Assembly (NCBI RefSeq): GCF_018860745.1
Contig: NZ_JAHKPY010000003.1
Location: forward strand, 942,062 to 1,006,061
Origin: Zobellia uliginosa
GTDB taxonomy: Bacteria; Bacteroidota; Bacteroidia; Flavobacteriales; Flavobacteriaceae
Reading direction: 5' to 3'
Length of the DNA stretch: 64,000 nt
A model generated the notes under the pieces. It did no database searches and was not told the origin of the DNA. It was given only the letters and a program-made list of their open reading frames with translations. The position numbers and the translations under genes are program-made. Of this stretch, positions 1 through 64,000 are shown in pieces (position 1 is the first letter of the stretch; every line of letters begins with the position of its first letter).

Positions 1-927
1 TTCTTTTTCTTTCAAAAAAAAATCTATCCGCTCCGAGGCTATTTTAGCACTATGTATGGCCATGGCCATACCATTACCGCAAAGTGGATGTATTAGTCCT
101 GCAGTGTCACCACACATTAAAACGTGACCTTCAACAGGTTTCTTGGGATGAAAAGAGATTTGAGCAATGGTTAGAGGTAATTCAAACAAAGGTTTCGCTA
201 GGTTTAAAAAATTTTTTAAAATGGCATTTTTACTAACCACACGTGTATTGAAGCGCTCAATATCTTTTTCTCTTTGAAAACTTTTATATGAAGTTAGATA
301 ACAGAAATTAATAGCCCCAGACTCTGTTTTGGATAGACCTGCATACCCACCGTTAAAATTATGAAGACCAACCTGGTTTTCTGGAAAGCTATCCAATTTG
401 TAGTGACTTTTTACTGCTAGCCAAGATGATTTTCGGTTAATGAAATTACGTTTCAAGTGTTTGTCCAGCGAACTTCTTTTACCATAAGCCCCTATTGTAA
501 TTCTTGAAGTGAATTGTTTATTATTAACCGTAACTACTTTAAAAACAAAGGTTTTAAAATTTATAGAACTCACACCTTCAAAAATAAAGCTAACTCCGGA
601 GGCTACTGCTCTTTTGTAGAGCAGATCATCAAAAACATAACGACTAATGCCAGTTCCGCCTAGAGGTAATTTAGTCTCTAAAACTATACCCTTGACGGAT
701 GAAAATTTTAAAGTGTCAATTGAAACGGCTTTATGGTCTTTTAAATTTATCCCTAAGCTTTTAAGATACGGTAGTACTTCATTGGAAACATACTCGCCAC
801 ATACCTTGTGATGTGGATATGGCTCTTTTTCAAAAACCAAAATACCGTGACCTGCGTTTGCCAAATGAATTGCCGCTGTTAATCCGGCCAAACCTCCCCC
901 AATAATGATTATATCATAATGCTTCAC
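1..927 (-). CDS. NAD(P)/FAD-dependent oxidoreductase (geranylgeranyl-reductase/monooxygenase family), 3' end outside window
   Basis: The frame is open from a GTG at 925-927 to the window edge (309 residues visible); no in-frame ATG lies near the N-terminus. The protein begins KHYDIIIIGGGLAGLTAA, a Rossmann FAD-binding GxGxxG (about residues 9-14). A second flavin motif, CGDTAGLIHPLCGNGMA, lies near residues 272-288, as in the geranylgeranyl reductase / aromatic-ring hydroxylase fold. It probably oxidises or reduces a lipid or polyketide-like substrate. In Flavobacteria such genes often sit beside a type III polyketide synthase and a methyltransferase; that neighbourhood would be outside the window, so this is only a suggestion. 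The C-terminus is missing. Confidence 0.75.
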   Translation of the reverse strand, partial: MKHYDIIIIGGGLAGLTAAIHLANAGHGILVFEKEPYPHHKVCGEYVSNEVLPYLKSLGINLKDHKAVSIDTLKFSSVKGIVLETKLPLGGTGISRYVFDDLLYKRAVASGVSFIFEGVSSINFKTFVFKVVTVNNKQFTSRITIGAYGKRSSLDKHLKRNFINRKSSWLAVKSHYKLDSFPENQVGLHNFNGGYAGLSKTESGAINFCYLTSYKSFQREKDIERFNTRVVSKNAILKNFLNLAKPLFELPLTIAQISFHPKKPVEGHVLMCGDTAGLIHPLCGNGMAMAIHSAKIASERIDFFLKEKE

Positions 928-951
928 TAAGGAAAGATAGTGAATTTGGAC

Positions 952-985
952 AAAAAAAATACCGACAATTATTTGTCGGTATTTT
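952..985 (-). terminator. Rho-independent terminator after the OmpA-like gene
   Basis: Perfect 9-bp inverted repeat AATACCGAC (958-966) / GTCGGTATT (975-983) with an 8-base loop. Read on the minus strand it is followed by an eight-T run, placed 30 bases after the stop of the OmpA-like gene. Confidence 0.8.
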
Positions 986-1015
986 CATTAATAGGATTGG
1001 CTCATCAAAGAACCA

Positions 1016-1711
1016 TTATCCTTTTACTTGTTGTTTCGCTTCTTGTTTAAGGGCTTCGCTAGCAACAATAGCTAGTTCTACTCTTCTGTTTTTAGCTTTA
1101 CCTTCCGTGGTAGTATTGTCGCCAACTGGCTGATTTTCACCATACCACTTAGTTTCCAATCGGCTTTTATCAATACCTTGTGAAATTAAGTAATTGGTAA
1201 CAGAAGTTGCTCTTTGTTTGGATAACGTCATGTTATACTCATCTGGCCCAGCACTATCGGTATGTCCTTCTACTAAAACATTGGATTTTGGATAATCCTT
1301 TAAGATTTGAGCCATACTGTTCAGTGTAGTTTGAGAAGTACCTTTTACATCAGATTTGTTCGTGTCAAAATAAACACCGGCATCTTCATTAAAGGTTACG
1401 TTGATTCCTTCCCCAACACGACTAACTTCCGCGCCAGGAATTTCTTGTTCAATACGTTCTGCTTGACGGTCCATACGATCACCGATAAATCCGCCCGCAA
1501 CACCACCAATAGCAGCACCAAGAATAGCGCCTAGAACAGTATTGTTTCCGCTTCCAACATTGTTGCCTATTACACCACCAATGGCCGCGCCACTACCTGC
1601 ACCTATAACAGCACCTTTTTGTTTACTATTTGAATTTTGAATCGTTTTACAACCTACAACCATGCTCATGGCCATAATGATGTATATTGATTTAAAAGCT
1701 ATTTTTTTCAT
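1016..1711 (-). CDS. OmpA-family lipoprotein with glycine-zipper segment
   Basis: This 231-residue protein probably anchors the outer membrane to peptidoglycan. A lipoprotein signal ends at the lipobox Cys near residue 21 (MVVGC). Residues about 32-80 are a glycine-zipper (GAVIGAGSGAAIGG and similar), which can pack in a membrane. The C-terminal OmpA-like domain (about 110-222) has GHTDSAG, LSKQRA and NRRVEL; the Asp and Arg bind diaminopimelate in this family. It lies 12 bases after the lipocalin-like lipoprotein gene, so the two are probably co-transcribed, and a strong hairpin follows. Confidence 0.9.
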   Translation of the reverse strand: MKKIAFKSIYIIMAMSMVVGCKTIQNSNSKQKGAVIGAGSGAAIGGVIGNNVGSGNNTVLGAILGAAIGGVAGGFIGDRMDRQAERIEQEIPGAEVSRVGEGINVTFNEDAGVYFDTNKSDVKGTSQTTLNSMAQILKDYPKSNVLVEGHTDSAGPDEYNMTLSKQRATSVTNYLISQGIDKSRLETKWYGENQPVGDNTTTEGKAKNRRVELAIVASEALKQEAKQQVKG

Positions 1712-1723
1712 GTGACTATAATT

Positions 1724-2206
1724 TTATTGTTTTGAAAATTTATAAACTACAGATACGGGACTACCATCAACATTTACATCTGATTTTAAAGTCATTTGAG
1801 ATGGCGTTAAGGAAACGATGTCTAGACGATAACCGGTTCTACCATAAATATCCTTTTTCTTTTCGTCTATGTATTTAAATTGAAGTTTATCATTACCGCT
1901 TTCGTTTTCGAGAACGGACCATCTTATATTCCTAACACCACCAGAACACACACTATTGGTAGTAGGTATAGTGTAACTTCCCGTACTATTATTCTCTAAA
2001 AAGTACCATGTGCTCCCTTCAAAGCAGAATCCATTGGCATCATCAAAAAGCATGGATTTAAAAGTACCTTCGCTGCCTTCATATCCTACATGTTCCAACA
2101 CCCAATTACCATTTATTGTTTTACGTTCATTACGCACTTCTTTTGATATGGAACATGATCCCAATATCACAGCCAGTGCTAGCATTACTACACTGTTTTT
2201 GATCAT
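1724..2206 (-). CDS. Lipocalin-like lipoprotein
   Basis: A 160-residue protein with a lipobox (ILGSC, Cys18) followed by a GNWVLEHVG motif near residues 33-41, the GxW start of a lipocalin-like barrel common in flavobacterial lipoproteins. The remainder is strand-rich and ends VVYKFSK. It probably resides in the outer membrane or periplasm and may bind a small hydrophobic ligand; no ligand can be inferred. It is the upstream gene of a two-gene unit with the OmpA-like lipoprotein. The family call is moderately certain and the function unknown. Confidence 0.75.
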   Translation of the reverse strand: MIKNSVVMLALAVILGSCSISKEVRNERKTINGNWVLEHVGYEGSEGTFKSMLFDDANGFCFEGSTWYFLENNSTGSYTIPTTNSVCSGGVRNIRWSVLENESGNDKLQFKYIDEKKKDIYGRTGYRLDIVSLTPSQMTLKSDVNVDGSPVSVVYKFSKQ

Positions 2207-2349
2207 AGTTTTGATTTAAGGTTTGCATATATACGGTATGGACAATAGCATTGTTGTCCTTCAACCGTTAAACAATTATTAATACCACAAAAATACCGAT
2301 TTCATTTCCTTAATGACGCTTCTATAAGCCAAGATATTTGCTCAATAAC

Positions 2350-4326
2350 CTAGTACACTAATAATTCTTTTAAGGCTTTGAGAAACCTGTTTTTAGGTAA
2401 GTAGTTGTCCTCTAGATTTTTAGCGAAGGGAATAGGAGTTTCAATACTTGCCACACGCTTTATAGGCCCATCTAAATATTGAAATTTGTTTTCCATTACC
2501 AAGGCTGAAATATCACTGGCAATGCCACCAAACAAACTGTCTTCCTGTAATATGATAAGTTTACCTGTTTTCTCCACGGATGCGTAGATAGAATCCATAT
2601 CCAAAGGAGCCAACGTGCGCAAATCAATTAAGTCTGCAGAAATATCCTGATTTTTTTCTAAAACCCCTAATGCCCAGTGCACTCCTGCTCCATAAGACAC
2701 AATGGTGATATCCTCACCTTCCTTCAATAGAGCAGCTTCCCCAAAAGGAAGGGTGTAGTAATCTGCAGGTACATTTTGATAAATACTACGGTACAGCGCT
2801 TTGTGTTCAAAAAAGAGAACAGGATTAGGGTCATTTATAGCAGTAGCCATCAATCCTTTGGCGTCGTAAGGGAAAGCTGGGTAAACCACTTTTAAACCCG
2901 GTGTCTTGGTAAACCAAGCTTCATTGGTTTGAGAGTGAAACGGCCCTGCCCCCACATCGCCGCCGCAAGGCATGCGAATGACAACATCTGCTTTTTCGTT
3001 CCAACGGTAATGGGATTTGGCCAAATAGTTCACTACCGGATTGAACCCGCTGCTCACGAAATCTGCAAATTGCATTTCCACAACTGCTTTCATCCCTTTT
3101 ATGGAGAGTCCCATTGCGGTGGAAACAATTCCGCTTTCGCAAATGGGCGTATTCCGCACCCGTTCTTTTCCAAAAGCTTCAACAAAGCCCTCCGTAATTT
3201 TAAAAACCCCACCATAGTCCGCCACATCTTGCCCCATAATTACAAGATCGGTATGTTTTTCCATAGATTGTCTTAGTCCTTTGGAAATAGCATCGACCAA
3301 TCTAATATGTTCAACAATATTTCCCGGCTTAGTTTCATTATACTCAAAAGGAGCGTACACATCAAAAAGTTCCTGTTCAGGCTCTGATTCAACTTCGGGC
3401 TCGTCAAAAGCAAGTTTTAAGTTATCATTGATTTCGGTTTCAATTTCAACTTTTAGTTCTTTTATTGTTTCTTGGCTGAGCGCCCCTTCTTGTAAAAGAA
3501 ACCTTTCATAGTTAGATATAGGATCTTTCTTTTCCCATTCCTTCATTAGTTCTTCAGGAACATATTTGGTGCCGCTAGCTTCTTCATGTCCACGCATTCT
3601 GAAGGTTTTAAATTCAATTAAAACCGGCCGTGGATTTGCACGAAGATCTTTAGCAATAGCAGTAATACGCGTATAAACCTCTAAAACATTATTCCCGTCA
3701 ATCGTATACGATTCTATTCCATAACCCAGACCTCTATCCGCTAAATCCTTACAGTTATATTGCTCTTTTGTAGGAGTTGATAGTCCGTAACCATTATTCT
3801 CTATGCAAAAGATGACCGGTAAATCCCATACGGAAGCTATATTTACAGCTTCATGAAAATCACCTTCACTAGTGCCCCCTTCTCCAGTAAATACAGCCGT
3901 AACCGCTTGGTTATTTTTGAGTTTTTCAGCCAATGCTATACCATCGGCAACACCTAGTTGAGGACCAAGGTGACTAATCATCCCTATAATCTTGTACGCT
4001 TGTGTACCAAAATGAAAACTGCGATCCCTACCCTTTGTAAATCCATTCATTTTACCTTGCCACTGAGAAAAAAGACGATGCAATGGAATACCACGCGTAG
4101 TAAAAACCGCTAGGTTTCTATGCATTGGAAGGATATACTCGTCTTTAAGAAGTGCATTGGTGACTCCAACGGAAATTGCTTCTTGCCCTATGCCGCTAAA
4201 CCACTTGGAAATTTTGCCCTGTCGTAAGAGAATTAGCATTTTCTCTTCAATCATACGGGGTCTTTGTAAGTCTTTATAGAGTTTAAATAAGGTTTGTTCG
4301 TTTAATTTCCTTTTATCGTATTGCAT
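2350..4326 (-). CDS. Fused alpha/beta 2-oxoacid dehydrogenase E1 component (thiamine diphosphate dependent)
   Basis: E1 decarboxylase of a 2-oxoacid dehydrogenase complex, most likely branched-chain (2-oxoisovalerate type), with E1-alpha and E1-beta in one 658-residue chain. The alpha half (about 1-330) has the thiamine-diphosphate motif GEGGTSEGDFHEA ending in ENN (about 148-178). The beta half (about 350-658) has MGQDVADYGGVF and ICESGIVSTAMGLS and a transketolase C-terminal domain. Alpha-beta fusion is usual in Bacteroidetes. I chose the ATG at 4324-4326 (MQYDKRKL); a longer frame reaches 4383, but a -7 box at 4370-4377 lies inside that extension. E2 and E3 genes are not in the window. Confidence 0.9.
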   Translation of the reverse strand: MQYDKRKLNEQTLFKLYKDLQRPRMIEEKMLILLRQGKISKWFSGIGQEAISVGVTNALLKDEYILPMHRNLAVFTTRGIPLHRLFSQWQGKMNGFTKGRDRSFHFGTQAYKIIGMISHLGPQLGVADGIALAEKLKNNQAVTAVFTGEGGTSEGDFHEAVNIASVWDLPVIFCIENNGYGLSTPTKEQYNCKDLADRGLGYGIESYTIDGNNVLEVYTRITAIAKDLRANPRPVLIEFKTFRMRGHEEASGTKYVPEELMKEWEKKDPISNYERFLLQEGALSQETIKELKVEIETEINDNLKLAFDEPEVESEPEQELFDVYAPFEYNETKPGNIVEHIRLVDAISKGLRQSMEKHTDLVIMGQDVADYGGVFKITEGFVEAFGKERVRNTPICESGIVSTAMGLSIKGMKAVVEMQFADFVSSGFNPVVNYLAKSHYRWNEKADVVIRMPCGGDVGAGPFHSQTNEAWFTKTPGLKVVYPAFPYDAKGLMATAINDPNPVLFFEHKALYRSIYQNVPADYYTLPFGEAALLKEGEDITIVSYGAGVHWALGVLEKNQDISADLIDLRTLAPLDMDSIYASVEKTGKLIILQEDSLFGGIASDISALVMENKFQYLDGPIKRVASIETPIPFAKNLEDNYLPKNRFLKALKELLVY

Positions 4327-4369
4327 AAAATTATTGGGGTGTAATTTCCTCTTTGGTAGATAAAAGTAG

Positions 4370-4377
4370 CAAAAATA
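4370..4377 (-). promoter_or_regulatory. -7 box of the E1 gene
   Basis: Minus-strand TATTTTTG fits the Bacteroidetes -7 consensus TAnnTTTG. It predicts a start of transcription near 4363 and a leader of about 37 bases to the ATG at 4326, and argues against the upstream ATG at 4383. No clear -33 element. Confidence 0.5.
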
Positions 4378-4426
4378 CCACATCTAGCGTCTGGATTGTT
4401 ATATATAATAGTTGGTCATTATTTAT

Positions 4427-4434
4427 TAACTTTG
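4427..4434 (+). promoter_or_regulatory. -7 box of the dioxygenase gene
   Basis: TAACTTTG matches TAnnTTTG, 22 bases before the ATG at 4457. No clear -33 element. Divergent from the E1 promoter. Confidence 0.45.
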
Positions 4435-4456
4435 ATAAAATTTATAAAGCAACGGC

Positions 4457-5407
4457 ATGAGTGCAATACCCAGTGTAGATTTACAAGATTTTGTTTCCGA
4501 TAACCCTGAAAGAAAAGAGAAGTTCATAAAAGAAATAGGTTCTGCTTTTGAGAACATTGGTTTCGTAGCCTTGAGTGGGCATTTTTTATCGGATGACTTG
4601 GTAAAGAATCTGTATGATGAGATAAAAAAATTCTTTGACCTTCCGCAAGATGTTAAGGACGATTATGAGATTGAAGGAATTGGCGGCCAGAGAGGTTATA
4701 CCTCATTTGGCAAGGAACACGCTAAGGGAAAAAAAGAAGGCGACCTAAAAGAGTTCTGGCATTTTGGACAGTATGTGCATGACAATCCCAAGTTAGAAGC
4801 TGAATATCCGGATAATGTTATAGTGAAAGAGTTGCCTGCGTTTAATGCCGTAGGAAAGGAAACGTACCAAATGTTGGAGAAAACAGCTAAATATGTACTT
4901 AGGGCTTTGGCTATACACCTAGATTTAGAAGAAACTTACTTTGATGATTATATTAAGAACGGGAATTCTATATTGCGCCCTATTCATTACCCTCCTATTA
5001 CATCAGAACCTAAGAACGCCGTACGCGCGGCTGCCCACGGAGATATTAATCTTATAACCCTGCTTATGGGTGCTCACGGACGTGGACTTCAAGTAATGAA
5101 TCATGAAGGAGAATGGGTAGATGCAATTGCGAGGCCGGATCAACTAATGATTAATGTGGGCGATATGTTGTCTAGACTAACAAATAATAAATTGAAGTCT
5201 ACCATTCATCAAGTAGTGAACCCACCAAAAGAACTTTGGGGTACTTCTCGCTACTCTATACCCTTTTTTATGCACCCCATAAGCGAAATGCCGCTTAATT
5301 GTTTAGATAATTGTGTAGATGATGCGCATCCAAAACAATTTGAGGACATTACCGCTGGATCGTTTTTACATGAGCGTTTGATTGATTTAGGACTTATAAA
5401 GGCATAA
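4457..5407 (+). CDS. Isopenicillin-N-synthase-like 2-oxoglutarate/Fe(II) dioxygenase
   Basis: A 316-residue cytosolic non-haem iron oxygenase. The C-terminal double-stranded beta-helix carries the iron ligands His194-x-Asp196 (AAHGDINL) and His251 (STIHQVVNP), plus Arg265-x-Ser267 (SRYSIPFF), which binds the 2-oxoglutarate carboxylate. The N-terminal IPNS-type cap (about 5-130) is present and the length is typical. The substrate cannot be read from sequence. The downstream SUI1-type gene starts 2 bases after the stop, so the two genes are probably translationally coupled. Confidence 0.88.
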   Translation: MSAIPSVDLQDFVSDNPERKEKFIKEIGSAFENIGFVALSGHFLSDDLVKNLYDEIKKFFDLPQDVKDDYEIEGIGGQRGYTSFGKEHAKGKKEGDLKEFWHFGQYVHDNPKLEAEYPDNVIVKELPAFNAVGKETYQMLEKTAKYVLRALAIHLDLEETYFDDYIKNGNSILRPIHYPPITSEPKNAVRAAAHGDINLITLLMGAHGRGLQVMNHEGEWVDAIARPDQLMINVGDMLSRLTNNKLKSTIHQVVNPPKELWGTSRYSIPFFMHPISEMPLNCLDNCVDDAHPKQFEDITAGSFLHERLIDLGLIKA

Positions 5408-5409
5408 GG

Positions 5410-5739
5410 ATGGATTTACAAGATCAACTTAAAAACCTTTTTCCAGAGCACGAACCGGAGGAAACAGGAATACCTTTGGAAGAAAAAAGCGATATCTGGT
5501 TGCAGGATGAGCCTATCATTTGTAAATATGAGAAGCGAAAGGGCAAACCTATCACGATATTAGAAGGGTATAATGGTGCGGAAAGTGACTTTAAGAAGTT
5601 GGCTAAGGAGCTAAAAACCAAATTAAGTGTAGGAGGGTCATTTAAAAACGGACAAATCATAATTCAGGGCGACTATCGAGATAAAATAATGGTAATGCTA
5701 AAAGAAAAAGGCTTTTCTGTGAAGCGAGTCGGCGGATGA
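5410..5739 (+). CDS. SUI1/eIF1-family translation factor (YciH type)
   Basis: A 109-residue protein whose C-terminal two-thirds is an SUI1 domain: KRKGKPITILEGY, then KKLAKELKTKLSVGGS, IIIQGDYRDKI and GFSVKRVGG. Bacterial members resemble eukaryotic eIF1 and probably touch the ribosome during start selection; the physiological role is unsettled. The charged N-terminal tail is typical. It follows the dioxygenase gene by 2 bases. A weak imperfect hairpin overlaps its end but lacks a T-run. Confidence 0.85.
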   Translation: MDLQDQLKNLFPEHEPEETGIPLEEKSDIWLQDEPIICKYEKRKGKPITILEGYNGAESDFKKLAKELKTKLSVGGSFKNGQIIIQGDYRDKIMVMLKEKGFSVKRVGG

Positions 5740-5858
5740 GCCCTTTAAATACGGGTGCTCACAATAGATTTAGAATTGTTTCGTTATTGTGTTAATTATT
5801 TTTGCTTTTTTTCCATTAAGTATTACTTTTATTCTCTAGAACCTAATTCAGACCCTAA

Positions 5859-6791
5859 ATGAGTTCCCTTTTACACATCACCAACGGAGATAGTTTTACA
5901 GATAAATTAAAATCATTAAAACTTAAGGGGGACATCATCACATGGCGTGAGATGCTCTGCGAAGGTAAAACGCTCACCAATGTAGGTAGTGAGTCCTTCT
6001 GGAAAGCCCGTTTTGAATTTTTGAATAAGAACTACAAGGTATCCAAATCATGGTTTATTGAAAAAACCTTAAAAGAATACCGTTCCCTTTGTAATCATAA
6101 ACAACAAGATGAGATCGTACTCTGGTTTGAGTACGATCTTTTTTGTCAAATAAATATGATTGCCGTGCTCAGTTGGTTAAAAACCAATCGTAAATACGCC
6201 CAAGTTTCATTAGTCTGTAGCGGTAAAGAAGACAATACGGATAAGATGTACAGCCTTAATGAGTTAAGCAATGAGCAACTTCAGAAACTTTACGATAATA
6301 AAATTGAGTTGACACAAGATGATATTGAGTATGCAGATTATGTCTGGCAATTGTATTGTAGTGACAATCCTATTCGATTAGAAAATTTATCTGATTTTGG
6401 GCAATTCCAGTTCAATTATTTAGGGGATGCCGTTCGCACGCATTTACATCGTTTTCCAAGTATTAAAAACGGACTTAACGAGATGGAGAATACTATTCTT
6501 AAGCTGGCCATTGATAAGAAGCCTGCCTCCAAAGGAGCCTTTATGAAACAGATTCTTCAGAATCAAGGGTTGTTGGGTTTTGCCGATACGCAATATGACC
6601 GAGCTTTAGGAAGATTAAAACCGTTGTTCTCTTCATTTAACCCGGTAAAACTTACTAAGAAAGGAAAAGAGATTCTTGAAAATAAAACAAGCTACTATTC
6701 TTGTATTCAGGATAATGATGTGTACCTAGGCGGTGCATTGAAATACAATTTTCTGTACAACACTGAAGCTAACAGAATTTTAAAGTTGTAA
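5859..6791 (+). CDS. DUF1835-domain protein
   Basis: A 310-residue cytosolic protein beginning MSSLLHITNGDSFTDKL, the hallmark of DUF1835, followed by the conserved DIITWREMLCEGKT segment and, near residue 85, EIVLWFEYDLFCQ. The C-terminal part is helical and resembles the partner domain often found with DUF1835. No signal peptide or membrane segment. Function is unknown for the family. The nucleoside phosphorylase start lies 4 bases downstream, so the two probably form an operon. Confidence 0.8.
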   Translation: MSSLLHITNGDSFTDKLKSLKLKGDIITWREMLCEGKTLTNVGSESFWKARFEFLNKNYKVSKSWFIEKTLKEYRSLCNHKQQDEIVLWFEYDLFCQINMIAVLSWLKTNRKYAQVSLVCSGKEDNTDKMYSLNELSNEQLQKLYDNKIELTQDDIEYADYVWQLYCSDNPIRLENLSDFGQFQFNYLGDAVRTHLHRFPSIKNGLNEMENTILKLAIDKKPASKGAFMKQILQNQGLLGFADTQYDRALGRLKPLFSSFNPVKLTKKGKEILENKTSYYSCIQDNDVYLGGALKYNFLYNTEANRILKL

Positions 6792-6795
6792 CTAC

Positions 6796-7668
6796 ATGCA
6801 ATTAAGCCCCTCTGAGCTTATCCTAAATGCTGATAAGAGCATTTACCACTTAAATTTATTACCGGAAGACATTGCGCAAACTATAATTACGGTTGGTGAT
6901 CCGGACCGCGTTGGCACGGTTTCCAAGTTTTTTGATTCCATTGAATTAAAAAAAGGCAAACGCGAGTTTCATACTCATACGGGTATGCTAAACGGTAAGC
7001 GAATTTCAGTGGTGTCTACAGGAATTGGTACGGATAATATTGATATCGTTTTCAATGAACTGGACGCATTGGTCAATATTGATTTTGATACCAGAACCCT
7101 CAAACCCAATAGAACCGTTTTAGATATCGTAAGAATCGGTACCTCGGGATCTATTCGTTCGGATATTCCCATCGATTCATTTTTGATGAGTGAGTTTGCT
7201 ATGGGTCTTGACGGTTTATTACATTTTTATGATAGTGAAGCAATTCAAGAGTTAGAGGTGTCCAAAGCATTTGTGGCCCATACTGCCTGGGCTCCTTCCA
7301 AATCGGTACCATATGTGGTAAAGTATTCTGAAACATTAGGAAAAAGGTTGCTTTCCAATCGTATACGATTAGGTACTACAGTTACTAATATTGGGTTTTA
7401 CGGCCCACAGAGCAGAGTTTTGAGATTGAAACTAAGTGATAACGATCTTCAAGAAAAATTAGCATCTTTCGAATATGGAAATGTCAAGATTACTAATCTA
7501 GAAATGGAGACATCCGGCATTTATGGTCTTGCAAAACTACTTGGTCACCGTGCGGTTTCCATGAATTGTATTTTAGCCAACAGAGCTAGTGGAGAATTCA
7601 GTACTAAACCTACAGAATCAACAGAAGAACTTATAAAATACACTTTGCAAAAGCTCACCACTTCATAA
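6796..7668 (+). CDS. Nucleoside phosphorylase (uridine-phosphorylase-like)
   Basis: A 290-residue member of the PNP/UDP phosphorylase superfamily, which cleaves nucleosides with phosphate. GDPDRV near residues 36-41 is the phosphate-binding loop, STGIGTDNI follows, and NLEMETSGIYGLAKLLGHRA near 235-254 contains the Met-Glu-x-x-Ser-Gly ribose-binding motif. The full fold is present. Uridine is the likeliest substrate by similarity, but purines cannot be excluded. It probably serves nucleoside salvage. Confidence 0.85.
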   Translation: MQLSPSELILNADKSIYHLNLLPEDIAQTIITVGDPDRVGTVSKFFDSIELKKGKREFHTHTGMLNGKRISVVSTGIGTDNIDIVFNELDALVNIDFDTRTLKPNRTVLDIVRIGTSGSIRSDIPIDSFLMSEFAMGLDGLLHFYDSEAIQELEVSKAFVAHTAWAPSKSVPYVVKYSETLGKRLLSNRIRLGTTVTNIGFYGPQSRVLRLKLSDNDLQEKLASFEYGNVKITNLEMETSGIYGLAKLLGHRAVSMNCILANRASGEFSTKPTESTEELIKYTLQKLTTS

Positions 7669-7710
7669 ATGAGTTAACACTAATTTTAGATTCAGGAGCT
7701 TACGATTGGT

Positions 7711-7718
7711 TATTTTTG
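7711..7718 (+). promoter_or_regulatory. -7 box of ppk1, very close to the start codon
   Basis: TATTTTTG matches TAnnTTTG and ends 6 bases before the ppk1 ATG at 7725. An in-frame TAG at 7719-7721 excludes an earlier start. If used, the transcript would be leaderless or nearly so. No good -33 element. Confidence 0.4.
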
Positions 7719-7724
7719 TAGGCT

Positions 7725-9773
7725 ATGGATAGAGAGTTATATAAACATCGTGATGTTAATTGGTTGTTTTTTAATGAAAGGGTACTACTGGAAGCTGCCA
7801 ACCCCTCTACCCCTCTTTTGGAACGGCTAAAATTTTTGGCCATCTTCTCTTCTAATTTGGATGAATTCTTTCAAGTTCGTGTTTCGCAACTACGCCAATT
7901 AAAGTCTGTAGATAAATCAATTCGAAAAAAGTTGGTTGTCCGCTCAAACAAAACCTTGAAAAAAATTCTAAGTATCGTTGATGAGCAACAGCAACGATTT
8001 GGAAACATCATGGAGGAAATCTTTCAGGAGCTTGCAAAGGAGGACATCCATTTTTCAACAGGTACAGACTTAAATGCTTACCAAAAAGAGTTTCTAGATG
8101 CATATTTCAATGAAATTTCGGGGGATTGCGATGTTATAAACGCGGCAGTACAGCCAAAACTGGAAGACGGAGGCCTTTATTTTTTTGTAGTCCAAGTAAA
8201 TGGTGACTGTAAATTTGTTCGTATTCCATCAAACAAACATGACCGTTTTATACAGCTTCCTGGTGATAGTCACTTAATTATGTTTTTAGATGATATTGTT
8301 AAACTGTATTTAGAGAAGCTTTTGCCTGCCGGGACCATCAAAGCTAGTTTTTCAATAAAACTCTCCAGAGACGCTGAACTTTACTTAGAAGACGATTATG
8401 GAGATACACCCCTAGCGGATCAAATTTATCATGCTTTAGATCAACGCAAATCTGGACAGCCTACGCGTTTGCTCTTTGATGCGGATATGCCCGACTCCTA
8501 TAGGTTGATTATTAAAAAATTATTGAACATAAGTACCATAGACCTTTTTCCTGGAGGACGTTATCACAATCTTTCGGATTTCTTTAGCTTGAACAACCCA
8601 ACTAATAATCCTAGTTTAAGTTACAAAACACAGCGGCCTCTAGCACACCCGGTTTTATCATATACCAGCGACATCTTTTCCTGCATACGCAAGAAAGATC
8701 AATTGGTGCATTTTCCCTACCAAAGTTTTGACGTGGTAGAACAGTTTATTTCTGCAGCGGCAAAGGATGATTCTGTGACTCATATCAAAATTTCATTATA
8801 TAGAATAGCAAAAGCCTCAGTGTTAACGGATGCCTTACTTTTAGCACTTGAAAATGGGAAGCAAGTAACCATGTTCGTTGAGGCGAAAGCCCGTTTTGAT
8901 GAAAAGAACAATATTGAATGGGGTAAGACATTTAAAGATAAAGGTGCAAAGGTTTATTTTAGTGTGCCCAATATTAAAGTGCATTCTAAGATTGCTTTAG
9001 TAGAACGGACAGAAAAGAATTCCATTCGTAAATACGCATATATTGGTACAGGGAATTTCAATTCCAAAACTTCAAAAATTTATTGCGATCACGGACTCTT
9101 CACGGCTGACAATCAAATTACTGAAGATTTGAATCAGGTGTTTATGACGTTGGAACGTCACTTGATTATTCCTAAACTAAAACGCCTCCTCGTTTCACCT
9201 TTCAACACTAGAAACGTATTCTTAAAGTCTATTGAAGCTGAGATTAAAAACAGTAAAGCAGGGCTGCCAGCGCGTATTACTGCAAAAATGAACAGCTTGG
9301 AAGACCAAACTATGATAGATGCTCTTTACCGTGCTAGTGAAGCAGGTGTGCAAGTACGCCTTATAGTTCGTGGATTTTGTTGTTTGATTCCTAAAACTGC
9401 AGAAGAATTACCAAAAGGTGGCGAGCCCATCATCATAACTAGTATTGTAGATCGTTATTTGGAACATGGGCGTATATATGTCTTTCATAACAACGGAGAT
9501 GAGAAAATGTACATTGGCTCAGCCGATTGGATGACCAGAAACCTAGACCGACGAATTGAAGTGCTGACACCTATTTTAGATACTGATATTTTTAATGAGC
9601 TAAAAGATATTCTAGATTTTCAGTTAAATGATACGGTGAAAGCTCGGATTCAGGATGCTGAAAATAGCAATGCATTGGTTTTAACCGGTAAAAATGACTC
9701 CATTCGCTCCCAATACGTCATTTATGAATATTTAAAACACAAGTTGGATAAACCCCGGAAAAGGATTGTTTAG
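7725..9773 (+). CDS. ppk1: Polyphosphate kinase 1
   Basis: Reversibly polymerises the gamma-phosphate of ATP into inorganic polyphosphate. The 682-residue length and all four domains match the family. The N-terminal domain begins RDVNWLFFNERVLLEA. The phosphorylated His is His420 in KVHSKIAL, with Arg360 (SLYRIAK) and His581 (YLEHGRIYVF) matching the E. coli active-site positions. Phospholipase-D-like repeats GTGNFNSKTSKI and GSADWMTRNLDRR are present. ppk1 is often followed by an exopolyphosphatase gene; here the next gene is an unrelated binding-protein-like gene. Confidence 0.96.
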   Translation: MDRELYKHRDVNWLFFNERVLLEAANPSTPLLERLKFLAIFSSNLDEFFQVRVSQLRQLKSVDKSIRKKLVVRSNKTLKKILSIVDEQQQRFGNIMEEIFQELAKEDIHFSTGTDLNAYQKEFLDAYFNEISGDCDVINAAVQPKLEDGGLYFFVVQVNGDCKFVRIPSNKHDRFIQLPGDSHLIMFLDDIVKLYLEKLLPAGTIKASFSIKLSRDAELYLEDDYGDTPLADQIYHALDQRKSGQPTRLLFDADMPDSYRLIIKKLLNISTIDLFPGGRYHNLSDFFSLNNPTNNPSLSYKTQRPLAHPVLSYTSDIFSCIRKKDQLVHFPYQSFDVVEQFISAAAKDDSVTHIKISLYRIAKASVLTDALLLALENGKQVTMFVEAKARFDEKNNIEWGKTFKDKGAKVYFSVPNIKVHSKIALVERTEKNSIRKYAYIGTGNFNSKTSKIYCDHGLFTADNQITEDLNQVFMTLERHLIIPKLKRLLVSPFNTRNVFLKSIEAEIKNSKAGLPARITAKMNSLEDQTMIDALYRASEAGVQVRLIVRGFCCLIPKTAEELPKGGEPIIITSIVDRYLEHGRIYVFHNNGDEKMYIGSADWMTRNLDRRIEVLTPILDTDIFNELKDILDFQLNDTVKARIQDAENSNALVLTGKNDSIRSQYVIYEYLKHKLDKPRKRIV

Positions 9774-9849
9774 GCTTGCTATTGCTATTATAATAATCAC
9801 TATCACTAGTCATTTTTCCTTAATTTTACCGACCAGAATATACCCAAAC

Positions 9850-10701
9850 ATGAAAAAAGTTAGAATTATAGGCGTACCAGAACATTTTAACCTGCCTTGG
9901 CATATGGCCATAGAGGAAGGTGCTTTTGAAGAGAGAGGAATAGATTTACAATGGGCGGAGGTTCCTGAAGGTACCGGTAGAATGTGTCAGATGCTACGGT
10001 CCGAAGAAACTGATTTGGCTATTATCTTAACAGAGGGGTTAGTAAAAAGTATTACTGAGGGAAATCCTTCAAAAATCGTACAGGAATATATTTCTACTCC
10101 GTTGCAATGGGGTATTCATGTTGGAGCAAAGAGTAATTATCAGACCATTGCCGACTTAAAAGGTACCAAAGCTGCCATTAGCCGATTGGGTAGCGGAAGT
10201 CACTTAATGGCCTTTGTAAACGCTCAAAACGAAGGATGGTCAACAGACACCCTAAAGTTCGAAATCATAAACAACCTAGATGGGGCGGTTGATGCCTTAA
10301 CAGAAAGTACAGCTGATTATTTTATGTGGGAACATTTTACGACCAAGCCATTAGTGGATAACGGTATTTTTAGACGTCTTGGAGATTGTCCAACACCTTG
10401 GCCATGTTTTGTTGTTGCGGCCACGCAAAAGTTCATAACTACGGAACAAGATACTCTAAAGCATATACTGGAAGTCATAAACAACTACACCTTGGAATTC
10501 AAGCAAATTCCAAGCATAGATAGGACCTTAGCAAATAGATACCAACAGCAGCTACAAGATATTCAAGAATGGTTAAAAATAACTCGTTGGGGACAGCAAC
10601 AAATGAGTTTTCAAGTAATTGATAGGGTGCAAGATACACTCATCAACTTAAAGTTGATTAACAAAAAGTTAAAGTCAGAGGAAATTTTACAAAGTTTTTA
10701 G
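9850..10701 (+). CDS. Cytosolic periplasmic-binding-protein-like protein (SsuA/THI5-like)
   Basis: A 283-residue protein resembling NMT1/THI5/SsuA solute-binding proteins: KVRIIGVPEHFNLPWHMAIEEGAF opens a type II binding fold, with ISRLGSGSHLMAF and a C-terminal helical region. I chose ATG 9850; a longer frame starts inside ppk1 at 9766, and TAATTTTA (9821-9828), close to a -7 box, lies between them. From this start there is no signal peptide, so it is probably cytosolic rather than an ABC-transporter partner, and no permease or ATPase gene adjoins. Function unknown. Confidence 0.75.
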   Translation: MKKVRIIGVPEHFNLPWHMAIEEGAFEERGIDLQWAEVPEGTGRMCQMLRSEETDLAIILTEGLVKSITEGNPSKIVQEYISTPLQWGIHVGAKSNYQTIADLKGTKAAISRLGSGSHLMAFVNAQNEGWSTDTLKFEIINNLDGAVDALTESTADYFMWEHFTTKPLVDNGIFRRLGDCPTPWPCFVVAATQKFITTEQDTLKHILEVINNYTLEFKQIPSIDRTLANRYQQQLQDIQEWLKITRWGQQQMSFQVIDRVQDTLINLKLINKKLKSEEILQSF

Positions 10702-10783
10702 CATTTCCCCCTTGCAGTTTATTCCATCTGCTTTTAATTTTATAGAGAAATAGGAAACGGAAGTTTAATTAATTCTGTATAAA

Positions 10784-11167
10784 ATGAAGGCTAAACTTTT
10801 GAACAAATCTCGGTTTGTAGCTTTTATATTGTTTTTATTCAGTGTTTCGTTCAGTCAAGCGCAAACCTTTTATGCCCTGAAAATAGATAGAAATATTCGC
10901 AAGGAAGCAAAAGATATAACAGCAGAATATCAGCAAAGATTGGTAATGCGGGCAGAACAGGTATTAGAATTCCAAAATACGGTTGCCAAGTACATGGTAA
11001 AAAGAAAGTCTGTTGAAAAAAACGCCCAACTGTCGGGAAGCAGAAAACACTACCTCCTTAAAATAATATCTAGTCATGAAAGCTCTGAAATGGCAGATGT
11101 GCTCTACCCCTACCAATGGCAGGAGTATTTACATCTTAAACCGAAGATTCAACCGGTGACCTATTAA
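10784..11167 (+). CDS. Small secreted protein of unknown function
   Basis: A 127-residue protein with a classical signal peptide (hydrophobic run about 12-23, cleavage after SQA). The mature part (QTFYALKIDRNIRKEA onward) is basic, helical and ends at a hydrophobic HLKPKIQPVTY. I recognise no domain. It is flanked by the binding-protein-like gene and a convergent response regulator, and neither suggests a role. The signal peptide and fit between neighbours make it a credible gene. Confidence 0.6.
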   Translation: MKAKLLNKSRFVAFILFLFSVSFSQAQTFYALKIDRNIRKEAKDITAEYQQRLVMRAEQVLEFQNTVAKYMVKRKSVEKNAQLSGSRKHYLLKIISSHESSEMADVLYPYQWQEYLHLKPKIQPVTY

Positions 11168-11182
11168 AATAAATTGAAATTC

Positions 11183-11611
11183 TTAAATCGCAGTTAGATT
11201 AAAATTATTTTGAATCAATTGTTTAAAGGTTTCATCAGATAATGGTTTTTGAGAAAAATCGTCTACAAATTCATTGATCATAGCTTTATCTCTATCTTCT
11301 TGGTCATCACTTGTAGTAACTAGAACAATAGTAATCTGATCTTTCAACTCTTTTGGAACCAAATCTTCATAGGCTTTCATAAATTCCCATCCATTCATAA
11401 CGGGCATTTTCAAATCAAGCATCACCATACAGGGTAGCACTAATTCATCTTCCTTCTCAGACAATATAAAATCAATAGCCTCTTGGCCATTTACTACTGT
11501 ATTCACTTCTATGTCTAAATCCAACTTATTGATAAAGACTGAATGTAAAATGTTGTTTATCTCATCATCATCCACTAATAATATGGAGTTCAATTTTTCT
11601 AAATTTTTCAT
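11183..11611 (-). CDS. Single-domain response regulator (CheY-like)
   Basis: A 142-residue stand-alone receiver domain. The acidic pocket is Asp14-16 (LLVDDDEINN), the phospho-acceptor is Asp66 (MLDLKMPVMNGWEF), the switch Thr is in VLVTTSDD (about 99-100) and the conserved Lys is Lys122 (SQKPL). No output domain. The form with DEINN and LDLKMPVMNGWEF is widespread in Bacteroidetes, where such proteins act in phosphorelays with hybrid kinases. No kinase is adjacent. Confidence 0.9.
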   Translation of the reverse strand: MKNLEKLNSILLVDDDEINNILHSVFINKLDLDIEVNTVVNGQEAIDFILSEKEDELVLPCMVMLDLKMPVMNGWEFMKAYEDLVPKELKDQITIVLVTTSDDQEDRDKAMINEFVDDFSQKPLSDETFKQLIQNNFNLTAI

Positions 11612-11966
11612 GCTTTTTTTTTGGTATTAGTTTAAGGTTTTTTTGATGTTAAAACTTTTTTTATAAAATTAAGGAAATTTTAACTAAATAGGTTAACTAA
11701 TAAAAGATTTATTGCATAATCCAAAATAGGTACTTATCTATTCGTAACATACATATTTTCAGTATAATAGATGTGTCAGAAATATAATTTATTAGGATAA
11801 AATATAATTTATTGCACGAAAAGATTTAAAATAAGAGAAAATATAGGATTACAATCAACACATATTTGTAGTAGTATTTATCTTACTCAAATAATGAGTA
11901 TTCGCCCATTATCTCTGTAATTTAGACCCTTCTATAGAGCGTATGTAATTCTAAATAATTATGAAA
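11612..11966. other. 355-base AT-rich intergenic region
   Basis: Lies upstream of the response regulator and downstream of ung. It has no convincing open frame. The only structure I see is a 14-base direct repeat, listed separately. A promoter for the response regulator is expected here, but I find no clear TAnnTTTG. Confidence 0.5.
11780..11813. repeat. Pair of 14-bp direct repeats
   Basis: AAATATAATTTATT occurs exactly at 11780-11793 and 11800-11813, 20 bp apart start to start (about two helical turns). It is about 170 bp upstream of the response-regulator start. It could be paired protein-binding sites, or chance in AT-rich DNA. Confidence 0.5.
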
Positions 11967-12632
11967 TTACCAATCGATTGGCTTTAGACTTTTGCTATTT
12001 AATATATCATTGGTTTTGCTAAAATGTCTGTTTCCAAACCAATAACCACGGTTGGCACTCAATGGAGAAGGGTGACCAGAAGTTAAAATATGATGTTTTT
12101 TTTGATTGATCAGCTTAGCTTTCTTTTTGGCGAATCCACCCCAAAGAAGAAAAACTATACCTTTTTTTTCATCAGATAATTTCTTGATTACTGCATCCGT
12201 AAAAGTTTCCCACCCTTTTTTTTGATGGCTTCCGGGTTCATGAGCGCGTACTGTAAGCGTAGCGTTTATCAACAGAACGCCTTGATCGGCCCAACGTTCC
12301 AAGTTTCCGCTTTCGGGATACGGTTTTCCTAAATCCTTTTCAATCTCTTTAAAAATGTTTCGCAAAGAAGGTGGGTGTGGAATTCCATCTTTTACGGAAA
12401 AACAGAGTCCGTTTGCTTGATTAGGACCATGATAGGGATCTTGCCCTATGATTACCACTTTTGTCTTATCAAAAGGACTATGGTCAAAAGCAGCAAATAT
12501 GTCCTTGCCTTTAGGATAACAAGCGTGTTCCGTATAATCTTTTTTGACAAACCGAATCAATTCTGTAAAGTAGGGCTCTTCAAATTCTTGAGAAAGTGCG
12601 TTTAACCAACTATCATGTATTTGTACTGTCAT
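11967..12632 (-). CDS. ung: Uracil-DNA glycosylase, family 1
   Basis: Removes uracil from DNA to start base-excision repair. The 221-residue protein has the water-activating motif GQDPYHG at about 63-69 (Asp65) and the DNA minor-groove loop HPSPLSANRGYWFG with His187. The uracil-stacking Phe is in NGLCFSV. Length and motif order are typical of family 1 enzymes. It is transcribed alone on the minus strand. Confidence 0.97.
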   Translation of the reverse strand: MTVQIHDSWLNALSQEFEEPYFTELIRFVKKDYTEHACYPKGKDIFAAFDHSPFDKTKVVIIGQDPYHGPNQANGLCFSVKDGIPHPPSLRNIFKEIEKDLGKPYPESGNLERWADQGVLLINATLTVRAHEPGSHQKKGWETFTDAVIKKLSDEKKGIVFLLWGGFAKKKAKLINQKKHHILTSGHPSPLSANRGYWFGNRHFSKTNDILNSKSLKPIDW

Positions 12633-12792
12633 TTATTATTATCATTTTTGTATAGCAAGGATAAGTGTTTGAAATAGATGTTACCTTTAGATAAAATCTT
12701 TTAAAAGTACCCGTGTTTGTTCATCAATTTCAAAATTACCTAAAATTTATAGTGCATTGACTAAGAAAGGTCTGCTTTAAATACCGTAGAAA

Positions 12793-13305
12793 ATGAAAAA
12801 CTGTGTTTTATCCCTATTGATGGTGAGTTTACTTTTTAGCTGTATTCCGAAAAAAAAAGAAATAAGCTCCATTAATCCTGAAAATTGGTCAAAACGTAAG
12901 ATTGATATCTCGGACAAAGATTCATTGGAGTATGGCAAAACCTATCTATCCATTTACTCCCAGATATACAGTATATCTGAGCATAAGACCCATAATCTTA
13001 CGGCTATGGCTAGTTTAAGAAATACAAGTGATAAAGACACGGTTTATTTAACAAAGGCCGAATATTTTGATACACATGGTAAAGCGGTCCGCACTTATTT
13101 TGAACACCCCATTTATTTGGCTCCAATGGAAACTACCGAAATTATTATAGATGAGATTGATATTGAGGGCGGTACAGGTTCTAATTTTCTTATAGAATGG
13201 AAGGTGCCCAAGGGTACTCCAGAACCCCTTTTTGAGGGTGTAATGAATTCTACCATGTCCCAGCAGGGCCTTTCATTTACTACACAAGGAAGGCGAATTG
13301 AGTAA
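12793..13305 (+). CDS. DUF3124-family lipoprotein
   Basis: A 170-residue lipoprotein: signal with lipobox LLFSC (Cys17), then a short linker. The DUF3124 domain is recognisable from GKTYLSIYSQIYSISEH, LTAMASLRNTSDKDTVYL, the Tyr-Phe-Asp-Thr strand, and GGTGSNFLIEWKVP near residues 117-130. The function of the family is unknown; it is a small beta-rich envelope domain. It lies upstream of mutS2, which has its own promoter. Confidence 0.8.
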   Translation: MKNCVLSLLMVSLLFSCIPKKKEISSINPENWSKRKIDISDKDSLEYGKTYLSIYSQIYSISEHKTHNLTAMASLRNTSDKDTVYLTKAEYFDTHGKAVRTYFEHPIYLAPMETTEIIIDEIDIEGGTGSNFLIEWKVPKGTPEPLFEGVMNSTMSQQGLSFTTQGRRIE

Positions 13306-13333
13306 GAGTTGCTTTTGCTGTAAGCTCCACGAA

Positions 13334-13364
13334 TTTCACATCTCGCTACCATTGCCTACCTTTG
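13334..13364 (+). promoter_or_regulatory. mutS2 promoter
   Basis: TTTC at 13334-13337 (near the -33 consensus TTTG), 19 bases, then TACCTTTG at 13357-13364. The ATG follows at 13384, giving a leader of roughly 13 bases. Confidence 0.55.
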
Positions 13365-13383
13365 CCGTCGCAATTACTTAATA

Positions 13384-15555
13384 ATGGCAAATATTCACTC
13401 CAAAACAGTACAAGACTTAGAATTTCCTACGGTATTGAAGCAGGTTTCGGCCCGCTGTTCAACGGAACTAGGGAAAGAGCGTGCGTTGGAAATCGCTCCG
13501 ATTGCCGATAAAGAGACTACGGTTGATATTTTGGGTCAAACCGCAGAGTATTTGTCGTCTTTCGTTAGCGAAAATCGTATTCCCACGCACGGGTTTGACG
13601 CCATAAACAAAGAACTTCAGCTACTTAGAATAGAAAACACAACTCTTGAAGTCTCTAGTTTCAAAAAAATAGGTACAATTTGTACTACCATAACTTCCCT
13701 TAAAAAGTTCTTGAAAAAATTCAGGGAATATTACCCTCTACTTTTTGAAGTTTCAGATAAGGTTGAATTGAATACCGAAATACCAAAACAAATCGATGTG
13801 GTCATAGACCGTTTTGGAGAGGTGAAGGATAGGGCTTCTAACAAGCTTTTTGATATTCGTCGCCAAATGAACCATGTAAAAGGCAAAATAGGCCAAAGCT
13901 TTGCTTCGGCATTGAACACCTATCATGGTTCGGATTATTTAGACGATATAAGAGAGTCTGTTGTAGAAAACCGTAGGGTTTTGGCAGTAAAGGCCATGTA
14001 CCGTAGAAAAGTAAAAGGTACGGTAATGGGCACCTCCAAAACAGGAAGCATCGTTTACATAGAACCGGAGGCCACCTTGAAGTACAGCCGAGAGTTGAAT
14101 AATTTAGAATATGATGAAAAGGAAGAAATCCAACGTATTCTGAACGAGCTTACAAATCAAATAAGGCCTTATGCATGGTTATTGGCAGAATATCAAGATT
14201 TCCTCGCGCACATGGATATTACGGCCGCTAAAGCTTCGTATGCAAGGGATACCAATTCACTCTTACCAAAAATCAATGATGAAAAACGACTCTATCTACG
14301 AGATGCTTTTCATCCTTTACTTTACTTGAGCAATAAATTGGAACGTGCCAAAACGTACCCGCAGACTATAGAATTGCAATCGGATAATCGCATTATTGTT
14401 ATCAGTGGGCCAAATGCAGGAGGAAAAAGTATTACCCTAAAAACTATTGGACTACTTCAAGTAATGCTTCAATCTGGACTTCTAATTCCCGTTCATGAAA
14501 GAAGTTCTGTGTGTTTTTTTGATACGATTTTAACGGATATTGGTGATAATCAATCCATAGAAAACCATCTTAGTACGTATAGCTACCGTTTAAAGAACAT
14601 GAAAAACTTTCTACGGATATGTGACGATGAGACCCTCTTTCTCATTGATGAATTCGGTACTGGTAGTGACCCAGAATTGGGAGGTGCTCTCGCCGAAGCT
14701 TTTTTAGAAGTCTTCTACGAGCGTGGTGCGTATGGAGTCATAACAACGCATTATGCGAACCTTAAGGCCTTGGCGGATGAGTTGCCGCATACCACTAATG
14801 CCAATATGGTTTTCAATAGCAAAACTTTAGAGCCAACTTTTCAATTGGTATTGGGGGAAGCCGGTAGTTCGTTCACTTTTGAGGTGGCCCAAAAGAACGG
14901 AATCCCCTATAGTTTAATCAACAAGGCAAAGAAGAAGATAGAGCGCGGCAAGGTCCGTTTTGACGCTACCATAGCCAAACTTCAAAAGGAACGCAGTAAA
15001 ATGGCGCAGACTGGCTCTAGGCTTCAAGAAGAGGAGGCTAAAGCACGAGAGGAGGCTACTCGATTAGAAAAGTTGAATGCTAAAGTAAAGAGCAAATTAG
15101 AAAATTATCAGGAATTATATGACCATGACCAGCGTATGGTACAGTTGGGAAATAAAATTGATAAGGCTGCGGACCGCTATTTTATCGATAAAAAGAAACG
15201 GCCGTTGGTTTCCGAACTATTGCGCATTGTTGAAACTGAGAATAGTAAACGAAAAAAGAAAACGGCCAAAGAGGCTAAAGTGGAGCGCACTAAAAAGGCA
15301 CAAGTTACTCAGGAGGTCCAAAAGGAGGTCAAGGTTATTAGAAAGAAAAAGATAGTAGAAAAGAAAAAGGCGATTATTAAAGAAAAGAATAAACCGCGTC
15401 CTGTTTTTAAGGTGGGTGATCGTGTACGTATGCAAGATGGTAAAGCTGTGGGGTCTATTGACAACCTTGAAAAAAATAAAGCCATTGTGAACTACGGTAT
15501 TTTTACGACTAATGTAAGTGTAGACCAATTAGAACTTGTGGAGCGCGTGAAGTAG
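13384..15555 (+). CDS. mutS2: MutS2-family ATPase without an Smr domain
   Basis: A 723-residue MutS homologue of the MutS2 branch, which acts in recombination control or ribosome rescue rather than mismatch repair. The core/lever region (about 1-320) is followed by the ATPase with Walker A GPNAGGKS (342-349), Walker B LFLIDEFGTGSD (near 420-430) and the switch His in TTHYANL. A charged coiled coil (about 510-680) contains Lys-rich stretches. The protein ends in a KOW-like segment (FKVGDRVRMQDGKAVG); the Smr nuclease domain of Bacillus MutS2 is absent, as is common in Flavobacteria. Confidence 0.93.
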   Translation: MANIHSKTVQDLEFPTVLKQVSARCSTELGKERALEIAPIADKETTVDILGQTAEYLSSFVSENRIPTHGFDAINKELQLLRIENTTLEVSSFKKIGTICTTITSLKKFLKKFREYYPLLFEVSDKVELNTEIPKQIDVVIDRFGEVKDRASNKLFDIRRQMNHVKGKIGQSFASALNTYHGSDYLDDIRESVVENRRVLAVKAMYRRKVKGTVMGTSKTGSIVYIEPEATLKYSRELNNLEYDEKEEIQRILNELTNQIRPYAWLLAEYQDFLAHMDITAAKASYARDTNSLLPKINDEKRLYLRDAFHPLLYLSNKLERAKTYPQTIELQSDNRIIVISGPNAGGKSITLKTIGLLQVMLQSGLLIPVHERSSVCFFDTILTDIGDNQSIENHLSTYSYRLKNMKNFLRICDDETLFLIDEFGTGSDPELGGALAEAFLEVFYERGAYGVITTHYANLKALADELPHTTNANMVFNSKTLEPTFQLVLGEAGSSFTFEVAQKNGIPYSLINKAKKKIERGKVRFDATIAKLQKERSKMAQTGSRLQEEEAKAREEATRLEKLNAKVKSKLENYQELYDHDQRMVQLGNKIDKAADRYFIDKKKRPLVSELLRIVETENSKRKKKTAKEAKVERTKKAQVTQEVQKEVKVIRKKKIVEKKKAIIKEKNKPRPVFKVGDRVRMQDGKAVGSIDNLEKNKAIVNYGIFTTNVSVDQLELVERVK

Positions 15556-15618
15556 TGAATGATTTTAATTTAATTACCTTATTCAAGCTGGCAAAATATG
15601 CTATATTAACTTTATACA

Positions 15619-16023
15619 GTGGAAAATTCGAAACAAATAGTGCTTTTTGATGGTGTTTGTAACTTATGCAATGGTGCTGTTCAGTTTATCATTAAACGGG
15701 ATGAACAAGATGTTTTCCGTTTTGCCGCACTAGAAAGTGAAATTGGCAAACAATTAGTTGCCGAGAGAAATATTGATGATTCTAATATTGATTCCATAAT
15801 TTTAATTGATCCGGGAGTTGCTTTCTACATCAAATCCGATGCAGCACTTGAAATTGGAAAAAAGTTGAAAGGTTATAAGGGTATCTCAGCTATATTACAA
15901 TGGATTCCCAGTAGTCTACGAGATATCGTATACGATTTTATTGCTCGCAATCGCTATAAATGGTATGGTAAAAAGCAGGAATGTATGATTCCCTCCCCAG
16001 AATTAAACTCAAAATTTCTCTAA
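15619..16023 (+). CDS. DCC-family thiol-disulfide oxidoreductase (DUF393)
   Basis: A 134-residue protein with the family signature IVLFDGVCNLCNGAVQF (residues 7-23; Cys14 and Cys17 of DxxCxxC). RFAALESEIGKQL and a C-terminal RNRYKWYGK segment complete the domain. It is probably a cytosolic thioredoxin-like redox protein. The start is GTG at 15619; a near-consensus -7 box (TAACTTTA, 15607-15614) ends only 4 bases upstream, so the mRNA may be leaderless. Confidence 0.88.
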   Translation: MENSKQIVLFDGVCNLCNGAVQFIIKRDEQDVFRFAALESEIGKQLVAERNIDDSNIDSIILIDPGVAFYIKSDAALEIGKKLKGYKGISAILQWIPSSLRDIVYDFIARNRYKWYGKKQECMIPSPELNSKFL

Positions 16024-16184
16024 AATCCCTCAGTAAGATTAAATAAAGTAGCTTTCTTCTCTTCCTCTTCTTAACCGGTCTTTATTATTATACTACATCA
16101 CAACCCTTTATGAGCTAGTGTTTTATGTAAATGGAATACTCAACGTGGTTGGAATACCCGAGTTTTGTAATTAATCACTGGACT

Positions 16185-17360
16185 ATGAAGGGTAAAAATA
16201 AAAGAGGTTTTAAGAAAAAGAGATATATAATTCCAATAAGCATAATTGCTTTACTTATTGCCTTGCGACTGCTAATGCCGGTTTTAGTAAAGAAATACGT
16301 AAACGATGTGCTAGCGGATATTCCCGGGTATTACGGTCATGTTGATGATATTGATATTGCTCTGTACCGCGGCGCCTATGTAATTGACAACTTAGAGTTA
16401 AGCAAAGTCGAGGCTGGCTCTAAAGTTCCGTTTCTTGATTTTAAGCAAACGGATATTTCTATAGAATGGAACGCGCTCCTAAACGGGAAAATAGTGAGTG
16501 AGTTAGAAATGCATCAACCAAAGATAATATATGTTTTTGAAGACCAGCAAAGTGGAGGCACCGAACCTGAAGTAGAGGATTGGACCAAGGCCTTAACCGA
16601 TTTGGTTCCAATCGAAATCAATAATCTGACGATTACGGATGGTACCGTTGCTTTTGTTCAATTACAAGCAGACCCCAATATTGATTTAAACCTTCATAAT
16701 ATCAACCTTACAGCTACCAACCTTAGGAATGTAGTTCAAAAGAAGCGCACACTTCCCTCTCAGCTTAATGCTACGGCTACTTCCATAGGAAAAGGTAAAA
16801 TGGTAATGGACGGAAAGATGAACCTAGTTAAAGAAGTTCCTGATATGGATATAGCGTTTTCCATCACGGATGCCGATGTAAAAGCATTGAATGATTTCAC
16901 TAAATACTATGCGGAAATAGATTTTGATAGTGGGTTATTCGAAATTTACGGAGAATTGGCTATTGCTGATGGTTACCTTAAGGGTTCTATGAAACCCATT
17001 ATCAAGAATAGCAAGCTTGTGGGAAAAGAAGATGGATTTATAGAGACTCTATGGGAGGGGTTCGTAGGTTTCTTCAAGTTTGTGCTAAAAAATCAGAAAA
17101 ATGATACTCTCGCTACCAAAATTCCTATTGAGGGAGATTTGAACAACGTGGGCACCAAAATTTGGCCAACGATAACCAACATTTTTAAAAATGCATGGAT
17201 ACAAGCCTTTAAAGGGGTGGTTGATAATGATATTAGTTTTGAAGATGCCGAGAAGGCTGCTGATAACGAACAGACCAAGGAGGAGCGCAAGCAAGACCGT
17301 AAAGATGAACGACAAAATCGTAGGGAAGCTAAAAAACAAGAAAGACAAAAGGACAATTAA
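16185..17360 (+). CDS. AsmA-like / DUF748 inner-membrane-anchored protein
   Basis: A 391-residue protein from ATG 16185 (a longer frame to 16131 has no recognisable leader). A basic N-terminus and one membrane helix (about 16-35) are followed by a periplasmic beta-rich region with DUF748/AsmA-like features (DDIDIALYRGAYVIDNLEL, TDISIEWNALLNGKIVSELEM, VPIEINNLTITDGTVAF). The C-terminus is a highly charged tail of Lys, Arg and Glu. Related proteins form bridges that move lipids between membranes; this single-gene version is short, so the role is inferred. Confidence 0.75.
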   Translation: MKGKNKRGFKKKRYIIPISIIALLIALRLLMPVLVKKYVNDVLADIPGYYGHVDDIDIALYRGAYVIDNLELSKVEAGSKVPFLDFKQTDISIEWNALLNGKIVSELEMHQPKIIYVFEDQQSGGTEPEVEDWTKALTDLVPIEINNLTITDGTVAFVQLQADPNIDLNLHNINLTATNLRNVVQKKRTLPSQLNATATSIGKGKMVMDGKMNLVKEVPDMDIAFSITDADVKALNDFTKYYAEIDFDSGLFEIYGELAIADGYLKGSMKPIIKNSKLVGKEDGFIETLWEGFVGFFKFVLKNQKNDTLATKIPIEGDLNNVGTKIWPTITNIFKNAWIQAFKGVVDNDISFEDAEKAADNEQTKEERKQDRKDERQNRREAKKQERQKDN

Positions 17361-17375
17361 GAATAATTGTCCTTT
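17348..17375. terminator. Bidirectional terminator overlapping a stop codon
   Basis: Perfect 12-bp stem AAAGGACAATTA (17348-17359) / TAATTGTCCTTT (17364-17375) with an AGAA loop. It includes the TAA of the AsmA-like gene and sits between convergent genes. T-runs are weak on both sides. Confidence 0.6.
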
Positions 17376-17416
17376 GTGAAATTTTATGGTAAGATTGAAC
17401 TTGTTTTACTGAATTT

Positions 17417-18745
17417 CTAGGAGACTTCATCTAGATGGTCATCCCAATTTTGAGCTTTAGGGTCATCATGTAGTTTATCTACTGATTTTGCAACAATCGT
17501 AGCAACTGTGGCGTCACCTGTTATATTTACTACTGTTCTAAGCATATCCAAAGGTCTGTCTACCGCAAATATCAAAGCCAAGCCTATAGCATATTTCTCA
17601 GGAGGAAAACCAACCGACTCCAACACAATTACTAACATTACCATTCCAGCTCCAGGAACGGCCGCAGTACCAATAGAAGCAAGAAGGGCTGTTAGGACAA
17701 TGGTTAGCTGAGCTGTTAAAGGCAAGTCAAAACTTAATGCCTGTGCAATGAACACCGCAGCGATTCCCTGATAGAGACTTGTTCCGTCCATATTTACGGT
17801 AGCCCCTACGGGAAGCACAAAACTTGATACTTCTTTGTCTACACCAATATGCTCCTCAACCCGTTCCATAGTTACGGGCAATGTTGCAGCACTAGAACTT
17901 GTGGAAAAAGCGAGCAACTGGGCAGGACTTAATTGTTTTATAAACCAAAAAGGGTTTTTCTTGGCAAATACCGATACGAGAATACAGTAAAATACAATCA
18001 TTAACAGAAGACCAAGAACCACTACGCCTGCGTATTTTAGAAGGGCTAGTAAAATTTCAGGGTCACTTGATGAAACAACTACATTTGCCAGTAGCGCAAA
18101 AACTGCGTAGGGTGCTGAAAGCATAATTAAATCCACCATTTTCAAGACCACATCGTTTAGTGAATCAAAAAAGTTTTTTAATGGCTCAGCTTTTTTCTCG
18201 CCTACGAGCAACATGGATATTCCCATAAAAATAGTGAAGAAAATTACCTGTAGCATCAACTGGTTGTTCCCTAGCGCACTAACGGCGTTGTCAGGGACCA
18301 TATCTTCTAAGAATTTTAGAGGACCACTTTCCTTTTGTCGCGATGCTTCTTCAAGTTTTGCCGTAATACTACTATCAGTGGCATAAGTAGACGTAAGTCT
18401 ATCTATAGTCTCTTCGGAAATACCATTTCCTGGCTGCATAATATTTACTAAAACGAGCCCTAGAATAATGGCTACGGTGGTTGTACCCATGTAAATCCCG
18501 ATAGTACGCAGACCAATATTCTTAAATTTTGATATATCCTTTAAATCGGAAATTCCTTTTATGAGCGAAGCTAAAATTAGAGGAACAGCTATAAGCTTTA
18601 AGAGCTTAATGAAGATGGTTCCCAATGGGTTTATCCAGTCTAGCACAAAATCCTTGCCCCATTCCACGTAAGTCATTCCAAAACCAAAGAGAATACCTAA
18701 GATCATCCCGATCAGTATCCTCCAGTGTAATTCCAATTTTTGCAT
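17417..18745 (-). CDS. Dicarboxylate/amino-acid:cation symporter (DAACS family)
   Basis: A 442-residue inner-membrane symporter for C4-dicarboxylates or acidic amino acids driven by Na+ or H+. It has about eight membrane helices and two re-entrant loops. The Ser-rich re-entrant loop STSSSAATLP is at 281-290 and the substrate/cation motif NMDGT at 318-322; AFSTSSSAAT and GIAAVFIAQA are classic for the family. The C-terminal DRPLDMLRTVVNITGDA segment holds the binding Asp and Asn. Substrate preference cannot be decided. Confidence 0.93.
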   Translation of the reverse strand: MQKLELHWRILIGMILGILFGFGMTYVEWGKDFVLDWINPLGTIFIKLLKLIAVPLILASLIKGISDLKDISKFKNIGLRTIGIYMGTTTVAIILGLVLVNIMQPGNGISEETIDRLTSTYATDSSITAKLEEASRQKESGPLKFLEDMVPDNAVSALGNNQLMLQVIFFTIFMGISMLLVGEKKAEPLKNFFDSLNDVVLKMVDLIMLSAPYAVFALLANVVVSSSDPEILLALLKYAGVVVLGLLLMIVFYCILVSVFAKKNPFWFIKQLSPAQLLAFSTSSSAATLPVTMERVEEHIGVDKEVSSFVLPVGATVNMDGTSLYQGIAAVFIAQALSFDLPLTAQLTIVLTALLASIGTAAVPGAGMVMLVIVLESVGFPPEKYAIGLALIFAVDRPLDMLRTVVNITGDATVATIVAKSVDKLHDDPKAQNWDDHLDEVS

Positions 18746-18844
18746 GCATCAAAGGTTTAAGCAAGTAATATACCGCTTTTGATTTGAAAGCAGAAAAACA
18801 ACCTACAAATCACCTTTGGATTTAATGAATTGCCAATAAATTGA

Positions 18845-19915
18845 TTACGAATTTGCCTTAATTGTACGATTTAGCAAGCTAAAATCCGCCATTACCAATG
18901 CAGCCATAGCCTCAACTATGGGTACGGCACGTGGTACGACACATGGGTCATGGCGACCTTTACCTTTTGTCTGCACAAAATTACCTTCCTTGTCAATAGT
19001 CTGGTAGGGTTGAATTATAGTAGCTACTGGTTTAAAAGCAACGTTAAAATAGATATCCATTCCGTTACTGATACCGCCTTGAATACCACCACTGTTATTG
19101 GTGGTTGTAGTCCCATCTTGGTTAAATTGATCGTTATGCTCACTGCCTTTCATAGCAACTCCATTAAAGCCGCTTCCATATTCAAATCCTTTTACCGCGT
19201 TTATAGAAAGCATAGCCTTGCCTAATTCTGCATGAAGCTTGTCAAAAGCAGGTTCGCCAAGTCCAATTGGTACATTTTGTATCACGCAAGTGATAATACC
19301 ACCAATGGTATCTCCTTCCTTACGTATTTCTTTAATATATCCTTCCATTTTTGCTGCCATCTCTAGGTCCGGGCAGCGCACAGGGTTGGATTCTATTAAC
19401 GAAAAGTCCAATTCCTGATAAGGAGTTTCCATTTTCATATGGCCTACTTGAGATACGTAGGCATTGATATTCATATCGGAAACAAATTGTTTGGCCAAAG
19501 CTCCAGCCACTACCCTACTTGCTGTTTCCCTAGCGGAACTACGACCGCCACCACGATAATCCCTAAAACCATATTTTTGGTCATAAACATAATCTGCATG
19601 AGATGGTCTGTAAGAATCCTTAATATGTGTGTAATCGTGAGATTTCTGATTAGTATTGTGAATAGCAAAACCAATTGGCGTGCCTGTAGTCTTCCCTTCG
19701 AATATTCCCGAAAAAAATTCAACCGTATCCGGTTCTTTTCTTTGGGTAACGATAGCAGATTGACCAGGTTTCCTACGATTAAGCTCATGCTGAACGGCCT
19801 CAAAATCTATTTCAATTCCTGAGGGACAACCATCTAAGACACCACCTATTGCTACACCATGAGATTCTCCAAAAGTAGAGAGTTTAAATAGGGTTCCAAA
19901 AGAATTTCCTGCCAT
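18845..19915 (-). CDS. aroC: Chorismate synthase
   Basis: Final step of the shikimate pathway: eliminates phosphate from 5-enolpyruvylshikimate-3-phosphate using reduced FMN. The 356-residue protein has the N-terminal signature [20 protein letters not shown], the [16 protein letters not shown] motif, and near the C-terminus [19 protein letters not shown] with the conserved Arg-His-Asp. Length and motif order are normal. A candidate minus-strand -7 box (TAATTTTG) lies at 20059-20066, giving a long leader. Confidence 0.97.
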
Positions 19916-20283
19916 TCTAAAAAGTTAAAAATTAGTGATTGGCAAACCGAATTTATCCTGGTTTAAAAAACCCCAAATAAATCATTGTTTAAGTGGTTCT
20001 CAAGAACTTGGTTTACCGTTTATGCTAGCGGTAAAGATAAATCTTAAATCAGTTACCACAAAATTAGCCCAACGGTATTCCCTACTTCGTTTTATATGAC
20101 ACTTAATGATAATTTAATGTTTTCAATATCAATTGGTATCATCCAATTCACGTTCGTTTTACATGTGTTTAATTTATTTGTATATCCCCACAAGAGTTTT
20201 AGAGAGGAAGTGGCTCCGCCCCATTTCCATTTGTTTTTTAAGAGAATTAAAATTCCTTATACAATAGAACGCACCTATAGATT
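19916..20283. other. 368-base intergenic region between divergent genes
   Basis: Separates aroC from the LpxH-like gene. It holds a possible aroC -7 box (minus-strand TAATTTTG, 20059-20066). A 63-codon frame (20096-20287) overlaps the next start by ATGA, but has no family features and I do not call it. Nothing else stands out. Confidence 0.45.
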
Positions 20284-21147
20284 ATGAAAAAACGAAAAAT
20301 AGACATAGCTGTAATTTCCGATGTGCATTTGGGTAGCTATGAATGTCATGCAGATGAGTTACTTACCTATTTAAGCAGTATACAACCTAAAACGCTTATT
20401 CTAAATGGTGACATTTTGGATATAAAGCGGTTCGGCAAAAATTACTTCCCTACGGTTCATATGAAAGTACTGCGTAAAATCATAACACTTTCCATGAAAG
20501 GTGTAGAGGTTTATTATATTACCGGAAACCATGACGATATGATGCGCAGATTCGCAGGGATTTCATTAGGTAATTTACACGTTATGAATAAGTTGGTATT
20601 GGAATTACATGGTAAAAAAGCCTTGTTTTTTCATGGGGATATATTTGATTTTTCAATACGACATGCAAAGTGGTTCATTAAGTTTGGAGGCTATGGCTAT
20701 GCGCTACTCTTTATGGCCAACCGTACTTTGAATTGGTTGTTGAAAAAAAGAGGTAAAGACAAATATTCATTTTCAAAGAAGATAAAAAAGAACAGCAAAA
20801 AGAGTCTGGATTATATTGCTCATTTTGAAAAATCTGTTGTTGACATTGCTCTTGAGAACACCTACGATTATGTGATTTGCGGTCATATTCACCAACCTAA
20901 GAAAAATCGACATGAAACGGACAAAGGTTCTTGTATGTATTTGAATTCGGGGGATTGGGTAGAAAACCTAACAGCACTTGAATATTCTTTAAAACGATGG
21001 AAAGTTTACCGCTATAACCATGATAAACTCTCCCCTTTTTTTATGGATGAGGAACTAAAGAACATGAACATGCAGGACCTCATAAATTCTATAGCCATAG
21101 CCAAATCAAAACCTCAAAAGGAGGACCAAAGACCTTTTGACAATTAA
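20284..21147 (+). CDS. UDP-2,3-diacylglucosamine diphosphatase-like metallophosphoesterase (LpxH type)
   Basis: A 287-residue calcineurin-like phosphoesterase, probably hydrolysing UDP-2,3-diacylglucosamine in lipid A synthesis. All metal-binding motifs are present: Asp13-x-His15 (ISDVHLG), Gly-Asp43 (NGDILD), Gly-Asn-His-Asp at 81-84, His117-Gly-Asp (FHGDIFD) and Gly200-His-x-His (CGHIHQP). Trp- and Lys-rich loops between blocks (about 125-175) fit lipid-substrate members. An LpxL-like acyltransferase is encoded elsewhere in the window (28495). Substrate assignment is by family. Confidence 0.87.
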   Translation: MKKRKIDIAVISDVHLGSYECHADELLTYLSSIQPKTLILNGDILDIKRFGKNYFPTVHMKVLRKIITLSMKGVEVYYITGNHDDMMRRFAGISLGNLHVMNKLVLELHGKKALFFHGDIFDFSIRHAKWFIKFGGYGYALLFMANRTLNWLLKKRGKDKYSFSKKIKKNSKKSLDYIAHFEKSVVDIALENTYDYVICGHIHQPKKNRHETDKGSCMYLNSGDWVENLTALEYSLKRWKVYRYNHDKLSPFFMDEELKNMNMQDLINSIAIAKSKPQKEDQRPFDN

Positions 21148-21156
21148 TTTTAAGTT

Positions 21157-24066
21157 CTAAATAAGTGCATTTTTTAAAATTGTCACAGGATGTAAGGCTT
21201 CCCTTTTTGTACCATCATAAATTTGATGCCTACAACTGGTTCCGTTAGCTGAAATAATAGTATCCTCAGGAGATTTTCTGACAGAAGGAAAAAGTTTCAG
21301 CTCTCCAACTTTCATACTCACCTCATAATGTTCTTTTTCATATCCAAAAGAACCGGCCATGCCACAACAACCTGAGCTAATAATCGAAACTTTATAGTTT
21401 TCAGGAAGATTCAAAACATCAAAAGTAACTTTTTGATTACTTAATGCTTTTTGATGGCAGTGTGCGTGAATCTTTACGGTTCTGGCTTCCTTTGTAAATA
21501 ACTCTGATGATATCTCATTTTTCTGTATCTCCAAGGCTAGAAATTCTTCTAGTAAAAATGTATTCAACGCAATGGAACTTGTTGTTTCCGCATCCTGATA
21601 AAAACGTTTGTACTCATCACGAAAAGTCAATACGGCCGAAGGTTCCAAACCAATTACCGGAAGACCCTCGTCAGCAAACTTCTTTAACTTTGGAATATTT
21701 GCCAAGGCTAATTTTTTAGCTTGTTTTAAAAACCCTTTTGAAAGGTACGTTCTACCGCTTTCTCCATAAAATAGTTGTATGTCATACCCAAGTTTGGTCA
21801 GTACTTCAATTGCATCTTTACCTAAGTCAACATCTAAATAACGGCTGAATTCATCAATATAAAGAATTACTTTTTGTTTTGTGCTAGTACATTTATTTTT
21901 AATGGATTGAAGGTGTTCATTAAAATTAAAACTTGAAAGCTTAGGTAAACTTCTTTCTGGTGCTACACCGGCTGTTTTTTTCAATAGACCACCAAAGAAT
22001 TTAGAATCGTACACCGCATTGGTCAACCCGGGCATTTTACTTCCTAATTTATTCAATGTGGTATTGTAGGCGAACAGTTTACCCCGCATGGGATAGCCGT
22101 TCGCTTCTTGATATTGGTATAAAAATTCAGCTTTTAATGTGGCGACATCAACATTACTAGGGCACTCCGTAGCACAAGCTTTACAACTTAAACAAAGGTC
22201 AAAAACCGCTTTAAGTTCCTTTTGGTCAAAATTGTTCTTCTTTTGCCCTGTAGTTAAATATTCCCGAAGCGCATTTGCCCTGCCCCTTGTTGTATGTTGT
22301 TCGTCTCGAGTGGCATGAAAACTAGGGCACATGGCCCCAGCAGCTTGTTCTGTTTTTCTACAGTCTCCCCCGCCGTTACATTTTTCAGTCGCTTTTAGAA
22401 TTCCTTCACTATCCGAAAAGTCTAGTAAGGTTTTGATTTCCGGTTCTTTACGGCCTACTTCATAACGAAGCGATTCATCCATTGGATAGGCATCTACAAT
22501 TTTTCCGGGATTAAAAATACCATCAGGGTCAAAATAGGATTTTATTCGTCTTAATAATTGGTAGTTCTCTTCACCTATCATAATAGGAATGAACTCTGCT
22601 CTAACAATGCCATCGCCATGTTCGCCGCTAAATGAGCCCTTGTACTTTTTGGTCAAATGGGCAACATCTGTAGTAATGTCTCTAAACATCACCACATCAT
22701 CAGAATCTTTAAGGTTCAAAATAGGACGTAAATGCAATTCACCGGCTCCAGCATGCGCATAATAAACAGCAGATTGCTTATAACCGTCCATGATTTTAGT
22801 GAACTCCCCTATAAAATCCTTAAGATCGGCCACGGCTACCGCTGTATCTTCAATACAGGCCACCGCTTTACGGTCACCTACCATATTTCCGAGCAGTCCT
22901 AATCCCGCTTTACGCAGAATCACGGCTTTATTTACATCATCGCCTCTTAATATGGCTTCGGAATAACTAAGCCCCGACAATTTTACCGTTGCAAGCACCT
23001 CATTTATTTGACGCTCTAAATCCTCTTGGGTATGTGCTTTAACCTCCAACATTAATAACGCCGCTGGGTCGCCCTCAACAAAAAACCGATTTTTAAGCTG
23101 TTCCCTGTTGTTTTTGGTGCAATCCAGAATTACCCGATCCATCATTTCACACAAATGCAAATCGTGTTGCATAACCGGCGCAACATCGGTAAGGCAGTCC
23201 TCTAAAGTGTAATAGTGCGTCACCACCATTGCTGAAAGCTTCGGCGGAATCTCATCCAATTGAAAAGTAATTTCGGTAGTAAAAGCCAAAGTCCCTTCAC
23301 TACCGCTCAATAACTTACAAACGTTTATTTTTTCATCGGTTCCGCCAAGTACATTCGTGTTTAGTAGCTCATCTACGGCGTAACCTGTACTTCTTCTGTG
23401 TATCTCCGGTTTTGGAAACTCTTCAAAAATACGCTGCTGTACTTCTTTGGAAGATAATTCTCTGTAAATCTCCCTATAAATTGTCCCTTCTAAAGTGTTT
23501 AAACTCTTCTTTTCTTGAAATTCCCTTACCGTAAGCGCCTTAAATTCTACCTCATTACCATCGGACAAAACGGTTTTTAGCGAAACTATTTTTTCGCGGG
23601 TAATACCATATTTAATGGATGTGGTCCCTGATGAATTATTACCCACCATACCTCCTACCATACACCTATTCGCTGTTGATGTATTAGGTCCGAAAAACAA
23701 ACCATAAGGCTTAAGGTATTGGTTTAGCTCATCTCTTATTACCCCAGGTTGTACGGTTACCTGTTTGTTCTTTTCATCTACACTAACGATTTTCGTGAAG
23801 TGCTTAGATGTATCTACAACTATTCCGTCTCCAACCACTTGTCCTGCCAAAGAGGTGCCTGCTGTTCTGGGAATAAGACCTACTTTATGTTTAGTTGCAA
23901 AATGAACTAGGGTTTTTAAATCTTGAATGGTCTCAGGGAAAGTAACAGCTGTAGGAATTTTTCTATACACCGAAGCATCCGTGGCATATAGTGTTTTTGT
24001 TAAACTATCCGATAAAACGCGCCCTTGTAGAGAATTAGCAAGTTCTTGAAGTAAAATTTTATTCAA
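21157..24066 (-). CDS. FAD-linked oxidase fused to an iron-sulfur/CCG reductase (GlcD-GlcF-like)
   Basis: A 969-residue oxidoreductase of the FAD/Fe-S D-2-hydroxyacid dehydrogenase type (D-lactate or D-2-hydroxyglutarate class). The N-terminal PCMH FAD domain has LIPRTAGTSLAGQVVG and GNNSSGTTSIKYG; the FAD-oxidase C domain contains the His-rich YYAHAGAGELHLRP. Cys-rich segments follow near 562 (CNGGGDCRKTE) and near 625 (CLSCKACATECP) for 4Fe-4S clusters. The C-terminal CCG region has CHQKA and SSGCCGMAGSFGYE near 900. It probably passes electrons to quinone; substrate not determinable. Confidence 0.92.
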   Translation of the reverse strand: MNKILLQELANSLQGRVLSDSLTKTLYATDASVYRKIPTAVTFPETIQDLKTLVHFATKHKVGLIPRTAGTSLAGQVVGDGIVVDTSKHFTKIVSVDEKNKQVTVQPGVIRDELNQYLKPYGLFFGPNTSTANRCMVGGMVGNNSSGTTSIKYGITREKIVSLKTVLSDGNEVEFKALTVREFQEKKSLNTLEGTIYREIYRELSSKEVQQRIFEEFPKPEIHRRSTGYAVDELLNTNVLGGTDEKINVCKLLSGSEGTLAFTTEITFQLDEIPPKLSAMVVTHYYTLEDCLTDVAPVMQHDLHLCEMMDRVILDCTKNNREQLKNRFFVEGDPAALLMLEVKAHTQEDLERQINEVLATVKLSGLSYSEAILRGDDVNKAVILRKAGLGLLGNMVGDRKAVACIEDTAVAVADLKDFIGEFTKIMDGYKQSAVYYAHAGAGELHLRPILNLKDSDDVVMFRDITTDVAHLTKKYKGSFSGEHGDGIVRAEFIPIMIGEENYQLLRRIKSYFDPDGIFNPGKIVDAYPMDESLRYEVGRKEPEIKTLLDFSDSEGILKATEKCNGGGDCRKTEQAAGAMCPSFHATRDEQHTTRGRANALREYLTTGQKKNNFDQKELKAVFDLCLSCKACATECPSNVDVATLKAEFLYQYQEANGYPMRGKLFAYNTTLNKLGSKMPGLTNAVYDSKFFGGLLKKTAGVAPERSLPKLSSFNFNEHLQSIKNKCTSTKQKVILYIDEFSRYLDVDLGKDAIEVLTKLGYDIQLFYGESGRTYLSKGFLKQAKKLALANIPKLKKFADEGLPVIGLEPSAVLTFRDEYKRFYQDAETTSSIALNTFLLEEFLALEIQKNEISSELFTKEARTVKIHAHCHQKALSNQKVTFDVLNLPENYKVSIISSGCCGMAGSFGYEKEHYEVSMKVGELKLFPSVRKSPEDTIISANGTSCRHQIYDGTKREALHPVTILKNALI

Positions 24067-24153
24067 CTGTAAACAATTTAGATCGCTAAATTAAGTTTTT
24101 ATGGTTGAAAGGCGAACGTTAAACCCCTTTTTAGAACCAAAAATCACAAGAAT

Positions 24154-24672
24154 ATGAAAAAATGGAAATTTTTATTTTTTATTTGCTTTTGCTTCACAGC
24201 ACTTTCAATGCAAGCCCAAGAGATAGCAGACAATGCATTAGGATTGCGTCTTGGTGACAGTGATGGTTTTGGAGCTGAAATATCCTATCAAAGGTCTATT
24301 GGACGATACACGCGAGCTGAATTGGACCTAGGATACCGGGACAGCCGTGAATTTGACGCTATTAAACTAACAGGTGTCTACCAATGGGTATATGAAATAG
24401 ACCAAGGATTTAATTGGTTCTATGGGGCAGGTGCTGGTTTTGGAAGTGTAGATTTTTCACCAATACCCAATAAAAACAATCCAACTATTGCCGAAGACCC
24501 AGACGGTGGACTATTTGTTTTTGTTGCAGGAGATGTAGGCGTAGAATATAATCCGGACTTGCCTATTGTAGTTTCCTTGGATTTCCGACCCGAACTAGGA
24601 CTTATAGGTTTTAAAAATTTTGATAATAAACTAAACTTTGACATAGCCTTGGGTATCCGTTACCAGTTCTAA
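24154..24672 (+). CDS. Small outer-membrane beta-barrel-like protein
   Basis: A 172-residue protein with a signal peptide (cleavage after MQAQ) and alternating hydrophobic strands: GLRLGDSDGFGAEISYQRSI, RAELDLGYRD, LTGVYQWVYEI and a terminal FDIALGIRYQF. The C-terminal Phe fits insertion by the BAM machinery. An 8-strand OmpX/OmpW-like barrel is plausible; the ligand is unknown. A terminator follows directly. Confidence 0.65.
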   Translation: MKKWKFLFFICFCFTALSMQAQEIADNALGLRLGDSDGFGAEISYQRSIGRYTRAELDLGYRDSREFDAIKLTGVYQWVYEIDQGFNWFYGAGAGFGSVDFSPIPNKNNPTIAEDPDGGLFVFVAGDVGVEYNPDLPIVVSLDFRPELGLIGFKNFDNKLNFDIALGIRYQF

Positions 24673-24698
24673 ATAAAATAAGTGAAAAACGTACTTCT

Positions 24699-24733
24699 AA
24701 GCTCTTGACACATAATGTTAAGGGCTTTTTTTT
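24699..24733 (+). terminator. Rho-independent terminator
   Basis: AAGCTCTT (24699-24706) pairs with AAGGGCTT (24720-24727), including one G-T pair, with a 13-base loop and a run of eight T (24726-24733). It follows the barrel-protein gene. Confidence 0.75.
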
Positions 24734-24748
24734 GTACCGATATATACC

Positions 24749-24756
24749 TACATTTG
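24749..24756 (+). promoter_or_regulatory. -7 box of the TlpA-family gene
   Basis: TACATTTG matches TAnnTTTG, 19 bases before the ATG at 24776. The nearest TTTG (24731-24734) is only 14 bases upstream and lies in the preceding terminator's T-run. Confidence 0.5.
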
Positions 24757-24775
24757 CCCAATCTAAATAAATAGA

Positions 24776-25894
24776 ATGAAAAAAGTAGTATTATCTATCT
24801 GTATTTTAATAGGTCTTGTAGCCTGTAATTCAAAGCCAGAAGGCTATAACTTTAAAGGTAATATTACCGGAGAAGTCGAAAACGGAACAAAAGTATTTCT
24901 AAGAGCTATGGGCGAAAATGGACAGCCTGTAGATATTGATACAACCACTATTGAGAATGGTGCCTTTGCATTTACCGGTGTTGCCGATATGCCTGAAATG
25001 CATTATGTTTTTGTAGATAAATTAATGGGATATACAGCTGTTATCCTAGAAAATGGAGATATTGAACTTAAAGCACAGAAGGATAGCTTAGGTTTTGCAA
25101 CTGTTAAGGGGTCGAAACAAAATGAAGTGTTCATGGATTATATGGACAAGTCTAAAAAAATAACTGCCCAGGCACAGTCTATTCAGCAGGATATGCAAAG
25201 AGCGGATCAAGCTACCGCAAACTCTCTTAAGGATGAAATGCTGGAGCTACAGGAAGAATATAAGAATTTTGAACTTACTTATATTAAAGAACATCCAGAT
25301 GCACTTATTTCTGTTCTTTTGATTGATAGGGCTATTGGTGCGCGTGCTGTTACGGGAGAAGAAGCCCAAGCAATGTACGACGGACTTTCTCCTGAAATTC
25401 AGAAGACCAAAGCTGCTGTTTCTATTCTTGAAAAATTAGATGCCCAGAAAAAAGTAGAAGAAAGTCAAAAAAGTTCTGCAATAGGTGCTAAAGCCCCTGC
25501 TTTTACCGCTCCTACTCCAGATGGAAAAGAATTAGCTCTTGCCGATGCCTTGGGCAAAGTTACATTAATTGATTTTTGGGCTGCGTGGTGCAAGCCTTGT
25601 CGTGCTGAGAATCCTAACGTAGTTAACGTTTATAAGAAATATCATGACAAAGGTTTGAACATTGTTGGGGTTTCTTTGGATAAAACCGAAGAGGCTTGGA
25701 AAAAAGCTATTTCTGATGATGGCTTGACTTGGAACCAAGTTTCTAACCTAGCTTATTTTAATGACCCAATTGCTAAGTTATACAATGTAGATGCTATTCC
25801 TGCAGCATTTTTATTAGATGAAAATGGTGTTATCATCGCAAAAAACCTTAGAGGTCCCGCTTTAGAACAAAAAATTGCTGAGCTTCTTAACTAA
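24776..25894 (+). CDS. DUF4369-TlpA-family thiol-disulfide lipoprotein
   Basis: A 372-residue lipoprotein (lipobox LVAC, Cys17). The N-terminal DUF4369 beta domain (about 20-115, beginning YNFKGNITGEVENGTKVFL) is followed by a helical linker and a thioredoxin fold (about 240-370) with the redox pair Cys272-x-x-Cys275 in WAAWCKPCRAE and the cis-Pro loop in NVDAIPAAFLLD. It probably reduces or isomerises disulfides in the periplasm. This domain combination is typical of Bacteroidetes. It has its own promoter and a strong terminator. Confidence 0.92.
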   Translation: MKKVVLSICILIGLVACNSKPEGYNFKGNITGEVENGTKVFLRAMGENGQPVDIDTTTIENGAFAFTGVADMPEMHYVFVDKLMGYTAVILENGDIELKAQKDSLGFATVKGSKQNEVFMDYMDKSKKITAQAQSIQQDMQRADQATANSLKDEMLELQEEYKNFELTYIKEHPDALISVLLIDRAIGARAVTGEEAQAMYDGLSPEIQKTKAAVSILEKLDAQKKVEESQKSSAIGAKAPAFTAPTPDGKELALADALGKVTLIDFWAAWCKPCRAENPNVVNVYKKYHDKGLNIVGVSLDKTEEAWKKAISDDGLTWNQVSNLAYFNDPIAKLYNVDAIPAAFLLDENGVIIAKNLRGPALEQKIAELLN

Positions 25895-25916
25895 TTAAAT
25901 AAGGTAATGAAATGAA

Positions 25917-25954
25917 AAGCCCCGAACGGAAATCCGTTCGGGGCTTTTTTTTAT
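25917..25954. terminator. Strong bidirectional terminator
   Basis: A 14-bp perfect stem AAGCCCCGAACGGA (25917-25930) / TCCGTTCGGGGCTT (25933-25946) followed by T residues on the plus strand and a TTTT on the minus strand. It separates the convergent TlpA and LVIVD genes. Confidence 0.93.
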
Positions 25955-25968
25955 AATTTAATAAGTTT

Positions 25969-27606
25969 TTAGAACTTGTTTCTTACGTCTCTAAAATCAC
26001 CTATTACTTTAGCGTCCCCTAATTTTTTTACACTACCAAAAACATTGGCCACAGAACTATCTCCTATGAATTCTAGGGTTGCACCATCGTTAAGGATAAT
26101 ATCTCCATAAACGGTCAAGTTGCCCTCTATCCTTAAAGTAGCATCTTTATTTACGGTAATATTTTTGCGATTATTGTTTCGTCCAATATAAAGTGATCCG
26201 TTCATTTCGAACAAACCATCGCTATTGATATAACTACTTTTACTTACGGCCCATGTACCACAAAGTAATAATGCCCCGTTTACATTAATTGAACTAAAAT
26301 ATTTAGAACCGGTAAAAGCCTTGGTTTCGCCTTGATTTACGGATAAATTAGCACTCCCAGCATAATATAATAAATCAGAACAGCGCGTTTCTAAACTTTC
26401 ATCTGGCCTGTTTAACTTAACAATCTGAAGCCCTGCTTTACCAGAAGCGGCAAAGATATAATCGCCTTTGGAAGCAACATAGTTTATAGAACCATCTAGA
26501 TCAACAACACCTATTATGTTTGTTTGACCATCTTTCTCTTCTGAAAGACATAAACCAGCACCACCATTGGCCATAAGCAAAACATCTTCGTTAATTGCTA
26601 CGGCATTGGTTACAATATTTTCTGTTTCTGTTCCTTCAGGATTTAAAAGAATTGGAATGTATTCTACTAAATCACCACTAGTCATATTATATACCCCAGC
26701 GCCTTTTGACCCTTCGGAAACATATAATTTGTCACCTGAAAAATCAATCGTTCTCTTACTGTTGTCCCCAAAATTCGAGTTAATAGCTATTTCTTTACTA
26801 ACCGTAAAGTTTTTATCCATTATGCTAACACCTTGGCTAGCATCCAATACCGCTATGGTACCACTATTGTGAGCTACAGAACGTAAATCAGAAAAAGAGA
26901 TATCATTCTGAATAGAGAGATCAGCGCTATTGTAAGACGTCAATAAACCGTCTTTACCACTGGTTACCAAAACTCCGCTACCCGATACTTTTATATCGTT
27001 AGCCGTAAAGCCTTCTTGAAAACCATAAACAAGTTCACCGCTTACATCCAGTCTTCCATTTGAAGCAGGTATTCTTACCACAAAAGAGTTTGCCGTAGCT
27101 TTAACTGATTTTTCTGCATCAACGCCACCGGCGGCATAAACGTATCCATTGTCATAAGCAATGGAATTGATATCAGCATTGGAATAGTATAACCTAGAGG
27201 TAACCATAGGATTATTTGGATCACTAACGTCTATAATATCTACACCTCCAGCGTAACCGTCTTCTACGGTATTGTAGGATACATAGGCATAATCCCCATC
27301 AAGATCAATATGGGATGCAGTAAGATTTTCAGCTCCGCTAAACGATGGTGGATCTACACGTGCAATTAAAGTAAGTGGATAATCACCGGCCATCTCCTCA
27401 CCGGTTTTTGAGGTTTTGCTGAAAGTTCCTTCTGTAGTGTTTATTTCTAAAACACCTGCATCATCATAAATAATACTATTCTCTAGAACAGATTCCTTTC
27501 CTTCCATTGAAATATTGTCTTCAGTATCACTAAAAACAGTGGTTTCGTCGCTACAAGATGTAGCTAGTGCAATAGCCGCTAAGGCGACAAATGAAAATCG
27601 TTTCAT
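25969..27606 (-). CDS. LVIVD-repeat surface lipoprotein
   Basis: A 545-residue lipoprotein (lipobox LATSC, Cys18). The central region (about 80-405) is a beta-propeller-like array of LVIVD-type repeats; GVDIIDVSDPNNPMVTSRLY is the clearest, with GLQIVKLNRPDE marking the last. The C-terminal 130 residues change to short strand repeats (NGALLLCGTW, INSDGLFEMNGSLYIG, LRIEGNLTVYGDIILNDGATLEFIGD) that look like a polymer-forming or beta-helical module. It probably faces the outside; partner unknown. Confidence 0.8.
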   Translation of the reverse strand: MKRFSFVALAAIALATSCSDETTVFSDTEDNISMEGKESVLENSIIYDDAGVLEINTTEGTFSKTSKTGEEMAGDYPLTLIARVDPPSFSGAENLTASHIDLDGDYAYVSYNTVEDGYAGGVDIIDVSDPNNPMVTSRLYYSNADINSIAYDNGYVYAAGGVDAEKSVKATANSFVVRIPASNGRLDVSGELVYGFQEGFTANDIKVSGSGVLVTSGKDGLLTSYNSADLSIQNDISFSDLRSVAHNSGTIAVLDASQGVSIMDKNFTVSKEIAINSNFGDNSKRTIDFSGDKLYVSEGSKGAGVYNMTSGDLVEYIPILLNPEGTETENIVTNAVAINEDVLLMANGGAGLCLSEEKDGQTNIIGVVDLDGSINYVASKGDYIFAASGKAGLQIVKLNRPDESLETRCSDLLYYAGSANLSVNQGETKAFTGSKYFSSINVNGALLLCGTWAVSKSSYINSDGLFEMNGSLYIGRNNNRKNITVNKDATLRIEGNLTVYGDIILNDGATLEFIGDSSVANVFGSVKKLGDAKVIGDFRDVRNKF

Positions 27607-27786
27607 TATAAGTAGGTTTTAAAGCTATTAGATTTGGGTTCTAACAGAACGTAAATCTACGTTGAACTGTATGCCTATCTTATATTTTTTCGATGAAATA
27701 CCTTTATTAGTATATTTTCTTGTCTTTTTAACAGAAATAAAGTTGTTAACTAGGAGTTTTACTAAGAAATATCGATGAACGGTAAT

Positions 27787-28437
27787 CTATATCTTTCCCA
27801 TTTTTGCCATTATAAATAAAATGATAATGGGTAATGCCAACAACCCTACCATTACAGGTTGGTTGACCAATAATTGAGGCATGAACAAAAGTGTACTCAA
27901 GTAGCCTCCAATAGCACCCCCAAAATGGGCTGTGTGACCAATATTACCTAGGCGGCTCTTCATACCATAAATAGAATATAATAAATAGCCAATACCAAAA
28001 ACATAGGCGGGTACAGGTAAAGGAATGAACATAATACCCAATTGCATATTTGGTTGCAGTAAAATGGCGGCATATAGTACCCCTGTAACGGCACCACTTG
28101 CCCCTACAGCACTATAATGAGGTTCGTCTTTATGAAAAAACATAGCCAAAAGGCTACCCGCAAGTAAGCTTATGAAATAGATAGCGATGAATTTACCCGA
28201 ACCAAACCAGTTTACGACAACGGGCGCAAAAAAGTAAAGAGTAAACATATTGAAAAAAAGATGGGCAATATCTACATGCAAAAATCCAGAGGTAAGCATG
28301 CGGTCTTTTTGACCCGCTTGAATCTGACCTATGCCAAATTTATAACGTTCAAAGAACGAGGTGTCATTAAATCCTTTTAAGGACACTAAAACATTTGCAG
28401 CAATTACCACTATGGTGGCAATATCTAGGTTGTTCAT
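27787..28437 (-). CDS. Rhomboid-family intramembrane serine protease
   Basis: A 216-residue, roughly six-helix membrane protease. The nucleophile Ser114 lies in GASGAVTG and the catalytic His171 in HTAHFGGAIGG, as the family requires; the HxxxN motif appears as HLFFN near 59-63. The short form without extra domains is typical of bacteria. Substrates unknown. It diverges from the LpxL-like gene through a very short shared promoter. Confidence 0.93.
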   Translation of the reverse strand: MNNLDIATIVVIAANVLVSLKGFNDTSFFERYKFGIGQIQAGQKDRMLTSGFLHVDIAHLFFNMFTLYFFAPVVVNWFGSGKFIAIYFISLLAGSLLAMFFHKDEPHYSAVGASGAVTGVLYAAILLQPNMQLGIMFIPLPVPAYVFGIGYLLYSIYGMKSRLGNIGHTAHFGGAIGGYLSTLLFMPQLLVNQPVMVGLLALPIIILFIMAKMGKI

Positions 28438-28458
28438 ATGGAGCAGTTAATTTCGGTT

Positions 28459-28476
28459 CAAATATAGTTATATTTG
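28459..28476. promoter_or_regulatory. Back-to-back divergent -7 boxes forming an 18-bp palindrome
   Basis: CAAATATA (28459-28466; TATATTTG on the minus strand, for rhomboid) and TATATTTG (28469-28476, for the acyltransferase) are separated by 2 bp. Each fits TAnnTTTG. Leaders would be about 15 bases to ATG 28437 and about 12 bases to ATG 28495. Confidence 0.5.
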
Positions 28477-28494
28477 CCTACTTAAAAGGTTTTC

Positions 28495-29382
28495 ATGCAG
28501 TTGCTTGTTTTTATTTTGGCGTATCCGTTGTTGTGGATCATATCCATACTTCCATACCGGCTTTTCTACGGATTTTCCGATTTTGTTTTCTTTCTTGTCT
28601 TTCATGTTTTTGGCTATAGAAAAAAGATAGTTAAGGCGAATTTAGAATTGGCATTCCCTGATAAAAAAGAAAAGGAAATACTAGAGATTCAAAAAAAATT
28701 CTATCACCATATGTGTGATGCTTTTTTGGAAATGGTAAAAACAATGAACCTTACCAAAAAAGACGTTGAGAAGCGTTATGATGTAAAAAATATTGAAGTT
28801 ATTCAAGAAATTGAAAAAGAAAAGACCATTCTGGTGGTGTGTTCTCATTATGCCAATTGGGAATGGAACGTTAGTATTAATAACTACGTAGAATCTAAGG
28901 GTTATGCGGTATATCAAAAAGTAAGCAATCGTTACTTTGATAATTGGGTCAAAAAGGTAAGAGCGCGCTGGAATACAACCTTAATTACCAAAGAAGAAAC
29001 TGCCAAAACGGTTCTGGTAAACTGGAAGAACAATGTAAAAGGAATTTTTGGTATGGTAAGCGACCAAACTCCGCATTGGCACCGCGCGCAGTACTGGACT
29101 GAGTTTATGGGCGTCAAGGTTCCGGTAATTAACGGAGCTGAAAGTTTAGCCCGAAAAATGGACCTTGCCGTAGTTTTTCTTAAAGTCTCAAAAGTAAAAA
29201 GAGGCTATTATAAAGCTGAGTTCATTCCAATAACCACTGCTGGAGCATCTACGGATAAGAACGAAATTACCGATACCTTTCTGCGTCTAGCTGAACAACA
29301 AATAAGAGAACGACCTGAGTACTATTTATGGACGCATAGACGCTGGAAGCATAGAGATAAGGTTCCGGTGGAGTTTCAATGA
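28495..29382 (+). CDS. LpxL/HtrB-family lipid A acyltransferase
   Basis: A 295-residue lysophospholipid-acyltransferase-superfamily enzyme that probably adds a secondary acyl chain to lipid A. A hydrophobic N-terminal anchor (about 1-40) is followed by the catalytic HX4E motif His118...Glu123 (CSHYANWEWN), the FGMVSDQTPHW block near 182-192 and YLWTHRRWK near the C-terminus. Length and motifs match the family. It is single-gene and divergent from rhomboid. Confidence 0.9.
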   Translation: MQLLVFILAYPLLWIISILPYRLFYGFSDFVFFLVFHVFGYRKKIVKANLELAFPDKKEKEILEIQKKFYHHMCDAFLEMVKTMNLTKKDVEKRYDVKNIEVIQEIEKEKTILVVCSHYANWEWNVSINNYVESKGYAVYQKVSNRYFDNWVKKVRARWNTTLITKEETAKTVLVNWKNNVKGIFGMVSDQTPHWHRAQYWTEFMGVKVPVINGAESLARKMDLAVVFLKVSKVKRGYYKAEFIPITTAGASTDKNEITDTFLRLAEQQIRERPEYYLWTHRRWKHRDKVPVEFQ

Positions 29383-29387
29383 TAAAC

Positions 29388-29415
29388 ACCTCCCTTCGAT
29401 TGCGCTCAGGGAGGT
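29388..29415. repeat. REP-like hairpin
   Basis: ACCTCCC (29388-29394) and GGGAGGT (29409-29415) pair around a loop containing TTCGATTGCGCTCA, a motif resembling short interspersed palindromes seen in many genomes. It lies 6 bases after the acyltransferase stop and could act as its terminator, although the T-run is poor. Confidence 0.55.
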
Positions 29416-29497
29416 ATTCTTAAAGATTTTAACAAAGGCTAACTAAGCCTGCTCAGTGAGGTACTCTTGAGTATTTTGACAAAAGCTAACTAGTACT
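29404..29497. repeat. Two tandem copies of a 47-bp imperfect repeat
   Basis: 29404-29450 and 29451-29497 align without gaps, identical at 37 of 47 positions by my count. Both start GCTCAG and contain the GAGGTA, ATTTT and GCTAACTA blocks. No open frame runs through them. Confidence 0.65.
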
Positions 29498-29585
29498 GTG
29501 CAAGGGGTTATTGTTTACTTCTTACAATGTAATCAGTATTGAAGTCACAGGAAGAAATTCGGTTTTTGTTGCTTTAAATCAAAAA

Positions 29586-29631
29586 AACGCTTGAAATTAA
29601 AATGAGAATTATCCCATATATTCCAAGCGTT
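29586..29631 (-). terminator. Terminator of glmM
   Basis: AACGCTTG (29586-29593) and CAAGCGTT (29624-29631) are perfect arms with a long loop containing a weaker inner stem. On the minus strand the stem runs into a seven-T stretch. It lies about 57 bases after the glmM stop. Confidence 0.6.
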
Positions 29632-29687
29632 GCATCATTTGTAACACCCTAAGCACGTTCGCGGGATTGGATTCATTAAAATTTAGC

Positions 29688-31076
29688 TTATAAACCTGCT
29701 ACGGTTTTAATTTCTCCAATAATTCGGTCTGCTAGCGTATCTGCTTCAGATTGACTTTTAGCTTCGGTATAAATACGGATTATCGGTTCTGTATTGGATT
29801 TTCTTAAGTGGACCCAATTTTCGGCAAAATCTATTTTAACTCCGTCAATAGTAGATATTTCTTCGTCTTTATATTTATCTGCCATAGCCTTAAGAATCCC
29901 ATCTACATCCAAACTTGGAGTTAACTGTATTTTCTTTTTACTCATAAAATAAGAAGGATAGCTTGCCCGTAATTCTGCAACAGTACCTCCTTTTTCTGCC
30001 ATCAACATTAAAAACAAAGCAGAACCTACCAGTGAATCACGACCATAATGACTATCAGGATAAATAATTCCTCCATTACCTTCGCCACCAATAATTGCGT
30101 TGTTCGATTTCATTTTCGTAACCACATTTACTTCACCAACGGCAGCAGCTTCATAAGTACCACCGTGTTTTTGGGTAATATCCCGCAGAGCACGAGAAGA
30201 AGATAAGTTAGAAACCGTATTTCCTTTGGTCTTGCCTAAAACATAATCCGCACAAGCCACCAAAGTGTACTCCTCTCCAAACATTTCGCCTGTATTGTCA
30301 ATAAATGCCAAACGATCTACATCTGGATCAACAACAATTCCGAAATCTGCTTTTTCTTTGATCACTAAGTCGCATATATCAGCCAAATGCTCCTTTAAAG
30401 GCTCTGGATTATGCGGAAAATGTCCTGTTGGATCACAGTATAATTTTACGACTTCAACACCTAGTTCTTCCAACAATTTTGGAATAGCAATGCCTCCGGT
30501 TGAATTCACACCATCTACCACCACCTTAAATTTAGCCTTGCGAATCGTATCCGCATCCACTAAAGGAAGCTCTAGTACCTCGTCAATATGGATGTCTATA
30601 TAAGAATCGTTTCTGATAATGTTTCCTAAATCATCAACATCTGAAAAATCAAAATCCTCTTTTTCTGCAATATCAAGAATTTTAGCACCTTGTGCAGCAT
30701 CTAAAAATTCTCCTTTTTCATTTAAAAGCTTAAGTGCGTTCCATTGTTTTGGATTGTGGCTAGCGGTTAAAATAATACCACCGTCCGCTTTCTCCATTGG
30801 AACAGCAATCTCTACCGTGGGCGTTGTAGAAAGATCAAGATCAACTATGTCAATACCCAAACCAACTAAAGTAGAAACTACAAGGTTCTGAATCATCTCG
30901 CCAGAAAGACGAGCGTCACGACCAATAACCACTTTTAATTTATCCTTTTTGGAATATTCTTTTAGCCATACTCCGTAGGCTGCAGCGAATTTTACTGCAT
31001 CAATTGGGGTTAGATTATCACCAGAACGTCCGCCAATGGTACCACGTATTCCTGAAATCGATTTTATTAAAGTCAT
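29688..31076 (-). CDS. glmM: Phosphoglucosamine mutase
   Basis: Converts glucosamine-6-phosphate to glucosamine-1-phosphate for peptidoglycan and LPS. The 462-residue alpha-D-phosphohexomutase has the phospho-serine Ser106 in TASHNP, the Mg-binding loop DPDVDR at 250-255, the sugar loop GEGNGG at 331-336 and the phosphate loop RKSNTEPIIRIY near the C-terminus. The Bacteroidetes form is annotated as glmM, although other phosphohexomutase activities cannot be excluded. A -7 box lies at 31104-31111. Confidence 0.9.
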   Translation of the reverse strand: MTLIKSISGIRGTIGGRSGDNLTPIDAVKFAAAYGVWLKEYSKKDKLKVVIGRDARLSGEMIQNLVVSTLVGLGIDIVDLDLSTTPTVEIAVPMEKADGGIILTASHNPKQWNALKLLNEKGEFLDAAQGAKILDIAEKEDFDFSDVDDLGNIIRNDSYIDIHIDEVLELPLVDADTIRKAKFKVVVDGVNSTGGIAIPKLLEELGVEVVKLYCDPTGHFPHNPEPLKEHLADICDLVIKEKADFGIVVDPDVDRLAFIDNTGEMFGEEYTLVACADYVLGKTKGNTVSNLSSSRALRDITQKHGGTYEAAAVGEVNVVTKMKSNNAIIGGEGNGGIIYPDSHYGRDSLVGSALFLMLMAEKGGTVAELRASYPSYFMSKKKIQLTPSLDVDGILKAMADKYKDEEISTIDGVKIDFAENWVHLRKSNTEPIIRIYTEAKSQSEADTLADRIIGEIKTVAGL

Positions 31077-31103
31077 TTTTTTCTAAATTCTTAATAGTTT
31101 ATA

Positions 31104-31111
31104 CAAATATA
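31104..31111 (-). promoter_or_regulatory. -7 box of glmM
   Basis: Minus-strand TATATTTG matches TAnnTTTG, about 27 bases before the glmM ATG (31076). No clear -33 element. Confidence 0.5.
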
Positions 31112-31129
31112 CGGGTCTAAGACAAATAC

Positions 31130-31137
31130 TATGTTTG
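31130..31137 (+). promoter_or_regulatory. -7 box deciding the start of the ACP phosphodiesterase gene
   Basis: TATGTTTG matches TAnnTTTG and covers the upstream in-frame ATG at 31131, so translation should begin at the next ATG, 31158. Confidence 0.5.
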
Positions 31138-31157
31138 CAATTTGTAAATTCGGACCT

Positions 31158-31742
31158 ATGAATTTTCTTGCACACATTTATCTTTCTTTTGGCGACCAGG
31201 AAATTACCTTGGGAAACTTTATAGCAGATAGCATTCGCGCCAATAAATATGAACATCTGCCGCAACGAATCCAGCAAGGAATTATGCTACATCGTGAAAT
31301 CGATACGTTTACGGACACCCATTATATTCCTAAAATCAGCAGCAAACGCTTACACAAAAATTATAGCCATTATAGTAGAGTAATCGTAGATATTTTCTAT
31401 GACCACTATCTAGCTAAAAACTGGAGTTCCTATTGCGATATCCCATTAGATATTTATGTTGAAAATTTTTATGATCTGTTGGAAGATAATTATACTATCC
31501 TGCCCTTAGGCGTGCAACGAATGATGCCCTATATGATTTCCGATAATTGGATATACAATTATTCTAAGATGGATGGCATTGCGAAGGTTTTGAACGGTAT
31601 GAACCGCAGAACGAACAATAAATCTAAAATGAATTTTGCCATTTTAGACCTTGAAGAACATTACGAAAAGTTTGAAGAAGAGTTTACAGCTTTCTTTTCC
31701 GAGCTCGTGGTGTTTTCCAAACAAAAATTTATATCACTCTAA
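31158..31742 (+). CDS. acpH: ACP phosphodiesterase-like protein (AcpH, DUF479)
   Basis: A 194-residue helical protein matching AcpH, which removes 4'-phosphopantetheine from acyl carrier protein. It starts MNFLAHIYLSFGD and has GNFIADSI, then LHREIDTFTD with the metal-binding His and Asp of the HD-like fold, and VIVDIFYDHYLAKNW. I use ATG 31158 because a -7 box overlaps the earlier ATG and MNFLAH is the family N-terminus. Hydrolase activity is inferred by homology. Confidence 0.88.
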   Translation: MNFLAHIYLSFGDQEITLGNFIADSIRANKYEHLPQRIQQGIMLHREIDTFTDTHYIPKISSKRLHKNYSHYSRVIVDIFYDHYLAKNWSSYCDIPLDIYVENFYDLLEDNYTILPLGVQRMMPYMISDNWIYNYSKMDGIAKVLNGMNRRTNNKSKMNFAILDLEEHYEKFEEEFTAFFSELVVFSKQKFISL

Positions 31743-31799
31743 TTTGTTACGTAAAAAAGAACCACTTTCAAAATATTATAACTTCAAACCAGACCGCGT

Positions 31800-33503
31800 A
31801 TGAAACCAACACGCTTAATTCTGCTCAAGTCCCTTTTACTCCTTCTTTTCGTAAACTGCAAAACTGCACCTCTTAAACCAGCAAGACCTACTGGGGTTGT
31901 GGCTGAGAAGGCCATGGTGGTTTCTGCTCGCGAAGAAGCTTCCACTATTGGTGCAACTATATTAAAACAAGGAGGTAATGCTTTTGATGCTATGGTTGCT
32001 ACAGAAATGGCCTTGGTTGTCGCTTACCCCTTTGCAGGAAATGTTGGCGGTGGTGGATTTATGGTATACCGAAAGGCAGATGGGTCTACGGGAGCTTTGG
32101 ATTATAGGGAAAAGGCACCTTTATCCGCTACTAAGGACATGTATTTAGATTCGCTTGGCAACGTAATTCCGGATATGAGTACAAAAGGCGCAACAGCAGT
32201 TGGTGTTCCCGGTACCGTAGCTGGAATCATTGAAGTTCACAAAAAGTTTGGTTCATTGCCTTTGGTGGATATACTTGAACCCGTAATTGCTTTAGCGGAT
32301 AGTGGGGTTATTATTAGCGAAAAACAGGCAGCTCGCTTTGAAAAAGTACGAGATGTTATTTTAGAGGTAAATGACAGTGTCACTACCTTTCCTATAAGTT
32401 GTAAAGCTGGTGATTTAGTGAAGTACCCTGCTCTGGCCAATACCCTAAGACGTATTGCCAAAGATGGTCGCGATGGCTTTTATAAAGGTGAAACGGCAAA
32501 AGTATTAGCAGCCTTCATTCAAGAAAACGGAGGTTTCGTTACCGAAGAAGATTTAGAGCAGTACGAAGCCCAGTGGAGAGAACCTATTTCTTTCAACTAC
32601 AAAGACCTTCATATTATTTCTATGAGTCCGCCCAGTAGCGGCGGGGTCACTATCAATCAGATTTTAAAGATGATGGAACCTTATGATATAGCGGACTTTG
32701 GACATAATTCTGAAAAGACGATTCAAGTGTTTACCGAGGCTGCTCGCCGTGCATATGCCGATCGTAATTATTGGTTGGGAGATCCGGATTTTGTAAGTAT
32801 TCCTATGAAAGAACTTTTAAGTGCAACGTACTTGGAAGAACGAATGGATGATTTTTCTTTTGATAAAGCTACAAAGTCGGAAGATATGAAGGAGGGAACC
32901 ATACAAATGTCCGAGAGTATGGAAACCACCCACTACTCTATTGTAGATGCAGAAGGTAATGCTATATCGGTAACCACCACGCTAAACGGAGCTTACGGTT
33001 CCAAACTCTATTGTGATGAACTTGGTTTCTTCTTAAATAATGAAATGGATGATTTTAGTGCCAAAGCAGGTGTTCCAAACATGTTTGGCCTTGTTGGTGC
33101 TGAAGCTAACAGCATTGCACCAGGAAAACGTATGTTAAGTAGTATGACACCCACTATTGTAGAAAAAGATGGCAAATTGTGGATGGTAGTTGGTACTCCT
33201 GGTGGCTCTACCATTATTACCGCGGTAGCACAAACCATTTTAAACGGGTATGAGTTTAATATGAGCATGCAAGAAGCCGTAGATGCTCCACGTTTTCATC
33301 ACCAATGGTTGCCGGATATGATTATTTTTGAACCGGACGGTTTTTCTGAACAATTAAAGAAAAAATTAAAGTCCAAAGGATATATTATAAATGAGGACCG
33401 CACGCCTATTATTGGTAAAGTAGATGCCATTCGTGTATTGCCTGACGGAACTTTAGAAGGGGGAGCCGATCACCGTGGCGATGATACTGCTGTAGGGTTT
33501 TAA
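31800..33503 (+). CDS. ggt: Gamma-glutamyltransferase
   Basis: Cleaves and transfers the gamma-glutamyl group of glutathione and related peptides in the periplasm. The 567-residue precursor has a lipobox (FVNC, Cys20) and self-cleaves before Thr377 (ETTHYSIVD), the catalytic nucleophile. NGAYGSKLY, NNEMDDFS, PGKRMLSSMTPTI and the GTPGGS loop are all present. The lipid anchor suggests attachment to a membrane. A membrane-anchored unknown protein follows 20 bases later. Confidence 0.94.
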   Translation: MKPTRLILLKSLLLLLFVNCKTAPLKPARPTGVVAEKAMVVSAREEASTIGATILKQGGNAFDAMVATEMALVVAYPFAGNVGGGGFMVYRKADGSTGALDYREKAPLSATKDMYLDSLGNVIPDMSTKGATAVGVPGTVAGIIEVHKKFGSLPLVDILEPVIALADSGVIISEKQAARFEKVRDVILEVNDSVTTFPISCKAGDLVKYPALANTLRRIAKDGRDGFYKGETAKVLAAFIQENGGFVTEEDLEQYEAQWREPISFNYKDLHIISMSPPSSGGVTINQILKMMEPYDIADFGHNSEKTIQVFTEAARRAYADRNYWLGDPDFVSIPMKELLSATYLEERMDDFSFDKATKSEDMKEGTIQMSESMETTHYSIVDAEGNAISVTTTLNGAYGSKLYCDELGFFLNNEMDDFSAKAGVPNMFGLVGAEANSIAPGKRMLSSMTPTIVEKDGKLWMVVGTPGGSTIITAVAQTILNGYEFNMSMQEAVDAPRFHHQWLPDMIIFEPDGFSEQLKKKLKSKGYIINEDRTPIIGKVDAIRVLPDGTLEGGADHRGDDTAVGF

Positions 33504-33523
33504 TATTTAAGATTGTTTGCTAG

Positions 33524-34240
33524 ATGGTAAAGAAGATATTGAGAATTGTTGGTAAAAGTATTTTAATCCTTGCCGCTATACTTCTAATTGGTTTTGGAAT
33601 CCTTTATATGCTATATGATGAGCCTTTACCAACGGGAACCCCTGGTGCTGAAGCTGATGCCCTTGCAGAAAAAATGCTTGAAGCCATCAATAATAAAGCG
33701 TATACGGAAACTCACTACTTAGAATGGAGTTTTGCCAATGGCGCACATTCGTATAAGTGGGATAAGGAAAATGGCGAGGTTGATGTGGAATGGGATGCCT
33801 ACCGGATACTTCTCAACTTAAAGAATACTTCTAAAAGTAAGGTGTTTGAAAATGAAGCTGAAGTTATAGGCGATAACCGAAAAGAGCTCATTGCAAAGGC
33901 GGAAGGTTTCTTTAATAATGACTCTTTTTGGCTAGTGGCTCCTTTTAAGGTTTTTGATAGCGGAACACAGCGCAGTTTGGTGATGTTAGAAGACGGTTCT
34001 AGCGCTTTAATGATTACGTATTCTTCTGGCGGTAGTACGCCCGGAGATTCGTACCTATGGCATTTAGGACCTAACGGATTACCCGAAAGTTACCAAATGT
34101 GGGTTAGCATAATTCCCATAGGCGGTCTAAAAGCGACATGGGATAATTGGAAGATTATGGAAAGTGGTGCTTTCTTACCGACCTCCCACAAGCTAGGACC
34201 AATGACTTTGGATATGGGTGAGGTTAGAGGATATAATTAA
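33524..34240 (+). CDS. Membrane-anchored protein of unknown function
   Basis: A 238-residue protein with one N-terminal membrane helix (about 11-32) and an extracytoplasmic domain rich in Trp: HYLEWSFANGAHSYKWDKENGEVDVEWDAYR, and later YLWHLGPNGLPESYQMWV. The strand pattern recalls LolA-like lipid-binding folds, but I cannot assign a family. It follows ggt by 20 bases and is likely co-transcribed with it. Confidence 0.6.
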   Translation: MVKKILRIVGKSILILAAILLIGFGILYMLYDEPLPTGTPGAEADALAEKMLEAINNKAYTETHYLEWSFANGAHSYKWDKENGEVDVEWDAYRILLNLKNTSKSKVFENEAEVIGDNRKELIAKAEGFFNNDSFWLVAPFKVFDSGTQRSLVMLEDGSSALMITYSSGGSTPGDSYLWHLGPNGLPESYQMWVSIIPIGGLKATWDNWKIMESGAFLPTSHKLGPMTLDMGEVRGYN

Positions 34241-34246
34241 TACTCA

Positions 34247-35380
34247 TCAAAGATTTTTCCACCAACTGGTATAGGTGCTAACGGAATCCATAACTATAAT
34301 TTCTTGTCCTATTTGAGGTGCAATTACCTTTAGGTCCAACTCTAAGGCTTTTGCCTCAACACGTTTTATGGGGTCTTTCCAATCGTGGAGTGCCAATTTG
34401 AAACCTGCCCAATGGATGGGCATCATTTTTTTTGCTTTTATATCCAATCCTGCTTGTGCAGTTTCCTCGGGCATCATATGTATATCTGGCCACATTTTAT
34501 TGTATTGTCCGCATTCCATTAACGCCAAATCAAACGGACCATATTTCTCACCTATTTCCTTAAAGTGCGATGCATAACCACTATCTCCACTAAAATAAAT
34601 GTTTTCGTCTTTAGATTGTACGACCCATGAACTCCAAAGCGTACTTTGGCCGTTATCTAATTTTCTTCCAGAAAAATGCTGGGCTGGCGTGCAGACCAAT
34701 GTTATGTTATGCAACTGTTTTTCCTCCCACCAATCCATCTCTGTAATCTTGTCCGCAGGAATTCCCCAAGCTTCTAAATGCACTCCTAGCCCTAGCGGCA
34801 CAAAATAATGGTTGGTCTTGCCCTTTAGTTTTAAAATGGTTTCGTAGTCCAAATGGTCATAATGATCATGAGAAAAAATGACCGCATCAATACGAGGTAA
34901 TTTTTCAACTTCTAATGGCATTTCTTTATTAAACCGGTCATCGCCCAGCCACGGGTGAGGTGCAGGAACCATACCGAACATAGGGTCTAACAAGATATTC
35001 AACCCATTCATTTGGAGCAAAAATGAAGAATGCCCATACCATACCAATCTTGTTTTACTATTATAATTAGCTACATGAGCAGAATCTAACTTTATTACTT
35101 TTAAATCTTCTTTGGGGCGTCCGTTGGGGACTTTGGTCGTGAAAAATTTATAGGCCAGGTCCAGTGATTTTGAAAAACTCAACTCTTTGGGAACGGCCTT
35201 TTTATTAATAAATATGCCCTCTTTGAACTGTTGTGATTGCTTATAAACCTGCTGGCGTTCTTTAGTGACATCACCACCAAGACTTGGGTAGAAATTATTG
35301 AACAAGATGTATGCTATTACCAGCATTCCAATCAGCAAAACAACGGCCAACAACACTTTTTTTAAAATTCTTCTTAGCAT
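34247..35380 (-). CDS. Membrane-anchored MBL-fold hydrolase (NAPE-PLD/UlaG-like)
   Basis: A 377-residue metallo-beta-lactamase-fold hydrolase with an N-terminal membrane anchor (about 8-28). The metal motif FSHDHYDHLDY (near 170-180) gives HxHxDH; later ligands lie in PAQHFSGR, FSGDSGYASHF and MPIHWAGF. The arrangement matches the N-acyl-phosphatidylethanolamine phospholipase D / UlaG group, so a lipid or lactone substrate is plausible. It lies 2 bases after the PH-domain gene and ends a minus-strand unit. Confidence 0.85.
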   Translation of the reverse strand: MLRRILKKVLLAVVLLIGMLVIAYILFNNFYPSLGGDVTKERQQVYKQSQQFKEGIFINKKAVPKELSFSKSLDLAYKFFTTKVPNGRPKEDLKVIKLDSAHVANYNSKTRLVWYGHSSFLLQMNGLNILLDPMFGMVPAPHPWLGDDRFNKEMPLEVEKLPRIDAVIFSHDHYDHLDYETILKLKGKTNHYFVPLGLGVHLEAWGIPADKITEMDWWEEKQLHNITLVCTPAQHFSGRKLDNGQSTLWSSWVVQSKDENIYFSGDSGYASHFKEIGEKYGPFDLALMECGQYNKMWPDIHMMPEETAQAGLDIKAKKMMPIHWAGFKLALHDWKDPIKRVEAKALELDLKVIAPQIGQEIIVMDSVSTYTSWWKNL

Positions 35381-35382
35381 AG

Positions 35383-35760
35383 TTAGTTGAGAACTTTTTC
35401 GCTTAAAAATTTACCTACCTTTTTGATATTCAATGATTTTCTGAATTTTATCTCAAAAACGCCAACACCACTCACCCATATTTTAAAATCACTATCTCCA
35501 TCAAAAGTACCAGCGGTTTCAATTGAGAATGAGCTTATTTTGGAATATGGAAAAGACTTGAATTCCTTTTTGCTGCCAGTAAGTCCCTGAACATCCATAG
35601 CTATGATTCTTTTAGAAGTAAACCATACCTTGTCCCTTACGTGAGAATAAGCCAAGTTTATTTCCTCTCCGTCAATAAGAATATCTTCAATTTTTGCTCT
35701 ACTTGCTTCTTGATTTTCTTCTTTTGTAACGCTAAAGGTTATTAGTAAATCAATTTTCAT
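35383..35760 (-). CDS. Bacterial PH-domain protein
   Basis: A 125-residue protein resembling bacterial pleckstrin-homology domains: EDILIDGEEINLAYSHVRDKVWFTSKRIIAMDVQGLTG, KSFPYSKISSFSIETAG, then a strand ending in a C-terminal helix. No signal peptide. The family is widespread and its ligand is generally unknown. It is sandwiched between a lipoprotein gene (7 bases upstream) and the MBL hydrolase gene (2 bases downstream), so it probably belongs to their operon. Confidence 0.8.
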   Translation of the reverse strand: MKIDLLITFSVTKEENQEASRAKIEDILIDGEEINLAYSHVRDKVWFTSKRIIAMDVQGLTGSKKEFKSFPYSKISSFSIETAGTFDGDSDFKIWVSGVGVFEIKFRKSLNIKKVGKFLSEKVLN

Positions 35761-35767
35761 AAACTAT

Positions 35768-36229
35768 CTAATTCAATTTCTTATACACCTCAATATTCTG
35801 GAAAACCGTATCATTACGACTATACGTATTCACCTGCTTGTAACTGTTTTTGCTGCGCTCTATGGGAATTACGTAGGTATTTACATCACTCTGCATAGAT
35901 TTAGACATTGAGGTCAGGGTTTCTGTAATGGTATCATTTTTAAAAGTGTAGGTGCCATAACCGTGCCATTCGGAACCATCTGCAGCTGGGTCCGTATTCC
36001 AGATAACGTGCCCATCTAGATAGATTTTATGTTGCACTTTACTGGTGTCAACACTAAGCGTGTCTCCGTTTCCTAGGTTATAGAAATGGCTCAATTTCCA
36101 AACCCCATCTATAGCGCTTGAATTACTTACTTTTTCTAGATTACCGGTTGCATTACAAGAAATGCAAATGCCTATTAGGACAAATGTGCTGGCAAAAACG
36201 AAGTATTTGAGAGTGGCTTTTTGTTTCAT
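35768..36229 (-). CDS. Lipocalin-like lipoprotein of unknown function
   Basis: A 153-residue lipoprotein: long signal with lipobox GICISC (Cys25). The mature domain begins IDGVWKLSHFYNLGNGDTLSV, a GxW-type strand opening seen in lipocalin-like flavobacterial proteins, and has HGYGTYTFKNDTITETL. The ligand is unknown. It is the first gene of the unit with the PH-domain protein and the MBL hydrolase. Confidence 0.6.
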   Translation of the reverse strand: MKQKATLKYFVFASTFVLIGICISCNATGNLEKVSNSSAIDGVWKLSHFYNLGNGDTLSVDTSKVQHKIYLDGHVIWNTDPAADGSEWHGYGTYTFKNDTITETLTSMSKSMQSDVNTYVIPIERSKNSYKQVNTYSRNDTVFQNIEVYKKLN

Positions 36230-36354
36230 GACTTAGGCAGGTTTCATTAGGTTAAAATTGTAACTCTTAGTTTAGTAACCAATTTACAACCTTTAATAGC
36301 CTATCCTACGAAAACACGCAAGATTTTAATTAAAAAGCTAAGCAACTAATATTT

Positions 36355-36395
36355 AAAAACAAAAAAGCGGCAAAAACTTCAAATTGTTGCCGCGT
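36355..36395 (-). terminator. Terminator of the redox cluster
   Basis: GCGGCAA (36367-36373) / TTGCCGC (36387-36393) with a T-rich run on the minus strand (plus-strand AAAAACAAAAAA just left of it). It lies about 40 bases after the stop of the flavoprotein gene. Confidence 0.75.
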
Positions 36396-36429
36396 AGGGT
36401 ACTACCTAAATCTATATATTTAAATGAGG

Positions 36430-37158
36430 TTACTCCAACCCCTTTTTTTCTGGATTCCAAAAAGGTTTTGTTTTAATCTGCTTAGTTGGCCACTGCAATT
36501 CTTTTCTAAAAAATTGATTTAGTGCAACACATAGCCTACTATCGCCAGCAACATAGACCATCTTCTTACCTTTTAGTTCAGGAACTATTTTCTTTAGTTT
36601 AGCAATGATTTCAGTACTTGGGTTTTGAGGAAAATCATAGAAGTCAAAGGGAGTGCTTCCATCAATATCCGGGAATAATTCGCTTTTTTGTTGACTGTAT
36701 ATGAGACTAGCTAGTTGTTTGTTTTCGCCAATATTTCGGTTTACCATATACAAGTGAGAAAGAGCAGAAAGGTCTCCTACCATAAGATAACTATCCGCAG
36801 AATCATCTGCTAAAAAATTGCCTTTCTTCCATTTAAAATAAATCTGGTCGCCCATTTGGCATTCTTTTGCCCATTGTGAACCAATTCCATTGCTATGCGT
36901 AGCGATTGCTAAATCTAGAAAACCTTCATTACTGTTAATATCCCACACGCTGTAACTCCTTATTTTATCTTTTAAGGATACCTCTTCATTACCAATGCCA
37001 ATAGCCATTCGCAAGAAAGAACCAGGTAAAAAACTAGCGTTGAGAATACTTTCACTTTGCAGCCGGATTCTAAAAACTGACTGAGAAAGGGCTTTCTTTT
37101 CTGTAATGACAGCCTCATTTAAGACTACCTTTTTTAAGATGTTTTCTATGATGCTCAC
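36430..37158 (-). CDS. Siderophore-interacting (ViuB-like) flavoprotein
   Basis: A 242-residue cytosolic FAD/NAD(P)H-type ferric-chelate reductase. The flavin motif RSYSVW (about 66-71) is present, GIGSQWA and YLMVGDLSALSHLY form the pyridine-nucleotide half, and the C-terminus KTKPFWNPEKKGLE is the family ending. It probably releases iron from imported siderophores. It starts 11 bases after the SDR gene; an MsrQ-like membrane haem protein two genes upstream could be a redox partner, which is inference. Confidence 0.82.
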   Translation of the reverse strand: MSIIENILKKVVLNEAVITEKKALSQSVFRIRLQSESILNASFLPGSFLRMAIGIGNEEVSLKDKIRSYSVWDINSNEGFLDLAIATHSNGIGSQWAKECQMGDQIYFKWKKGNFLADDSADSYLMVGDLSALSHLYMVNRNIGENKQLASLIYSQQKSELFPDIDGSTPFDFYDFPQNPSTEIIAKLKKIVPELKGKKMVYVAGDSRLCVALNQFFRKELQWPTKQIKTKPFWNPEKKGLE

Positions 37159-37169
37159 TGCTGCTCTGT

Positions 37170-38030
37170 TTAGATTTGTGGATGGTTTTGATGATAATTC
37201 TCTATTATCCCTAGCGGAGATTTATGAGGTCTTCCGGCTACTTTTTCAAAATCTGAAGGTACATCATTCGCGCCATTTTTAATACCTTCATAAATACCGG
37301 CAATGACGGTACCCAAAAATTCACCCAGCGCATCTTGACGTTCTTTTTTATACTCCGCAACAGGAACCGAAGTATATTTTAAATTCGTCTTGTACACCTC
37401 ATTAATATATGCTGCCAGTTGTGCTTGCGTAATAGCTTCGCCCAATAGATTATAGGTATTGCCATCCAGATGATCATTGTTAAGCATTTGCGCGTAAGCA
37501 AAGCCCAGCTCTTCCCTACTGGTATAACCACATTTACCATCTGCAGCACAATTCCTGATTTCACCTTCTTTTACATAGGTATCTATATATTCTAAATCTG
37601 GCTCAATATAAATTCCGTTTCTGCCAATTATATAGTCCAATCCTGAATTACGAACATCTTCTTCCGTCTGTCGATTGCTGTTTACTACAGGGCTAAAAGC
37701 CGTTCCCGTTTCACTACCAATAATGCTTGTGTAGACTATCTTTTGTACACCATTATTCTTGGCTGCTTCTATCACATTTCTATGTTGTTCAATTCTCTTT
37801 TGAGGCTCGTCCATACCTGAGACGAGTAATATTTTATCTACTCCTTTTAGAGCGCTATTAAAATCTTCCCGATTGTTATAATCGCCTTTTCTGATTTCTA
37901 CGCCTAAATGTTTTGCTTTTTCAGGGGTTCTAGCAATACCGATTACGTTGTCTTTCCCTATTAAATCAACTAAGTGCTTTACAATGGAAGCCCCCAATTT
38001 TCCACTTGCCGATGTGACTGCTATTTTCAT
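37170..38030 (-). CDS. NmrA/QOR2-type SDR oxidoreductase
   Basis: A 286-residue atypical short-chain dehydrogenase. The N-terminus MKIAVTSASGKLGASIVKHL is the NAD(P) loop, then GIARTPEKAKHLGVEIRKGDY and IVYTSIIG. The family includes quinone oxidoreductase YtfG and NmrA-like NADP sensors, so either enzyme or sensor is possible. It is a paralogue of the SDR at 58676. Two palindromes of REP-like appearance separate it from the upstream membrane-protein gene. Confidence 0.83.
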   Translation of the reverse strand: MKIAVTSASGKLGASIVKHLVDLIGKDNVIGIARTPEKAKHLGVEIRKGDYNNREDFNSALKGVDKILLVSGMDEPQKRIEQHRNVIEAAKNNGVQKIVYTSIIGSETGTAFSPVVNSNRQTEEDVRNSGLDYIIGRNGIYIEPDLEYIDTYVKEGEIRNCAADGKCGYTSREELGFAYAQMLNNDHLDGNTYNLLGEAITQAQLAAYINEVYKTNLKYTSVPVAEYKKERQDALGEFLGTVIAGIYEGIKNGANDVPSDFEKVAGRPHKSPLGIIENYHQNHPQI

Positions 38031-38068
38031 ATGTTTTCTTTTTACTTGATAATTGAGATTAAGTGTTC

Positions 38069-38123
38069 CGAGGCTTGCCTCGAATCATAGTATATTTCTT
38101 TTAATCCCTCGTGGGCTTGCCCA
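38069..38123. repeat. Two REP-like palindromes
   Basis: CGAGGC-TT-GCCTCG (38069-38082) and TGGGC-TT-GCCCA (38112-38123) share the form GGC-TT-GCC in an otherwise AT-rich 116-base gap. They may be extragenic palindromes or a transcript-stability or partial-termination element between two co-oriented genes. Confidence 0.6.
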
Positions 38124-38146
38124 GAGATAGTTTACTTCTATTAATT

Positions 38147-38773
38147 TTAAGCTAGGCCTGCTCTCTTTTTACGAATGGCCATAATCTTTTTTCTCACCAA
38201 TGGAATTCTAATAATAAAGCCTAAGCCTACTATTACCGCATAGATAATCCACGTTTTATCTAAAATAGCTACGTGTACCAAACTAAGGAAAATAGCGGCA
38301 TAAGCTAAACTTTGTAGCTTTTTCCAGTTCTTTTTCAATAGCTTCATAGATTTTCTGTTGGAGGTAAAAAACAGAGGTACTAAAATGAGGATTGCTATAA
38401 ACCCCGCTACATAATTCACTTGGGTAAAGGTTTCCATAAAACCTTCTGCCCAAATAAAAATTATAAAATGAATAAAACTCCAAACTGCTGTGGCAATACC
38501 CATAGCTTGCCTTACAAGAAGATTGGTAACACCAAAGAGAATAAAAAACGGAGTGCAGGTAAGTACCGCGGTCATCCACCTTATGGCAAACTCTCCAGAA
38601 ACGTGGTACAGCATTTCTAGAGTGGTTCTTCCCTCTCCTCCTGCGCCTTCTACCAAAGTTATTGAAACCCCGTTAGATAGATTCAAGTCTAACATGTTGG
38701 TCAAGACAAGTAATGGTAAACTACCCAAGATAGCCACCAACATCCAACCATAATGATTTTTCAAAAAGTCCAT
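38147..38773 (-). CDS. MsrQ-like ferric-reductase transmembrane protein
   Basis: A 208-residue membrane protein with about six helices. It resembles MsrQ/YedZ, the haem b subunit that feeds electrons to periplasmic methionine sulfoxide reductase MsrP. The expected His residues appear in LYHVSGEFAIRW, SFIHFIIF and LVHVAIL, and FFTSNRKSMKLLKKNWKKLQSLAY is the conserved cytosolic loop. No msrP gene is in the window; the cytosolic flavoprotein in the same cluster is a possible electron donor. The zinc-ribbon peptide gene ends 4 bases upstream. Confidence 0.75.
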   Translation of the reverse strand: MDFLKNHYGWMLVAILGSLPLLVLTNMLDLNLSNGVSITLVEGAGGEGRTTLEMLYHVSGEFAIRWMTAVLTCTPFFILFGVTNLLVRQAMGIATAVWSFIHFIIFIWAEGFMETFTQVNYVAGFIAILILVPLFFTSNRKSMKLLKKNWKKLQSLAYAAIFLSLVHVAILDKTWIIYAVIVGLGFIIRIPLVRKKIMAIRKKRAGLA

Positions 38774-38777
38774 GTTA

Positions 38778-38972
38778 TTAAGATGATTTTAATTCCCTTA
38801 ACTCTTCTTCTAGAGCTTCAGCTTTTAATTTAAACTTTTCCATGGCTTTTTTAAGCTGGCCAATTTTTTTGAAAGCTTCTTCATCTTGAACCGCTTCATA
38901 AGTGGTTACACCTTCTTTTTCTTTAATTTTTGACTTACTGCCACAGGTTGGGCATATCGCAACTTGACTCAT
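38778..38972 (-). CDS. Small zinc-ribbon/coiled-coil protein
   Basis: A 64-residue protein with a single CPTCGSK knuckle (Cys8 and Cys11) and a Lys/Glu-rich helix that should form a coiled coil. One CxxC cannot bind zinc tetrahedrally alone, so dimerisation or another ligand would be needed. The stop is 4 bases before the MsrQ-like start, which supports a real, co-transcribed gene. Function unknown. Confidence 0.6.
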   Translation of the reverse strand: MSQVAICPTCGSKSKIKEKEGVTTYEAVQDEEAFKKIGQLKKAMEKFKLKAEALEEELRELKSS

Positions 38973-39335
38973 CTGTATTTTATTTAATATGAGTTAGTAC
39001 TAAATAACACCGCTGTTCTCTAGAAATGGGAAAGTAAGAATCTTTAAAATCTGTCGGACGCATGAGTCTCACGTGTCTTTTTGTCAAACCCTTTATTATT
39101 TTTCAATAATATCATTCTTAGCATTATCAAATAAATGATCTATGGTCAACTTTATTTTATCCAGTTCTTTAACAACTAGCCTAACTTTAAATTAGATTAC
39201 AAAGTTCCCATATTTACCGTTCTAAAATAACATCAAAGCGAAACCAAGAATGGTAAATCTATAACCAAAAAAGCATCAACCTATTCATTTGTTTATGGAC
39301 TACTATTTGGAGTGCTGGTATAAACCAAAATGGAC
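38973..39335. other. 363-base intergenic region
   Basis: Upstream of the zinc-ribbon gene and downstream of the MoaF-like gene, all minus strand. AT-rich, without a supported open frame, clear hairpin terminator or good -7 box. Confidence 0.4.
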
Positions 39336-39779
39336 TTACTCCGAAATTTTCAAATGATCGATTATACCACTCCTAAAGACGGTCTTTAAAGTTCGTTCAG
39401 GTCTGTTTTCATACCCTACTATAATAGAACTATGCACTAGCATTTTTTCAAAATCCAATACAATGGTCAAGTAATCTTTTTTACCTGTTTCGTGCCAATT
39501 AATTAGATAAAGCTTATCACCTATTTTCTTAGAGCGGTACTCAATATCCTGATTTTTGTTTCCTTTTGCAGGACCAGCAAGCCACTCGTATTTAGCTTGG
39601 CCATTGTAAAACTCAAAGTGAAGAGCTGTACCATTTTGATACTGAAAATTAAATGAATACCCATCTAATAAATGTTCCGCTACACTAAATTGGAATTTAT
39701 TTTCTTCTGTAGATTGTGCTTGTGAGAACCCTATACCAACGTTTACCAATACTATTAAAATAAATGTTCCTAGTTTCAT
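39336..39779 (-). CDS. Secreted MoaF-like protein
   Basis: A 147-residue protein with a signal peptide (cleavage near SQAQS). The mature domain resembles the MoaF-like lipocalin fold: YSFNFQYQNGTALHFEFYNGQAKYEWLAGPAKGNKNQDIEYRSKK, then LYLINWHETGKKDYLTIVLDFE and HSSIIVGYENRPERTLKTVF. The ligand is unknown. It follows an AraC gene on the same strand by 99 bases and may be its target. Confidence 0.68.
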   Translation of the reverse strand: MKLGTFILIVLVNVGIGFSQAQSTEENKFQFSVAEHLLDGYSFNFQYQNGTALHFEFYNGQAKYEWLAGPAKGNKNQDIEYRSKKIGDKLYLINWHETGKKDYLTIVLDFEKMLVHSSIIVGYENRPERTLKTVFRSGIIDHLKISE

Positions 39780-39878
39780 TTTCTGTAATTTTAAAATTCA
39801 TTACAAAAGTGATACTACATTAAGAAACCCGGTAGGTTAATTTTGGTGTTAAAATGGTAAATATGGAAAAACCACCGC

Positions 39879-40742
39879 CTATATAGCGGCTTTGAACTCT
39901 TTTGGTGTCGTACCAATGTGTTTTTTAAAGAATTTGGTGAAATTCGTTACTTCATCAAAACCGACAGCAAAACCTATTTCCTTTAAACTTTTATCCGTAC
40001 TCACAATTGCTCTTTTGGTTTCCAGAATAACAAAATTATCTATAAAATTCTTGGCCGTAGTAAAAGTGAACTCTTTTACAACCAGGTTTAAGTGCTTTGT
40101 AGAAACAAAGAGCATATCTGCATAATCCTTTACATTTCGGGTATTTGTGTAGTTCTTCTCAACCAAATCTTTAAAGTTCATAAAAATAGTTTGGTGTTGT
40201 TTATTGTAGTTTTTAATTGGTGCAATATGTGCATGGCGTTCCAATCTTAGAAGATACAATTCCAATATTTTAGCTACTATCTCTTTCTGGGCATAGCTAT
40301 TCTCTCTATGAAGCTCACTATTTAATTGTTCTAAGAAGAAGTCGTTAAATGTGCTATTTTCTACTAAAGGAGAAGAAATATGGTAATTATACAAGTGTGA
40401 AATAACTTTGATAGACGATTTTGAAAAATATCTCAAAACAAAATCTTCGGTGAACACGACTAGATAGCCTTTATAGTTGGGATTTTCCTGAAAAGCATGC
40501 ACCTGACCTTTGGCGATTTTAATCACACAACCCTTACGTACAGAATAGTGCGTTAAATCTACTTGGTGTTCCCCCTCACCTTCCGTTATGATCAGCAGAG
40601 CAAAAAATGAAATTCTATGTGGTTGCTTAGGATTGTGATTAGGGTCTTTTTTAATCCTCGAAAACATTTCGGCCAAACTAAGAAACTCAATATCCGTGGC
40701 ACCTTCGCTACTCTCAAAAGTTATATTAGGAATGGTGTTCAA
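39879..40742 (-). CDS. AraC-family transcriptional regulator
   Basis: A 287-residue regulator: N-terminal cupin-like effector domain (about 30-110, with VRKGCVIKIAKGQVHAF) and a C-terminal double helix-turn-helix (about 185-287) containing ADMLFVSTKHLNLVVKEF, KEIGFAVGFDEVTNFTKFFKKHIGTTPKEFK. It is a paralogue of the regulator at 57691. Its neighbours are MoaF-like and NmrA-type genes, again alongside an SDR, so a stress or aromatic effector is plausible. Confidence 0.9.
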   Translation of the reverse strand: MNTIPNITFESSEGATDIEFLSLAEMFSRIKKDPNHNPKQPHRISFFALLIITEGEGEHQVDLTHYSVRKGCVIKIAKGQVHAFQENPNYKGYLVVFTEDFVLRYFSKSSIKVISHLYNYHISSPLVENSTFNDFFLEQLNSELHRENSYAQKEIVAKILELYLLRLERHAHIAPIKNYNKQHQTIFMNFKDLVEKNYTNTRNVKDYADMLFVSTKHLNLVVKEFTFTTAKNFIDNFVILETKRAIVSTDKSLKEIGFAVGFDEVTNFTKFFKKHIGTTPKEFKAAI

Positions 40743-40862
40743 GGCTAAGGTTTTATTATTAGGCCGTATTAGTTTATTTAAATACTAGTTAGTTTTTATT
40801 AGAAGATAGTTCAATGGTATAGATAATTTAGAGTAGAACTATTTAAAAGAACAAATACTAAT

Positions 40863-41966
40863 CTACCAATCACTTATAGGAATATAAGGATTATTATCAT
40901 CTTTTACTTTCATAAGTTTCTTAATGGTATTTTCTTTACTATGCATACCATCATAGAAATCATCTTCGGTTAAATTAGATTTTAATGGATCATAAGAACT
41001 TAATACCTCAATATTATGTTCTTTTGCATATTGTAATATCATATTTTCAACTTCCAAAACAATCTGATATTCATTCTCTATTTTTTGATACACAAGAGGA
41101 TGATAAGGTGCTAAAAAAAACACCAAGTCGACATTATTTTCAAGTATCTCTTCACATAGTTTATTAAATTCGGTAACAACCTTAGGAGAGATTTCTTCGA
41201 ATTCTTCTAAAGCATAAAGTTTTACTTTAATATATTGGTGAGCTTTAATCAAGATTTGCCTTTTAGTGGCATCTCTATACTCTTTGCGATAAGATAATGA
41301 CCCGTCAACAAGCTTAGTGTTTCCAGTATTATTAATTTCATTTGTAGCAACTGGATCTAAACTCCGAGCCGTGGAGTCTAACTTTTCCTCTAATACGTCG
41401 GGTAGCTTATCCAGAGAAGCTTGAAAATAGGAAAAAGAGAATAACTGTTTAGTCTTATCATTTAATATAGATTCTTTAGTTTCCTTGACTACTTTTCCTG
41501 TTATGAAATTATTGTATTCCCGTTTTAACGATTTCCAATGAACCTTTCCATTGTTTTTATTGAATATCCATGGGTCTATTCCTATAAAAATTTTCTTAGG
41601 ATATAAATTTTTGGCTTTATATAATTGGAAAACACCTATGAGATCTTCTATACTTGCCGCAGAAACACTATTATTAAAAAATTTTTTGTCTTTGAAAAAA
41701 GTACTTTTTATAAGCATCGTTCTACTGGACCCCATGACTACAATATCCGGTCTGTCATCTAAGTGACCAACTATCTCTCTCTGAAATTTTCTTTCGTCAT
41801 AATTTGAAATGTTGGTTGCATTATGGCCACTAAGAATAATCTTAGATATTTTTTTTTCGTAACTAGACTTGAATAGGTTTGCGCTATCACCTAAGTAGTT
41901 GGTAGAAACAAGAAAAGTTAAAATTAATATAGAAAAGATTGATGTTTTTAATACAAATTTTTTCAT
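40863..41966 (-). CDS. SGNH-like partner protein of the MBOAT acyltransferase
   Basis: A 367-residue protein from the ATG at 41966, 1 base after the MBOAT stop (a longer frame overlaps it to 41993). One N-terminal membrane helix leads to a periplasmic SGNH/DltD-like domain: VVMGSSRTM near residue 75 supplies Gly-Ser-Ser, and YDGMHSKEN near 340 the Asp-x-x-His pair. Together with the AlgI-like protein it probably O-acylates an extracellular polysaccharide. The gene is AT-rich compared with its surroundings. Confidence 0.75.
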   Translation of the reverse strand: MKKFVLKTSIFSILILTFLVSTNYLGDSANLFKSSYEKKISKIILSGHNATNISNYDERKFQREIVGHLDDRPDIVVMGSSRTMLIKSTFFKDKKFFNNSVSAASIEDLIGVFQLYKAKNLYPKKIFIGIDPWIFNKNNGKVHWKSLKREYNNFITGKVVKETKESILNDKTKQLFSFSYFQASLDKLPDVLEEKLDSTARSLDPVATNEINNTGNTKLVDGSLSYRKEYRDATKRQILIKAHQYIKVKLYALEEFEEISPKVVTEFNKLCEEILENNVDLVFFLAPYHPLVYQKIENEYQIVLEVENMILQYAKEHNIEVLSSYDPLKSNLTEDDFYDGMHSKENTIKKLMKVKDDNNPYIPISDW

Positions 41967-41967
41967 G

Positions 41968-43419
41968 TCAAAATTGAAAATATATAAATTCATTTTCTTT
42001 ATAATTTCCCATTATCATAATTACAATGACAATTGCTAGGTAGAAACTATACCTAAGAACATTGCTCTTAACAGAAATAATATTTTCAATAGCATATTCT
42101 CTACTACGCCCAATCCATTCAGTAATCATAAACATTAAAATCAAAAAAGAAGTTTCCCAGGCCAGCTCTGTCTGTTCAAAATTAGGATAAGTAAATAATG
42201 ATTTTGAAAAAATAGTCCCTATATATCTTGTTGCATGGTCTATATTTTCAGCTCTAAAAAATATCCAGGCAAAAACTGTCAAACTGAATGTAGTAGCTAT
42301 TTGAAATAATTCTTTGGAAGTTGGCAAATGCCTTCCTTCCGCAACTCCATTTGTATTTATCCTATTTTTTTTAAGTAGAAGCAATGGCAGAAAATAAAGA
42401 GCATTCAATGCTCCCCAAATAATAAAGGTCCAATTTGCTCCATGCCAAAATCCACTAATAAGAAATATGACAAATGTATTTCTTACTTTCATCCAAGTCC
42501 CACCAAAGCTTCCTCCTAATGGGATGTATAAATAATCTCTAAACCAGGTTGATAATGAAATATGCCATCTTCGCCAAAACTCAGCACTGTCTCTGGAAAA
42601 ATAGGGGAATGCAAAATTCTGTTTTAAATTAAAGCCAAATAACCTTGATGTGCCAATAGCTATATCCGAATAACCAGAGAAGTCACAATATATTTGAAAT
42701 GTAAAAAATAATGCGCCAATAACTAACGTACTTCCAGAATAATCTTCCGAATTATTAAATATTTCATTTGCTATTTGAGCCGAGTTATCTGCTATAACGA
42801 TTTTCTTAAATAAGCCCCATAGAATTTGTCGTAATCCATCAACGGCTTTGTTGTATTCAAATACTCTCTTTTTATAAAATTGAGGAAGTAGGTTTGTAGC
42901 CCTCTCTATAGGCCCTGCTACCAACTGTGGAAAAAAACTAACAAAAGCAGTAAACGATATAAAGTCTTTTGTTGGTTCTAGTTTTCTTTTATAAATATCA
43001 ATTGTATAACTCAAAGTCTGAAAAGTGTAAAAACTAATACCAACAGGTAAAATTATATTCAAAGACCTAACACTTATTTCTTTTCCGAAAAATGAAAAAG
43101 CACTTATGAAATTATCTAAAAAGAAATTATAGTATTTGAAAAAGCCTAAAAATCCAAGATTAACCAAAATACTTATCCAGAGTAAAATCTTCCTCCCTGA
43201 AATATTTTCTTGTTTGGATAACCTAACACCGATTGAATAGTCAACTATAGTACTAAATAAAATTAATGAAAGAAAACGCCAATCCCACCAACCGTAAAAA
43301 AGATAACTAGCAATTACAATGAGAAAATTTTGAGATTTCAAGTTTTTACCACCAATGAGCCAATATAATGCAAATACTATCGGTAAGAATATTGCAAAAT
43401 CTAGTGAGTTAAAAAGCAT
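41968..43419 (-). CDS. MBOAT-family O-acyltransferase (AlgI-like)
   Basis: A 483-residue membrane O-acyltransferase with about ten helices. Key motifs are RRWHISLSTWFRDYLYIPLGG near 283-303 and the catalytic His in SGFWHGANWTFIIWG near residue 326. AlgI-like members move acetyl groups across the inner membrane to acylate alginate or another exopolysaccharide. The SGNH-like partner is immediately downstream. No polysaccharide synthase genes are nearby, so the acceptor is unknown. Base use is AT-richer than in most neighbours. Confidence 0.92.
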   Translation of the reverse strand: MLFNSLDFAIFLPIVFALYWLIGGKNLKSQNFLIVIASYLFYGWWDWRFLSLILFSTIVDYSIGVRLSKQENISGRKILLWISILVNLGFLGFFKYYNFFLDNFISAFSFFGKEISVRSLNIILPVGISFYTFQTLSYTIDIYKRKLEPTKDFISFTAFVSFFPQLVAGPIERATNLLPQFYKKRVFEYNKAVDGLRQILWGLFKKIVIADNSAQIANEIFNNSEDYSGSTLVIGALFFTFQIYCDFSGYSDIAIGTSRLFGFNLKQNFAFPYFSRDSAEFWRRWHISLSTWFRDYLYIPLGGSFGGTWMKVRNTFVIFLISGFWHGANWTFIIWGALNALYFLPLLLLKKNRINTNGVAEGRHLPTSKELFQIATTFSLTVFAWIFFRAENIDHATRYIGTIFSKSLFTYPNFEQTELAWETSFLILMFMITEWIGRSREYAIENIISVKSNVLRYSFYLAIVIVIMIMGNYKENEFIYFQF

Positions 43420-43439
43420 TTATAATCTTTAGTTATGTG

Positions 43440-43483
43440 AAATTTTACCAGGTTTTAAAGATATACACGGTAAAATTTTACCA
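43440..43483 (-). promoter_or_regulatory. Palindrome and half-site in the MBOAT leader
   Basis: GGTAAAATTTTACC (43469-43482) is a perfect 14-bp palindrome. AAATTTTACC (43440-43449) is a further copy of its right half and pairs with GGTAAAATTT (43469-43478). Both lie between the -7 box and the MBOAT ATG, so they could be an operator or alternative leader hairpins. Confidence 0.5.
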
Positions 43484-43502
43484 ATGCTCTTTCCTTCTAA
43501 AA

Positions 43503-43510
43503 CAAATCTA
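43503..43510 (-). promoter_or_regulatory. -7 box of the MBOAT operon
   Basis: Minus-strand TAGATTTG matches TAnnTTTG; a TTTG lies 23 bases upstream (43534-43537). It gives a leader of about 78 bases before ATG 43419. Confidence 0.45.
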
Positions 43511-43605
43511 CAAACTTTAACAAACCAATCTTACAAATTCCTGTACGATTTTCAACAAAGTCACTATACAATCTTGTAACCATAAGTACGACTAAATATA
43601 GATGG

Positions 43606-43661
43606 TTTTAAATACAGCTTGTTTACTTGAAAAATATTGAAAGACAAAACTGTATTTAAAA
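43606..43661. repeat. 12-bp perfect inverted repeat with 32-base loop
   Basis: TTTTAAATACAG (43606-43617) and CTGTATTTAAAA (43650-43661). The loop has a secondary weak pairing (TTGT/ACAA). It is in the 322-base gap (43420-43741) between the propeller-like lipoprotein and MBOAT genes, with no T-run after it, so it is not a typical terminator. Confidence 0.6.
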
Positions 43662-43741
43662 TTTTGCACCTGACTTTTAAAGATTTTATAAAAGATGTCC
43701 TTAAGTTTACTTTTAAACACACCCACACTAGTAGCTTAATT

Positions 43742-44884
43742 TTAATTTCGGATAGCTGCAGCACCTCCGGCACTAAAAGCTTCCGTGTTTTCAATAAAAG
43801 TACCTTTCCCGGTTTTGGGATCGATTATAATAAATTCTCCATTTCTGGTTAAACCGATAAGCTGGTTTCTGAAAAAAGCCAAGCCCCAAACTTCGTTGTA
43901 CCCTGTTTCCCCTAAAAATTTTGTTGCTCCCGTGGTTGGGTCTATAGTAACGATTTGATCTGTAGAAGATCCTGGCACAACTAATGATCCGTATAAAAAT
44001 TCATTGTTCTTATCAAAAACCAAATCACCTGATGAAAAGGCATTCAGGTCAAAAGAACTGATTACCGTTCCCTCAGCAGTTGTTGGGTCTATAGCTATAA
44101 ATTGTCCATTTCTAGTAGCGCCATAAAGCACGGTTTCACTTCCTTCTAGTGCATTTACATTGGGAACACCTGTGTTACCAATCACAGTGCCTTCACCTGT
44201 TGCTAAGTCTATGGATATCAATTTGGAAGTAGCAGAAATACCATAAAGCTGACCGTTAAAAAAAGCTATATCGGTTAATTTATGCCCAATAGAGCCAATA
44301 TTAATGACCTCACCAGAATCAAAATCCAAAGTGGATAATGTAGAGTTATAGGAATAGTCTGCAAAATGTATAACACGTTTCTGAGCCTCCTCCTCATCAA
44401 CTACGGTATTTACTACAACTGTTTCCGACACGAATTCATTCTCATCTTTTACGCTTATTGTTGTACTGAAACTACCATTGTCTATGGTTTCAGGTATATC
44501 AATTGTAATGCTAACAGATTCTGTACTATCTCCTGTTGATCCTTCATTTTTAGTGAAGGTGTAATACTCGGATGCCCCATCTATCGTAAAATAAATTTCC
44601 TTAATGTTTGAGTCAATGTCAAAAACCAAGTCAATACGTTCTTTAGATAATTTAGTGGTCTTAATTAAATCCGGAAAACTTGCTACAGCCGGAAACGTTT
44701 TAGCACTTGCACTAGGTAGTGCGCCCTGTGTTAGAAGTCCTTCTTCTCCATTTACCAGAATGGTCAATGCATCTAAAATTTCATCTGCTTTAGTTGGCGG
44801 GATTATGGGGTTATCATCTTCGCTGCAGCCTACTAAAAACAAAACGGACATAGCAATAAAGGACAATCGAATTAGTTTTTTCAT
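43742..44884 (-). CDS. Lipoprotein with beta-propeller-like domain
   Basis: A 380-residue lipoprotein (lipobox LVGC, Cys20). An N-terminal Ig-like region (about 85-165) precedes repeated propeller-like blades: LYGISATSKLISIDLATGEGTVIG, LYGATRNGQFIAIDPTTAEGTVIS, QIVTIDPTTGATKFLGETG, LIGLTRNGEFIIIDPKTGKG. The repeats resemble DUF4394/YncE-type sequences. It is probably on the cell surface; ligand unknown. No operon partner is evident. Confidence 0.72.
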   Translation of the reverse strand: MKKLIRLSFIAMSVLFLVGCSEDDNPIIPPTKADEILDALTILVNGEEGLLTQGALPSASAKTFPAVASFPDLIKTTKLSKERIDLVFDIDSNIKEIYFTIDGASEYYTFTKNEGSTGDSTESVSITIDIPETIDNGSFSTTISVKDENEFVSETVVVNTVVDEEEAQKRVIHFADYSYNSTLSTLDFDSGEVINIGSIGHKLTDIAFFNGQLYGISATSKLISIDLATGEGTVIGNTGVPNVNALEGSETVLYGATRNGQFIAIDPTTAEGTVISSFDLNAFSSGDLVFDKNNEFLYGSLVVPGSSTDQIVTIDPTTGATKFLGETGYNEVWGLAFFRNQLIGLTRNGEFIIIDPKTGKGTFIENTEAFSAGGAAAIRN

Positions 44885-45132
44885 TCTCGTTGGTTGTTTA
44901 TTTGAACTTTAAACCGACCTAATAGAAACAAGATTCTCAATTCTCATTATCTATTATTCCGACGAGCCAATTTACAACCTTTAACAAAAACCGCCCTACA
45001 AAAACCTTTGGGATTTTAATCGAAAATAATTTTGTAACATTTTAACAGTAAAAATAAAAAAACAGCAAAAGTAAAAACCCTTGCTAAACATAATATCAAG
45101 TAGATAGTCTAATAAGTTACCGGGAATGAACC

Positions 45133-46251
45133 TTAAGCAAAACTAGCCACTGCCTCCTTTTCACTTACCATATCCAGAATAAATTCATCAATCTGTGCTT
45201 TGGTTACGTTTGGCATACAGATAATATGTGTGGTTTCATCTGTTGCCAATTGCCATTTCTGTTTAATAGGAACGGAAACTTTGGGAAGTACTACAGTTAT
45301 AGCACCTTCGTTGGTCCATGCCTTTATTCCTATTTTAATTAATTCTTGTTTGCAATATTCCGCTATTCGTAAACTATGGCGGTACCTTTTTTCTAAACCT
45401 TCAACGCCCATTTTCTTGATGGCATACCATAAAAATAGTGGACTATGACCATTCCTAGACCCTGTAATAGTTGTATCCAAAGAACCTATATAAGAGATAC
45501 CCCTGGCTATCCTATCTCGCAAAGAACGCTTGGCAATAATAACTCCCGATGGAAAGGGCGAGCCAATAAATTTATGGCCACTAATTGATATACTATCTGC
45601 TCCATCTTCTAAATCAAATGGAATACGAGGTTCTATAAAAGGTCCGTAAGAACCCGCTAAAGCAGCATCGCAATGTATGTAATGATTTTGAATGGCTAAT
45701 TTTTTCAATATCCTCTTGATCATTGAAACATCGTCTTTGGCCTCGGTCATTGTTGTGCCAAATGTGGTAAGAATAATAGCAGGTTTGTCTCTATTTAATT
45801 GCAAGGTATTTTCAAGATCTTCATAATCTACTTCTCCGTTTTCTTGTGATCTAATAGTAATACTGGGCATGTTAAGCAAATGAATGTTCTTTTTTACGCT
45901 GTAATGGGTAGATTCCGAGAAATATACCATTGCTTTTGGATGTGATTCCCGTGCTAAATACAAGCCATAAAGGTTACTTTCTGAGCCTCCATTGGTTACA
46001 TAACCCCAATAATCAGATGGGTCTGCTCTAAATAAATTAGCAAAGAAATCCACCACCTCCCTTTCCATTTCATGCGTTTGAACCTTATAAGTTGTATCCT
46101 CATAAGGGTCCCCAACATTATTTATAGGGTGCTTTAAAAATTCGTATAATCTCGAATAATCAAAATCCTTTGCAACTGGATAACCTATAACCCTACTCTT
46201 TTCTTCAATAAGTTTGGTTAGCAACTCATCTATCTGTTGTTCATCGTTCAT
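45133..46251 (-). CDS. hdc: PLP-dependent histidine decarboxylase-like enzyme
   Basis: A 372-residue fold-type I PLP decarboxylase that matches histidine decarboxylases of the Gram-negative type. The Schiff-base Lys is near residue 226 in SISGHKFIGSPFPSGV; GYVTNGGSESNLYGLYLAR binds the cofactor phosphate, HYSVKKNIHLLNM stacks on the ring, and HCDAALAGS holds the Asp. Other amino-acid decarboxylases of this group cannot be ruled out. It is divergent from an Lrp/AsnC regulator that probably controls it. An inverted repeat (TTACAGT...ACTGTAA) starts 5 bases upstream of its ATG. Confidence 0.87.
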   Translation of the reverse strand: MNDEQQIDELLTKLIEEKSRVIGYPVAKDFDYSRLYEFLKHPINNVGDPYEDTTYKVQTHEMEREVVDFFANLFRADPSDYWGYVTNGGSESNLYGLYLARESHPKAMVYFSESTHYSVKKNIHLLNMPSITIRSQENGEVDYEDLENTLQLNRDKPAIILTTFGTTMTEAKDDVSMIKRILKKLAIQNHYIHCDAALAGSYGPFIEPRIPFDLEDGADSISISGHKFIGSPFPSGVIIAKRSLRDRIARGISYIGSLDTTITGSRNGHSPLFLWYAIKKMGVEGLEKRYRHSLRIAEYCKQELIKIGIKAWTNEGAITVVLPKVSVPIKQKWQLATDETTHIICMPNVTKAQIDEFILDMVSEKEAVASFA

Positions 46252-46255
46252 ATTA

Positions 46256-46364
46256 TTACAGTTTTAGCCTTTATTACTACACTGTAAAATTACAATTAGT
46301 AATAATTAATTACTTCTAAACGTAAAAATTAAGAATATTAAACTGCTATTTGTATTTTAGCAGT
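46256..46364. promoter_or_regulatory. Inverted repeats between hdc-like gene and Lrp regulator
   Basis: TTACAGT (46256-46262) / ACTGTAA (46281-46287), arms 25 bp apart, and ACTGCTA (46342-46348) / TAGCAGT (46358-46364) with a 9-bp spacer. Both lie in the divergent intergenic region, where an Lrp-type dimer or octamer would be expected to bind. Confidence 0.5.
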
Positions 46365-46418
46365 AAAAAATTTCTTTATAGCATTAAGCGCAAGCTCACT
46401 TTAGAAAAAAAATCTAGT

Positions 46419-46871
46419 ATGGATACGACTGATTATAAGATTTTGATGCAACTTCAAGAAAATGCAAAACAAAATACCAAAGAAATAGCAAGTAAAGTGG
46501 GACTTAGTGTAACCCCTACCTATGAAAGAATTCGGAAGCTAGAACAGCAAGAAATCATAAAATCTTATGTGGCGCTACTGGATAGAAATAAAATAGGCAA
46601 AAAGCTAATTGCCTATTGCCAGGTTACCCTAACCAAACAGCAAAAAAATTTGGCAGATAGTTTTAAGCGAGAAATGCTTTTACTGTCCGATATTATGGAA
46701 TGTCATCAGGTCTCCGGAAATTTTGATTATCTCTTAAAAATAGCTGTGGATGATATTGCCGGGTTCCACATATTTATCAATAAAAAATTATCCATTATTG
46801 ACGGGATTGCTACCATTCACACTTCGTTTGTATTGGATTCGGTTAAGGACAGTACGGCCTATAGTTTATAG
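46419..46871 (+). CDS. Lrp/AsnC-family transcriptional regulator
   Basis: A 150-residue regulator from ATG 46419 (a longer frame to 46350 overlaps the inverted repeat). N-terminal helix-turn-helix: DYKILMQLQENAKQNTKEIASKVGLSVTPTYERIRKLEQQEIIKSYVALLD; C-terminal RAM ligand domain with YCQVTL, ECHQVSGNFDYLLKIAVDD. It probably senses an amino acid, possibly histidine given the divergent decarboxylase-like gene. Autoregulation is likely for this family. Confidence 0.9.
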   Translation: MDTTDYKILMQLQENAKQNTKEIASKVGLSVTPTYERIRKLEQQEIIKSYVALLDRNKIGKKLIAYCQVTLTKQQKNLADSFKREMLLLSDIMECHQVSGNFDYLLKIAVDDIAGFHIFINKKLSIIDGIATIHTSFVLDSVKDSTAYSL

Positions 46872-46878
46872 TGTTTTC

Positions 46879-47556
46879 TTAAACTGCCTGTTGCCCAATG
46901 ATTGTCAAGAATTCATCGCGGTATGCTTTATCTGCAAAGCAACCGCCATATTCTAAGGTGGTAGTGAAGCTGTTCTTATCTTTTATCCCTCTTGAGGAAA
47001 CACACAGATGTTTTGCACCCATCGACACAATGACATCTTCGGTATCCAACACCTTTTGTAAATCGTTACGTATTTGTAGTACCAGTCTTTCCTGTACTTG
47101 TGGACGATGTGCGTAATAGTCTACCAAACGGTTAATTTTGGACAACCCGATTACTTTATTCTTTGGAATATAACCTACATGAGCATGCCCAACTATGGGT
47201 AAAAAGTGATGTTCACAGGCAGAATCGATAGTAATATTCTGCTCTACCAACATTTTTTTATAGCCATATTTATTGTCGAAGGTAGAAAGCTTGGGTCTAT
47301 TGGCTGGGTCTAAACCATAAAACAACTCTTTTATATACATTTTAGCCACACGATACGGTGTGCCGGATAAGCTATCATCTGTTAAATCTAAGCCCATTTC
47401 TTTCATTATCATTTCAAAATGATATTGAATGTTCTTGATTTTTTCGTCGTCAGATTTATGAAAGGCGTCTGCGCGCAAAGGAGTTTCTGTATTTGCAGAA
47501 AAATGGTGGTCTCCCAATATTTCAATCTGCTCGTTATTCTTGTTATTCATGTACAC
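46879..47556 (-). CDS. folE: GTP cyclohydrolase I (zinc type)
   Basis: First step of tetrahydrofolate/pterin synthesis: converts GTP to dihydroneopterin triphosphate. The 225-residue protein keeps the zinc ligands: DSACEHHFLPIVG (Cys and His near 112-115) and AKHLCVSSRGIKD (second Cys). GHAHVGYIP, INRLVDYYAHRPQVQERL and the C-terminal SFTTTLEYGGCF are typical. It is the Zn-dependent FolE1 form. The start overlaps the end of merC, so the two are coupled and lie under a probable Zur-type promoter. A second Met (47550) could be the start. Confidence 0.95.
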   Translation of the reverse strand: MYMNNKNNEQIEILGDHHFSANTETPLRADAFHKSDDEKIKNIQYHFEMIMKEMGLDLTDDSLSGTPYRVAKMYIKELFYGLDPANRPKLSTFDNKYGYKKMLVEQNITIDSACEHHFLPIVGHAHVGYIPKNKVIGLSKINRLVDYYAHRPQVQERLVLQIRNDLQKVLDTEDVIVSMGAKHLCVSSRGIKDKNSFTTTLEYGGCFADKAYRDEFLTIIGQQAV

Positions 47557-47947
47557 AGCATTGGTCGTTAGTAGTACAGTTACAGTACTTCTTATTATAA
47601 AGGTGAAACCCTATCAAAGCTATTGTTGGAATATAGATAGTTGCTTCAGGTATGGGGAAAAGCTCCATTTTTTCGTTCATGATAATTAAAAACAATCCGC
47701 CATAACTTAACCACAAGGCTGGTTTTATCCAGTTGATAGTTGTAGTTTGTGTGGAACGGTAGACCGCTAAGAACGATATGGCAAGAAAAAGAAAATCAAG
47801 AAATTTCCACCATGAAGGCATAGTAAGGTGATTTACTACCAAGCCGCTTTGGGCAACAAATAAAAACGGAGTGGCAACGCAATGTACCAGACACAAAGAA
47901 CTTGCTAATGCACCTAAAGCGTCCGGTTTTTTTGTAATATCTATCAT
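47543..47947 (-). CDS. MerC-domain membrane protein
   Basis: A 134-residue four-helix membrane protein of the MerC type, from ATG 47947. It starts with a CLVHC pair in SSLCLVHCVATPFLF and ends with a Cys-rich tail KKYCNCTTNDQCCVHE that should bind metal. A longer frame reaches 47977, but it would put operator sequence inside the gene, so I chose the later ATG. The gene overlaps folE by a few bases and diverges from a Fur-family regulator, so zinc handling is likelier than mercury. Confidence 0.82.
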   Translation of the reverse strand: MIDITKKPDALGALASSLCLVHCVATPFLFVAQSGLVVNHLTMPSWWKFLDFLFLAISFLAVYRSTQTTTINWIKPALWLSYGGLFLIIMNEKMELFPIPEATIYIPTIALIGFHLYNKKYCNCTTNDQCCVHE

Positions 47948-47961
47948 GTATGTATTATTAA

Positions 47962-48015
47962 TGCAACTGTGTTGCAAATGTAAAACACAAAATTTGTTGT
48001 TGCAACTATGTTGCG
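47962..48015. promoter_or_regulatory. Paired operators for the Fur/Zur-family regulator
   Basis: TGCAAC-TGT-GTTGCA (47962-47976) is a perfect palindrome. TGCAAC-TAT-GTTGCG (48001-48015) has one mismatch. They overlap the promoters of both divergent units: the first covers the end of the merC -7 box, the second overlaps the merC -33 element and lies between the regulator's two promoter elements. Confidence 0.65.
47975..48005 (-). promoter_or_regulatory. merC-folE promoter
   Basis: Minus strand: TTG (48003-48005), 20 bases, then TACATTTG (47975-47982). Start of transcription near 47968, leader about 21 bases to ATG 47947. Confidence 0.65.
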
Positions 48016-48024
48016 TTATATTTG
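47993..48024 (+). promoter_or_regulatory. Fur/Zur regulator promoter
   Basis: TTTG (47993-47996), 20 bases, then TATATTTG (48017-48024). The ATG at 48029 lies just 4 bases after the -7 box, so the mRNA may start at or very near the initiation codon. Confidence 0.65.
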
Positions 48025-48028
48025 TACT

Positions 48029-48409
48029 ATGGGAATTGTTAGAAGGACGAAATCGGTCGATGCCATATTGGAGGAATTTAAAATAAACTCGGGTGCTATT
48101 TCGGTGGTCAGTTTAGTGGACCAACTGAGTTCTCGCTTTAATAAAACCACTGTGTATAGGGTTTTGGACAGGCTGGAGGAAGATGGTATTTTACATTCTT
48201 TTCTTGGAAAAACAGGAATTAAATGGTACGCTAAGTGTTCCGGTTGCTCGGCTTCCGAACACCATGATGTACACCCTCATTTTCAATGCCTTAGCTGTGG
48301 AAAAGTGGATTGTTTGACCGTAAATGTTCGTATTCCGAGTATACCCAATCGTAAAGTAGAAGCTTCACAAATATTGCTGCAAGGCCAATGTGAGGCTTGC
48401 TTGGTGTAG
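48029..48409 (+). CDS. Fur-family metal regulator (Zur-like)
   Basis: A 126-residue Fur-type repressor from ATG 48029. The winged-helix part contains DAILEEFKINSGAISVVSLVDQLSSRFNKTTVYRVLDRLEEDGIL; the C-terminal half has CSGCSASEHHDVHPHFQCLSCGKVDC, with the paired Cys-x-x-Cys sites of a structural zinc and the HHDVHPHF metal-sensing segment. Family members sense Fe, Zn or Mn; the divergent merC-folE unit with the paired operators suggests zinc. The regulator probably represses itself. No effector can be proven from sequence. Confidence 0.85.
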   Translation: MGIVRRTKSVDAILEEFKINSGAISVVSLVDQLSSRFNKTTVYRVLDRLEEDGILHSFLGKTGIKWYAKCSGCSASEHHDVHPHFQCLSCGKVDCLTVNVRIPSIPNRKVEASQILLQGQCEACLV

Positions 48410-48417
48410 TTTCTCAG

Positions 48418-49278
48418 TTATTTTTTAAGTTCAATCAGATACTTAAACGTTAGTACGCGACAATGCCATAAGGTTAAGGTCTGCTCGGCTAGAATACGTT
48501 CTTCGGAAGGATAAATATTTAATCGATCTCTAAATGAACCGACGTATTGCGACCAAAATCGTCCTTTTGAATCATTCACTAAAAAATAGAACCCGGCGTC
48601 ACCAAATCGTTTCCCCGAAGAGTCCAATGTAAGTCCACCGTTGTTCTCTACTTTAGGCGACATAATTACCGTTGCATTGCCCTTTGGCAAAGGGAATACG
48701 GCTTTAACACAAGTTTCTCCCGAAGGCAAAGTACACGTACTATAGACACCTGAATAAATAACCCGACCAGAAGTCTTATCGGTTCTAAACCAGATGGTGT
48801 ATTTAACTTCTTTTGTCCGAGTGTCAGTTAGGGTAATGATTTCACTGTGAATGGTGTTAGCGTCTTTAGTGTGATTTGTTGGTATATTCAATTGATCAAT
48901 GCGATGACTGAACAAGATATTGACCAACATCCCAAAAATTCTAAAAAATGGATTCCAGTTCACCGAAAAGTTTAAATTATAGGCTCCAGTTTTTTCATAA
49001 AAATTGATAACTTTCTGAGAGAGCCCGGCCAAATCAGTATCGGATAAATTCAGTTTTTCAATTGAAGGAATAAGACCTTGAGAAGTAATATTTCTCTGGA
49101 TGGTCAGCCCTTCCTTCTCCGCTAATTTTACAAAAAAATCATCTGCAATAGTTCCTAAATCCCCAAAAGGCCCCATGAGCCAAGGCACATCATCCGGTTC
49201 AATACGCCTACCCCACACAATGGCCCATTGCTGCGTAAACCAGTCTTGAAATTTTTGTCCAGAAAAAGCTAAACTCAT
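48418..49278 (-). CDS. Unknown protein, partner of the CrtA-like enzyme
   Basis: A 286-residue cytosolic protein with no domain I recognise. It starts MSLAFSGQKFQDWFTQQWAIVWGRRIEPDDVPWLMGPFGDLG and ends with a Leu/Trp-rich SEERILAEQTLTLWHCRVLTFKYLIELKK; the middle has PLPKGNATVIMSP. No signal peptide. Its ATG directly abuts the stop of the CrtA-like gene (no gap), so the two are almost certainly translationally coupled and the proteins probably act together, perhaps on a carotenoid or a related lipid. Confidence 0.6.
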   Translation of the reverse strand: MSLAFSGQKFQDWFTQQWAIVWGRRIEPDDVPWLMGPFGDLGTIADDFFVKLAEKEGLTIQRNITSQGLIPSIEKLNLSDTDLAGLSQKVINFYEKTGAYNLNFSVNWNPFFRIFGMLVNILFSHRIDQLNIPTNHTKDANTIHSEIITLTDTRTKEVKYTIWFRTDKTSGRVIYSGVYSTCTLPSGETCVKAVFPLPKGNATVIMSPKVENNGGLTLDSSGKRFGDAGFYFLVNDSKGRFWSQYVGSFRDRLNIYPSEERILAEQTLTLWHCRVLTFKYLIELKK

Positions 49279-49989
49279 TTAAATAGATTTGTGAATGGGA
49301 ATAAAATTGGTCTTTCCATTCCATACGCCATGTTCAGAAATGGGTTGAAAACGGAGTGTTGTAAATTCAATATGAAAATCTTTTCTATCCCTTTCTTTCA
49401 TAGCTTTCTCATGACGTTCAGGTGCGGGTACAGCACTATATCCATGTACCATATCGGTCATTTCTTTTTGAGTCTTCCAAATTGAAAAAGTAGAAACTGT
49501 TCTAGGCAACCGAATGGATGCCAAAGCCAAGGTTGTACCAGGATGATCACGGACCAACTGCTCCACTGGCCTGCCCCAACGAATAAACCTAGGAATCTGC
49601 AAAAATTGCATTCGAGCCAGCGTAACCGCCACCACAGGCGCTTCTGAATTTTCCAGTTCACGTGTTTCCTTTGGGATTTTAAAATGACTAATTCTTCCCC
49701 ACTGTCGTAGATAGTTCATCCGAACATGCCATCCCTTTGCGAGTGTTTTTCCTAAACCATTGGTTTCTAAAAAGTCGTCTATGGCTTCTTCATTTTCCCA
49801 TTCGGCGAATACAGCAATTTGCCGGACCAAAATTCTTGAGGTAGAGAAAATAGGCGAACCTAAGGTCATGGCCGTCATTACTTCTGCATAAATCAAACCT
49901 GGGGTCTGCTTTGCTTTAGGAGAAAAAAAGAATGCTTTAAGAGCTAATATATAGCTAGTTTTCACCAAATGGTATGTAAATACGCTCAT
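49279..49989 (-). CDS. Spheroidene-monooxygenase-like (CrtA-type) protein
   Basis: A 236-residue protein resembling CrtA, a haem-dependent carotenoid ketolase in purple bacteria. It has MNYLRQWGRISHF, RWGRPVEQLVRDHPGTTLALASIRLPRTVSTFSIWKTQKEMTDMVHGY and a C-terminal HIEFTTLRFQPISEHGVW segment, matching the dimeric alpha/beta-barrel fold of the family. No carotenoid synthesis genes are in the window, so the substrate is inferred. The downstream unknown gene abuts it directly. A -7 box lies inside an operator-like inverted repeat upstream. Confidence 0.72.
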   Translation of the reverse strand: MSVFTYHLVKTSYILALKAFFFSPKAKQTPGLIYAEVMTAMTLGSPIFSTSRILVRQIAVFAEWENEEAIDDFLETNGLGKTLAKGWHVRMNYLRQWGRISHFKIPKETRELENSEAPVVAVTLARMQFLQIPRFIRWGRPVEQLVRDHPGTTLALASIRLPRTVSTFSIWKTQKEMTDMVHGYSAVPAPERHEKAMKERDRKDFHIEFTTLRFQPISEHGVWNGKTNFIPIHKSI

Positions 49990-50010
49990 AAGCAGTTTTT
50001 GAATAGTATA

Positions 50011-50033
50011 TTACAAACGTAAGATGTTTGTAA
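50011..50033 (-). promoter_or_regulatory. Promoter and inverted repeat of the CrtA-like operon
   Basis: TTACAAAC (50011-50018) / GTTTGTAA (50026-50033) with a 7-bp spacer. The minus-strand -7 box TACGTTTG (50014-50021) lies inside the repeat, so a bound protein would block the promoter. Leader about 19 bases to ATG 49989. Confidence 0.55.
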
Positions 50034-50074
50034 ATAATATATTCCACTGTTTACAGCTAAATTGAAAAGTTGAA

Positions 50075-50191
50075 TTACTCCTTTACAATTTCCCTTGCTT
50101 TAAACTCAATACTTCGCTTTTCTAAATATTTCCAGATTTCCGTTGTATTTACCGTTTCTGATAATGAAGTAAAATCGTTTTGAGATTTGCT
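50075..50191 (-). pseudogene. Remnant of the 3' end of a second copy of the CarboxypepD-like gene
   Basis: The region encodes about 38 residues ending SETVNTTEIWKYLEKRSIE and REIVKE before a stop at 50075-50077, nearly identical to the C-terminus of the gene at 51153-51974. An in-frame TAG (50192-50194) closes it on the upstream side, so only the tail remains. It lies 10 bases after the hydrolase stop. Confidence 0.75.
50081..50189. repeat. Direct repeat, copy A (partner at 51159-51267)
   Basis: 109-base segment matching 51159-51267, with the first 76 or so bases identical and a few substitutions after that, mostly transitions. Same orientation, 1,078 bp apart, flanking the alpha/beta hydrolase gene. 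Confidence 0.85.
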
Positions 50192-50200
50192 CTATGGGTA

Positions 50201-51034
50201 TTATGCTAGTAAATTCCCGTTATCAGAAGTTAAATCGGTAATAAGTTCAACTACTTTTTTTGACCATAACATCTTAAAATGTCCAGTTCCTTCTATTTCA
50301 ATAAAATCTGATGTTTTAATGCTTTTACTTACCTTTTTAGAGGTGTTTATTGCTATTATTTTATCTGTCTTATCATGGATAAAAGTAATGAGTTTTATTT
50401 CCACATTTTTTATAAATTCACTGGTCTTTAAAGTCATAGGTTCATAACCTGATGTTTTTCTAACTTTATCAATAAGCAACTTAGTCGTTTTTGGTGTTAA
50501 CCCAAAGTGTAAAACTGCAGCCCCAATAAATTCTAAGAATCTATTTGGAGTAGTGAGTACTATTATCTGGTTAATTTTATATTTTAAATTGGACATCGCT
50601 AATAATGCAAAAGCACTACCCATAGAATGGGTGATAACTAAATCGTATTTTTCTTTTTGCAAAAAGAGCTTTACTACATCAGAAATTTCAAAGAAACTTG
50701 TCTTTCTTTTGGTACTAGCTCCATGACAAGGTGCATCAAAACCGGTTATCTCATATCCATTGTCCATTAACTTTGGAATAATTGCTCCAAAATTTGCTGC
50801 GCGACCACCCCAACCATGTACTACTAAAGCTTTTTTCATTCCACTACCCCATTTAAACACTTTAATATTAAACTTTTTAAATTTAAATGAACTTTTTTCA
50901 GCAGTATCAATAGTTAATTTTTCAAAAGACCGCATCTCCCTGTTTTTCGGTTTTGAAATAAACTGAAAAGCTATTTTTGCCGTTAATTTTGGAGATATTT
51001 TTTGGAGTATTGCTATTGTCTTTTTCAAATTCAT
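50201..51034 (-). CDS. Alpha/beta hydrolase
   Basis: A 277-residue alpha/beta-fold hydrolase. The oxyanion region is VHGWGGRAANF, the nucleophile elbow THSMGSA (about 135-141) holds the Ser, the acid is probably in FIHDKTDKI and the His in EGTGHFKML near 250. No signal peptide. The gene is AT-rich and lies between a full copy and a 3' remnant of the CarboxypepD-like gene, a sign that it was involved in a local duplication or insertion. Substrate unknown. Confidence 0.82.
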   Translation of the reverse strand: MNLKKTIAILQKISPKLTAKIAFQFISKPKNREMRSFEKLTIDTAEKSSFKFKKFNIKVFKWGSGMKKALVVHGWGGRAANFGAIIPKLMDNGYEITGFDAPCHGASTKRKTSFFEISDVVKLFLQKEKYDLVITHSMGSAFALLAMSNLKYKINQIIVLTTPNRFLEFIGAAVLHFGLTPKTTKLLIDKVRKTSGYEPMTLKTSEFIKNVEIKLITFIHDKTDKIIAINTSKKVSKSIKTSDFIEIEGTGHFKMLWSKKVVELITDLTSDNGNLLA

Positions 51035-51152
51035 GTATTTAACTTTAAGAGGTTACAAACTAATCGTTTTCTATACCACTAGACTTTAGTTAGTTTAGTT
51101 CTTTTTCTTTATAATCATCTTTTCGAATTACCAAAAATCCTGTTGTACTTGT

Positions 51153-51974
51153 CTATTTCTTTACAATTTCCCTTGCTTTAAACTCAATACTTCGCTTTTC
51201 TAAATATTTCCAGATTTCCGTTGTATTTGCTGTTTCCGATAATGAAGTGAAATCATTTTGAGACATGCAGTAGGTTAGAAATCCATCAACATTTGCTTCG
51301 GGGATATCAAAACTTTCGGCTAGGGTTTGCTTTGAGAATTTAGTAATGACCTCTCTTTCTAGCTCCATAAGTTCATCACGAAGAACCATATCCTCAAAGG
51401 ATTTGGTTCTTCCAGAAGCACGGTTCATTATTTTATGAGTGTTTATTCTTAGTCCAATACCATAATAACGAATATACTTACCTCTATCAGCCTCTAAAAG
51501 TAGTCGTTCGCTTTGGCTCATGACATCCAAATCTGCATTGGGCAATGCTAAAGACCCTGAAGTAACTATAGGCTTAAGACCTAACCGGTCTAAGTCACGG
51601 TCTATTTCTCCTGTAAGATTATACGGGGTAACCGTTACATCCTTTAAATTAATGACATTCTCAACTAGGTTTATAGTAACCAAACTGAGGTTTAAGATGG
51701 TATCGGTAATACTAATATTCTTTGTAAGGTATTGAACTGCAGTGACTTTTAGCACATCCCCAACTTTAACTTCAATAGAAAATTGGCCTAAGGAATCTGT
51801 AATTGTGGTTTTCTTTGAATTAAGGTTCATAACCACCACGTCCCTAACATCATTGTTCGCATTTTGCACTTTTCCCTGAAGTAATTTGGTTTTGGTTTGC
51901 GAAAAGCTAGAATGTGCATGTAATAAAACAAATAAAAAACAACTAATTCCAAAATAGGGTTTATATGCAGCCAT
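51153..51974 (-). CDS. CarboxypepD-regulatory-like domain protein
   Basis: A 273-residue secreted protein: signal peptide ending near SFSQ, then a carboxypeptidase-D regulatory-like beta-sandwich (about 30-115: LLQGKVQNANNDVRDVVVMNLNSKKTTITDSLGQFSIEVKVGDVL), the domain found at the N-terminus of Bacteroidetes outer-membrane receptors. There is no barrel after it; the remaining 160 residues are helical and unknown. A near-identical copy of its last about 36 codons lies 1.08 kb downstream. Confidence 0.8.
   Translation of the reverse strand: MAAYKPYFGISCFLFVLLHAHSSFSQTKTKLLQGKVQNANNDVRDVVVMNLNSKKTTITDSLGQFSIEVKVGDVLKVTAVQYLTKNISITDTILNLSLVTINLVENVINLKDVTVTPYNLTGEIDRDLDRLGLKPIVTSGSLALPNADLDVMSQSERLLLEADRGKYIRYYGIGLRINTHKIMNRASGRTKSFEDMVLRDELMELEREVITKFSKQTLAESFDIPEANVDGFLTYCMSQNDFTSLSETANTTEIWKYLEKRSIEFKAREIVKK
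51159..51267. repeat. Direct repeat, copy B (within the CarboxypepD-like gene)
   Basis: The intact partner of 50081-50189; it encodes the C-terminal residues of the CarboxypepD-like protein. Confidence 0.85.
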
Positions 51975-52260
51975 CCTTGTTTTTTTCCAAAAGCAAATTA
52001 TAAAACAAATTAGTCTCTAGGATATAATGAGTAGGTAAAATATTGTTAAATAATAAAGTGGCAGCAGAAAGTTATGTAATTGGCAAGACCCAAAAGGCAT
52101 TACTACATTAAATAATCAAAGAAAATCAACACCTAATATTATGGATGATTACAAAATAACAGAAGCTAAATGATAATTTAATTTAAATAAATGGAATGCT
52201 TCTTTTCTTACGCATACTTTAATAAGTTAGTATGTGGCACAGAATTAAAATCAGCACTAT

Positions 52261-54822
52261 TTGAAAGAGGATATCAGTATTTCGCAACTGCAGGAAAAGT
52301 TTCCGAACGGAAAGATTAAAACGTATGAAAAGAGTCATACCATATGTTTTATACATAAGAAAGTTTCTATGTTTAGGTGGCTTATAGAAGGTAGTATGGC
52401 GTACTATATTTCTCTAGAAAATCCTGATAAAGATGTATTGGTCTGTCAAAATTCCGAGCCGTTCTCTACTTTAGGCCTAAACGGGTTTACCCCTTCAAAA
52501 CGCTATGTTTACAAGGTTTTGGTGGCTTCTGAAAAAGCGGACTTTTTTGAAATTCCTTTTGAACAGATAGAAACTTATTTGCAGGAGGGACATAAAAACA
52601 TTTTACTCAAAAACATAGGCTCAAAATTATATCACCTGTTGCATACAGCTTTGTTAAAGCAATCGGAACTGTTAAATCCGGTTCGCTTTCAACCGTTTGT
52701 AGAAGATCGTAAGTTTCAAATTTCGCCCGTTGCGGAAAAAGAAGAAGTAATTTCTTTAATGAGGAAATCACCTTTTTTGGATTTTTTTGAGGAGAAACAT
52801 TTGTCCGCTATGGCAACATTGGCTGAGCGCAGGGAATATGAACCGGACGAGGTTCTATATGTGCAGGACGGTTATAGCAACGGTTTGTTTATTTTGATTG
52901 ATGGCGAAGTCTCCATAAAACGCATTGAGAATTCTATAGAGATTAAACAGCGTTCCATTAAAAATTCAGGTTTTGTGTTCGGGTGGTCTTGTCTGCTAAA
53001 GCAAAAAGATAGCTGTTCCGCCATTACACGTACCCGAACTTCGGCCTACTTTATTCATGACCATGATCTCATGAAATTGTTCCATAAAGATGATCAGTTC
53101 GAAGGTCTGTTTTTTAAACGGTTAATATGGCTAATGGGTAACCAGCTTAACGCTGCGTTCATAAGATATGTAGGATTGCTTGGAAAGCATAATCTTCAAG
53201 CGGTTTTTCAGCTGATTAAAAATAATGAATCCCGACTATCGGTTTCTTCTTCTTTGCACCAAGTGTTGCATTTACTGAAGAGTAATAATACAAAGACTCT
53301 GGGATATGACATTTTAAACTCATTATTAGTAAACGGCAGTGCGTTAGAAAGGCATATCGCCTCTTTGAGTTTGGAATTGTTAACGGAGGACCAGAAAGAA
53401 AGCGTTTTTATAAACGGACTGCAGGAAATCTATTCAAACGTGGCAGCAAGGGACACAACGGACCTCGATTTAAATCGGAAAATTTGTGCTACGCTTACCA
53501 TTAAGGTCTTTGAAAATGTACCCTATGTCATTGAAGGATGGGAAAACCTACCGGAGACTACAGGCCACATTTTTACGTATAACCATCTCATAAACGATGC
53601 ACAGTACACCTTAAACAATAGTTTTCAAATTACATTGGATTCCCATTTTATAAGTGCGAAGATTTTGTTTGAAAAATATGGCGAACCTGGTATCAGAACC
53701 GTCCGCATTGGCCGTGGACAAGAATATGGTCACCAAAACTATTACAACAATTTGGGCCATATAAATATATATACCAAAGACTCGGAGAAAACATCATCCA
53801 AAAATGCGAAACAGGCCCGAAACATATTTTATGAAGAAGCCTCCAAACTTCTGAACGATAACTACAACATAATCATTAGCCCTGAAGGAACATCATACCG
53901 AACCGAAGAATCTCCTGGACCTTTTAAAATGGGCGCTTTTAAATTGGCCGCCGGTCAAGAAAAAGAACCGCTTATCGTCCCTATAGTTCTAGTGAATTTT
54001 GATCATAGAATCGGTAGATCCTTGTTCTATTGTAAGATAGGACAGCCGTTTCTTTTAAGTGAAAAAGTAGCATCAAAAATTAAGGGAGATATGCGTGAAT
54101 TTGTACAACAGTACCAAGCGCAATATAAAATTGATGTTCTCAAAGCTAGGGAAAGAGCAGAAGAATTATTTCTGTCGCCGGGTGGCACAGTATTAAATGA
54201 GGAGCCACCAGCCATGTGGGCCAATGAAATTAAAAGGCTGAAAAGAAGGGTTTCAAAACTGAAAACCCAAGAAAACCTGATTGCTGTTTATGGGAGTTCC
54301 TCGGTACGTTTATGGGTGCATATGCAGAAAGATTTATTGCCTTTCCATACGGTAAATCTTGGTTTTGGAGGTTCTACATTTGCCTGGTGTATTCATTATT
54401 TTGATGAGATTTTTGCCGAGGCCAATCCATCTAAAATAGTACTTTATGCTGGTGAGAACGATTTAAACCAAGGTAGAACGCCGCAAGAAGTATTGGCAGA
54501 TTGCCATACCTTGGTGGGAATGGTCAGAGCTAAATATCCAAATGCCGCCTTGGCCTTAATCAGCCTAAAACCAAGTGTAGAGCGCGAGCAAATGATTCCA
54601 TTGATTATTGAAACCAATCTACTGCTTTCAAAATATATAATTACTGAATTAAATGCACAGTATATAAATGTATTTAGCCATATGATCAGTAGTGACAACC
54701 GGCCCATACCTGAACTCTATCTCTCGGACGGCTTGCATCTAAATAAAGAAGGTTATGCTATTTGGAGCAGCGTAATTAAAAACGCGCTGGAGTCTGTAGC
54801 GTTGTTGGAGGTTGAGAAGTGA
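52261..54822 (+). CDS. Fusion protein: two CNB-like domains, PlsC-like acyltransferase and SGNH esterase
   Basis: An 853-residue soluble protein from TTG 52261; an in-frame stop at 52246-52248 and the absence of an earlier ATG leave this as the start (first internal Met is 37). Residues about 10-130 are a degenerate and about 165-285 a clearer cyclic-nucleotide-binding fold (FILIDGEVSIKRI, VFGWSCLL), but the usual phosphate-binding Glu and Arg are missing. A helical linker leads to a PlsC-like domain (about 410-640) with NHLIND at 441-446 (HX3D, not HX4D) and PEGTSYR at 541-547. The SGNH domain (about 670-845) has GSSSVRLW (Ser680), NLGFGGS, GENDLN (Asn733) and DGLHL (Asp823, His826). Suggested role: ligand-gated lipid acyl transfer and ester cleavage. 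Confidence 0.8.
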   Translation: MKEDISISQLQEKFPNGKIKTYEKSHTICFIHKKVSMFRWLIEGSMAYYISLENPDKDVLVCQNSEPFSTLGLNGFTPSKRYVYKVLVASEKADFFEIPFEQIETYLQEGHKNILLKNIGSKLYHLLHTALLKQSELLNPVRFQPFVEDRKFQISPVAEKEEVISLMRKSPFLDFFEEKHLSAMATLAERREYEPDEVLYVQDGYSNGLFILIDGEVSIKRIENSIEIKQRSIKNSGFVFGWSCLLKQKDSCSAITRTRTSAYFIHDHDLMKLFHKDDQFEGLFFKRLIWLMGNQLNAAFIRYVGLLGKHNLQAVFQLIKNNESRLSVSSSLHQVLHLLKSNNTKTLGYDILNSLLVNGSALERHIASLSLELLTEDQKESVFINGLQEIYSNVAARDTTDLDLNRKICATLTIKVFENVPYVIEGWENLPETTGHIFTYNHLINDAQYTLNNSFQITLDSHFISAKILFEKYGEPGIRTVRIGRGQEYGHQNYYNNLGHINIYTKDSEKTSSKNAKQARNIFYEEASKLLNDNYNIIISPEGTSYRTEESPGPFKMGAFKLAAGQEKEPLIVPIVLVNFDHRIGRSLFYCKIGQPFLLSEKVASKIKGDMREFVQQYQAQYKIDVLKARERAEELFLSPGGTVLNEEPPAMWANEIKRLKRRVSKLKTQENLIAVYGSSSVRLWVHMQKDLLPFHTVNLGFGGSTFAWCIHYFDEIFAEANPSKIVLYAGENDLNQGRTPQEVLADCHTLVGMVRAKYPNAALALISLKPSVEREQMIPLIIETNLLLSKYIITELNAQYINVFSHMISSDNRPIPELYLSDGLHLNKEGYAIWSSVIKNALESVALLEVEK

Positions 54823-54845
54823 GGTTGTTATTTAAACTCTTAATT

Positions 54846-56144
54846 TTATAAAGTTGTGGCCGAAACCTTCTCCACTTCTTTAGGTTCTGTCTCGTTATAA
54901 ACCTCTTTAACTATCTCGTACAAATCCGGAATCACCGTTTTGGCCACAGGAGACATGTTGTTCAATAGCACACAGATACCCAAATCGGCTTCCGGATAAA
55001 CGGCTATTTCATTTCTGTAGTTATTAACGCTTCCGCCGTGGTGCCAGATGGTTTTTTCAAAATTACTGTCACCTTCGGTAAACTTATGGATTCTCCATCC
55101 AAAGCCATAATATGATCTGGTGTGCCCTGGCCACCTTTGGTAATATTTACGGTGTCCTGCTATTTCAATAAACGGATTGAATGCCTCTCCAATAGCGTCA
55201 CTTTTCATAATATCAGGATTATGACCTAGCAAAAAACGCATCCAACGCCCCATATCGTGAGCATTAGAACTTATCCCGCCCGCTGCAACGGCATTATAGT
55301 AATTATCTCGCAAATGTGCCGCTCTCCAACCATTCCTTATGCGTACGTGGGGCATAGCAATATTTAGTTCATGGGTTAAGGCCTCATAATTTGTAGTGGT
55401 AGTACACATTTCCAACGGCTTAAAGAACCGATCGTCCAAAAGTGTGTTTATCTTTTTACCCGTTGCTTTTTTCATCATCTCCCCACAAAGTGCAAACATG
55501 GCATTCTGGTAGCTATACATAACCCCCGGTTCACTAATAGGCATAACTTCTTTAAATCTGCTCGCAATTTCTTTTAGAGGCAAACCTGCTTCGACCAAAT
55601 TAGTGTAACTGTGGTATGGTGTACCAGAGGTATGAGACAATACATTCGCCAAAGTAACATTTTTGGTATTGGATCCATCTCCTAACTGAAACTCCGGAAG
55701 ATAATCACTTACCTTATCCGTCCAATCTAATTTTCCTTCACTTTTAATATGGGCCGCCAACATACCGGCAAAACCTTTTGACAATGAACCTAGCCTAAAA
55801 ACGGTCTCACCGTTTACCGTACTACTCTCCAAACTGTTTTTCCTACCGTATCCTTCAGAGATTACTATAGAATCTCCCCTAACAATACTTACCCCTGCTC
55901 CTACCACGTCTCCTTTGGCAATGGCTTTCTTAAAATAGGCCTTTAATCTAGCCTCTATTTTCTTTTTTCTAGAACTATATAATACAACGTCTATTTTGTC
56001 CTTTGGTGCTTTATCTGCAGTCGTAATGGCTGTTTCAGCCTTTGGTAAGGTATCGGAAGATTCCGATGGATATAAGCGTGAAGCAAGCGCTGATACTGTA
56101 AAAACGACAAGCGCAGATACAATTAAAAATTTAAATCTTTGCAT
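54846..56144 (-). CDS. Serine hydrolase of the beta-lactamase/class C PBP type
   Basis: A 432-residue exported hydrolase with an N-terminal membrane or signal segment (about 5-22). The SxxK motif is SLSK in FRLGSLSKGFAGML, the Tyr-x-Asn equivalent is YSYQNAMFALCGEMM and the third motif is WHHGGSVNNY. It could be a peptidoglycan D,D-peptidase, an esterase or a beta-lactamase. It converges on the fusion gene, 23 bases away. Confidence 0.85.
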   Translation of the reverse strand: MQRFKFLIVSALVVFTVSALASRLYPSESSDTLPKAETAITTADKAPKDKIDVVLYSSRKKKIEARLKAYFKKAIAKGDVVGAGVSIVRGDSIVISEGYGRKNSLESSTVNGETVFRLGSLSKGFAGMLAAHIKSEGKLDWTDKVSDYLPEFQLGDGSNTKNVTLANVLSHTSGTPYHSYTNLVEAGLPLKEIASRFKEVMPISEPGVMYSYQNAMFALCGEMMKKATGKKINTLLDDRFFKPLEMCTTTTNYEALTHELNIAMPHVRIRNGWRAAHLRDNYYNAVAAGGISSNAHDMGRWMRFLLGHNPDIMKSDAIGEAFNPFIEIAGHRKYYQRWPGHTRSYYGFGWRIHKFTEGDSNFEKTIWHHGGSVNNYRNEIAVYPEADLGICVLLNNMSPVAKTVIPDLYEIVKEVYNETEPKEVEKVSATTL

Positions 56145-56371
56145 TGATGAACGAATATTTTGGTGGTTGAGATAAACGAAAATAGGATGAATTGCTTAAA
56201 TAACGGTTAAAATGCACTTTTTCTTATTCATTTTGATTACTTTTTATGTACTTCTTAACATTTTGTGCGATAAAAGCACTTATTTGATAGAATCAGTTAA
56301 CGAAACTCCCAATAATAAATAATGATGTGCTTACTTTTACATTCTTATCAAAGCTGATTCTGCACGGATAC

Positions 56372-57565
56372 ATGAGTTTAAAAAAAGAAAGCCTTTCTCT
56401 TCGCGAAGCCCAAAAATTGGTTTTGCTATCACAACTTTTACCTACACCAAAAGTGGTAGGTTCTGCCCAAGATGCAACACTGTCTGCAATTGAGCATTTG
56501 GGTTATATACAAATTGATACCATATCAGTTATTGAGCGGGCACATCATCATACGCTATACAATCGGAATTCCCGATATAAATCAGCTCATTTAGAAGAAT
56601 TAATAGCGGATAAGAAAGTTTTTGAATATTGGGCACATGCCGCCTCATATCTTCCTATGACCGATTACCGCTTTACTTTACCCCGTAAACAAGCTATTGC
56701 TTCCGGTAAACAAAAACACTGGTACAAACGCGATGTACAACTTATGCAATCTGTAGCTGAACGAATAAAAGCCGAAGGCCCTTTAATGGCTAAGGATTTT
56801 AACAAAAAAGGGAAGAAGCATGGTGAATGGAAAACTGCCCCTACAAAACAGGCTTTAGAAAATTTATTTATGGAGGGTGAATTGATGATTTCAAAACGTG
56901 TCAACTTTCATAAAGTATACGACCTTACCGAAAGAGTTTTACCGAGTTCATTGAACACTACTACTCCAACGGATGATGAATATGGCAAGTTTTTGGTGAA
57001 AAAATATTTACGAGCCAACGGACTGGGAAAGTTAACAGAAATGACCTATCTCATCAAGAACACAAAACCATTGGTTACGAACGCTTTGGATACCATGCTG
57101 AAAACAGGCGAAATAGAACTGGTAAACGTTTCCAACACTGCATATTACGTACTTCCCGAAGCACTAAAACTCCTAAACCAACCTTTGGCCAGAAAGAAAC
57201 TTAAAATTTTATCTCCTTTTGATAATCTCCTCATTCAAAGAAAAAGAATGACGGACCTCTTTAATTTTGATTATACCCTGGAGTGCTATGTACCCCAACA
57301 CAAAAGAAAACACGGTTATTTTAGCTTGCCAATTTTATGGGACGGTAAATTAGTAGCCCGTATGGATAGCAAAGCCGATAGAAAAGAAAAGGTCCTGTAC
57401 ATTCACCAACTAACCTTAGAACCGAGTCTACGAAAAACCGAAGCCTTTGCAGATGCTCTAGGGAGAGAATTACAATCGTTTATGGAGTTCAATGCTTGTA
57501 ACAGTATTCAATTACACCGTACAATCCCATCATCTTTCAAATTTGAACATAGAGTTCTAAATTAA
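56372..57565 (+). CDS. YcaQ-like winged-helix DNA glycosylase family protein
   Basis: A 397-residue protein of the crosslink-repair glycosylase (YcaQ/AlkX) family. ATG 56372 is chosen (MSLKKESLSLREAQKLVL) because the longer frame to 56327 has an unlike leader. IQIDTISVIERAHHHTLYNRN near 65-85 carries the QxDxxxV-type catalytic region, EYWAHAASYLP follows, and winged-helix repeats fill the rest. The family unhooks interstrand crosslinks and removes alkylated purines; activity is by homology. Confidence 0.85.
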   Translation: MSLKKESLSLREAQKLVLLSQLLPTPKVVGSAQDATLSAIEHLGYIQIDTISVIERAHHHTLYNRNSRYKSAHLEELIADKKVFEYWAHAASYLPMTDYRFTLPRKQAIASGKQKHWYKRDVQLMQSVAERIKAEGPLMAKDFNKKGKKHGEWKTAPTKQALENLFMEGELMISKRVNFHKVYDLTERVLPSSLNTTTPTDDEYGKFLVKKYLRANGLGKLTEMTYLIKNTKPLVTNALDTMLKTGEIELVNVSNTAYYVLPEALKLLNQPLARKKLKILSPFDNLLIQRKRMTDLFNFDYTLECYVPQHKRKHGYFSLPILWDGKLVARMDSKADRKEKVLYIHQLTLEPSLRKTEAFADALGRELQSFMEFNACNSIQLHRTIPSSFKFEHRVLN

Positions 57566-57626
57566 TGGTTCGGTGAAATTAAAAACGTTTCAACCTATAA
57601 CTTTCTTTGTATCTTAATAGGCAAAC

Positions 57627-57658
57627 CCTGTAAAAACAGGTGGAAAAACATATTTTTG
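57627..57658 (+). promoter_or_regulatory. araC promoter with CCTGT-AAAA-ACAGG palindrome
   Basis: Palindrome CCTGT (57627-57631)-AAAA-ACAGG (57636-57640) lies 10 bases before the -7 box TATTTTTG (57651-57658). It contains CTGTAAAAA (57628-57636), the reverse complement of the TTTTTACAG element found upstream of the two following genes. Confidence 0.55.
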
Positions 57659-57690
57659 CGCATTTTTAACGCTAAAAATTAAGCTGAAAG

Positions 57691-58563
57691 GTGATTGAAA
57701 TTCAAAACATAAAATTCAATAACGAAACAAGACCAGAATCCGGTTTTGAACTTATAGACTTAGAAGAGCTTTTTAGGCGTGATATTGAGCAAGACATTAC
57801 CCTGTCTCACAAGGTAGAGTTTTACCAAATTTTATTTATTACGGAAGGTAGTTCAAAACACAGCATTGATTTTACGGATTACCCGTATACCAAAAGCACT
57901 CTTTTTACGATACGAAAAGACCAAATTCATAAGTTTTATAAGAATCCAGATACAAAAGGTTTTCTTTTACTTTTTACCGAAGATTTTCTGGCAAGTCTCT
58001 TAAGTCAAAAAGAAGTGGTTCGTTCGCATGAACTTTTTAATCAATTTTTAACCTCTCCAAAACTAACAATCAATGACGAAGACTTTGATGGTATTTACTC
58101 GGTCGTAAAATATATAGAGTTAGAATATACCAAGAATTATGATGAGTTCTCAGGTGGTATTATTAGAAATGCACTTCATATTTTGGTGTATAAATTGTTT
58201 CGCATTAAGCTAAAGCAAGGCACACAATTTTCCCAACATAAATATGTAGGCGATTTTATACAGTTCCAGCAATTGATAGAAAAACGTTGTTTTGAGACCA
58301 AAAAAACACTGGATTATGCTCAACTTATGGGTTGTACACCCAAAACGCTAAACAATGTTTGCCAAACTATCGTTGGAAAATCTGCCAAAACAATCATAGA
58401 TGAGATTCTAGTTACACAGATTAAGCGTTTATTGATCAACACTTCCTTGTCCATCACAGAAATAGCATACACCTCTGGCTTTGATGAACCTACCAATATG
58501 TATAAATATTTTAAAAAACATACAAAAGTTACTCCTGAAGCTTTTAGACAAAGGCACATCTAG
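57691..58563 (+). CDS. AraC-family transcriptional regulator
   Basis: A 290-residue regulator with GTG start at 57691. N-terminal cupin-like region (about 40-120: KVEFYQILFITEGSSKHSIDF) and C-terminal double helix-turn-helix (about 190-290) with TLDYAQLMGCTPKTLNNVCQTIVG and ITEIAYTSGFDEPTNMYKYFKKHTKVTPEAFRQ. It is a paralogue of the regulator at 39879. The downstream SDR and SnoaL genes share a promoter architecture that it probably controls. Confidence 0.9.
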   Translation: MIEIQNIKFNNETRPESGFELIDLEELFRRDIEQDITLSHKVEFYQILFITEGSSKHSIDFTDYPYTKSTLFTIRKDQIHKFYKNPDTKGFLLLFTEDFLASLLSQKEVVRSHELFNQFLTSPKLTINDEDFDGIYSVVKYIELEYTKNYDEFSGGIIRNALHILVYKLFRIKLKQGTQFSQHKYVGDFIQFQQLIEKRCFETKKTLDYAQLMGCTPKTLNNVCQTIVGKSAKTIIDEILVTQIKRLLINTSLSITEIAYTSGFDEPTNMYKYFKKHTKVTPEAFRQRHI

Positions 58564-58567
58564 AAAC

Positions 58568-58634
58568 TTTCCCTTTTTTACAGTATAACTTCATTTTTCT
58601 ATAGTCTTTGACTTAGGTATCCGCAATACTTTTG
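58568..58634 (+). promoter_or_regulatory. Conserved AraC-type promoter of the SDR gene
   Basis: TTTCCCTTTTTTACAGT (58568-58584), GACTTAGGT (58610-58618) and -7 box TACTTTTG (58627-58634). It aligns without gaps to 59700-59766, with 47 of 67 positions identical by my count. Confidence 0.7.
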
Positions 58635-58675
58635 TGTTATATAATTTAATTAATTTTTTTAAAAAAATATAGCAT

Positions 58676-59521
58676 ATGAAAATTGCAATAACCGGAGCCA
58701 CCGGACAATTAGGAAGGCTCGTAATTAACAAACTAAAAGGGAGAACAGCAAAAGCTAACATTGTAGCTTTAGCAAGAACCCCTGAAAAAGCAAATGATTT
58801 AGGGGTTGAAGTACGTGCGTTCGATTATGGGAATAGCCAACAAATGGTACAGTCCCTGGCAGGTATTGATAAACTACTTTTAATATCGGGAAGTGAACTA
58901 GGACAACGTATAAAACAGCATACCAACATTATTGGTGCCGCTAAAAAAGCGGGCGTAAAATCAATTGTCTATACCAGTCTTTTAAAAATTGAAAGTTCTA
59001 CTTTGGTATTGGTGCCTGAACATTTAGGTACAGAGAAGGTTTTAGCCGAATCCGGCATTCCTTTTACGTTATTAAGAAATGGATGGTATACTGAAAACTA
59101 TACGGGTTCCGTACAAGATGCCATAAAAATGGGTGCTGTCTATGGTAGCTCTGGTGACGGTAAAATTTCATCTGCTTCACGTGAAGATTTTGCAGAAGCT
59201 GCTGCAATTGTATTGACTTCTAAAAATCAAGAAGGTAAAATTTACGAGTTGGCAGGTGATGAATCTTTTACTATGAGCGACTACGCTAAAGAGATTTCAA
59301 AACAAACTGGAAAAGATATTTCTTATGTGAATCTTTCTGAAAAAGATTATGCCCATGCGTTAGAAGATGCTGGAGTTCCAACTCCAATTGCTGGGTTTTT
59401 AGCAAGTTCTCACATATCTACTGAAAAAGGAGATTTGTTTGATGATAATCATCAACTATCAAAATTATTGGGCAGACCCACTACCCCATTATCAAAAACT
59501 GTAGTTGAAGCTTTAGGTTAA
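58676..59521 (+). CDS. NmrA/QOR2-type SDR oxidoreductase (paralogue of 37170)
   Basis: A 281-residue SDR with MKIAITGATGQLGRLVINKL as the NAD(P) loop, LARTPEKANDLGVEVRAFDY and SIVYTSLL; it resembles NADPH-quinone oxidoreductase QorB/YtfG. It is transcribed from a conserved promoter directly after an AraC gene and ends in a strong terminator. Probably reduces quinones or other reactive carbonyl compounds. Confidence 0.87.
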   Translation: MKIAITGATGQLGRLVINKLKGRTAKANIVALARTPEKANDLGVEVRAFDYGNSQQMVQSLAGIDKLLLISGSELGQRIKQHTNIIGAAKKAGVKSIVYTSLLKIESSTLVLVPEHLGTEKVLAESGIPFTLLRNGWYTENYTGSVQDAIKMGAVYGSSGDGKISSASREDFAEAAAIVLTSKNQEGKIYELAGDESFTMSDYAKEISKQTGKDISYVNLSEKDYAHALEDAGVPTPIAGFLASSHISTEKGDLFDDNHQLSKLLGRPTTPLSKTVVEALG

Positions 59522-59541
59522 ATAAATCTATTTATAGGTAC

Positions 59542-59584
59542 AGAAGGTTGTTTTTTGTTTCAAACAAAAGACAACCTTCTTTTA
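59542..59584 (+). terminator. Strong terminator of the SDR gene
   Basis: AGAAGGTTGT (59542-59551) pairs with ACAACCTTCT (59571-59580). A G-T pair and the inner arms TTTTGTTT/AAACAAAA extend it to a stem of about 19 bp with a one-base centre. A short T-rich stretch follows. Transcription of the next gene therefore needs its own promoter. Confidence 0.85.
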
Positions 59585-59699
59585 TTCAGATCGAAATCAA
59601 CGATTCACGTTCGTAGAACGTTTGTATTAAATTATTTAATCATTTTGGTTATCCATTAAAATAGACCAAAATACAAATGGTTAACCTGCATTTTTAGAT

Positions 59700-59766
59700 T
59701 TTCCCTTTTTTACAGTGTTTTTACCTTTTTTAATAGGTACTGACCTATGTCTTCCATTTACTTTTG
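59700..59766 (+). promoter_or_regulatory. Conserved AraC-type promoter of the SnoaL lipoprotein gene
   Basis: Second copy of the SDR promoter architecture: TTTCCCTTTTTTACAGT (59700-59716), GACCTATGT (59742-59750) and -7 box TACTTTTG (59759-59766). The element-to-box distance is the same as in the first copy (46 bases from CAGT to TAC). Confidence 0.7.
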
Positions 59767-59792
59767 CTTCATTAATTAACAAAGAAAAAACA

Positions 59793-60644
59793 ATGAGAAA
59801 TACATTTTTATTTACAGTAGTAATTTCGGCTTTGAGCCTAACATCATGTAACGGTCAAGATGATGATGCTTCAACCAAAGAAATTTCCAATCAGGAAAAA
59901 GTTGTGGCATTGCTTAAATCTATTGAAACCGGAAATCAAGAACCTGCAGCTTATATTAATCCTAATAAATACATTCAACACAATTTAGATGTTGCAGATG
60001 GATTAGCTGGTTTTGGAGCAACGTTACAGGCTTTGCCCGCAAATTCGGCAAAAGTAAATACAGTACGTGCCTTTACAGATGGTGGTTTTATCTTTACTCA
60101 TACGGATTACAATTTTTTTGGTCCAAAAATAGGTTTTGATATTTTTAGATTTGAAGATGGATTAATTGTAGAACATTGGGATAACCTACAAGTAACACCC
60201 GAAGAAGCCAACCCAAGTGGACACACCATGATAGATGGTTCCGTAGAAATTACAGATTTAGGTAAAACTGAAGAAAATAAAGAAATGGTTACCTCCTTTG
60301 TTACTGATATTTTGGTAAACGGAGACATGAGTAAATTGACTACTTATTTTGACGGTGATAACTATATTCAGCATAACCCAAATATACCAGATCAAGTTTC
60401 TGGTTTAGGTGGGGCTCTAGAAGCAATGGCAGCACAAGGCATTTATATGACTTATGATAAAGTTCATATGGTTCTTGGCCAAGGTAATTTTGTACTAACC
60501 GTTAGTGAAGGTCATTTAGGAGAAGATTACAATGCGTTTTATGATCTGTTTAGAATAGAAAACGGAAAAATAGCAGAACATTGGGATGTACTGCAAAACA
60601 TAACACCTAAAGCAGATTGGAAAAATGAAAACGGAAAATTCTAA
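59793..60644 (+). CDS. Double SnoaL-like (NTF2-fold) lipoprotein
   Basis: A 283-residue lipoprotein from ATG 59793 (lipobox LTSC, Cys19); a longer frame to 59715 runs into the promoter and lacks a signal. Two tandem SnoaL-like domains follow: the first with YIQHNLDVADGLAGFGATLQA and FRFEDGLIVEHWDNLQ, the second with YIQHNPNIPDQVSGLGGALEAMA and FRIENGKIAEHWDVLQ. The paired repeats suggest internal duplication. Ligand or reaction unknown; context suggests detoxification. Confidence 0.82.
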   Translation: MRNTFLFTVVISALSLTSCNGQDDDASTKEISNQEKVVALLKSIETGNQEPAAYINPNKYIQHNLDVADGLAGFGATLQALPANSAKVNTVRAFTDGGFIFTHTDYNFFGPKIGFDIFRFEDGLIVEHWDNLQVTPEEANPSGHTMIDGSVEITDLGKTEENKEMVTSFVTDILVNGDMSKLTTYFDGDNYIQHNPNIPDQVSGLGGALEAMAAQGIYMTYDKVHMVLGQGNFVLTVSEGHLGEDYNAFYDLFRIENGKIAEHWDVLQNITPKADWKNENGKF

Positions 60645-60659
60645 ATAAAGTAATATTAA

Positions 60660-60687
60660 ATGAAGGCAGCTAACGGGCTGCCTTCAT
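60660..60687. terminator. Bidirectional terminator
   Basis: Perfect 11-bp stem ATGAAGGCAGC (60660-60670) / GCTGCCTTCAT (60677-60687) with loop TAACGG, between the convergent SnoaL and HxlR genes. AT-rich flanks on both sides. Confidence 0.88.
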
Positions 60688-60707
60688 ATTTAAAATTAAA
60701 AGTGATT

Positions 60708-61091
60708 TTACTCTTCAAACAAAAACTCACCTTTGGTTTCGGCAGTCTGTAAGCCCCATTCAATAATCAGTTCTAAAATAGGAATTAACGTTTGTCCAAA
60801 TTCAGTAAGTGTGTACTCTACTTTTAAAGGCGGCTTTTTGGTAAATACTTTTCTGTTAACCATACCATCTGCTTCTAATTGTTTCAATTGTAAACTTAAA
60901 GTACGTTCTGTAATACCAGAGATTTCTTTTCGTAATTGGTTGTAACGCTTTTTATCACCAATTAAATGGGTTAGTATAACACTCTTCCATTTACCACCAA
61001 TGAGTTCCATTGCAGCACTGGTAGGGCAAAAGGAAATTTTTCCATTAATCTTAATTTTTGGTTTCTTTTCAAACAGCTCTTTTCTGTCCAT
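60708..61091 (-). CDS. HxlR-family (YodB-like) transcriptional regulator
   Basis: A 127-residue winged-helix regulator from ATG 61091 (the longer frame begins inside the -7 box at 61157-61164). ISFCPTSAAMELIGGKWKSVILTHL carries the conserved Cys before the first helix, which in HxlR/DUF24 redox sensors such as YodB reacts with quinones. SGITERTLSLQLKQLEADGMVNR forms the recognition region. It faces a nitroreductase operon and probably represses it. Confidence 0.87.
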   Translation of the reverse strand: MDRKELFEKKPKIKINGKISFCPTSAAMELIGGKWKSVILTHLIGDKKRYNQLRKEISGITERTLSLQLKQLEADGMVNRKVFTKKPPLKVEYTLTEFGQTLIPILELIIEWGLQTAETKGEFLFEE

Positions 61092-61156
61092 TTCTACATA
61101 TTTATTTAAAACATAACAGCTACTTAAGTTATGTAGTTGCTTCTTAATCTTTAACA

Positions 61157-61187
61157 CAAAGTTATAACGCTTTAATTAAGTATGCAA
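61157..61187 (-). promoter_or_regulatory. hxlR promoter
   Basis: Minus strand: TTG (61185-61187), 20 bases, then TAACTTTG (61157-61164). It supports ATG 61091 as the start, with a leader of about 60 bases. Confidence 0.55.
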
Positions 61188-61240
61188 CTATATTTTTTAT
61201 AGTAATAATTTTAATTTTAACTAAATGATTGTCAGTATAT

Positions 61241-61330
61241 TACAAAAATAATTTGTACTATATTTTATAACCGTTATTGCGCAGTAAAGTAACTATACAT
61301 AGTTTTGTACCTATAATTTTGATAGTACAA
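61241..61330. promoter_or_regulatory. HxlR-type operator half-sites and nitroreductase promoter
   Basis: TTGTACTAT at 61253-61261, TTGTACCTAT at 61305-61314 and its inverted form ATAGTACAA at 61322-61330. The last two straddle the -7 box TAATTTTG (61314-61321) of the nitroreductase gene. TACAAA/TTTGTA (61241-61246 / 61252-61257) and AACTAT/ATAGTT (61291-61296 / 61299-61304) are further dyads in the region. Confidence 0.55.
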
Positions 61331-61355
61331 TTAATCATCATAAAAACGAAATAAA

Positions 61356-62009
61356 ATGAATCTAACAGAAATATTAAACAACCGCTACTCTGCAAAAGAA
61401 TTTGATACAACTAAAAAAATATCCGATGCAGATATTCAACAAATAAAAGATGTATTACGTTTAAGTCCGTCTAGCGTAAACCTACAACCTTGGCATTTTT
61501 TAATAGCAGATACTCAAGAAGGTAAAGCCCGTATTGCAAAAGGAACACAAGGATTTTTCAAATTCAACACACCAAAAGTCTTAGATGCATCTCACGTAAT
61601 TGTTATCGCAGCTCGCACAGATGCAAACGATGATTATATGAACAGTATTCTAGAACAAGAAGACCAAGATGGTCGTTTTGCAGCACAAGAGTTTAAAGAT
61701 CAAATGCACGGTGGTCGTATGCTATTTGCAAACATTCACCGCTACGACCTTAAAGATTTACCACACTGGATGGAAAAACAAGTGTATTTAAATATGGGTG
61801 CACTTTTATTAGGTGCAGCTGCCTTAGGTATAGATGCTTGCCCAATGGAAGGCGTAGACGTAAAAGCCTTAGATGAAGAGTTTGGCTTACGCGAAAAAGG
61901 CTTCACCGCTCTAGCCGTAGTGTCTTTAGGTTATAGAAAAGACAGTGACTTTAATGCAAAATTACCAAAGTCAAGGTTTCCTGAAGAAACAGTTATTACT
62001 CAGTTATAA
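61356..62009 (+). CDS. NfsB-like NAD(P)H nitroreductase
   Basis: A 217-residue FMN-dependent oxidoreductase of the NfsB/dihydropteridine reductase group. NNRYSAKEFD near 8-17 binds FMN phosphate, LSPSSVNLQPWHFLIA follows and ALGIDACPMEGVD is the C-terminal motif. It can reduce quinones and nitroaromatics. First gene of an operon opposite an HxlR-type regulator, a typical arrangement for quinone responses. Confidence 0.9.
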   Translation: MNLTEILNNRYSAKEFDTTKKISDADIQQIKDVLRLSPSSVNLQPWHFLIADTQEGKARIAKGTQGFFKFNTPKVLDASHVIVIAARTDANDDYMNSILEQEDQDGRFAAQEFKDQMHGGRMLFANIHRYDLKDLPHWMEKQVYLNMGALLLGAAALGIDACPMEGVDVKALDEEFGLREKGFTALAVVSLGYRKDSDFNAKLPKSRFPEETVITQL

Positions 62010-62032
62010 TCAAATTTAAAACTCTAGAAAAT

Positions 62033-62962
62033 ATGAAGAAACTTTTAAAAATCATTGGTGGAATTATTGGAGTATTAGTGATTGCTGTAGCAGTCATATA
62101 CTTCTTCTTTCCAAAGGTTCTTGTAGACCAAACCAATGCCAGTTATGCTCGTGCTGCCAGTCTTGAGAAAAAAACGATTGAAATAAATGGTTACACTGTT
62201 CATTTCTATGAAAGTGAAGGGAAAAATGATAAGCCAGACTTTGTTCTTGTTCACGGTATGGGAGATGATAAAAGTAGTTTTTTACAAACCGCTAAATTTT
62301 TATCAGCAGACTATCATTTAATTCTACCCGATTTAGCGGGTCACGGTGAAAATGAAAGAAAAGAAGGACTTGATTATTCTATAGACGGACAAGCAACTTT
62401 TCTGAAGTCCTTTTTAGAAAAACTTGGTGTAAATCAATTTAACCTTGTTGGTAACTCAATGGGTGGACATACCGCTGCAGCATATGCCATTAAATATCCC
62501 AATGACCTTACCAACTTGATCTTACTTGATGCTGCGGGTATTAAAATAGATGACCACGTTGTGTATGGTGGTTTTGGTAAAGAAATTGAGAATAAAGAAG
62601 AGTTAAATGCTGTGCTTTCACGCGTCTTTTATAAAGTGCCGGACCTTCCTGGACCTATAGCCGATTACATGATAGAAACCATAAACAATAGTAAAGATTT
62701 TGTAGATGGTTCTTTAATTCCTGCAATTAAAAATGGAAAATATTTCAATCTTAAAGATGATGTGCAATCCATTAAAGCAGCAACATTAGTATTACAGGGC
62801 AAACATGATGAAGTAGTAAGTTTTAACGTGGCTGAATACTACAGAGACCACATCCCCAATGCGAAGTTAGTAGTTATTGAAAACGCATCGCACTCTCCAC
62901 AATTAGAAGTTCCGGAAGAAGTGGCTAATGATATTAAAAAATTCATTTCTAACACTAAATAA
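62033..62962 (+). CDS. Membrane-anchored alpha/beta hydrolase
   Basis: A 309-residue hydrolase with an N-terminal membrane helix (about 5-25), so the catalytic domain faces outward. LVHGMGDDKSSFLQ is the oxyanion loop, VGNSMGGHTAA the nucleophile elbow, LQGKHDEVVS holds the acid and ENASHSPQLE the His. Second gene of the nitroreductase operon, 23 bases after the first. Substrate unknown. Confidence 0.85.
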   Translation: MKKLLKIIGGIIGVLVIAVAVIYFFFPKVLVDQTNASYARAASLEKKTIEINGYTVHFYESEGKNDKPDFVLVHGMGDDKSSFLQTAKFLSADYHLILPDLAGHGENERKEGLDYSIDGQATFLKSFLEKLGVNQFNLVGNSMGGHTAAAYAIKYPNDLTNLILLDAAGIKIDDHVVYGGFGKEIENKEELNAVLSRVFYKVPDLPGPIADYMIETINNSKDFVDGSLIPAIKNGKYFNLKDDVQSIKAATLVLQGKHDEVVSFNVAEYYRDHIPNAKLVVIENASHSPQLEVPEEVANDIKKFISNTK

Positions 62963-62965
62963 ATT

Positions 62966-63814
62966 ATGGAAACAGATACAAAAATTGTTCACGCAGCTAT
63001 CGTACAATATCACCGTTGGTATCTTTTTTATGAACGTGATTTTGAAAACAAACAGCGACTAGAAAATCAGTTAGAAATATTAGCAGATGATATAAAAATG
63101 AAATCTGCAGCTGGAGAAATGCAAGGCAAAGCGAATTATCCTGAAAGATTAAAAGTTTATAAAGGATGGAAAAATGCGCATCATATTCAAAATATAGTAG
63201 TTAATAAATTAGAGAACGGTACTGTTAATTTAGAAGCTGATATTATATATCAAAATTTAAAGTCAGACGGTTCTAATGACAGCTATCCTTTGCATTATAG
63301 CACATTTTTAAAAGAAGTTCCTGGTGCACTTTTACCTGTATTTACAGAAATCAATATTAAGCCTACTGGCGAGATTAAAGACCCAACGTTTGAGGATGCA
63401 TACCCAGAAAACCGAATGTTATCTCTTATACATTACTGGCTCTTAAATATGGAACAGTTAGATGGTAATGTCGCTCCATTTAAAGAGGTATTGGCTGATG
63501 GTTTTAAACTTAATTTTTCAACAAATAGCGAACCTATTGTTACCGTAGAGCAATTAGAACAGTGGTTGAATGGAACACCAAAACAATTGAAGGAAAGCAG
63601 TCATTTTCCAGAGAACTTTACTGTAAAAGTAATTTCAGAAAATAAATATGAAGTCAATGTAGATTTTGTTTGGAAAGGGATAACAAAAGAGGGTCAAAAA
63701 TTAACCGCAACTACCGCACACCATTGGATAGTAAAGGATAATCCAAATGACAGGTTTGCAAAAATAAAAGAGGTTACCATTATTCAAAAAGTGCCACTTA
63801 CTCCATTAAAATAA
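62966..63814 (+). CDS. SnoaL-like double-domain protein of unknown function
   Basis: A 282-residue cytosolic protein, 3 bases after the hydrolase gene. The N-terminal half (VQYHRWYLFYERDFENKQRLENQLEILADDIKM) and the C-terminal half (about 155-280, with LNFSTNSEPIVTVEQLEQWL and VDFVWKGITKEGQKLTATTAHHWIVK) each resemble an NTF2/SnoaL fold. No enzyme motif is clear. It is expected to act in the same detoxification operon. Confidence 0.65.
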   Translation: METDTKIVHAAIVQYHRWYLFYERDFENKQRLENQLEILADDIKMKSAAGEMQGKANYPERLKVYKGWKNAHHIQNIVVNKLENGTVNLEADIIYQNLKSDGSNDSYPLHYSTFLKEVPGALLPVFTEINIKPTGEIKDPTFEDAYPENRMLSLIHYWLLNMEQLDGNVAPFKEVLADGFKLNFSTNSEPIVTVEQLEQWLNGTPKQLKESSHFPENFTVKVISENKYEVNVDFVWKGITKEGQKLTATTAHHWIVKDNPNDRFAKIKEVTIIQKVPLTPLK

Positions 63815-63843
63815 AATATAATTCAATTATAAAGAACATTATT

Positions 63844-64000
63844 ATGAAAAGTACAATAGTAAAATTTACAGCAAAACCAGAACACAAAGATACGTTTGCA
63901 GCAACGCTTAAAGAAGCACAAGCTGCAACCCAAAAAGAAGCTGGCAATAAAGAGATTAGAGTATTTGTATCTAAATCAGAAGACAATGTGTTTTTTGTTT
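63844..64000 (+). CDS. Quinol-monooxygenase-like (ABM family) protein, 3' end outside window
   Basis: The first 52 codons are visible: MKSTIVKFTAKPEHKDTF followed by AATLKEAQAATQKEAGNKEIRVFVSKSEDN. This matches the start of small dimeric alpha/beta-barrel (ABM, YgiN-like) monooxygenases that oxidise quinols. It starts 29 bases after the SnoaL-like gene and is probably the fourth operon member. The rest lies outside the window. Confidence 0.65.
   Translation, partial: MKSTIVKFTAKPEHKDTFAATLKEAQAATQKEAGNKEIRVFVSKSEDNVFFV

Follow-up and report, generated by a model that had tools for sequence, protein, structure and literature searches.

The gene at positions 52261-54822 of the window, the whole stretch of 64,000 nucleotides of Zobellia uliginosa DNA that was analysed, raises the question of why one polypeptide should join two cyclic-nucleotide-binding (CNB)-like domains to an acyltransferase (AT) of the PlsC fold and an SGNH hydrolase, and on which substrate such a combination would act. 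The initial annotation of this DNA had proposed a single-chain, ligand-controlled enzyme that couples the acylation and deacylation of one lipid pool. The architecture, the active sites, the arrangement of the two enzyme domains in relatives and their genomic context each bear on this proposal.

A CNB-CNB-AT-SGNH fusion in Zobellia

A single open reading frame on the forward strand encodes 853 amino acids in the domain order CNB1-CNB2-AT-SGNH. The features are given below with their window coordinates; conservation counts refer to alignments of 66 divergent sequences for the AT domain, 65 for the SGNH domain and 60 for each of CNB1 and CNB2.

52261..54822, forward strand: whole gene, CNB-CNB-AT-SGNH fusion with a TTG start; AF2 model with mean pLDDT 87 and pTM 0.68
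52282..52668, forward strand: CNB1, aa 8-136, cyclic-nucleotide-binding-like fold, from profile matches and AF2 beta strands
52501..52503, forward strand: Arg81 in CNB1, at the phosphate-binding Arg position, invariant (60/60)
52738..53160, forward strand: CNB2, aa 160-300, Pfam cNMP_binding (E 2.9e-10)
52984..52986, forward strand: Trp242 in CNB2, replacing the ribose-binding Glu (Trp in 59/60)
53191..53406, forward strand: conserved helical linker, aa 311-382, between CNB2 and AT, from AF2 secondary structure
53407..54180, forward strand: acyltransferase (AT) with PlsC/LPLAT fold, aa 383-640, from Pfam, the AF2 domain model and the PDB match to PlsC 5KYM
53581..53598, forward strand: motif I, N441-H442-L-I-N445-D446, from the alignment; N, H and N invariant
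53638..53646, forward strand: D460-S461-H462, near-invariant (65, 66 and 66 of 66)
53881..53895, forward strand: motif III, P541-E542-G543-T-S545, from an alignment that includes the PlsC paralogues of the same genome
54202..54807, forward strand: SGNH/GDSL hydrolase domain, aa 648-849, from Pfam and PDB matches
54298..54300, forward strand: Ser680, nucleophile (65/65)
54370..54459, forward strand: oxyanion residues Gly704 (block II) and Asn733 (block III), each 65/65
54727..54738, forward strand: Asp823 and His826 of the triad (65/65)

The TTG start codon is the sole in-frame option downstream of the preceding stop and is found at the same start in a second Zobellia genome, where the encoded protein is 92% identical. 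Three Pfam families match above their cut-offs (cNMP_binding at aa 190-276, Acyltransferase at 515-577 and GDSL_2 at 686-834) and agree with the profile and fold matches, which bears out the single-chain fusion that had been claimed; the residues singled out in that claim are all found where they were placed. Full-length homologues are collinear at identities from 92% down to about 30%, and their occurrence in many genera, together with the copy in the second Zobellia genome, led to the rejection of a chance or mis-assembled fusion in this 4.86 Mb genome of 15 contigs. A phage origin was also rejected, as the viral contigs (viral_contigs) contain no relative. The linker between CNB2 and AT retains S330, H337-L339, T344, G359 and E363 throughout the alignment. 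No transmembrane segment is evident in the 853 amino acid protein, where the highest mean hydropathy over 19 residues is 1.16, and no secretion signal is evident either. The genes surrounding the Zobellia copy, which encode an alpha/beta hydrolase, a CarbopepD_reg-like protein and a beta-lactamase-type protein, all lie on the opposite strand and an operon was therefore rejected; among CNB-bearing forms in general, no neighbour besides SGNH is common to distant genera.

As in CNB-regulated proteins of the CRP/PKA type, the CNB fold stands ahead of an effector domain. CNB1 has no Pfam match and is recognised by its profile matches to the structures of DNR and CRP (E 1.3e-5 and 2.7e-5) and by its similarity to CNB2 (hhalign E 5e-13). 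Unlike in the CRP/PKA-type proteins, the phosphate-binding cassette is non-canonical in both Zobellia domains, neither of which holds Glu and Arg together. Position 73 of CNB1, where Glu is expected, holds Trp in 32 and Leu in 23 of the 60 sequences; position 252 of CNB2, where Arg is expected, holds Cys in 35, Val in 10 and other residues in the rest, but in no case Arg. The initial annotation had described the cassette as lacking both Glu and Arg, which is accurate for CNB2, with its Trp242 and missing Arg, but not for CNB1, in which Arg81 is kept throughout. The absence of the GE-motif Glu from both domains suggests that the putative CNB ligand is not cAMP. Non-canonical CNB cassettes that bind haem or chlorophenols are described in a survey of 30 CNB families (Kannan et al. 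2007, PMC2246266), in which the word acyltransferase does not occur.

Active sites of the AT and SGNH domains

A search with the fold of the whole chain was filled by matches to the SGNH domain, and the AT domain was for this reason folded and searched separately. Modelled alone, it reaches a pLDDT of 92 and a pTM of 0.91, and its best PDB match is PlsC from T. maritima (5KYM) with a Z-score of 19.4 and 3.8 Å over 220 residues, followed by GPATs (Z 13-14), PatA (Z 10-11) and LpxM. The LPLAT fold expected for the central region is thus upheld by both prediction and structural comparison; homologues with the same domain order exist, and the relatives have not lost both catalytic sets.

The AT domain shares with PlsC (LPAAT, PF01553) the fold, the N-H of motif I, the E-G of motif III and a conserved proline (P574) where motif IV is expected. 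N441-H442 and P541-E542-G543 are each present in all 66 sequences, and R479, R482, E488 and H491 are invariant or nearly so. The differences are equally consistent. The NHX4D motif of the LPAAT/PlsC family is absent, since residue 447 at the X4 position is never Asp, and the Arg of EGTR is replaced by Ser545 in 66/66. The initial annotation had read an HX3D motif instead, which proves to be a local feature and not one of the family, because position 446, the fourth after H442, is Asp in only 23 sequences but His in 38, the remainder having Asn, Ser, Tyr or Glu there. In PlsC, the EGTR Arg and Lys105 position the phosphate of lysophosphatidic acid (PMC6688108). Judged by spacing, D460-H462 would lie near the position of Lys105. 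With the phosphate-positioning Arg replaced by Ser in every sequence, the acceptor is probably not a glycerol phosphate, and lysophosphatidic acid appears an unlikely substrate.

The fusion to CNB and SGNH domains also sets the Zobellia AT apart from PlsC, as does its status as a non-housekeeping copy: the genome holds seven other PF01553 genes, some with NHX4D and EGTR, for which reason a housekeeping PlsC role was rejected. On contig 1 of the same genome (L136), an acyltransferase with NHX4D and FPEGTR shares a single frame with an RND/MMPL-like membrane protein.

The SGNH domain is canonical. Blocks I, II, III and V are all present, and S680, G704, N733, D823 and H826 occur in every one of the 65 sequences, in keeping with the complete catalytic set that had been reported for this gene. 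In structure it comes closest to a carbohydrate O-acetylesterase, the sialate O-acetylesterase of Phocaeicola (Z 25.5), followed by PAF acetylhydrolase Ib (Z 23) and TesA (Z 17), and the domain shares with these SGNH/GDSL esterases both the fold and all four catalytic blocks. It differs from them in being tied to a PlsC-fold AT, with neither secretion signal nor membrane segment evident; stand-alone SGNH relatives in Bacteroidota are separate and widespread genes. Relay transferases such as PatB (PMC12148441) and OafB/OafA (PMC7448272) have an altered oxyanion hole in which the block II Gly is replaced, an alteration that is absent here. The canonical oxyanion hole, as read from the alignment, favours a hydrolase.

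The AT-SGNH pair in relatives and its link to trehalose synthesis

Relatives were sought in genome_contigs with the AT domain only, blind to SGNH and CNB, and the best 80 of 148 were kept. An SGNH partner is found at all 80 of these loci, fused to the AT in 56 and adjacent to it in 24. They comprise 50 long fusions, 24 proteins that end after the AT domain and six short AT-SGNH proteins without CNB domains; most forms of the module have two CNB-like domains at the N-terminal end. At all 24 split loci, the SGNH protein is encoded by the gene that follows in the same orientation, with a gap of -38 to +56 bp, and these SGNH proteins are 31-47% identical to the Zobellia SGNH domain and have the full catalytic set. 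The CNB-less AT-SGNH form is about 460 amino acids long and found in marine flavobacteria with small genomes. On the tree, in which several branches are long, the state switches between fused and split at least two to three times. That the partner is fused or adjacent in all of the best 80 relatives, with changes by fusion or fission on the tree, is strong evidence from gene arrangement that AT and SGNH act together. Of the coupled acylation and deacylation first envisaged, the evolutionary link between acyltransferase and esterase is thus upheld (80/80), but the lipid pool as its substrate is not.

The relatives belong to Flavobacteriaceae, Cytophagales, Sphingobacteriaceae, Candidatus Dadabacteria and related 'Deltaproteobacteria' MAGs, and a Persicobacter plasmid record also carries a copy of the module. 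A few loci call for individual comment. In Maribacter litopenaei (L069:5553-7419), counted among the 50 long fusions, the N-terminal portion and the remainder of the protein lie in different frames; an open frame of 622 codons is left, and the gene may be broken or mis-sequenced. The split-type locus of a MAG labelled Rickettsiales (L103) falls inside Marinoscillum on the tree, which suggests that the MAG is misbinned or mislabelled. In Flammeovirga (L120-L124, for example L120:954-4508), a protein of about 1180 amino acids with WD40 repeats and a caspase domain (Peptidase_C14) is encoded directly upstream of the split module on the same strand.

The CNB-less loci have a distinct context. In seven of 13, OtsA-OtsB (GT20 and trehalose phosphatase), or OtsB at a contig edge, lies directly upstream of the module, either overlapping it by 4-14 bp or 3 bp apart, and in five of the loci with OtsAB a GH15 trehalase gene is divergent. 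The CNB-bearing forms, that of Zobellia included, are not adjacent to OtsAB, as judged from the neighbourhoods of both the module and OtsAB.

The association recurs at the level of genomes. After removal of three duplicates recognised by coordinates, GT20 is present in about 71 of 76 module-bearing genomes as compared to 58 of 395 in a Bacteroidota background; of the five genomes without a GT20 match, two come from single cells and have OtsB next to the module, at the edge of a contig. In Flavobacteriaceae, GT20 occurs in 13/13 module-bearing genomes and 84/286 others (p 2.5e-7), and in the Dadabacteria phylum in 14/15 and 13/43 (p 2e-5), p-values that ignore kinship and overstate the evidence because module-bearing genomes share descent and fall into few clades. 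In Sphingobacteriaceae, where 92 of 131 genomes have GT20, the difference is not significant (3/3 versus 89/128). All three module-bearing members of this family (including L164/L165) have two GT20 genes, one of them divergent, while two are found in only about one sixth of the family sample. The direction of the association, from module to GT20 and not the reverse, recurs in separate lineages. With the phosphate-acceptor Arg of PlsC lost and a gene context that points to trehalose metabolism, the acceptor may be a sugar instead of a glycerolipid, to which the closest structural match of the SGNH domain, a carbohydrate esterase, would also fit.

A proposed acylation cycle and its alternatives

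It is tentatively proposed, at somewhat less than even confidence, that AT and SGNH form a conserved cytoplasmic pair for acylation and deacylation, with a sugar-type acceptor linked to trehalose and a non-cAMP ligand as the gate. Relying on H442, AT would draw an acyl group from acyl-ACP or acyl-CoA and attach it to the hydroxyl of an acceptor other than glycerol phosphate, for which trehalose or a glycolipid derived from it is the likeliest candidate. SGNH would remove the same acyl group by means of S680-D823-H826, so that the pair would set the level of acylation of one pool. The balance between the two activities would be shifted by the CNB domains in response to a small non-cAMP ligand, which Arg81 of CNB1 may help to bind; in species without CNB domains, co-expression with OtsAB may take the place of gating by a ligand. 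The co-occurrence with trehalose genes could mean a shared stress response and not a shared substrate, and the closest fold of the modelled AT is still PlsC, an LPA acyltransferase, which is an argument against trehalose as the acceptor.

Both of these points recur in a rather doubtful, though serious, alternative, in which the module serves Lands-cycle remodelling: AT would reacylate a lysophospholipid or lyso-aminolipid, SGNH would be the matching lysophospholipase or acylhydrolase, and the link to trehalose would reflect only a common response to desiccation or osmotic stress. The closeness of AT to PlsC (Z 19.4), the further matches of SGNH to PAF acetylhydrolase and TesA and the separation of CNB-bearing forms from trehalose genes are consistent with such a role. 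However, it has to accommodate the loss of the usual HX4D Asp and a Ser for the EGTR Arg in all AT sequences, and the translational overlap with OtsAB in CNB-less forms is tighter than a loose stress regulon requires. The same two losses in the AT motifs could alternatively mean that the domain no longer transfers acyl groups and acts as a sensor that binds lipid or acyl-ACP and, with the CNB domains, controls the SGNH esterase; this is improbable, as the conservation of N441, H442, D460, S461, H462, R479, R482, E488, H491 and the PEG, complete or almost complete across 66 divergent sequences, resembles that of an active site. Least probable is a two-step relay, in which the PlsC-fold domain would pass the acyl group to Ser680 and SGNH would transfer it to a sugar, as in the AT3-SGNH and MBOAT-SGNH pairs outside the cell: it would explain the obligate fused-or-adjacent pairing seen in the best 80 of 148 relatives, which is also a trait of those systems (PMC12148441, PMC7448272), and the sugar-linked gene context, but a transferase with a true esterase is likelier because all 65 sequences retain the Asn of block III and the Gly of block II, the latter being replaced in PatB and OafB/OafA, and because there is neither a membrane segment nor, in the cytoplasm, a membrane to cross.

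The proposed cytoplasmic pair has its nearest counterpart in these export systems. In AT3-SGNH (OatA, OafB) and MBOAT-SGNH (PatA/PatB) proteins, the SGNH partner completes acyl transfer to a sugar (PMC12148441, PMC7448272). As in the Zobellia protein, an acyltransferase is paired with SGNH in fused or separate form, and the known cases act on sugars; the differences lie in the soluble PlsC fold in place of a multi-pass membrane enzyme, the canonical oxyanion hole, the lack of export and the presence of CNB domains. A literature search confined to papers outside subscription did not find the CNB-CNB-AT-SGNH combination, and the acyltransferase-SGNH pairs found in it are membrane systems for the decoration of extracellular sugars, from which a soluble PlsC-type pair differs. 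Its retention in Bacteroidota and Dadabacteria in association with trehalose synthesis suggests an undescribed intracellular acylation cycle, for which trehalose supplies a concrete substrate candidate. The question of the ligand becomes directly testable through Arg81, which is invariant, and through the Trp found in place of the ribose-binding Glu.

A more specific form of the proposal, which is considered unlikely, is a reversible acyl-trehalose switch, where a soluble PlsC-type enzyme in the cytoplasm of Gram-negative cells would acylate trehalose or a glycolipid that contains it, its SGNH partner would reverse the reaction and a non-cAMP ligand bound by the degenerate tandem CNB domains would exert control. 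If true, the enzyme would represent a new class among those that acylate sugars, and the pathway would be, to our knowledge, the first for a trehalose lipid in Bacteroidota or Dadabacteria. In one marine flavobacterium (L132:4891-5781), a gene resembling 3-keto-disaccharide hydrolases is located just upstream of the CNB-less module; enzymes of this kind act on oxidised disaccharides, and its presence may fit the link to trehalose.
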